25,917 nucleotides of DNA, taken from positions 1 through 25,917 of IMG/VR virus record IMGVR_UViG_3300030328_001483. One strand, written 5' to 3'. Below, piece by piece: positions 1-25,917 of the stretch. A model generated the notes under the pieces. It saw nothing but the letters and a program-made list of their open reading frames with translations, was not told the DNA's origin and did not search any database. Each line of letters starts with the position of its first letter. Position 1 is the stretch's first letter. A program made the translations under genes and the position numbers. The stretch comes from a virus.

Positions 1-1
1 T

Positions 2-583
2 ATTCGAGGCGACTCACAAGAATACGACCTTCTAAAAAAATGGACAGAGACTTTACCTTTTTATGAAGAACCAAAATTTGTAACCACAGTAGAAATTGGT
101 GTGCGTGAAGGATTGGGTTCTAAAGTTATTATGTTAGCCATTAAAGAAAGATTAGGTGGTGCTAAAATACCTTATAAACATATAGGCATAGATCCTTATG
201 CTAATTTAAAGTATCAACATTATGATACTTCTCCAGAATATACTGCAGATTACACAGATGAAATGAAGCAACAGATGGTTAAAGATTTTGAAGACCATCC
301 TGAATTTATTTTTTATCATATGAAAGACACGGAATTTATGAATGAATTTGTAGAAACAGGATTTAAAGTTTACGATTTGGTGCACTTTGATGGACCACAT
401 ATGACAAAAGATGTTTTAAGAGAGGCTATCTGGTTTGCTGATAAATCAAGAGTTGGAACAAGATTTATATTTGATGATTATAAAAAATATAAAATGGATC
501 ACATAGCATTAGTATTGACTCATTTTGGATTTAAAACAAAAGAAGCAGGAGAAAATAAAATTTGTTTGCAGAGGGCAGAATAA
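2..583 (+). CDS. SAM-dependent methyltransferase, class I (5' end outside window)
   Basis: The frame is open from base 2, and 193 residues are visible. A GTG at 101 could serve as a start, but it falls inside the glycine-rich SAM-binding motif (VEIGVREGLGS, visible residues 30-40), so the true start lies upstream of the window. Other class I methyltransferase signs are the acidic end of the next strand (GIDPY) and a later HFDGPH segment followed by RFIFDDY. Methyltransferases of this type transfer a methyl group from S-adenosylmethionine to a sugar, lipid or small molecule; the acceptor cannot be read here. The gene overlaps the next one, an oxygenase, by 22 bases, so the two are probably translated together. 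Family assignment is fairly sure, substrate unknown. Confidence 0.72.
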   Translation: MRGDSQEYDLLKKWTETLPFYEEPKFVTTVEIGVREGLGSKVIMLAIKERLGGAKIPYKHIGIDPYANLKYQHYDTSPEYTADYTDEMKQQMVKDFEDHPEFIFYHMKDTEFMNEFVETGFKVYDLVHFDGPHMTKDVLREAIWFADKSRVGTRFIFDDYKKYKMDHIALVLTHFGFKTKEAGENKICLQRAE

Positions 584-1074
584 AAGTAATAGATAATTTT
601 TTGGAGAAAGAAGAAGCAGATTTGTTAGAAAAAGAATTCTTACATCCAAAATTTCCTTGGTATTATGCAGATAGAATGAGTGAAGATGACCATTTACAAG
701 AAAGACCAGACCACCAATTTCAATTTTGTCATAATTTTTACTTCGATTATAAACCTACATCTAGTTTTTTCCCTATTTTAAAATCTTTAATTGAAAAAAT
801 GAAAATTAAGTCTATAGTCAGGATAAAATCAAATTGTATACCAATGACTTTAGAAACTATAAAACATGCTTTTCATATAGATTATGATAACAATATTACT
901 GCAATTTATTATGTAAACACAAACAATGGGTACACTGAGTTTGAGACAGGGGATAAAGTACATAGTTTAAAAAATAGAATAGTCATTTTTGATTCTAATT
1001 TAAAACACAGAGGAACAACTTGTACCGATAAACACAACAGAATTAATATAAATTTAAATTATTATGGATCTTAA
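562..1074 (+). CDS. 2OG-Fe(II) oxygenase (A)
   Basis: A 170-aa protein with a double-stranded beta-helix signature: the iron-binding H105-x-D107 pair in AFHIDYDN, a distal His149 (LKHRG) and a 2-oxoglutarate-binding Arg160 in NRININ. The middle segment IYYVNTNNGYTEF is the strand following the HxD turn. Such enzymes couple 2-oxoglutarate and O2 to hydroxylation of a protein or small molecule. The start is a TTG, chosen because AGGAGA (547-552) lies 9 bases upstream and because N-terminal helical sequence starts right after it; the next in-frame ATG is about 38 codons in. It overlaps the methyltransferase by 22 bases and the following small gene by 11. Substrate unknown. Confidence 0.8.
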   Translation: MFAEGRIKVIDNFLEKEEADLLEKEFLHPKFPWYYADRMSEDDHLQERPDHQFQFCHNFYFDYKPTSSFFPILKSLIEKMKIKSIVRIKSNCIPMTLETIKHAFHIDYDNNITAIYYVNTNNGYTEFETGDKVHSLKNRIVIFDSNLKHRGTTCTDKHNRININLNYYGS

Positions 1075-1291
1075 TACAATATCACTTGTTCAAAGGACAA
1101 TCGCTAAACGACTCCAGCGTTATAAGGAAGCCGCTATATATAGTGTTGACACCATCGATCAACTACAATATGTTAGAGGTCAAATCAAATCATTAGAAGA
1201 TTTGCAACAGGAACTGAAAGACCTGCTGAACAAACAGGAGTTAGAAGATGACAATGTCCACGGTGAAACCGAAACGGGCTGGAAAACTTGA
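1064..1291 (+). CDS. Small coiled-coil hypothetical protein
   Basis: 75 aa, mostly charged and helical. Residues about 8-60 have coiled-coil-like heptads (RLQRYKEA, QIKSLEDLQQELKDLLNKQ). I do not recognise a family. It starts inside the end of the oxygenase gene without a clear Shine-Dalgarno sequence and overlaps the co-chaperonin gene by 44 bases, which points to translational coupling. Its place just before the co-chaperonin and scaffold genes suggests a head-assembly accessory role, but this is positional inference only. Confidence 0.6.
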   Translation: MDLNTISLVQRTIAKRLQRYKEAAIYSVDTIDQLQYVRGQIKSLEDLQQELKDLLNKQELEDDNVHGETETGWKT

Positions 1292-1694
1292 AGACTCGTA
1301 TAAAAGCGAAGAAGAAGTCAGAACAGTCCTAGATCCAAAAGCGATCGATGAAAAACTATTAGATAGATTACCTACACCAACAGGATACAGATTACTTGTA
1401 TTGCCTTATGCTGGTCCCCAAAAAACAAAGGGAGGTATAATTTTATCTGATACAACACAAGAAACAATACAGATGACTACAGTCTGTGGTCTAGTTCTTA
1501 AAATGGGTAATCTTTGTTACAGAGACAAAGATAAGTTTCCGTTAGGACCTTGGTGTAAGCTACACGATTGGATAATTTTCAGTAGGTACGCAGGTTCACG
1601 ATTCAAGATTGAAGGTGGTGAAGTTAGAGTGTTAAATGACGATGAAGTTATTTCAACAATCAAAAACCCACGTGAAATTTTGCACCATTTTTAA
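1248..1694 (+). CDS. GroES-like co-chaperonin (Cpn10 family)
   Basis: 148 aa, longer than the roughly 95-aa bacterial GroES because of an acidic N-terminal extension of about 40 residues and an insertion around residues 88-106. The Cpn10 core begins at GYRLLVLPY (46-54) and is followed by KGGIILSD (61-68), the counterpart of the GroES mobile loop whose hydrophobic tripeptide (here I64-I65-L66) docks on GroEL. The core ends with WIIFSRYAG and EVRVLNDDEVIS, the usual closing strands. Phage co-chaperonins such as T4 gp31 replace host GroES to fold the capsid protein, which fits its position just before scaffold and capsid genes. The start at 1248 has AGGAG 7 bases upstream (1236-1240); an ATG two codons later is the alternative. 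Confidence 0.85.
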   Translation: MTMSTVKPKRAGKLEDSYKSEEEVRTVLDPKAIDEKLLDRLPTPTGYRLLVLPYAGPQKTKGGIILSDTTQETIQMTTVCGLVLKMGNLCYRDKDKFPLGPWCKLHDWIIFSRYAGSRFKIEGGEVRVLNDDEVISTIKNPREILHHF

Positions 1695-1703
1695 GGAGGA
1701 TAT

Positions 1704-2720
1704 ATGGCTGAAGAAAATAAAATTCCAGAAGTGGAATTAGATACTGATGGCGTTAATGAAGAAAAAGTTAACGTTGATACAAAAGAACCAGATGAGTCTT
1801 TTGTACAAAAAGAAACTGTTGACCTTGGTTACACAGATGTAACTGGTGGAAAAACAGCAAAGGAGCTTTTACAGGAAACAAAAGAAACACCTGAAGAAAA
1901 ACCTGAACCAATAAAAAAATCGGAAGAACCGTTAGAGCAAAAGGTTGAGGAAGAAGATAAAGGTGAACTTGAAGATTATTCTGATAAAGTTCAAAAAAGG
2001 ATAAAAAAACTTACTTTTCAAATTCGTGAAGCAGAAAGAAGAGAAAAAGCTGCCATGGATTATGCAAAAGGATTACAAGATAAATTTAAATCGGTTTCTG
2101 ATAAATATGAAGAAACAGATACTAATTATCTTAAACAATATGATGCAAGAATAGATTCAGAAAGAGATAAAGCTAAAACTGAATTAAAAGGGGCATTAGA
2201 CGCTCAAGATGCTGATCAAATTATGGAAGCTCAAGATAAGCTTACAAAATTAGCAGTTGAGAAAGAAAAAGTTTCTATTTCTTTAGGAGAAAAAGAAACA
2301 AGAAAAAAAGATGCTGAATCGCAACCGCAAATCCCAAACACAGAAGGACAACCACCAGCTCCAATTAGTTACAAAGCTCAAAAATGGGCTGAAAATAATG
2401 ACTGGTTTGGAAGTGATAGGGTCCTTACAGGTGCTGCTATGAGTATTCATGAAGAACTTGTCCAGCAGGGAATTGACGGGGAAAGCGAGGAGTATTATAA
2501 TCAAATCAACAAACGTATGAAGGAGTATTTCCCTCAAAAGTTTGCACAATCTTCTGAAGAAGAAACACCAAAAGCTGCACCCGTCCAAAACGTAGCTTCG
2601 GTTAGCAGAAGATCAGGTGGACGCAAGTCTGTGAAACTCACTAAATCACAGGTAGTTATCGCTAAGAAATTAGGAGTGCCACTAGAGGAATACGCAAAAT
2701 ACGTGAAGGAAGGAGTATAA
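1704..2720 (+). CDS. Capsid scaffolding-like protein
   Basis: 338 aa and strongly charged. The acidic, Pro/Glu-rich residues 1-95 look disordered; residues about 95-205 form a long coiled coil rich in Lys, Glu and Ala; a linker with several prolines (207-220) leads to a conserved-looking folded segment (about 222-280, KAQKWAENNDWFGSDRV) and a basic C-terminal tail (302-338, SRRSGGRKSVKLTKSQ). Acidic N-terminus, coiled coil and basic helix-turn-helix-like C-terminus are the usual layout of podovirus scaffolding proteins, whose basic C-terminus binds the coat. Position two genes before the capsid gene supports this. An optimal AAGGAGG precedes the ATG. Confidence 0.72.
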   Translation: MAEENKIPEVELDTDGVNEEKVNVDTKEPDESFVQKETVDLGYTDVTGGKTAKELLQETKETPEEKPEPIKKSEEPLEQKVEEEDKGELEDYSDKVQKRIKKLTFQIREAERREKAAMDYAKGLQDKFKSVSDKYEETDTNYLKQYDARIDSERDKAKTELKGALDAQDADQIMEAQDKLTKLAVEKEKVSISLGEKETRKKDAESQPQIPNTEGQPPAPISYKAQKWAENNDWFGSDRVLTGAAMSIHEELVQQGIDGESEEYYNQINKRMKEYFPQKFAQSSEEETPKAAPVQNVASVSRRSGGRKSVKLTKSQVVIAKKLGVPLEEYAKYVKEGV

Positions 2721-2721
2721 C

Positions 2722-3189
2722 ATGGAAAAGATAAAAACTTCACGCGAGTCTAATTCTAGAAATAAAGAAGCTAGAAAAAAAGATTGGACTCCACCATCCA
2801 GTTTGGATGCGCCAGCTGCCCCGCAGGGATTCGCCCACAGGTGGATTAGAACTGCAGTCGCAGGTTTCGAGGACGTTGCAAACGTTTCTAAGAAACTTAG
2901 GGAAGGTTGGGAATTTGTTAAAGCCGAAACACTTTTAAGTGAAATAGGTGAACATGAATACCCAATTATTTCTGAAGGAAAACATGCTGGTCTCGTTGGA
3001 ATTGGTGGCCTTGTGTTGGCAAGGATACCTTTGGAGATTTTAAAACAACGCGCTGAGTATTTTAGAAAAATTACTCAAGACAGAACAGACGCGCTTGATA
3101 GAGATCTTATGAAGGAACAACACCCGGACATGCCGATCAATATTGATAGGCAGTCTAGAGTTACCTTTGGCGGTTCTCGTAAAAAGTAA
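2722..3189 (+). CDS. Conserved virion-module hypothetical protein
   Basis: 155 aa, starting one base after the scaffold stop codon, with GGAG in the scaffold 3' end as ribosome binding site. The basic N-terminus (residues 1-22) is followed by a helical core (FAHRWIRTAVAGFEDV, KKLREGWEFVKAE), a glycine-rich segment (GLVGIGGLVLARIP, about 91-104) and a C-terminal helix with RAEYFRKITQDR. I associate this pattern with proteins found beside scaffold genes in marine phages, but cannot name a function. Its place between scaffold and capsid suggests a head-assembly or minor head role. Confidence 0.6.
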   Translation: MEKIKTSRESNSRNKEARKKDWTPPSSLDAPAAPQGFAHRWIRTAVAGFEDVANVSKKLREGWEFVKAETLLSEIGEHEYPIISEGKHAGLVGIGGLVLARIPLEILKQRAEYFRKITQDRTDALDRDLMKEQHPDMPINIDRQSRVTFGGSRKK

Positions 3190-3249
3190 TATTTTTGCGA
3201 TACCTACAAGTAGCTTGGATTAAATAAATGTTAAAAGGAGAAAACAACT

Positions 3250-3822
3250 ATGGCTAACGTAAGTGAAAAGTTTGGTCTAAGACCATACAGAAAACTAGAC
3301 GGTACACCATTAGTAGGTGCTCAAAACAGATACACGATTGCTAGTGGCTATGCAACTGCAATATATCAAGGTGATTTAGTGGAACCACTAACATCTGGTA
3401 ATATTCAGAAACATGGTGCTAACACATCTGATGCTGTTGTGGGCGTTTTTAACGGATGTTTTTACACTGATCCAACTACACAAAAGCCGACTTACAAAAA
3501 CTACTACCCTGGAGGAGTAGCTGCGAGTGACATTACTGCATTCATAGTTGACGATCCAGACGCAGTATTTTTGGTAGACGCAGACGAGGCTTTTACTAGA
3601 GCAGATCTATTTAGAAACTACTCTGTTACTAACACTACTGGTGTTACACAAACAGGAATATCAAAAGCACAACTTGATGTATCAGTATCAGGAACGGCGA
3701 CTACTTTCGCAATTCAAGCGATCGACATTTCGCAAGACCCAGATAATGATGGTACAGGAGCTAATGCTAATGTTCTTGTTAGAATCAACAACCACTTCTA
3801 CAGAAGTGGCACAGGGCTATAA
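3250..3822 (+). CDS. Putative head decoration or minor capsid protein
   Basis: 190 aa, beta-rich, with few charged residues and many Thr, Gly, Asn and Asp. The N-terminus reads KFGLRPYRKLDGTPLVGAQ and a later stretch YYPGGVAASDITAFIVDDPD carries Asp-rich turns. It has its own strong ribosome binding site (AAAAGGAG at 3233-3240) after a 60-base gap, suggesting high expression. Lying immediately before the major capsid gene, it is probably a decoration or stabilising head protein, but no diagnostic motif was found, so the role is inferred from position and composition. Confidence 0.6.
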   Translation: MANVSEKFGLRPYRKLDGTPLVGAQNRYTIASGYATAIYQGDLVEPLTSGNIQKHGANTSDAVVGVFNGCFYTDPTTQKPTYKNYYPGGVAASDITAFIVDDPDAVFLVDADEAFTRADLFRNYSVTNTTGVTQTGISKAQLDVSVSGTATTFAIQAIDISQDPDNDGTGANANVLVRINNHFYRSGTGL

Positions 3823-3841
3823 TAAATAAAGGAGAATAACT

Positions 3842-4759
3842 ATGGCAATATCACGTTCGCAACTAGTTAAAGAACTAGAGCCAGGTTTGAATGCTTTATT
3901 CGGCCTGGAATATAGTAGATATGAAAATCAGCATGCTGAGATTTATACTACTGAAACATCTGACAGAGCTTTTGAAGAAGAAGTAATGTTAAGCGGTTTC
4001 GCTTCTGCACCTGTTAAACAAGAAGGTGCTGGAGTAGTGTTCGATCAAGCAAATGAGACTTTCACTGCTAGATACTCACACGAAACAATCGCTTTAGCAT
4101 TTGCTATTACTGAAGAAGCAATTGAAGACAACCTATACGATAGACTTGCTGCTAGATACACTAGAGCATTAGCAAGATCTATGGCAAATACGAAGCAAGT
4201 TAAAGCTGCTAATGTATTGAACAATGCGCAAGTTACTACTATTACAGGTGGTGATGGCGAATCTTTAATCGGAAACGCTCACCCACTTGCAACTGGTGGA
4301 ACTTTCTCAAACGTTCTTGCAACTGCTGCAGACCTTAACGAAACTTCGTTAGAGCAGTCGTTAATCGACATTGCTGGATTCGTAGATGAAAGAGGCTTAA
4401 AAATCGCTTCTCAAGGTAGAAAAATGATAATTCCAAAAGAATTACAATTTACTGCTGAGAGATTGATGAAGTCTCCTATGAGAGTCGGCACTGCAGACAA
4501 TGACATAAATGCTGTAAGAAGCATGGGAATGGTACCAGAAGGTTATTCAGTGAATAACTTCCTAACTGATACTGATTCTTACTTCTTAATGACTGATGTA
4601 CCTAATGGATTTAAATATTTCGTTAGATCACCAATCAAAACAGCAATGGAAGGTGACTTCGATACTGGTAACGTAAGATTTAAAGCTAGAGAAAGATACA
4701 GCTTTGGGTGGAGTGACCCGAGATGTGTTTTTGGTAATGGAAATTTACCAACTAGTTAA
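3842..4759 (+). CDS. Major capsid protein
   Basis: 305 aa, the usual size for a coat protein without a large delta domain. The N-terminal region (SRSQLVKELEPGLNALFGLEY) is followed by an acidic, helical stretch (EEVMLSGFASAPVKQEG), a spine-helix-like region (AITEEAIEDNLYDRLAARY, then RALARSMANTKQVKAANVL) and a C-terminal beta part ending FSFGW-like at YSFGWSDPRCVFGNG. This resembles HK97-fold coat proteins sometimes labelled Mu gpT-like in marine phages. It follows scaffold genes, has an excellent AAAGGAGAAT ribosome binding site (3828-3837), and ends just before a strong terminator, as expected for the most expressed head gene. Confidence 0.82.
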   Translation: MAISRSQLVKELEPGLNALFGLEYSRYENQHAEIYTTETSDRAFEEEVMLSGFASAPVKQEGAGVVFDQANETFTARYSHETIALAFAITEEAIEDNLYDRLAARYTRALARSMANTKQVKAANVLNNAQVTTITGGDGESLIGNAHPLATGGTFSNVLATAADLNETSLEQSLIDIAGFVDERGLKIASQGRKMIIPKELQFTAERLMKSPMRVGTADNDINAVRSMGMVPEGYSVNNFLTDTDSYFLMTDVPNGFKYFVRSPIKTAMEGDFDTGNVRFKARERYSFGWSDPRCVFGNGNLPTS

Positions 4760-4788
4760 TAAATACTAAGTAACAGTATTACTAATTA

Positions 4789-4823
4789 GGGGCGGTGCAT
4801 TAATTTGCACTGCCCCTTTTTTT
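4789..4823 (+). terminator. Intrinsic terminator after the capsid gene
   Basis: An 11-bp GC-rich stem (GGGGCGGTGCA at 4789-4799 with TGCACTGCCCC at 4806-4816, a single G-U pair) closes a 6-base loop and is followed directly by seven T residues (4817-4823). This is a textbook rho-independent terminator and marks the end of the head operon. Confidence 0.93.
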
Positions 4824-5354
4824 ATGTTAGTAAACCTTATGTTAATTCAGAAGTTTATTAATTCTAAAGTTAATAGAGATTACGTTTTTATTACTGGAAC
4901 TATTGAAATTAATATCCCCTATTTTATAGATAAAATAAATCGAGGTTGTAGTGAAAAAACTAATAAAAATTATCAAACACATATTAAAGGTGGTATGACA
5001 GATTGGGATTATTTTAATAATGATCCAGAATTAGGGCCCCCTCTTATGAAAATTTTAGATTGTATAGATAAACATATAGACCCTCCTGCTTATGAACTAC
5101 ATGAATGTTGGGGTTTTATAGAAAAATTTGGTGATAGAAGTACATTTCATGGTCATCCTCATTTTTTATCTGGAGTTATTTACTTAAGTAAGGGACAAGA
5201 TTTAGAATTTCCTGAAATAAAACAAACAATCAAAGCAGACGAAGGAGTATTTGGAATTTTTTCTTCTTTTTTAAAACATGGATGTTATAGAAATCATACA
5301 TCTATTCCTAAATATGGGTTATCTTTTAATCTTAGAGATACTTCAGGATATTAG
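4824..5354 (+). CDS. 2OG-Fe(II) oxygenase (B)
   Basis: 176 aa with a cluster H109-G-H111-P-H113 followed by LSGVIYL, then EGVFGIFSS with a distal His152 (LKHGC) and a closing YGLSFNL strand. The FHxHxxFLSGVIYL pattern belongs to the phage and marine putative 2OG-Fe(II) oxygenase group (PF13759/TIGR02466-like) in which HxH takes the place of HxD. The usual 2OG-binding Arg seems replaced by Lys163 (PKYGLSFNL), so activity is less certain than for its relatives. The ATG follows the terminator T-run with no ribosome binding site; another ATG lies at 4839. It stands alone between the terminator and a candidate promoter, as a moron gene would. Confidence 0.72.
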   Translation: MLVNLMLIQKFINSKVNRDYVFITGTIEINIPYFIDKINRGCSEKTNKNYQTHIKGGMTDWDYFNNDPELGPPLMKILDCIDKHIDPPAYELHECWGFIEKFGDRSTFHGHPHFLSGVIYLSKGQDLEFPEIKQTIKADEGVFGIFSSFLKHGCYRNHTSIPKYGLSFNLRDTSGY

Positions 5355-5360
5355 TAGGTA

Positions 5361-5389
5361 TTTACTCGGAGACTTTACTAAAGTATAAT
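5361..5389 (+). promoter_or_regulatory. Candidate sigma70-type promoter
   Basis: TTTACT (5361-5366), 17 bases, then a perfect TATAAT (5384-5389), in the only gap of more than 100 bases. It would start transcription near 5396 and serve the genes from 5482 onward after the upstream terminator. AT-rich DNA gives chance matches, so this rests mainly on spacing and context. Confidence 0.45.
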
Positions 5390-5430
5390 ATAAACACCTA
5401 GAATTAATTAATTATGTCGACTGGCTAGGC

Positions 5431-5452
5431 AGACGGTATAGAGACGGCATAG
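5431..5452 (+). repeat. Tandem 11-base repeat in leader
   Basis: AGACGGTATAG and AGACGGCATAG stand back to back between the candidate promoter and the gene at 5482, differing at one base. The sequence GTATAG of the first copy can also pair with CTATAC at 5461-5466, just before the ribosome binding site. Possible regulatory or leader structure; function unknown. Confidence 0.4.
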
Positions 5453-5481
5453 TAAAATGGCTATACACAAAGGAGAATATT

Positions 5482-6042
5482 ATGGCAAGAACAACGTTTA
5501 GTGGACCGGTAAGATCTTTAAGAGGATTCTTAGGAACAGGTCCAGAAATGGCACAATCAATAGGTGCAGGAACTACCGATGGTGGAACTGACATTGCAGG
5601 GATTGATAAATATCAAGGTAAAGTAATACAATTAGGTAACAATGTTACTGTATTTAACTTACCTTCAATTATTGCAACAGCAACTTCTGCAGTAGCAGGT
5701 GGAGATGATCCATCTTCTGCAAACAGAGTTGGAATGATGTATGAGTTTGTTATGACTGCAAGTTTAACATCAACAAATACTTTCACTTTGAATGCAGGAA
5801 CTGCTGCTGGAAGAGACACAGCGGATGTTTTTAAAGGTTGTGCATGGTACAACAATACAGCGACTGATCCAGGAGTTGTAACTGCTTTTAATGCAGGTGG
5901 TACTGACACTTTAACTTTAAGTGCAACTACTAAAGGTGGACTAGAAGGTGCTCACATAAGATGTAGAGCAATTGCTGGTTTAATTTGGTCAATTGATGCA
6001 TTCCTAATTGGGAATGGTACATTTGCTCAACCTTGGAGTTAA
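5482..6042 (+). CDS. Putative virion protein, beta-rich
   Basis: 186 aa, low in charge and rich in Gly, Thr, Ala and Ser. It opens MARTTFSGPVRSLRGF, a start I associate with marine phage structural proteins, and contains a strand-rich central part (KVIQLGNNVTVFNLPSI, TLTLSATTKGGLEGAHIRC, LIWSIDAFLIGNGTF). A strong AAAGGAGAAT ribosome binding site (5469-5478) follows an 85-base leader with its own candidate promoter, which indicates high expression. Probable head or tail surface protein; no specific function can be assigned. Confidence 0.6.
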   Translation: MARTTFSGPVRSLRGFLGTGPEMAQSIGAGTTDGGTDIAGIDKYQGKVIQLGNNVTVFNLPSIIATATSAVAGGDDPSSANRVGMMYEFVMTASLTSTNTFTLNAGTAAGRDTADVFKGCAWYNNTATDPGVVTAFNAGGTDTLTLSATTKGGLEGAHIRCRAIAGLIWSIDAFLIGNGTFAQPWS

Positions 6043-6057
6043 TAGTTAAATAAAATT

Positions 6058-6077
6058 GGTGCTCCTCCGGGAGCACC
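6058..6077 (+). promoter_or_regulatory. Stable UCCG-loop RNA hairpin between virion genes
   Basis: GGTGCTCC (6058-6065) and GGAGCACC (6070-6077) form a perfect 8-bp stem closed by the tetraloop TCCG on a C-G pair, an extra-stable UNCG-type loop. No T-run follows, so it is not a standard terminator. It lies 15 nt after the 5482 gene stop and shortly before the next ribosome binding site, so an mRNA-stabilising or partial-attenuation role is plausible. Confidence 0.6.
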
Positions 6078-6096
6078 TAATTAAAGGAGAATTTTT

Positions 6097-6399
6097 ATGG
6101 GCGGATCAAGTTTTACAAGTGACCAGTCGAGTGCACATGCTACTTCTACGGCACAAATGGTTGCTGTAGGCGGAACAGGCTTAACTAACAGATGTAGATT
6201 AACGTCTATTCAAGCAAAAGGTAACGGAAGTGGATCTATCATTTTTAAAAGTGGTGGAGCCTCTGGAACTACGATTGCAACTTATTTGTTTGGAACTGAA
6301 GGTTTAGACATGTACTTACCAGGTTCAGGAATTTTATTTAAAGATGGAATTCATGCAACTATTGCTGGTACTGCTGGCGTAACTATTACATATACTTAA
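6097..6399 (+). CDS. Small beta-rich putative virion protein
   Basis: 100 aa, made of Gly/Ser/Thr-rich alternating strands: an N-terminal SSAHATSTAQMVAVGGTG, then RCRLTSIQAKGNGSGSIIF and a C-terminal GILFKDGIHATIAGTAGVTITYT. The layout resembles the small protein at 22289-22630 (surface-exposed beta-sandwich type with an opening value statement, a central strand pair and a final threonine-rich strand), although clear homology between them is not visible. A strong AAAGGAGA ribosome binding site (6083-6090) supports the start. Likely minor structural protein; function unproven. Confidence 0.55.
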   Translation: MGGSSFTSDQSSAHATSTAQMVAVGGTGLTNRCRLTSIQAKGNGSGSIIFKSGGASGTTIATYLFGTEGLDMYLPGSGILFKDGIHATIAGTAGVTITYT

Positions 6400-6426
6400 T
6401 AGATAACAATTTAAACAAGGGGAAAT

Positions 6427-6660
6427 ATGGAATTGTGTTTAGAGTGTAATCATTTATGTCATTGTAAAGGTGTTGCCCCAAATCCAAATACAAATCAATG
6501 CATGGGAGATGACGGAAATTGCTTGTGCATAGTGTGTACGCATAATAAATCAAGAATGGAGGATAATATGGTTAAGAAAACAATAGGATGGGTGTGGAAA
6601 ATTATCTGTTGGCCTTTTCAATTAATCCATAAGTGGGTTAATAAGTGGATTAATGGCTAG
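6427..6660 (+). CDS. Cys-rich small protein with hydrophobic Trp-rich C-terminus
   Basis: 77 aa. Residues 4-37 hold eight cysteines (C4, C7, C11, C13, C25, C32, C34, C37) in CxxCxxxCxC and CxCxxC patterns with His9, His12 and His39 nearby, suggesting a small zinc- or cluster-binding fold. Residues 48-77 are a Trp-rich amphipathic or membrane segment. AGGGGA upstream of the ATG supports the start. An internal ATG at codon 48 has its own ribosome binding site, so two products are likely. It opens the membrane-protein block before the endolysin; whether it takes part in lysis is a guess. Confidence 0.55.
   Translation: MELCLECNHLCHCKGVAPNPNTNQCMGDDGNCLCIVCTHNKSRMEDNMVKKTIGWVWKIICWPFQLIHKWVNKWING
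6568..6660 (+). CDS. Nested 30-aa Trp-rich membrane-active peptide ORF (in-frame)
   Basis: An ATG inside the Cys-rich gene is preceded by GGAGG (6558-6562) at a 5-base spacing, the best ribosome binding site in this stretch. The 30-residue product has five Trp, basic residues at both ends and a hydrophobic middle (WVWKIICWPFQLI). That composition fits a membrane-inserting peptide such as a small holin or pinholin, given its position shortly before membrane proteins and an endolysin. Function is inference; the separate start is supported by sequence. Confidence 0.4.
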   Translation: MVKKTIGWVWKIICWPFQLIHKWVNKWING

Positions 6661-6680
6661 TAAGTAAATGAGGTGTTGTT

Positions 6681-6800
6681 ATGGACTACCGTTTTACAGC
6701 AATACTTATAATACTGCTATGTTTATTAGCTTTTTGCGTAAAACCAGTCCAACCCACCTCATTGAAACATAAGGTTAAAGAAAGTATAATTCTTCTATGA
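6681..6800 (+). CDS. 39-aa signal-peptide or lipoprotein-like ORF
   Basis: A 39-codon reading frame with GAGGTG (6670-6675) before its ATG. Residues about 6-19 are a hydrophobic segment (TAILIILLCLLAFC) ending in Cys19 and followed by KPVQPTS, resembling a short lipoprotein signal with a Pro-containing mature part, as in Rz1-type outer spanins; the residue before Cys is Phe, not the usual small one. Its TGA overlaps the ATG of the next gene in ATGA, which supports expression. Either an o-spanin-like lipoprotein or a small membrane protein. Confidence 0.5.
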   Translation: MDYRFTAILIILLCLLAFCVKPVQPTSLKHKVKESIILL

Positions 6801-7048
6801 TGGAAAAAGTCTTAACGCTGTTAGTCGGGCTCCTGATTGCATTAGGAGGATGGTCTCTATCTAGAACATTTGAATTATCTACAACTCAAGCCGTACTTGA
6901 AAACCAAATCGATCAATTAGAATTTAGAGTACAAATGCTAGACGAGAAGATGGACAAGATGGTGGACTCTGATGAAGAAATTATGGAGCAACACGAAAAA
7001 TTATTTAAAAAATTAGAACAAGGAAACACGGGGTATAGTTATAACTAA
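6797..7048 (+). CDS. Membrane-anchored coiled-coil protein (i-spanin-like topology)
   Basis: 83 aa: N-terminal transmembrane helix (residues 5-19, VLTLLVGLLIALGGW) followed by a coiled coil (about 27-75, LENQIDQLEFRVQMLDEKMDKM). One N-terminal anchor and a periplasmic coiled coil is the topology of Rz-type inner-membrane spanins, and a 39-aa lipoprotein-like ORF lies immediately upstream with ATGA overlap. Two ATG codons (6797, 6800) are possible starts. The following gene has the same topology and starts at base 7048 inside the stop codon, so the two are coupled. No homology-based identification. Confidence 0.6.
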   Translation: MMEKVLTLLVGLLIALGGWSLSRTFELSTTQAVLENQIDQLEFRVQMLDEKMDKMVDSDEEIMEQHEKLFKKLEQGNTGYSYN

Positions 7049-7422
7049 TGGCACTTAAAATTTCAGAAGAAGCAGCAGTTCAAATGCCGATGAAGACGGT
7101 CGCTAGTCTGATCGTGCTCGTTGCCGCCGGCGTGTTCGTATACGCAGAGCTGACTTCAAGATTAGTATCGTTAGAGACATCAAGAGAATTATTTGAAAAT
7201 GATTTACTTAAAAAATCTGAGCAAGTACCTGTGGACCAGGAGCAACATTTTTTACTTGAGGATCTTTATAAAAGTGTCGAGCAAATTGAAACTCGGATCG
7301 AGGACATGATGCATAATAAAGTGAATATTCAATTTATACAAAAACAAACCGAGAAGCTTTTAGTTGATGTTGAGATCCTAAAAGATAAAGTAAGAGCAAA
7401 TAAAAATGGAGGTACACATTGA
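7048..7422 (+). CDS. Membrane-anchored coiled-coil protein
   Basis: 124 aa: a short N-terminal cytoplasmic part (MALKISEEAAVQMPMKTVAS), one transmembrane helix (about 17-33, VASLIVLVAAGVFVYAE) and a long helical, heptad-rich region to residue 119 (SLETSRELFEND, KSVEQIETRIEDMM, QKQTEKLLVDVEILKDKV). I associate this start sequence with unnamed marine phage proteins of lysis regions. The membrane segment is coded in an unusually GC-rich patch (35 of 60 bases at 7081-7140). It overlaps neighbours on both sides. Probably part of the lysis or envelope-interaction set. Confidence 0.6.
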   Translation: MALKISEEAAVQMPMKTVASLIVLVAAGVFVYAELTSRLVSLETSRELFENDLLKKSEQVPVDQEQHFLLEDLYKSVEQIETRIEDMMHNKVNIQFIQKQTEKLLVDVEILKDKVRANKNGGTH

Positions 7423-7634
7423 CAGAATTAGTGGTGGCTTTACTTCTAATAATTAACGGAGAGATCAAGGAAGCACGTATACAACCGGCGATGTCTGATT
7501 GCCTTAAAGGTAAGCGTGTCGCAATGAGGGGAAATACTTCAAAAAATGTAGTTTATCAATGCGTGAAATCGATGGCGGAGCTCGAGTCGAATATTGATGG
7601 ATCTTTAACTATTAAGAAGTTAATATTAAAATAA
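7419..7634 (+). CDS. Conserved hypothetical protein with N-terminal hydrophobic segment
   Basis: 71 aa from a TTG start supported by GGAGG (7408-7412) six bases upstream and by TTGA overlap with the preceding stop codon. Residues 3-12 (ELVVALLLII) form a short hydrophobic segment; the rest contains two cysteines (DCLKGKR and YQCVKSM) about 20 residues apart that could pair in the periplasm. The pattern is familiar from marine phage lysis regions, without a known function. Confidence 0.6.
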   Translation: MTELVVALLLIINGEIKEARIQPAMSDCLKGKRVAMRGNTSKNVVYQCVKSMAELESNIDGSLTIKKLILK

Positions 7635-7648
7635 TTTTATGTTATATT
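7620..7648 (+). promoter_or_regulatory. Candidate extended -10 promoter, leaderless arrangement
   Basis: TTAATA (7620-7625), 17 bases, and TGT-TATATT (extended -10, hexamer at 7643-7648). The predicted start of transcription coincides with the ATG at 7655, which has no ribosome binding site, so the message could be leaderless. AT-rich DNA makes chance matches common. Confidence 0.3.
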
Positions 7649-7654
7649 TCCAAT

Positions 7655-8365
7655 ATGGCTTATTTAAATGCAAACATTCCTCCAATTTACTGTAAAATAA
7701 GAAAAGAATATTTATATGACCTTACCGGACATGATAGAGAAAGTGAAGATTGCGTTATCTTCGGTATTGCGTCTATTCCAGGACGTTCTATCTTATTTCA
7801 TGTTATGCTACCGAATGGTGCCGTCTTTTATAGATTGCCTATATCAGCGTTTTTCCAAAAATCGTATGACAGAACCAAAGTGCCTGATATGCAAGTCCAC
7901 CAGTTGGAATTGTGGAACTGTTTTAGTTATTGGCCTAGTGTTCATAAATTTGATTGGTTGGCTGGTTTAAATGGAAAATTCTTGGGATTGGATAAAAAAT
8001 TTTATCATGGACAATATTTATTCACGATTGATTGGGCTCATCCAGACACTAACATCTTGGATGTTGAACATTCTGAAATTCCTCAAGAACATAAGTGTGC
8101 ACATATATTGGCTCTTGCTAACGGGAATTATGCAGCTCAGCCTAATAATCGTATTTTGTGGCATGTTAATAACTATACTACTGATAACAGTTGGCCAGAC
8201 TATAAAGTCCAAACTACGTATTGGGACGCAGAAAACTCAGACATGGTAACGGAGGATACAAATAATATGTTTTATCAAATGGAAAGAAAAAAAAATTCAA
8301 AAAGAACTTATAAAAAACATAAAGAATGGGCAGAAGATATGTCCTATGAAGGAGATAAAAAATGA
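7655..8365 (+). CDS. Conserved marine phage hypothetical protein (236 aa)
   Basis: 236 aa, mixed alpha/beta, without membrane segments. Visible features are an N-terminal IPPIYCKIRKEYLYDL, a core FGIASIPGRSILFHVMLPNG, the segment LELWNCFSYWPSV, FTIDWAHPDTNILD, EHKCAHILALANGNYAAQPNNRI and a Lys-rich C-terminus. I recognise the pattern as a widespread marine phage protein found beside endolysin genes, but no function is known to me. It lacks a ribosome binding site and overlaps the endolysin start by ATGA. A cytoplasmic or glycan-related role cannot be judged from sequence alone. Confidence 0.65.
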   Translation: MAYLNANIPPIYCKIRKEYLYDLTGHDRESEDCVIFGIASIPGRSILFHVMLPNGAVFYRLPISAFFQKSYDRTKVPDMQVHQLELWNCFSYWPSVHKFDWLAGLNGKFLGLDKKFYHGQYLFTIDWAHPDTNILDVEHSEIPQEHKCAHILALANGNYAAQPNNRILWHVNNYTTDNSWPDYKVQTTYWDAENSDMVTEDTNNMFYQMERKKNSKRTYKKHKEWAEDMSYEGDKK

Positions 8366-8838
8366 ACTTAAGTCGTAATTTTACACTACAAGAACTAATA
8401 AAATCAGATACAGCAATTCGTAAAGGAATTGATAACAATCCTAACGCAGATCAAATAGAAAAATTAAAAGCGTTATGTGAAAATATACTTCAACCAGTGC
8501 GTGATCACTTTGGCAGAGTTAAAGTGACCTCATGCTATCGTAGCCCAGAGCTGTGCACAGCAATTGGTAGCTCTGTAAATTCGCAGCACGCGCGTGCGGA
8601 AGCGGCAGATTTCGAAGTAATGGGTGTAGATAATGCTGAACTAGCTGATTGGATTCATAGAGAATTACAATATGATCAATTAATTGTTGAATATTATACT
8701 CCAGGAGAACCAAACTCCGGGTGGATACATTGTAGCTATATACCTGAAGGTAGACGTGCCTCTTTTTTACATGCATTTAAAAGTGAAGGAAAAACCAAAT
8801 ATAAACCAATATTAGGAAAAGCAGTAGATTTAGTGTAA
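8362..8838 (+). CDS. M15-type peptidase endolysin
   Basis: 158 aa, the size of phage M15 peptidases. The zinc-binding pattern is visible as SQHARAEAAD (His76 and Asp83, family form SxHxxGxAxD with the Gly replaced by Ala79) and WIHCS (His123). CYRSPE (59-64) and FTLQELIKSDTA near the start are also typical of the M15A group. The enzyme would cleave peptide cross-links of peptidoglycan at lysis. The ATG overlaps the preceding stop (ATGA), with GGAG upstream in AAGGAGATAAAAAATG. No signal peptide, so export would depend on a holin or similar. Confidence 0.87.
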   Translation: MNLSRNFTLQELIKSDTAIRKGIDNNPNADQIEKLKALCENILQPVRDHFGRVKVTSCYRSPELCTAIGSSVNSQHARAEAADFEVMGVDNAELADWIHRELQYDQLIVEYYTPGEPNSGWIHCSYIPEGRRASFLHAFKSEGKTKYKPILGKAVDLV

Positions 8839-8860
8839 ATATTTGATAATAATATTTCAA

Positions 8861-9469
8861 ATGTTAATTACTCCTTTTGTTGATTGGATTATAAAAATAA
8901 ATATACCAGAAATCGATAATAAAAAAATTTTAAATTCTCTTAAAAAATTAGAATACAATAATGTTTATGAGGATAATCGACCAGGTTCTCACATATCTGC
9001 ATCCTATAACATATTAGATATTATTGATAAGGGTGCTTTTATAAAAAAAATTTTATTACAAAAAATAAACAACGCACTTGAAAAATATTCATTTGAAACT
9101 AAAGTAAAATTAGGAATAGTTTGGAGTTCTAAAACACCTTTTGAATCATTTTCTGATTATCATTGGCACACTAATCACTGGTTAAGTGCGGTATATTATC
9201 CACAAGGAACCACAGAACATCCTAATTATCTTGGTTTTAGAAAAAGAAAATTAGATAATTGGTATACTTTGTCTACAGAAAAAAACTTAAAACCTTGGAC
9301 TCAAGAAAAATATGTTTTAACTACTGTAGCTGGTGATTTAGTTATTTTTCCTGCTTGCTATGAACATAGAGTTGAGATAAATAATTCTTTTAAAAACAGA
9401 TTCTCAATTGCAATGGTATGTATGCCCGTTGGAAAAATAGGAGTGGGAGATGGACAAAATTATTTATAA
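8861..9469 (+). CDS. 2OG-Fe(II) oxygenase (C)
   Basis: 202 aa from the ATG at 8861; a TTG at 8843 in frame is less likely, having no ribosome binding site and adding only a short hydrophobic stretch. Motifs: H101-W-H103-T-N-H106 then WLSAVYYPQG, AGDLVIFPACYEH with distal His169, and Arg180 in NRFSIAM. This is the PF13759-like phage oxygenase layout with an HxH ligand pair. It is the first of three oxygenase genes in a row; its stop overlaps the next start as TAATG. The encoding DNA is very AT-rich. Substrate unknown. Confidence 0.75.
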   Translation: MLITPFVDWIIKINIPEIDNKKILNSLKKLEYNNVYEDNRPGSHISASYNILDIIDKGAFIKKILLQKINNALEKYSFETKVKLGIVWSSKTPFESFSDYHWHTNHWLSAVYYPQGTTEHPNYLGFRKRKLDNWYTLSTEKNLKPWTQEKYVLTTVAGDLVIFPACYEHRVEINNSFKNRFSIAMVCMPVGKIGVGDGQNYL

Positions 9470-10071
9470 TGATTAAAGCTTTTGAAGTATCCTGTCCAAT
9501 ATTAAAAGATGTTTTTCCTGAACATAAAACATTAAAAAATTCTTTATATGATAAAATAAAAAATACTAAAGATGTAGGGTGGTTTAATCACAAAGATAAT
9601 TATAATGATAGAATACACCGAACTGATTGGCCTATAGCTGATAATTTTAAAAGAGAATGGGTAAAAGAATTAATACAACCTTTATATAATCAATTAAATA
9701 AATTTGCTTTAACTTTAGGTTATACAAACGTTATAATTAATAAAGTGTGGTATCAAACTTATAAAAATAACCATATTCATAATTGGCATACGCATCACTC
9801 TAATTTTACGGGGGTGTATTATCTTAAAATGCCTACTATTAATACAAGTACATATACACAATTTTTATATCCATCTTCTTTAGAAAATGCTTTTTCAATA
9901 GAAGTACAAGAAGGGGATATGGTTTTTTTCCCCTCACATTTTATTCATCGTTCTCCAGCTTTACAAAGTAAAGAAGATGAGGAGAAAGTTATAATATCTT
10001 GGAACTTAGATTTTAATAGAGTAGATGCAAAGTATACTAAAGATAAAACTTCAAAAGTTATATTAAGTTAA
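9469..10071 (+). CDS. 2OG-Fe(II) oxygenase (D)
   Basis: 200 aa from the ATG at 9469, which overlaps the previous stop (TAATG); an in-frame ATG at 9418 would overlap the upstream gene by 50 bases and adds basic residues unlike the family. Motifs: WYQTYKNNHIHNWHTHHS, with H107-T-H109 (alternatively H102/H104) as likely iron ligands, TGVYYLKMP, then EGDMVFFPSHFIH with distal His160 and a closing VIISWNLDF strand. Lys173 stands where the 2OG-binding Arg is often found. Family assignment is good, activity slightly uncertain. Confidence 0.75.
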   Translation: MIKAFEVSCPILKDVFPEHKTLKNSLYDKIKNTKDVGWFNHKDNYNDRIHRTDWPIADNFKREWVKELIQPLYNQLNKFALTLGYTNVIINKVWYQTYKNNHIHNWHTHHSNFTGVYYLKMPTINTSTYTQFLYPSSLENAFSIEVQEGDMVFFPSHFIHRSPALQSKEDEEKVIISWNLDFNRVDAKYTKDKTSKVILS

Positions 10072-10608
10072 ATGAAAATAAATATTTTTTCTATTCCTAT
10101 TTATGCAACTACTATTGATGTAAATGAGATAAGAATAAATCATGTAGATTTTGTCAAAACGTGGTTATCTAAGACTGAAAGTTCTCACAATTTTAATAAT
10201 GAGGTATGTCCTGATTCAACAAAGTATTTATTAAAAAATGTTTCTGATCTTATTTCAGAAGATATTGGAAAACCACATAGACTTCATTTAAAAAGCATTT
10301 GGGAAAATCATTATAAAGAAAACGATTATCAAGATAAACACATTCATCCTATGTCTCATTTTTCATTTATTATTTATAAAAAGATTTCAGAATCTAATAC
10401 TTTGTTTTTTCATCCTGCTGATAAATTATTACAATCTTATTATGAAAATATGGAATTGCCTATTTTTATGGAAAATTTTAAACCAGATTTAAAACAAGGC
10501 CAATTGTTGGTCTTCCCTAGTTTCTTAGAACATATGGTATTAAAGCATAACCATTCTGAAACAATCGCTGGTAATATACTTATAGAATTACTTGAAAAAA
10601 AAATTTAA
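10072..10608 (+). CDS. 2OG-Fe(II) oxygenase (E)
   Basis: 178 aa, starting the base after the preceding stop codon, without its own ribosome binding site. Motifs: IWENHYKENDYQDKHIHPMS, with H90-I-H92, SFIIYKK, SNTLFFHP, GQLLVFPSFLEH with His154, then TIAGNILIE. This matches a cyanophage and marine phage oxygenase subgroup in which the strand after the distal His reads TIAGN rather than carrying Arg at the same place. It belongs to a subfamily different from its two upstream neighbours, so the run is not a simple tandem duplication. Substrate unknown. Confidence 0.73.
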   Translation: MKINIFSIPIYATTIDVNEIRINHVDFVKTWLSKTESSHNFNNEVCPDSTKYLLKNVSDLISEDIGKPHRLHLKSIWENHYKENDYQDKHIHPMSHFSFIIYKKISESNTLFFHPADKLLQSYYENMELPIFMENFKPDLKQGQLLVFPSFLEHMVLKHNHSETIAGNILIELLEKKI

Positions 10609-10632
10609 CCCATTCTTAAAACTATTGCGCTC

Positions 10633-10661
10633 TAGATTATGGGCTCCGAAAGTGGTACAAT
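10633..10661 (+). promoter_or_regulatory. Candidate extended -10 promoter before tail module
   Basis: TGG-TACAAT (extended -10, hexamer 10656-10661) with a weak TAGATT at 17-base spacing (10633-10638), in an 86-base gap after the oxygenase run and before the tail genes. Supported only by consensus and position. Confidence 0.3.
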
Positions 10662-10694
10662 CCAAGAAGGTGTATAACCGTAAAAAGGAGAAAC

Positions 10695-10784
10695 ATGTCA
10701 CTTACAGAAAAAGGAAAGAAGATTATGGAAGCAATGACTAAAAATAAAGGAAATATTAAAGGAGAGGCATGTCTAACAAATTGA
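10695..10784 (+). CDS. 29-aa small basic ORF
   Basis: A 29-codon ORF (MSLTEKGKKIMEAM, then KNKGNIKGEA) with AAAAAGGAG 4 bases before the ATG and a 16-base overlap with the next gene. Its sequence resembles a small marine phage protein built on LTxKGKKI and NKGxIKG blocks, but here the middle is shorter and the end continues with ACLTN, so it could be a deleted derivative. The strong ribosome binding site argues that it is translated or serves to couple translation of the next gene. Confidence 0.45.
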   Translation: MSLTEKGKKIMEAMTKNKGNIKGEACLTN

Positions 10785-11215
10785 CTAAAATGAGAGTTGA
10801 GTTTGATACTGGTATGCAAGATTTCATGCCTAAACCTTATTTTACTGAAAAAGATTTAAAAAAATCTGGTGAAAAAAAGTTAAAACCCTCTTTAACAATC
10901 AGAAAACAAAAATTTAAAAATGAATTTATAAAAGGAACTCCTAGCCAAGAAATAGAATCAGAATTTGGTATAAAAATATCAAAAGACCAAAAAGGAATTT
11001 TTTTTAAAAAAAAATTTAAAAGAGGTGGTGATGTAATGAAAGCAGCAATGGGTAGAGCAGCCTTCAGTGAGACTACATCGCAAGCTCCAAGTACACCAAA
11101 ATTAGAAAAATATAATGGTAGTTATATGCATTCTGAGATAGACGGCAGAAAAGTAAGTAATGATAGTTTAGTAAAATATTATGGACCTTTATTGAAAGGA
11201 TTTAAAAATGACTGA
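10769..11215 (+). CDS. Lys-rich hypothetical protein of the tail module
   Basis: 148 aa, very basic, with repeated Lys runs (LKKSGEKKLKPS, FFKKKFKRGG) and a helical stretch FKRGGDVMKAAMGRAAFSE about residues 84-102. GGAGAGG just upstream supports the start. It overlaps the 29-aa ORF before it and the 60-aa gene after it. I do not recognise a family; the paired glycines after Lys/Arg recur in the neighbour (MKKGGITDY) and in the protein at 24855 (RTGGIAEIKKF), which suggests a shared motif of virion or DNA-associated proteins. Function unknown. Confidence 0.55.
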   Translation: MSNKLTKMRVEFDTGMQDFMPKPYFTEKDLKKSGEKKLKPSLTIRKQKFKNEFIKGTPSQEIESEFGIKISKDQKGIFFKKKFKRGGDVMKAAMGRAAFSETTSQAPSTPKLEKYNGSYMHSEIDGRKVSNDSLVKYYGPLLKGFKND

Positions 11216-11390
11216 TAAAAAAGGATTACAAAAAATAGGATTACAAATACCAAAAATAGTTTTAAGAGCTGCAGGTAATGATCCAAAAAGATTAAAAAAA
11301 ATAAGAGATTTATTTGGTAAGAAAAAACAACTTAAGTTTCCTGGCATGAAAAAAGGCGGTATAACCGATTATTATAAGGATATTTTATAA
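11208..11390 (+). CDS. Small basic hypothetical protein
   Basis: 60 aa with about one third Lys and Arg, ending in FPGMKKGGITDYYKDIL, an ending I associate with small marine phage proteins found next to adaptor genes. It begins inside the end of the previous gene with GGA upstream (GAAAGGATTTAAAAATG) and ends in TAATG shared with the adaptor gene, so it is co-translated with the tail operon. A DNA- or head-tail-associated role is only an inference from charge and position. Confidence 0.55.
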   Translation: MTDKKGLQKIGLQIPKIVLRAAGNDPKRLKKIRDLFGKKKQLKFPGMKKGGITDYYKDIL

Positions 11391-12082
11391 TGGCTACTTC
11401 AGGAACTACAGCTTTTAATTTAGCAATAGATGATGTAATCCAAGAGGGTTACCAAAGATGCGGTGTAAGAACTAATTCTGGTTATGATTTAAAATCAGCT
11501 AGAACTAGTTTAAACTTATTATTTTCAGAATGGGGAAATAGAGGACTACATCTTTGGAAAGTTGAATTAGATGAAAGCGCATTAGTATCAGGACAAGCCA
11601 ACTACACAGTTGCAAGTGATGTTAGTGATGTTCTTGAGGCTTTTATTTCTACTTCAGCAGCGTCAGCTAACTCTACAGAAACAGAAGATGTTGCATTAAC
11701 AAAAATAGACAGATCAACTTATGCAGCAATCCCTAATAAATATTCAAGTGGAACACCGTCTCAATACTATGTATCTAGACAAACAACTCCAATTATATAT
11801 TTATATCAAACACCTAATCTTAATAATTACACATATTTAAAATATTATGTAATTAAAAGAATTGAAGATGCAGGAAATTATACAAATGATCCGGATGTAG
11901 TGTATAGATTTTTACCATGTATGTGTGCAGGACTAGCATACTATTTAGCTATGAAAATAAACCCACAATTAGTCCAACAAAATAAATTAATTTACGAGGA
12001 TGAATTAAAAAGAGCGTTAAACGAAGATGGTCAAAGAACGTCTACTTATATAACACCTCAAAACTTTTATGTACAAGGTTAA
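11390..12082 (+). CDS. Head-tail adaptor, P22 gp4-like
   Basis: 230 aa. The N-terminal helical pattern (FNLAIDDVIQEGYQRCGVR, then YDLKSARTSLNLLFSEWGNRGLHLW, residues about 8-57) is that of P22 gp4-type tail accessory factors in marine podoviruses; the C-terminal part has helices CMCAGLAYYLAMKI and IYEDELKRALNEDG. These proteins form a ring below the portal and close the head-tail junction. It starts in TAATG shared with the previous gene and is followed by a second adaptor-type gene (12553). Family assignment fairly sure. Confidence 0.75.
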   Translation: MATSGTTAFNLAIDDVIQEGYQRCGVRTNSGYDLKSARTSLNLLFSEWGNRGLHLWKVELDESALVSGQANYTVASDVSDVLEAFISTSAASANSTETEDVALTKIDRSTYAAIPNKYSSGTPSQYYVSRQTTPIIYLYQTPNLNNYTYLKYYVIKRIEDAGNYTNDPDVVYRFLPCMCAGLAYYLAMKINPQLVQQNKLIYEDELKRALNEDGQRTSTYITPQNFYVQG

Positions 12083-12091
12083 GGTATAATT

Positions 12092-12553
12092 ATGGGAGTA
12101 TTTGCAACAGGAAAAAGAGCATTAGCAATATCTGATAGATCAGGAATGGCTTTTCCATATGAAGAAATGGTTAAAGAATGGAATGGCTCGTTAGTCCATT
12201 ATTCTGAGTTTGAACCAAAACAACCACAGATAAGAAGAAGACGAAACCAAGCAGATGCGATTGCGTTACAAGATCCAAGAGTTCAACATTATCAACAACC
12301 ACAACTAATGTCTTCAATAAACCCAACATTTGCACCTAACGATTCTACTGTTGTAGCTTCTGGTGGAGTAACTGTTTGTATTGCAAATTTAGATTTACCT
12401 GGAGACTTTGCATTTAGAACACAAGAATTTAAAATTACAAGAGATGGAGTTACTGAAACACTTTATAGTATGGTTCCAGAAGATCCTTCATTACAAAATA
12501 GAAGAAGAGAGCTTATTTCAACAATAGGAAAAGCAACAGTGAGTATAACATAA
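12092..12553 (+). CDS. Virion-module protein with degenerate zinc-ribbon-like N-terminus
   Basis: 153 aa. Residues 4-46 (FATGKRALAISDRSGMAFPY, VKEWNGSLVHYSEFEPKQPQ) correspond to a common phage module that in some relatives carries CDRCG and CPEC zinc-binding pairs; here those positions read SDRSG and HYSE, so metal binding is lost. A basic linker follows (RRRRNQ), then a beta-rich C-terminal half (VVASGGVTVCIANL, FRTQEFKITRDGVTE). It sits between two adaptor genes and overlaps the second in TAATG, indicating a head-tail junction or tail role. Comparison with the cysteine form is from memory. Confidence 0.6.
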   Translation: MGVFATGKRALAISDRSGMAFPYEEMVKEWNGSLVHYSEFEPKQPQIRRRRNQADAIALQDPRVQHYQQPQLMSSINPTFAPNDSTVVASGGVTVCIANLDLPGDFAFRTQEFKITRDGVTETLYSMVPEDPSLQNRRRELISTIGKATVSIT

Positions 12554-13233
12554 TGGCAATAACACATTCAAATTTTTTAACACAAGTAAGAAACTACACA
12601 GAAGTAGGTAGCACTGTTTTAACAGATGCAATCATAGGTGATTTTATTACTGCTGTTGAATTAGACGTAGCAGGTAAAGTTGATTATGATGATTTAAGAA
12701 AATATTCTACTTCAACATTTTCAGCTTCAAAAAGATACGTTATTTTACCTGCTGATTGTATCCTTGTAAGATCGGTAGAACATATAAATTCATCTGGACA
12801 TAGAAATTTTTTAGAGAAAAGAGACACAAGTTTTATATCAGAGTACAATCATACAAATGCTACTGGAAATCCGAAATATTGGGCTAATTGGGAAGATAAT
12901 GTGGTTCAAGGACCAGTTATTCTTGTGGCTCCTATGCCTTCAAGTGCGGATACAGTACAATTAAATTACATAAAAAGCCCACCTCATTTTGATTCGTCTA
13001 CAAATACTTATTTATCAACTAATCAAGAATCCATGCTTTTACATGGGGTCTTAGCAGAAGCTTACAGCTATTTAAAAGGACCCGACAATCTATACACATT
13101 GTATAAAAAGAAGTATGATGAAGAAATACAGAATTTTGCCCTACAACAAATGGGTAGAAGAAGACGTGCGGAGTATGATGATGGAGTTCCAAGAGTGAAA
13201 GTTCCATCCCCTTCTCCAAACACAATTTATTAA
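12553..13233 (+). CDS. Second head-tail adaptor-like protein (SU10-adaptor type)
   Basis: 226 aa. An N-terminal helical part (FLTQVRNYTEVGSTVLTDAI, FITAVELDVAGKV) is followed by a beta-rich middle (RYVILPADCILVRSVEHI, QLNYIKSPPHF) and a C-terminal helix LLHGVLAEAYSYLKGPDNLY, KKYDEEIQNFALQQMGRRRR, the hallmark ending of phage adaptor proteins of the SU10/podovirus type. With the gp4-like gene at 11390 this gives two adaptors, as expected where a second ring links to the nozzle. It starts at the overlapping TAATG. Confidence 0.68.
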   Translation: MAITHSNFLTQVRNYTEVGSTVLTDAIIGDFITAVELDVAGKVDYDDLRKYSTSTFSASKRYVILPADCILVRSVEHINSSGHRNFLEKRDTSFISEYNHTNATGNPKYWANWEDNVVQGPVILVAPMPSSADTVQLNYIKSPPHFDSSTNTYLSTNQESMLLHGVLAEAYSYLKGPDNLYTLYKKKYDEEIQNFALQQMGRRRRAEYDDGVPRVKVPSPSPNTIY

Positions 13234-13249
13234 TTAAAGGAGAATAATT

Positions 13250-13699
13250 ATGGCAATAACAACAAACGCAATTTGTAATTCTTTTAAAAAAGAATTACTA
13301 GAAGGTAAGCATAATTTTTCTAATCCAGGTGGTGACACATTCAAATTGGCAATGTATACAAACTCATCTAGTTTAGGAAAATCAACAACTAATTATGCAA
13401 CAGGTAACGAAGTATCTTCTCCATCTGGCTACTCAGCTGGTGGAAAAGCATTAGTTAATGTGGGTACTTCAATGGCAACAAATACCGCTATTACTGATTT
13501 TGCTGATCTATCTTTTGTTGGTGTAACATTAACAGCAAGAGGTGCTTTAGTTTACAACACAACTACTGGATCAGGATCAAGCACAACTGATGCCGTGGCT
13601 GTTTTAGATTTTGGTGGAGATAAAACTGCAACTTCGGGAACATTTACAATTCAGTTCCCTGCATACACAACTTCTGCTGCAATTTTAAGATTAGCATAA
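13250..13699 (+). CDS. Conserved marine phage virion protein
   Basis: 149 aa, beta-rich. Visible order: FKKELLEGKHNF, DTFKLAMYTNSSSLG, NEVSSPSGYSAGGKALVNVG, LTARGALVYNTT, AVAVLDFGGDKTATSGTFTIQFP and AAILRLA. The LALYT-like strand, GYSAGG turn and LDFGGDK segment make up a pattern I associate with structural proteins near tail-fibre genes in many marine phages. It has the recurring AAAGGAGAATAAT leader (13236-13248), suggesting strong expression. The exact role, possibly tail or fibre-associated, is unknown. Confidence 0.62.
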   Translation: MAITTNAICNSFKKELLEGKHNFSNPGGDTFKLAMYTNSSSLGKSTTNYATGNEVSSPSGYSAGGKALVNVGTSMATNTAITDFADLSFVGVTLTARGALVYNTTTGSGSSTTDAVAVLDFGGDKTATSGTFTIQFPAYTTSAAILRLA

Positions 13700-13710
13700 T
13701 AATTATGGGA

Positions 13711-13768
13711 GCCCGATCTAGTGTCATACACAACATTTACTGTTACAGTTTCTAACCCTGGATCGGGC
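13711..13768 (+). promoter_or_regulatory. Long RNA stem containing the GTG start of the fibre gene
   Basis: GCCCGATCTAG (13711-13721) pairs with CTGGATCGGGC (13758-13768) over 11 bases with one G-U pair and a 36-base loop. The stem begins right after the GGGAG ribosome binding site and includes the first base of the GTG at 13721. Unusually GC-rich for this genome, it could slow initiation or control the timing of fibre synthesis. Confidence 0.6.
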
Positions 13769-15037
13769 AACAAATTTTATATAGACGGAGTCCTACAAGC
13801 TGCTGTCCCTTTAGCTTATGGGGCTACCTATCGTTTTGATCAATCAGATTCTTCAAACGCAGGTCATACTTTAAAATTTTCTACGACTTCAGATGGTACT
13901 CACGGAGGTGGGTCTGCATACGTTCCGGGTATTACATTAGTTGGAACTCCTGGTCAAGCAGGAGCTTACACTCAATTTTTTGTAACGGAAGTTGGCCCTC
14001 CGTTAACTATGTACTATTATGAGGTAGACGACTCCGGTATGGGTGGAACTGCAAATTTAACTGCAAACTCTTGGGGTGGTTTATATTGGGGTCATACTGC
14101 TTGGGGTGACCAAGGTCAAGTGGATATTTCTGTCAGTGGCGTATCATCAACTTCATCAATAGGTTCAGCCACAACCACAGCTAATGCGGATGTAAGTGTT
14201 AGTGGCATACAAATAACATCTTCACAGGGAACTACTGTTGGTGGAACATCGGCTTTAGTTTTACCTACTACTGCAGGCTTACTTCAAACTGCGTGCGGCG
14301 AGGAAGACATTGCACGAGGCATTCAACAAAATGTAACTGGAACTGCTCTTAGTACAAGTAGTGGTGCAGTCACAATTGATGATCAATATTTAATTGGTGC
14401 AGGTTGGGGTAGAGATGAGTGGGGTAACTTAACATGGGGCGATGCTTACAGCGTTCAAGTTACTGGGCAATCTTTAACTTCTTCTATAGGAGAAGAAAGC
14501 ACTGTTGCTGATGCCAATGTTTCTGTAACTGGATTAAGTACAACTTTAACTTTTGGTACTTATTCAGTACAAGCTGATGCTGATTTATCAATTACGGTAG
14601 CTGAACACACATTAAACAGTTCCATAGGAACACAGAGTCTTGTCCAAAGCACAAATGAATCTGTTACTGGACAATCTTTAACTGGTAGTGTCGGAAGCAC
14701 TATTGCTGGATTAAAAACTCCAGTCGATGTGACGGGTTCTCAAGGAACAATGAGTATAGGCTCAATTTCTCTTGTGCAAGGCACAACTGAATTAGCTACG
14801 GGTCAAGCTTTAACGTCAAGTATAGGAACCCAAAGCTCTATTCCAGCTCAAATAGTAGGGGTTTCTGGGCAATCTTTAACAGCTTCTTTAGGAGAAGAAG
14901 GAACTGTTCAGACTTCAAATGTTAGTCCTACAGGTCAATCATTGACTTTCAGCACAGGTGAAGTTAATATATTTGCATGGTCTGAAATTGACCCTGATGT
15001 TGTTAATATTTGGCACGAGGTTGATTTAGCAGCTTAG
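13721..15037 (+). CDS. Repeat-rich tail-fibre-like protein with cupredoxin-like N-terminus
   Basis: 438 aa from a GTG start, GGGAG 9 bases upstream. Residues 1-112 resemble the cupredoxin-like domain common in marine phage proteins (YRFDQSDSSNAGHTLKFSTT, YYYEVDDSGMGGTAN): His49 and Met107 of a type 1 copper site remain, but the Cys and second His positions are Glu101 and Asp104, so copper binding is unlikely. From about 134 to 414 there are roughly eleven degenerate repeats around VTGQSLTSSIG, interrupted by two Trp-Gly segments (117-132 and 227-243). The repeats suggest a long beta-solenoid or beta-prism fibre. It is followed by another fibre gene. Confidence 0.68.
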   Translation: MSYTTFTVTVSNPGSGNKFYIDGVLQAAVPLAYGATYRFDQSDSSNAGHTLKFSTTSDGTHGGGSAYVPGITLVGTPGQAGAYTQFFVTEVGPPLTMYYYEVDDSGMGGTANLTANSWGGLYWGHTAWGDQGQVDISVSGVSSTSSIGSATTTANADVSVSGIQITSSQGTTVGGTSALVLPTTAGLLQTACGEEDIARGIQQNVTGTALSTSSGAVTIDDQYLIGAGWGRDEWGNLTWGDAYSVQVTGQSLTSSIGEESTVADANVSVTGLSTTLTFGTYSVQADADLSITVAEHTLNSSIGTQSLVQSTNESVTGQSLTGSVGSTIAGLKTPVDVTGSQGTMSIGSISLVQGTTELATGQALTSSIGTQSSIPAQIVGVSGQSLTASLGEEGTVQTSNVSPTGQSLTFSTGEVNIFAWSEIDPDVVNIWHEVDLAA

Positions 15038-15073
15038 TTAAGGTAAAATAAGTTAATTTAGGAGACACAATTT

Positions 15074-16336
15074 ATGACATCAACTTATTCAAGTGATTTA
15101 AAATTAGAATTAATGGTAACCGGTGAAAATGCCGGTACATGGGGTACAAACACAAATAACAATTTAAATTTAATACAACAAGCTATTGCAGGATATGAGC
15201 AAGTAACACTATCAAGTGGTGGAACTTTAGCTTTAGCAATGACTGATAAAACTATTTCTAACGCTAGAAATATGGTAATAAAATTTGCTACAGCTTCAAT
15301 CGCTGCTAGTACAATTTGTACTATTCCAGATTCAATAGAAAAATTTTATATTTTTGATGCAACAGGATTAACTAATCCTGCTAATCTTACAATTAAAACT
15401 GCATCTGGAACAGGATTTACTTTAGATGCTGCAAAAATTTATGCAGCTTATTCAGACGGAACAAATTTAAAAGAAATTTCTTTAGATACTTTAGGCGGAA
15501 CGGTAGGATCAGCGCAAATCGCTGACGATGCTGTAGGCAACGATCAAATTGCTGATGATGCTGTAAGAGCTGCAAACATTTCTGATAATGCAGTAGTTAC
15601 TGCAGTGATAAATGATGATGCAGTTACTTATGCTAAAATGCAAAATCTTGGTACGGGCAATAGAGTTTTAGGAGCTGCAACTGCAGGAGCTATTGGTGAA
15701 GTCCAAGTTGCAACTGATATGATTGCTGACGATGCCGTGACTGCAGATAAATTAGCTAACACAACTGTTTCCGCAGGAACTTACGCAACTGCTACTATTA
15801 CTGTTGATGCTCAAGGCAGACTTACTGCCGCAGCTGAAGGCTCTGGTGGAGGTGCTAACATGAGACCAATAGCATTTGCTAACTCAGGCGGAACTGGAAA
15901 TTACACTGCACATCCATCTGTTACTGTTACACACTTATATGCAAAAGGTGGTACGGGCGGTAGCGGTGGAAATAATATGGGACGAGGAGGCGGAGGTGGA
16001 GGACAAGGAGCATTTGGCTTTTGGTCAATTCCTGTTTCATCACATCCTTACTCAGCACCATATGCAGCCGCAAACGCAGGTTCTGGCGGAGGCCCAATGT
16101 CAGCAGGAACTGCTGGCGGAGCTTCGACTTTTGCTCATCCTGGAACTACTTACGCAGCAAATGGTGGTAATGGTGGAACTAGAGGAATGACTAACTTTAG
16201 TGGTTCACCTGGATCAGCAGGAACTTTATCCCCTTCTGCAAGTGAAACATTTACAGGTAATTCGGCTGCAGAAATAACGCTTTTAGGTCAACCCAGCACC
16301 GCAGGTGCAATAGCTATATATGATAATGAGGGGTAA
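15074..16336 (+). CDS. Tail fibre with 10-residue repeats and glycine-rich tip
   Basis: 420 aa. The N-terminus (LKLELMVTGENAGTWGTNTNNNLNLIQQAI) is the typical opening of marine phage tail fibres. Residues 150-184 hold four ADDAV-type repeats exactly ten residues apart, another at 218-222 then TADKL, as in trimeric fibre shafts. The C-terminal 160 residues are glycine-rich (GGTGGSGGN at 292, a run of glycines at 305-310), resembling the polyglycine-helix receptor-binding tips of S16 gp38-like adhesins. Ribosome binding site AGGAG. Likely the host-recognition fibre. Confidence 0.78.
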   Translation: MTSTYSSDLKLELMVTGENAGTWGTNTNNNLNLIQQAIAGYEQVTLSSGGTLALAMTDKTISNARNMVIKFATASIAASTICTIPDSIEKFYIFDATGLTNPANLTIKTASGTGFTLDAAKIYAAYSDGTNLKEISLDTLGGTVGSAQIADDAVGNDQIADDAVRAANISDNAVVTAVINDDAVTYAKMQNLGTGNRVLGAATAGAIGEVQVATDMIADDAVTADKLANTTVSAGTYATATITVDAQGRLTAAAEGSGGGANMRPIAFANSGGTGNYTAHPSVTVTHLYAKGGTGGSGGNNMGRGGGGGGQGAFGFWSIPVSSHPYSAPYAAANAGSGGGPMSAGTAGGASTFAHPGTTYAANGGNGGTRGMTNFSGSPGSAGTLSPSASETFTGNSAAEITLLGQPSTAGAIAIYDNEG

Positions 16337-16340
16337 TTAG

Positions 16341-16814
16341 ATGGCTAAATTAATTTTTAATAATTTAGGAATAGCTGAAGCTAATTTAATAGCAGGTGTT
16401 AAAACCGATACTGATCAAAATTATGTTGTAGGAAATAACTTAAATTCTTGTACAATTAAAGATATTAGTGATTCTGATTATGACAATGTATTTAATGGAA
16501 CAACTTCAATGGTGTTTGCAAATGATGATGTTACCTTTGCAGATGAAGTTCCACAACTTGATTCTGAAAGTGGTCCACCATGGATAACTCTTGCTCAATC
16601 AGTTGCAGGGGATGATGGTGATCATCAAGCAAAATATAATTGGTTTAAAAAAGAATTAGAAGATAGAATTGCAGCTAAACCTAATCATTCTAAAATAGCT
16701 GATGCTAATGCAACTTTAACTTTTCTAAATACTCTTGATGCAAACAACCTTACTGAAAGTTGTTTTAAATCAATGTTGGACGATAACAAGTATATTGAAT
16801 TAAGATTGTTTTAA
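16341..16814 (+). CDS. Post-fibre hypothetical protein
   Basis: 157 aa, acidic. It opens MAKLIFNNLGIAEANLIAGV, has a mid-section SDSDYDNVFNGTTSMVFANDDVTF and a helical C-terminal part (YNWFKKELEDRIAAK, TLTFLNTLDANNL). It starts four bases after the fibre gene. A small acidic protein directly after a tail fibre is commonly a fibre assembly chaperone, but I cannot recognise a named family, so this is positional inference. Confidence 0.55.
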   Translation: MAKLIFNNLGIAEANLIAGVKTDTDQNYVVGNNLNSCTIKDISDSDYDNVFNGTTSMVFANDDVTFADEVPQLDSESGPPWITLAQSVAGDDGDHQAKYNWFKKELEDRIAAKPNHSKIADANATLTFLNTLDANNLTESCFKSMLDDNKYIELRLF

Positions 16815-16849
16815 CTTTACATTAATGTTTTTTTTAGTTAAAAAACATC

Positions 16850-17599
16850 ATGTGGTCTTCCGACAATATCATAAAGTTTTCGCACAGTCCTGAATGGACT
16901 GATTATCTTAAAGATGTTTATCCTATTCCTGCTAAATTTAACATTCCAGATTGGTATAAAAATTTAAAACATAGTTTTAAAATTCAAACTGTTAAAGGAT
17001 GTATGCCTTTTTTAGATTCCTTAAGTGCTGGGTATATTTTAAAATTACCTCAAGATATGTATATTGCTCATAATGTTAAGAACGGTGAAGGAAATCCAGA
17101 TTCTTACTTTAAAAACGCAATACATGTTGCACAAGAAGTATTAAGACATAAATATGCTGTTAATATAGGATCAGATGCTGATGATTTCCACCAACCTTAT
17201 CAATTGGGAAAGTGTCCTATGCACGAAAAAAATAAACACTTACCTTACTATAAAATAATAAATCCTTTTCAAATAACTACTCCTCCAGGATATTCTTGTC
17301 TTTTTGTGCCTCCTTTAAATAATCGTGATGATAGATTTGAAATTATATCAGGTATTGTAGACACTGATACTTTTAATTCAGAGGTAAATTTTCCTATGAT
17401 AATTAATGGTGATAAGTACCCTGTGCTAGAAACTACTTTAAAAAGAGGTACTCCGTATGTACAAGTTATTCCTTTTAAAAGAGAAGATTGGAAAATGAAA
17501 ATAAACAATAAAGAAAAAAGAACAGAACTTTCTGCTTTTAAAAAATATATACAAGATAATTACAAAAAAATCTTTTGGAAGAAGAAAAAATGGAACTAA
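16850..17599 (+). CDS. Conserved phage hypothetical protein (249 aa)
   Basis: 249 aa. Recognisable segments are SPEWTDYLKDVYPIPAKFNI, IPDWYKNLKHSFK (around residues 30-40), TVKGCMPFLDSLSAGYILKL, FQITTPPGYSCLFVPPLNNR and a C-terminal VQVIPFKREDWK. The family occurs in cyanophages and marine phages as an unnamed protein; the beta-rich second half with TPPGYSC and TPYVQVIPF could be a cupin or DSBH-like fold, but no HxD pair is evident, so I do not call it an oxygenase. It has no ribosome binding site and overlaps the following oxygenase by 10 bases. Confidence 0.58.
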   Translation: MWSSDNIIKFSHSPEWTDYLKDVYPIPAKFNIPDWYKNLKHSFKIQTVKGCMPFLDSLSAGYILKLPQDMYIAHNVKNGEGNPDSYFKNAIHVAQEVLRHKYAVNIGSDADDFHQPYQLGKCPMHEKNKHLPYYKIINPFQITTPPGYSCLFVPPLNNRDDRFEIISGIVDTDTFNSEVNFPMIINGDKYPVLETTLKRGTPYVQVIPFKREDWKMKINNKEKRTELSAFKKYIQDNYKKIFWKKKKWN

Positions 17600-18168
17600 A
17601 AAATTTTATAAGAATATTTGATAATACGCATGATTTAAAAATTATTGGTTCATTTATAAAATATTTAAATACTGTTAAGTTTGAAGAAGCTAAAATAATA
17701 GAGTCCCACACTAAACCAGATATTATTAAGAAAAAAACTAGAGCTGCTACAACATTTCCTTTTCATATAGACGAAAAAAATTTATCTAAAACACATTGGT
17801 ATAATTATTGGTGTAATTTTTTTACTCACTATCATATTGAATATCAATCGCTTTTAACTTGTAGAACAGAATCTTCTGGTATTTCAAGTCTAGAAGCGTT
17901 GCAGTATGATGTGGGTGGTAAGTATATAATTCACACAGATTATCATTTAAAATTTCCACGAAATATAAGTATAATTTATTTTTTAAATGATGATTATAAA
18001 GGAGGGGAGTTAAATTTTCATAACCCTCAAAATAGAGATGAAATTTATCAAACGGTTAAACCTAAATCAGGGAGAATGATAGTATGGCCTTCAAATTTTT
18101 TATATCCTCATTCTGTTAATAATGTAACAGAAGGAAAAAGATTTGTTTTGGTATCATGGTTCGCATAA
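17590..18168 (+). CDS. 2OG-Fe(II) oxygenase (F), prolyl-4-hydroxylase-like
   Basis: 192 aa from ATG 17590; a TTG at 17575 in frame is possible but lacks a better ribosome binding site. The canonical set is complete: YDVGGKYIIHTDYH with H115-T-D117, GGELNFHNP after the turn, GRMIVWPSNFLYPHSV with His174 and Arg184 in GKRFVLVSW. This P4H-type enzyme should hydroxylate a peptide or amino-acid side chain and is the most clearly active oxygenase in the window. It lies between a 249-aa unknown protein and another oxygenase, overlapping both. Confidence 0.83.
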   Translation: MELKNFIRIFDNTHDLKIIGSFIKYLNTVKFEEAKIIESHTKPDIIKKKTRAATTFPFHIDEKNLSKTHWYNYWCNFFTHYHIEYQSLLTCRTESSGISSLEALQYDVGGKYIIHTDYHLKFPRNISIIYFLNDDYKGGELNFHNPQNRDEIYQTVKPKSGRMIVWPSNFLYPHSVNNVTEGKRFVLVSWFA

Positions 18169-18707
18169 TGACTCAAGAAGATTTTAAATATCACAGAGTA
18201 AATAATTTTTTAAATACAACAGAAATAAATTTATTAAAAGATTATTGTAAATTACAACATATAAATAATAAAACTAATTTTGATGTTCTACAAAATAACA
18301 ACGGAGATACATGTTTTTACAAAGATCTTTTAATGCAAGTTATATTAAATAATAAAAAAAATATTGTAGAAAAAGTTTTAAAAATTGATTTACATCCCAC
18401 ATATACATTTTGGCGATGTTATACTTATGGTGCAATATTAAAAGAGCATACTGATAGACCGTCTTGTGAATTTTCTGTAACAGTTTTAATAGACTCAGAT
18501 AAAACCGATTGGCCTATTTACATGGAAGACACACCAATATCTTTAAATGTTGGGGATGCTGTTGTATATAAAGGAACTAATGTAAGACACAGACGTGAAG
18601 CTTTTGAGGGAGATTATTGTATGCAAGTTTTTTTACATTATGTAAATCAGAAAGGACCACATGCTAACCATAGAGGAGATTTAATAAATGAAAATAATTC
18701 AAGATAA
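18168..18707 (+). CDS. 2OG-Fe(II) oxygenase (G)
   Basis: 179 aa from ATG 18168, which overlaps the previous stop (TAATG); an ATG 12 bases upstream is an alternative. Motifs: RCYTYGAILKEHTDRPSCE with H94-T-D96, LNVGDAVVYKGTNVRHRRE with distal His141 and Arg142/143, and YCMQVFLHYV. The HTDRPSCEFSVTV pattern is a distinct phage subgroup of hydroxylase-like proteins. Its C-terminus runs into the start of the small gene at 18688. The family is clear; the substrate is unknown. Confidence 0.78.
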   Translation: MTQEDFKYHRVNNFLNTTEINLLKDYCKLQHINNKTNFDVLQNNNGDTCFYKDLLMQVILNNKKNIVEKVLKIDLHPTYTFWRCYTYGAILKEHTDRPSCEFSVTVLIDSDKTDWPIYMEDTPISLNVGDAVVYKGTNVRHRREAFEGDYCMQVFLHYVNQKGPHANHRGDLINENNSR

Positions 18708-18912
18708 AGATGATGGCTCAGGAAAAATAGAATTTTCTGAAGAGGAAATAAAGATTATATCTGAAAAAAAATGTTTGTTATTCGAACCAGTAATGTTAAA
18801 ACATTTTGTTAATTCACTGGTTAGTGTTGCTTCTAGTTTTAACCTTAATTTTAAAGATGAAAAAATAATGAATACTCAAACAGTAAATGGGCAAGACATT
18901 AAAACAAAATAA
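18688..18912 (+). CDS. Small conserved phage hypothetical protein
   Basis: 74 aa. GAGGAG before the ATG and a 20-base overlap with the oxygenase gene support the start. The N-terminus is acidic with the phrase DGSGKIEFSEEEIKII, followed by a helical segment (CLLFEPVMLKHFVNSLVSVASSF). I recognise it as a small protein seen in marine phages ahead of tail genes, without known function. It is the last gene before the tail-hub gene. Confidence 0.55.
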   Translation: MKIIQDKDDGSGKIEFSEEEIKIISEKKCLLFEPVMLKHFVNSLVSVASSFNLNFKDEKIMNTQTVNGQDIKTK

Positions 18913-18929
18913 GATTATAGGAGCGAAGT

Positions 18930-18971
18930 ATGTTTAAGGACATATATATATACCTTTCTAGACCACTTTAA
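18930..18971 (+). CDS. 13-aa micro-ORF (leader candidate)
   Basis: ATG preceded by AGGAG (18919-18923) at a 6-base spacing opens a 13-codon frame (MFKDIYIYLSRPL) in the short gap before the tail-hub gene. Such a short peptide may not be functional; it could act as a leader. Low certainty. Confidence 0.2.
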   Translation: MFKDIYIYLSRPL

Positions 18972-18995
18972 TCATTAGATTTGATGTAGTATAAT
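18967..18995 (+). promoter_or_regulatory. Candidate promoter, leaderless arrangement
   Basis: Perfect TATAAT (18990-18995) with a weak TTTAAT at 17-base spacing (18967-18972). Transcription would start at about the A of the ATG at 19001, which has no ribosome binding site. Chance match possible in AT-rich DNA. Confidence 0.3.
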
Positions 18996-19000
18996 GAATT

Positions 19001-21151
19001 ATGCCTTTAACAAGTGTACAAATAAGACCAGGATTTAACAAACAAGTAACGGAAGCGGGAGCTGAAGGTCAATGGACTGATGGCGATAACGTTAGGTTTA
19101 GGTATGGTTTACCAGAAAAATTAGGTGGATGGGAAGAATTATCTGCTTCTACGTTATGTGGTCCAGTAAGAGAGCAACACTCATGGGCAGATTTAGATGG
19201 TCGAAGATATGTAGCTTTAGGCTCATCTAGAGTTTTAGTAATTTATTTTAGTGGTTCGTTCTATGATATAACACCTTTGGGAACTGCTTTAACAGGTTGT
19301 ACCTTTACTACAGTTAATACTCAAGCATCTGTAACGGTTAACAAAGCTGCGCATAATTTATCAGTAGGGGATTTATTTACTTTTACTTCTGTTACTCCTC
19401 CAACCGGAGCAGGTTATGTAGCCGCTGATTTTGAAACCAATACTTTTCAAGTGGTAACGGCACCTACAGTTGACACCTTTACAATTACTATGGCTGCAGG
19501 AGCAGGAACTAGTGTAGCGGGAAGTGGATCGGCTACTGTAAATCCTTATATTAAAATTGGACCTATAAATCAAACTGCTGGGTATGGATATGGAACTACA
19601 GGATGGGGTGGATCATCTGGAGTTATAAGCACGTTAAACGGATCTCTAAATGATGACACGAACGGAACTGGAGGTTCTGGTACAAGCATTACCCTTTCAA
19701 GCACTACTGGATTTAATACAACCGGAACAATAAAAGTCGGAGCTGAATTTATTTCTTACACAGGAATATCAAGTAATGATCTTACCGGAATAACTAGAGG
19801 TGTAGGAGGAACACGATCTGCGCATTCTTCAGGAACTGGTGTTGAACTTTATCTTGGTTGGGGCGTAGCCTCTTTATCCTCTACAGTAATTATTGAACCT
19901 GCTTCATGGTCATTAGATAATTTTGGTCAACAATTAATTGCAACAGTTAAAAATGGTAGATCTTTTGGTTGGCAACCTATAAATTCTACTGCCAATGCTC
20001 TTATTACACGTGCAACTGTACTTAGTGGAGCCCCTACAAGAAGTATAATGTCTATTGTATCTCAAAGAGATAGACATTTAATTATGCTTGGAACAGAAAC
20101 CACTATTGGCACTACTAGCACACAAGACAAAATGTTTATTAGATTTTCTGATCAAGAATCTACGTCAACTTATGCACCGACATCAATTAATACCGCAGGT
20201 ACGTTTAGATTAGATGCAGGAACTCAAATAGTAGGAGCAGTAAAAGCTAAAGATTATACATTAGTTTTAACAGATACTTCAGCGTATATTATTCAATTTG
20301 TAGGACCTCCGTTTACTTTTTCGATAAAACAAGTTGGATCTAATTGTGGTTTAATTGGACAACACGCATTAAAATATGTTAACGGTGCCGTTTGGTGGAT
20401 GGGAAGATCTGGAGGATTTTTTATGTTTGATGGAACAGTAAAATCTATTCCATGTTTAGTAGAAGATTTTGTTTTTTCAACTGATGGAAGTAATCTTGGT
20501 CTTAATTACACTGCAGAGGAATTAATATATGCAGGACTAAATTCTTTATTTACAGAAATTAGTTGGTTTTATCCTAAAAATGGATCATCAAGTATAGATA
20601 GAGTAGTTACTTATAATTATGGTGAAAGAGTTTGGACTACTGGGTCTATGGCTCGAACAACTTATTTAGACGCAACGTTATTTGAGCATCCTTACTCAAC
20701 TGAATACAGTACAACGGGAGTGCCTACATTCCCTACTATTCAAGGAGCTACCGCAGTTAATGGAGCTTCAACGTATTATGCACAAGAGAAAGGTAATAAC
20801 CAAGTAACAACTTCAGGAACATCTACCGCTATAACATCTTTTATACAATCTGGAGATTTTGACCTAGATATTGAAGGTAATGGACAGTATTTTATGAGCA
20901 TGAGAAGGTTTGTTCCAGATTTTAAAGTTCTTACAGGAGATGCAAAAATATCCATTCTTCTTAAAGACTATCCAACGGACACCGAAACATCTTCTCCTTT
21001 GGGACCCTTTACAGTAAGCTCATCAACTAGTAAAGTGGACACTAGGGCTAGAGCAAGATTAGCTAGTTTAAAAGTAGAAAACGAATCTGTTAACCAAACG
21101 TGGAGATATGGCACATTTAGAGCAGACACACAACCAGATGGTATGAGATAA
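19001..21151 (+). CDS. Tail hub, P22 gp10-like
   Basis: 716 aa. The N-terminus (VQIRPGFNKQVTEAGAEGQW, then NVRFRYGLPEKLGGW) is the opening of P22 gp10-like tail hub proteins in marine podoviruses, which form a beta-propeller needle-hub ring holding DNA in the head. Two insertions are visible: residues about 108-163 (AHNLSVGDLFTFTS, FQVVTAPTVDTF) and about 224-283 (TIKVGAEFISYTGISSNDL, TRGVGGTRSAHSSGTGVEL), both modules common in phage proteins. The C-terminal half continues with VNGAVWWMGRSGGFFMFDG and WRYGTFRADTQPDGMR. It ends in TAATG shared with the next gene. It may start on a leaderless transcript. Confidence 0.75.
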   Translation: MPLTSVQIRPGFNKQVTEAGAEGQWTDGDNVRFRYGLPEKLGGWEELSASTLCGPVREQHSWADLDGRRYVALGSSRVLVIYFSGSFYDITPLGTALTGCTFTTVNTQASVTVNKAAHNLSVGDLFTFTSVTPPTGAGYVAADFETNTFQVVTAPTVDTFTITMAAGAGTSVAGSGSATVNPYIKIGPINQTAGYGYGTTGWGGSSGVISTLNGSLNDDTNGTGGSGTSITLSSTTGFNTTGTIKVGAEFISYTGISSNDLTGITRGVGGTRSAHSSGTGVELYLGWGVASLSSTVIIEPASWSLDNFGQQLIATVKNGRSFGWQPINSTANALITRATVLSGAPTRSIMSIVSQRDRHLIMLGTETTIGTTSTQDKMFIRFSDQESTSTYAPTSINTAGTFRLDAGTQIVGAVKAKDYTLVLTDTSAYIIQFVGPPFTFSIKQVGSNCGLIGQHALKYVNGAVWWMGRSGGFFMFDGTVKSIPCLVEDFVFSTDGSNLGLNYTAEELIYAGLNSLFTEISWFYPKNGSSSIDRVVTYNYGERVWTTGSMARTTYLDATLFEHPYSTEYSTTGVPTFPTIQGATAVNGASTYYAQEKGNNQVTTSGTSTAITSFIQSGDFDLDIEGNGQYFMSMRRFVPDFKVLTGDAKISILLKDYPTDTETSSPLGPFTVSSSTSKVDTRARARLASLKVENESVNQTWRYGTFRADTQPDGMR

Positions 21152-22128
21152 TGGACGAATACGATAATAAATATCTTAATAATTTAAATGACCCTTTTGT
21201 GTTTAGAAATGATAAACCTGATTTGTCAGGTACAGGAAATGTTCAGCCTAGAGTAGGACTAGAACCTTTATATCCTAATTTTGGTGCTCCAATACCGATG
21301 GATACAGGAAATGTTCCTTTACAGGCAAATACAGGAAATGTGGTCCCTAACTTACAAGCACAAGATTGGACAAGTGTTTATGGAGATCCCAACAGAATTC
21401 AAGGATTTGAGGAGCGAGGACAACCTCTTGGTGGTGGGATTGGATCGATATATAATAATGCATTAGCAGCTAGTAATAATGCAATGTCTTTTAATCCAAT
21501 TAAATCAGCTAAGAACTTTATACAGAGTAAAATTTTAAATAAAGCAAATATCCCATCTTTTGTTCCCATGTCAGCTGCTATGTTAGGTGCTATGTTACCT
21601 AAAGAAGATCCAATGATTACTGCTACAAAAAATTATTATGCAGGGATGTATGGAACAGATGATATTGGAAGAATAGCAGAAGGTGATTTGATGGCGGGAT
21701 ATAATCCTATATCAGGTGGTGGTTTACATACATTAACAGGTGGACGAGTCGGAGAGCCTCCAAACGTAGGTTTGGGTAGAGCATACCAAAAAAGAATTGA
21801 AGGAATTGAAAAAACTTTAAAGAATTTACCTGATAAATTTTCTAATTTGAAAAAAACTAACCCTGCTGCTTATAATAAAAAAGTTGCTACTCTTAATGAT
21901 AGAATAGTACAATTAAAACAAAGACAAGATAATGATAAAATAGCAATTAATAAAATTAAACAAAAACACGGCGGTAACAATAACACTAGAAATAACCTGA
22001 ATGTAAGCTCAAAAGTTCCTTATGGAAAAGGAGATACTAATAGAGAAAATTATCGAGGTAATATTACACCATCTAAAACTGCGTCTGAAAAAGCTGGTGC
22101 TAGTTGGGAAGCAGCCGAAGGTATTTAA
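21151..22128 (+). CDS. Putative internal virion or tail protein
   Basis: 325 aa. N-terminal 70 residues are Pro/Asn/Gly-rich with a TGN motif repeated at residues 28, 52 and 61. A hydrophobic stretch (134-150, IPSFVPMSAAMLGAMLP) and a long coiled-coil-like helix (about 212-272) follow, then a basic, low-complexity C-terminus. It starts in TAATG shared with the tail hub gene and ends the same way. Marine podoviruses carry internal or ejected proteins in this place, and the hydrophobic patch would fit membrane insertion, but this is inference. Confidence 0.5.
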   Translation: MDEYDNKYLNNLNDPFVFRNDKPDLSGTGNVQPRVGLEPLYPNFGAPIPMDTGNVPLQANTGNVVPNLQAQDWTSVYGDPNRIQGFEERGQPLGGGIGSIYNNALAASNNAMSFNPIKSAKNFIQSKILNKANIPSFVPMSAAMLGAMLPKEDPMITATKNYYAGMYGTDDIGRIAEGDLMAGYNPISGGGLHTLTGGRVGEPPNVGLGRAYQKRIEGIEKTLKNLPDKFSNLKKTNPAAYNKKVATLNDRIVQLKQRQDNDKIAINKIKQKHGGNNNTRNNLNVSSKVPYGKGDTNRENYRGNITPSKTASEKAGASWEAAEGI

Positions 22129-22292
22129 TGGCTAAAATAATATTACAAATTCCAGAACCTCAAGCAGAATATGATGGATCTAATCAACGTCAAATTATAG
22201 AAGCTATTGATACAATGAAAAATCAATTAAATTTTGCTTTTCAAAATGAATTAAAAGAGGAACAAGATAGTTTTAATTGGTTTAGTTCATGA
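22128..22292 (+). CDS. Small acidic hypothetical protein
   Basis: 54 aa from ATG 22128, whose first base is also the last base of the previous stop codon (TAATG); a TTG at 22104 would extend it into the preceding gene and is unlikely. The sequence (ILQIPEPQAEYDGSNQRQII, then a helical NQLNFAFQNELKEEQ) resembles small proteins of marine phages with an IPxPQxxY start. The stop overlaps the next start as ATGA. Function unknown. Confidence 0.55.
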   Translation: MAKIILQIPEPQAEYDGSNQRQIIEAIDTMKNQLNFAFQNELKEEQDSFNWFSS

Positions 22293-22630
22293 CAATACAA
22301 TATAAAAATCAAGGTATTAATTTAACTACAACTGATACAACTAATGTAGTTACCTGTCCATCTGATGGAACTGTTTTAATAAAACAAATACAATTAGATA
22401 ACTCTAGCGGGAGTCCGGTTACCTTATCTGTACAAGTAACTGATACATCTGCTACAGCCACTTTTTCTATTTCAAGAAAAGCCGTAGCTGCTAATACTGT
22501 TTTAGATGTAATTAATCAAACATTAGTTTTAGAAGGCGGTGATATATTAAAAATGACAGCAGGAACCGCTAATGAAATTCAAGGTATAGTATCATATGCA
22601 CTCTTAGATAGATCACAGGAAAATGGCTAA
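22289..22630 (+). CDS. Small beta-rich virion-type protein
   Basis: 113 aa: a beta-sandwich-like protein of alternating strands (VVTCPSDGTVLIKQIQLDN, SPVTLSVQVTDTS, ISRKAVAANTVLDVINQTLV, EGGDILKMTAGTANEIQGIVSY). I associate it with small surface or tail-associated proteins in marine phages, and it has the same general plan as the protein at 6097. Start in ATGA overlap with the gene before it, and its end overlaps the Lys/Arg-rich ORF by 8 bases. Confidence 0.58.
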   Translation: MTIQYKNQGINLTTTDTTNVVTCPSDGTVLIKQIQLDNSSGSPVTLSVQVTDTSATATFSISRKAVAANTVLDVINQTLVLEGGDILKMTAGTANEIQGIVSYALLDRSQENG

Positions 22631-22751
22631 ACGTAAATTTGTAAATTTTACACCCAGACCACAGCCTAGAAAAAGACCTCGAAGGCACAAAAAAAGACTT
22701 TCAAAAAATGAAAAAAGAGACTATAAGAAATACAATCGACAAGGACGGTAA
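22623..22751 (+). CDS. 42-aa Lys/Arg-rich protein
   Basis: A 42-codon ORF (MAKRKFVNFTPRPQPRKRPR, then HKKRLSKNEKRDYKKYNRQGR) with more than 40% Lys and Arg. It overlaps the preceding gene by 8 bases, with AGGA just upstream. The pattern FTPRPxPRKRP and KKYxxQGR is familiar from small marine phage proteins. A nucleic-acid-binding or packaged protein is plausible from composition; no function is established. Confidence 0.55.
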   Translation: MAKRKFVNFTPRPQPRKRPRRHKKRLSKNEKRDYKKYNRQGR

Positions 22752-22753
22752 AT

Positions 22754-22948
22754 ATGGCAATAACTAAAATACCCGCAACAGCAAAAGAAATTGTAAAACA
22801 TAAGAGAACTGGTAAAGTTTATGCAGATAAAGCTGAGTTTGATGCAGACGTTGCAGATCCAAATACAGATACTACGGCAGACGACTTTAGACAAGATCTT
22901 GAAATTAAAGTTACTAAAGTTTCTTTGGGTGCTGAAACTAAAAAATAA
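22754..22948 (+). CDS. Small conserved phage hypothetical protein
   Basis: 64 aa: ITKIPATAKEIVKHKRTGK, then FDADVADPNTDTTADDF and LEIKVTKVSLG. It begins two bases after the previous stop codon. I recognise the central Asp-rich phrase as a recurring marine phage small protein. The Asp-rich centre could bind cations, but that is speculation. It is the last small gene before the glycosyltransferases. Confidence 0.58.
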   Translation: MAITKIPATAKEIVKHKRTGKVYADKAEFDADVADPNTDTTADDFRQDLEIKVTKVSLGAETKK

Positions 22949-22960
22949 TAATAAAAATAT

Positions 22961-23893
22961 ATGGAGCCTAGAGGAGCAACTGAACTTCAGCAAGAACAGT
23001 TGATAAAGCACGTGCCAAAAGAAATTTTGGACAAAGTGCAAATCTGTACATCTATACCAGGAAAGGTTCCAATTGATCCTAAAAAATTAAATATTCTTTG
23101 GCAAAAGAATTCTTACGATCAAGGTAATTTACAAGAATTTTTTGGTAATCCTAAAAGACACGATGAATATGATTGGTACGTCTTTAATTCTCATTGGAAC
23201 TATGAGAAGTTTAGATACTTTCATCAAATACCAGAAGATAAAAGTATTGTAATTAAGAATGGTGCACATCATTTTCCTAAAAGAAAAATATACAAACAAG
23301 GTGAACCTATAAGAATAATTCATCATTGCACTCCTTGGAGAGGATTAAATGTATTGTTACTAGCAATGCAAATGCTTAAAAGCACTCATGTTACGTTAGA
23401 TGTATATAGTTCATGTAATGTCTACGGATCCGAGTTTGCTAAAGATCATGAGGATGCGTTTAAACTTTTGTATGAGCAAGCCAAATCATTACCAAATGTA
23501 AACTACATTGGTTTTAAACCCCATGAATATATTTTAGAACACTTAACAGATTATGATTTATTTGTTTACCCATGTATATTTGAAGAAACTTTCTGCGCTT
23601 CTGCTTTAGAAGCTTTAGCAGCAGGTACGCATGTAATTACAACTAATTTTGGTGCACTTCCTGAAACTTGTTCGGAGTGGCCTGCTTATGTAAATTATTC
23701 TCAAAACCATGAATTATTTGCTGCATCTTTTGCCCAAGCTATTGAAGTAGCTATAGCTTATTTACATACTAATGATATTCAAAATCATCTTGAGGAACAA
23801 CAGAAGTTTTATAAACGATTTTATAATTGGAATAAAAAAGGACAAGAATGGACAAATTTTTTGAAAGGTGCGTTACGTGTCAAAGGATTATAA
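22961..23893 (+). CDS. GT4-type glycosyltransferase
   Basis: 310 aa. A GT-B fold is indicated by IRIIHHCTPWRGLNVLL (117-133, where the second domain starts), VTLDVYSSC, NYIGFKPHEYILEHLTDYDLFVYPC, and the diagnostic E209-x7-E217 in FEETFCASALEALAAG that binds the sugar-nucleotide donor. The GTB N-terminal domain is short, like other phage family-4 enzymes. It should transfer a sugar from an NDP donor to a glycan, lipid or protein. It has no ribosome binding site and overlaps the next gene, a GT-A type enzyme. Virion or host surface glycosylation are both possible. Confidence 0.78.
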   Translation: MEPRGATELQQEQLIKHVPKEILDKVQICTSIPGKVPIDPKKLNILWQKNSYDQGNLQEFFGNPKRHDEYDWYVFNSHWNYEKFRYFHQIPEDKSIVIKNGAHHFPKRKIYKQGEPIRIIHHCTPWRGLNVLLLAMQMLKSTHVTLDVYSSCNVYGSEFAKDHEDAFKLLYEQAKSLPNVNYIGFKPHEYILEHLTDYDLFVYPCIFEETFCASALEALAAGTHVITTNFGALPETCSEWPAYVNYSQNHELFAASFAQAIEVAIAYLHTNDIQNHLEEQQKFYKRFYNWNKKGQEWTNFLKGALRVKGL

Positions 23894-24806
23894 AAAAATA
23901 GAAGTACAATCAGATTTTACTAAAGCTATTAAACCTTTATGGGTAAAAAAAGATGAAGAACCCACCAATCATAATGAATACGTTAATAAAGACACTTATC
24001 AAACTATAAAAAATTTTAAAGTTGATTCTGTAACACCTGTAGATAAAGACAATAATCAAATTAGAATTTTTCTTGCTACTCCTTGTCATTCTGAAGTTTC
24101 ATTACATTATGTAAAAGCTTTAATAGAATTACAGAAATTGTGTCATGCAAAAAAAGTAAATATTGAATACTCCATAGTAAAATCATCTTTAGTTACTCAA
24201 GGTAGAAACCTATGTGTTTCTGGTTTTTTAGAATCAAACTGTACTCACCTATTATTTGTTGATTCAGATATTGACTTTAAAGCATCTTCTATATTCAAAT
24301 TAATTGAAAGTGATAAAGATGTTATTTCTATACCTTATCCTTTAAAGACTATGCTGTGGGACAAAGCTTTTGATAATATTAAAAACGATAAAATTAAATC
24401 ACCTAAGCAATTATCACAAAGTATGAATACCTACCCAATGAAAGTGCCTAATGATAAAAATATTAAAGTAAAAAATGGAGTTATACAAGTAACACACAGC
24501 CCAACAGGTTGCATGTTAATTAAAAAATCTGTGTTTCATAAACTAATAAAGGAATATCCTAATAAAGAAATAAGTCAGCACACGGTAATTAATGGTGAAT
24601 TAGTGCCCAGAAAGCATATGTGGAACTTCTTTGATACACTTCACGACCCCGTGGAAAAGACTTATCTAGGAGAAGATTTTGCTTTTTGTAAGCTATGGAA
24701 AGACATTGGGGGCAAATGCTACGCTTATATTTTAGATGAAATTACTCACGTAGGAGAGCATCAGTATACTGGTAAATTTGTCGATGAGTTGATAATCAAT
24801 GAGTAA
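23877..24806 (+). CDS. GT2-like glycosyltransferase (GT-A fold)
   Basis: 309 aa from GTG 23877, chosen because AAAGG (23864-23868) lies 8 bases upstream; the GTG at 23868 overlaps that site. The fold is seen from IRIFLATPCHSEV (residues 62-74), SSLVTQGRNLCVSGFL, and THLLFVDSDIDF (about 123-134), where the D129-x-D131 motif would bind the metal and nucleotide sugar. The segment YPLKTMLWDKAF is also typical of the phage group. Two glycosyltransferases of different fold side by side suggest sequential addition of sugars; acceptor unknown. Confidence 0.68.
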   Translation: MSKDYKKIEVQSDFTKAIKPLWVKKDEEPTNHNEYVNKDTYQTIKNFKVDSVTPVDKDNNQIRIFLATPCHSEVSLHYVKALIELQKLCHAKKVNIEYSIVKSSLVTQGRNLCVSGFLESNCTHLLFVDSDIDFKASSIFKLIESDKDVISIPYPLKTMLWDKAFDNIKNDKIKSPKQLSQSMNTYPMKVPNDKNIKVKNGVIQVTHSPTGCMLIKKSVFHKLIKEYPNKEISQHTVINGELVPRKHMWNFFDTLHDPVEKTYLGEDFAFCKLWKDIGGKCYAYILDEITHVGEHQYTGKFVDELIINE

Positions 24807-24819
24807 AATGGTATTATTT

Positions 24820-24838
24820 CCTTTTTAGATCTAAAAGG
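24820..24838 (+). promoter_or_regulatory. Small stem sequestering the ribosome binding site
   Basis: CCTTTT (24820-24825) pairs with AAAAGG (24833-24838) across a 7-base loop, covering the AAAAGGAG of the following gene. It is A/T-rich and weak, and the spacing from GGAG to the ATG at 24855 is long (14 bases), so initiation may be controlled here. Confidence 0.35.
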
Positions 24839-24854
24839 AGAATTTATATATATT

Positions 24855-25859
24855 ATGTGGAACCTATTACCTTACGCACTGGCAGCATACGGAGGTTACC
24901 AAGGATACCAAGGAGCAAAACAATCTGGAGCTTCTGGTTTAGGTAGATTATTTGGAGCTGGTTTAGGTGCTTATGGTGGTTACACACTTGGTTCAGCTGG
25001 ATTAAGTGCAATGAACCCATCAGCTTACAAACAATTTTATGCAGGAGCTCCTTTTAAAGGTATGATAGGTATGCCAGCAGCACCAGTAACACCGACTGGA
25101 AATCCAAATTTTGCGGGAATGAATGCTAATACAGGTAGTTTACTTCAAGCAGGGCAAAAATCAAAAGAAGGTGGTGGTTCACTTTTAGATTTACTTTTCA
25201 GAAGACAAAAAGCAGGTGCGGCTGCAGGAGTAATGGAAATTGATCCACTTAAACTTGCACTAACAACTAGTGCAGGAATGTATGCATCAGGTGCTTTTAA
25301 ACAAGGGCCAACAGACATTTATACTCCTGGTTATAATATGGGTTACTTAGAAATGAGAGACAAAAGAGGTAATTATAAATACATCGACCCGGCTACCGGA
25401 CAAGAAAAAGAATATGAGCAAATGTATGCACCAGAGGAACAAGGTCTTAAAGACAGAAGAATTGGTCCTTACTCATACGATGTACAAAGATTAAGAACAG
25501 GTGGTATTGCAGAAATTAAAAAATTTAATGAAGGTGGTGTTAACTACCTTCCATCAAAAGTTTCACACGATGAAAACGATTCAAATAACTATGTCAGAGC
25601 ACATGGTTATGTTGAAGATGGATCAGGAACAGGTGATAAAGACGAAGATACAATGTTAGCTCAATTAGCAGACGGAGAGTTTGTAACAAGAGCAGATGGA
25701 GTATTAGGCGCAGGAATCATAGCTGGAGCAAATCCAAATAGCTTTAAAGATATGAGAGAAAAAGGCGCAGAGTACTTCTATGATCAACAAAAAAAATACA
25801 AAAGAGTATTTGATTTATTGAAGGAGAAGAATGGCGATAGTAAGCAAAAAGCGAATTAA
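24855..25859 (+). CDS. Putative internal/ejection or tail protein
   Basis: 334 aa. The N-terminal 50 residues are rich in Gly, Ala and aromatic residues with repeated small-xxx-small spacing (LPYALAAYGGYQGYQ, GLGRLFGAGLGAYGGYTLG), suggesting membrane insertion. Further on stand RTGGIAEIKKFNEGGVNYLP (214-232) and a conserved-looking stretch DTMLAQLADGEFVTRADGVL (265-284) familiar from marine podovirus proteins that lie near tail genes, possibly ejected into the host. It overlaps the next gene by 29 bases. No enzymatic motif seen. Confidence 0.58.
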   Translation: MWNLLPYALAAYGGYQGYQGAKQSGASGLGRLFGAGLGAYGGYTLGSAGLSAMNPSAYKQFYAGAPFKGMIGMPAAPVTPTGNPNFAGMNANTGSLLQAGQKSKEGGGSLLDLLFRRQKAGAAAGVMEIDPLKLALTTSAGMYASGAFKQGPTDIYTPGYNMGYLEMRDKRGNYKYIDPATGQEKEYEQMYAPEEQGLKDRRIGPYSYDVQRLRTGGIAEIKKFNEGGVNYLPSKVSHDENDSNNYVRAHGYVEDGSGTGDKDEDTMLAQLADGEFVTRADGVLGAGIIAGANPNSFKDMREKGAEYFYDQQKKYKRVFDLLKEKNGDSKQKAN

Positions 25860-25917
25860 ACCGCTAGTAAGCGTTTTACCGATAGAACCTAAAGACATAG
25901 AGAGGTTTTGGCCTCTT
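25831..25917 (+). CDS. 5' part of next gene (truncated by window edge)
   Basis: The frame is open from ATG 25831 to the right edge, giving 29 residues (MAIVSKKRIKPLVSVLPIEP, then KDIERFWPL). AAGGAG at 25821-25826 lies 4 bases before the ATG, and the gene overlaps the preceding one by 29 bases. Too little is visible to name a function. Confidence 0.5.
   Translation, partial: MAIVSKKRIKPLVSVLPIEPKDIERFWPL

Follow-up and report, generated by a model that had tools for sequence, protein, structure and literature searches.

In HTVC023P-type pelagiphages, eight non-orthologous 2-oxoglutarate (2OG) oxygenase genes have been described, often near one another and partnered by genes called ferrochelatases (Wittmers et al. 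2022, PMC9599517). The same study terms the oxygenase genes 'nearby (although not adjacent)' and considers their length insufficient for a phylogeny. T4-GC 101 and T4-GC 155, for their part, belong to the core genes shared by 16 T4-like cyanophages (Sullivan et al. 2010, PMC3037559).

The DNA analysed here (the window) is a 25,917-base IMG/VR virus record related to Pelagibacter phage HTVC023P, to which it is 74% identical in the shared parts. The hosts of its relatives are the ocean's most abundant bacteria. Between an endolysin gene, which is a constant feature to the left of the cassette among these phages, and a gene group that starts at 10769, the window carries three intact open reading frames, called C, D and E below.

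8362..8838, + strand: M15 peptidase (endolysin; PF08291, phrog_894 endolysin)
8861..9469, + strand: gene C, PF13759 oxygenase of the T4-GC 101 clade (46.5 bits against a cut-off of 27; tree)
9467..9471, + strand: TAATG stop/start overlap of C and D, the same in contigs L004, L005 and L006
9469..10071, + strand: gene D, PF13759 oxygenase of the T4-GC 155/156 clade (31.1 bits against a cut-off of 27)
10072..10608, + strand: gene E, PF13759 oxygenase-like, in a clade of its own, without the 2OG-anchoring Arg/Lys (39.5 bits)

The original prediction was that these genes, tightly joined, very AT-rich and devoid of ribosome binding sites of their own, are co-translated and encode enzymes that act together or on the same target. 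The layout is as it described. The TAA of C (9467-9469) shares a base with the ATG of D (9469-9471), the stop of D (10069-10071) is followed directly by the ATG of E at 10072 (junction TAAATG), and no Shine-Dalgarno match of at least 4 nt precedes any of the three starts. The two lines sampled for base composition have 21.7% and 20.0% G+C, and the genes as a whole have 27.1% (C), 25.9% (D) and 25.0% (E) against 34.1% for the window. In the window's other AT-rich stretch, at 17.5-19 kb, there are overlapping oxygenase-type genes too. The ATG at 8861 is supported as the start of C by L005 and L006, where the in-frame TTG upstream of it is missing; that TTG, at 8843, which has no ribosome site either, was not favoured, nor was the ATG at 9418, equally devoid of a ribosome site, as the start of D. 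In the 160-nt gap 3' of E we noted a possible 29-codon reading frame (10696-10785) with a GGAG motif before it.

Since C, D and E lie on one strand within the structural region and no terminator-like site separates them, they would most likely be carried on one late transcript and translated by stop/start coupling. The 8300-10900 interval contained no terminator-like site and no more promoter-like sites than shuffled versions of it; no Rfam family matched in the window, and no convincing repeats were found at the cassette edges. Co-translation of the three genes is plausible. What could not be upheld is the use of missing ribosome sites and stop/start overlaps, taken by themselves, as an argument for a common target, both being common in this genome. 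Neighbouring genes overlap or abut at 18 of 40 junctions in our gene set, five of them by 1 nt, and the junction types of C-D-E are not special in so compact a genome. At related loci, overlap or abutment was found at 48 of 61 oxygenase-oxygenase junctions versus 299 of 509 other close junctions. As for ribosome sites, one of the seven oxygenase-type genes in the window has a Shine-Dalgarno site versus 23 of the 33 others (Fisher p = 0.011); the structural genes mostly have AAGGAG-like sites. Because overlap and abutment are so frequent here, the joins point to the compactness of phage genomes and perhaps to translational coupling, rather than special design.

The trio is not confined to the window. 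C-D-E recurs in the same order and with the same stop/start junctions in the IMG/VR contigs L004, L005 and L006, as the synteny search had been expected to show. Between the window and L006, dS is 0.06 for C, 0.16 for D and 0.05 for E versus 0.32-1.83 for the flanking genes, and the two endolysins are only 46% identical, so that the block must have been exchanged recently between diverged phages. With dN/dS at 0.06-0.45, well below 1, the trio is under purifying selection and kept for its function. In L005 a further oxygenase-like gene lies between the endolysin gene and C. Homologues of C, D and E also co-locate in more distant viruses, in rearranged sets: C-endolysin-D-E in L042 and E-B-C-F-D in L032, L044 and L116. 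Endolysin-E-D is found in L050, L120, L124 and L125, and E stands directly 3' of the endolysin gene, with neither C nor D, in L008, L010 and their relatives. The C-D-E order was kept in L004-L006 only, and the three genes are not an obligate unit.

These data bear directly on the view that the products are co-translated and act together, as a heteromer or in successive steps on one target. Four contigs with the same order and junctions, exchange of the whole block and renewed co-location of the three clades in L042, L032 and L044 are what joint action would predict; C also accompanies D among 58 clusters of E sequences more often than expected (hypergeometric 5e-4, kinship being ignored), and the C and D clades are both present in the cyanophage core (PMC3037559). 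Against this, E follows the endolysin gene alone in L008 and L010, E-D lacks C in L050 and L120, D-C has no adjacent E in phage HTVC008M, and the C- and D-clade genes of P-SSM2 are about 7 kb apart. Because E occurs without C or D and changes its neighbours from virus to virus, a fixed complex is not indicated, and we regard joint action as rather unlikely. Repeated co-occurrence and block transfer, a sign that the genes stay together, support the prediction in part; joint action on one target is one option among several. Our preferred reading is a modular collection of tailoring oxygenases whose members are shuffled, rather than a fixed three-enzyme machine. We hold, with somewhat better than even confidence, that the trio belongs to a modular arsenal of tailoring oxygenases, forming one cassette that is passed as a block among related phages. 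In such an arsenal oxygenases would be added, lost and reordered between viruses, each with a substrate or site to itself. A joint pathway would be expected to leave gene maps similar to those of an arsenal of independent enzymes.

The three genes were also said to belong to different subgroups. This is true at the level of clades; the larger family is one and the same. All three exceed the PF13759 (2OG-FeII_Oxy_5) cut-off of 27 bits, share phrog_81 as their PHROG match and have a common HxH...H motif; they score 42.2 (C), 37.3 (D) and 33.3 bits (E) against TIGR02466, each under the NCBIfam cut-off of 62.5. In a 32-row tree, with long branches in the C group, they fall into three clades, each with relatives in T4-like marine phages. 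The C clade contains P-SSM2 148 and S-H38 155 and, more loosely, S-B64 97, S-WAM2 63 and HTVC008M gp070; P-SSM2 148 and HTVC008M gp070 carry the T4-GC 101 label. The D clade contains HTVC008M gp071 and P-SSM2 159 (labelled T4-GC 155), P-SSM2 160 (156) and Mosig 24, and the E clade contains genes of HTVC008M, S-SSM7, S-B64 and Sf-FS3. Tandem duplication within the cassette does not explain the trio, for each of its genes has closer kin in T4-like phages than in the other two. C, D and E are old members of the phage PF13759 family that diverged separately; they were collected next to the endolysin gene in an HTVC023P-type pelagiphage and, as the comparison with L006 shows, passed between related phages as a block. 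Cellular homologues of E in the genome collection numbered only seven, all remote, so there is no host operon from which its function might be read.

Each product is predicted from its sequence to be a small iron enzyme of the double-stranded beta-helix fold, in which three histidines (HxH...H) form the metal site. The fold was modelled for E (AF2, pLDDT 93.5), whose best PDB matches are 3bvc (Z 16.4) and 2rg4 (Z 16.1), and is assigned to C and D by profile, the C profile (2e-10) and D profile (1e-6) matching these same two Roseobacter-group structures; a single-sequence search found no solved relatives of D. H101, H103, H169 and R180 of C are invariant among eight relatives, as are H107, H109, H160 and K173 of D among nine, and the metal histidines of E (H90, H92 and H154) are kept in all 42 E-clade sequences. 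Since 2rg4 and 3bvc carry HIH...H as well, the histidine that replaces the usual Asp/Glu is a trait of the family and not a peculiarity of this locus. We infer with good reason that E binds metal.

The resemblance of E to nucleic-acid enzymes deserves mention, because E. coli AlkB is the next match of the model after 3bvc and 2rg4 (Z 12.7, 2.9 Å, 150 residues). Repair of nucleic acids or modification of DNA bases, of the AlkB or Tet kind, nonetheless seems very improbable, given an identity of 7%, about equal matches to prolyl hydroxylases (Z 11-12) and the fact that a shared fold is no proof of function.

In 2OG oxygenases, an Arg or Lys after the distal histidine anchors the 2OG carboxylate. 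This position is occupied by R180 in C (8/8) and by K173 in D (9/9), and judged by these residues C and D should be ordinary 2OG-dependent hydroxylases. Members of the E clade have S, G, Q, T, C, N or A there, with Arg/Lys in 0 of 42 sequences, and no replacement Arg/Lys-rich column follows the distal histidine in the 42 aligned sequences. E would then have to bind its co-substrate differently, perhaps through other anchors, or not use 2OG. This matters for the proposal, made for cyanophages (PMC3037559), that phages spend 2OG as a sink or signal, shifting host nitrogen signalling or making succinate. Cyanobacterial nitrogen signalling is indeed driven by 2OG, but the proposal concerns cyanobacterial NtcA and not the host group of the window virus, E is without the usual 2OG anchor, and a sink would not need many diverse clades; we give this explanation hardly any weight.

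Four more oxygenase-like genes were found in the window.

562..1074, + strand: oxygenase-like gene, phrog_274 'DNA endonuclease V' (PF13640 24.2 bits, just under the cut-off of 27)
4824..5354, + strand: further PF13759 oxygenase outside the trio (28.2 bits against a cut-off of 27; HGH motif)
17575..18168, + strand: PF13640 oxygenase, overlapping the next oxygenase (67.5 bits)
18156..18707, + strand: phrog_2954 'ferrochelatase', re-read as a probable 2OG-type oxygenase (AF2 pLDDT 85.2; PDB matches)

The gene at 18156-18707 is a clear member of phrog_2954, a family named in PMC11561400, and its name recalls the 'ferrochelatase' described as the partner of pelagiphage oxygenases (PMC9599517). The top PDB matches of its model are prolyl hydroxylases and other 2OG oxygenases, and in the family H98 and D100 (HxD) are invariant and the distal H145 nearly so. 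PF00762, the ferrochelatase family, had no match in the window and none in 16 phrog_2954 members; among 14 control genomes, eight have a PF00762 ferrochelatase and none has phrog_2954. It is this missing PF00762 match that excludes a ferrochelatase identity for the gene, rather than the structural matches listed for the model, among which there is no ferrochelatase. On sequence and model, the 'ferrochelatase' label of phrog_2954 is very probably wrong and the gene one more oxygenase belonging to these runs; where pelagiphages and seasonal viromes have been reported to carry a ferrochelatase accessory gene, it would then probably be a misannotated oxygenase. We found no paper in the open-access literature that questions the label.

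Three observations on neighbouring families were made in passing. The first half of phrog_3531 (362 positions, also called ferrochelatase) matches the gene at 18156 and its second half the PF13640 gene at 17575, a pattern to be expected if the neighbours had fused naturally. The matches of phrog_274 in L024:1851-2504 and L005:2569-3048 look oxygenase-like too, as does 562-1074, with HxD-type motifs, which makes the name 'DNA endonuclease V' doubtful. PF20043 (DUF6445) genes (phrog_1644 'minor coat protein') adjoin oxygenases at L104:5318-6004, L108:6519-7025 and L090:8963-9481; some of them weakly match the oxygenase-like phrog_274, and DUF6445 is possibly one more oxygenase group.

Runs of oxygenase genes proved to be widespread among marine phages. 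A scan with the E alignment gave 80 loci and, together with earlier finds, 58 clusters of E at 90% identity, which are not fully independent; loci are cut at contig ends, D was sampled by single-protein scans, sampling centred on C and D is thinner than that centred on E, and the labels B, H and S21 rest on small custom profiles. In 33 of the 58 clusters E forms part of a run of two or more oxygenase-like genes side by side, and in 11 the run has at least three; the longest run has seven genes, F-C-C-H-F-E-G (L071), and an S21-E pairing is found in cyanomyophages. Permuting the genes within loci 5000 times gave 45.2 +/- 4.7 adjacent oxygenase pairs, with a maximum of 62, against 79 observed among the 58 relatives, so that oxygenase genes adjoin one another well beyond chance.

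It could be argued that an insertion-tolerant site beside the endolysin gene simply gathers AT-rich accessory genes, in which case adjacency would be uninformative on joint function. The endolysin flank is indeed variable: HTVC023P and HTVC027P have different genes there, L005 has one more gene, and in L010 E stands alone, preceded by the endolysin gene as C-D-E is in L004-L006; moreover, the oxygenase genes are low in G+C and mostly lack Shine-Dalgarno sites. Such accretion is possible, if doubtful, as an explanation: oxygenase runs also occur far from endolysin genes (HTVC008M, S-H38, S-B64, L071, L055), and oxygenases neighbour oxygenases far above the permuted expectation. The more general view, in which iron oxygenase genes are interchangeable and are stacked by marine phages, the trio being a block-transferred example, has better support than the one-target view.

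Some hints at substrates come from the company that E keeps in other phages, where the tailoring-enzyme neighbours are located, rather than in the window. In a cyanomyophage locus (L090:2543-12415), five oxygenase-like genes, E included, are interleaved with genes for tailoring-type enzymes, namely a NodU-like carbamoyltransferase, an HldE-like kinase/cytidylyltransferase, a sugar epimerase, a cupin and a HAD phosphatase, and the cluster looks like one for virus-encoded tailoring of heptose or sugar nucleotides. Elsewhere a tryptophan-halogenase-like gene (L043) or a methyltransferase gene (L055) lies beside an oxygenase run. Neighbours of this kind point to sugars or small molecules as the targets of tailoring, weakly so for the window. 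Going by the carbamoyltransferase, heptose-type sugar-nucleotide, methyltransferase and halogenase neighbours in those phages, the likeliest substrates would be glycans, or building blocks of another surface or small-molecule kind, produced during infection, though this is a tentative guess at well under even odds. A bolder, two-part reading, and an unlikely one in our estimate, would have the E clade be widespread, near-purely viral three-histidine iron enzymes without the usual use of 2OG and, at the same time, the runs of two to seven oxygenases, 'ferrochelatase' included, be an interchangeable pathway decorating one class of infection-specific glycan or metabolite. An oxygenase-like 'ferrochelatase' weakens the haem-iron story and turns attention to what the stacked viral oxygenases hydroxylate.

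Set beside known systems, the modular cassette proposed here has clear relatives and clear differences. The HTVC023P-type pelagiphages (PMC9599517) are the same phage group as the window virus; unlike the nearby, non-adjacent genes described there, the three genes of the window overlap or touch, are transferred together and can be assigned to clades. In the T4-like cyanophages (PMC3037559), T4-GC 101 falls in the C clade and T4-GC 155 in the D clade, but the C- and D-clade genes of P-SSM2, separated by some 7 kb, are in the replication region, whereas in the window they overlap by 1 base in the structural region and E is added. The cultured pelagiphage HTVC008M has five consecutive, overlapping oxygenase genes (gp072-gp068), in which a D-clade gene directly precedes a C-clade gene; the order is thus D-C and not C-D, the other members of the run differ, and the E homologue lies elsewhere in the genome. 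The Roseobacter-group proteins 2rg4 and 3bvc, the best structural matches to E, share its HIH...H motif but are cellular and keep the Arg that E lacks.
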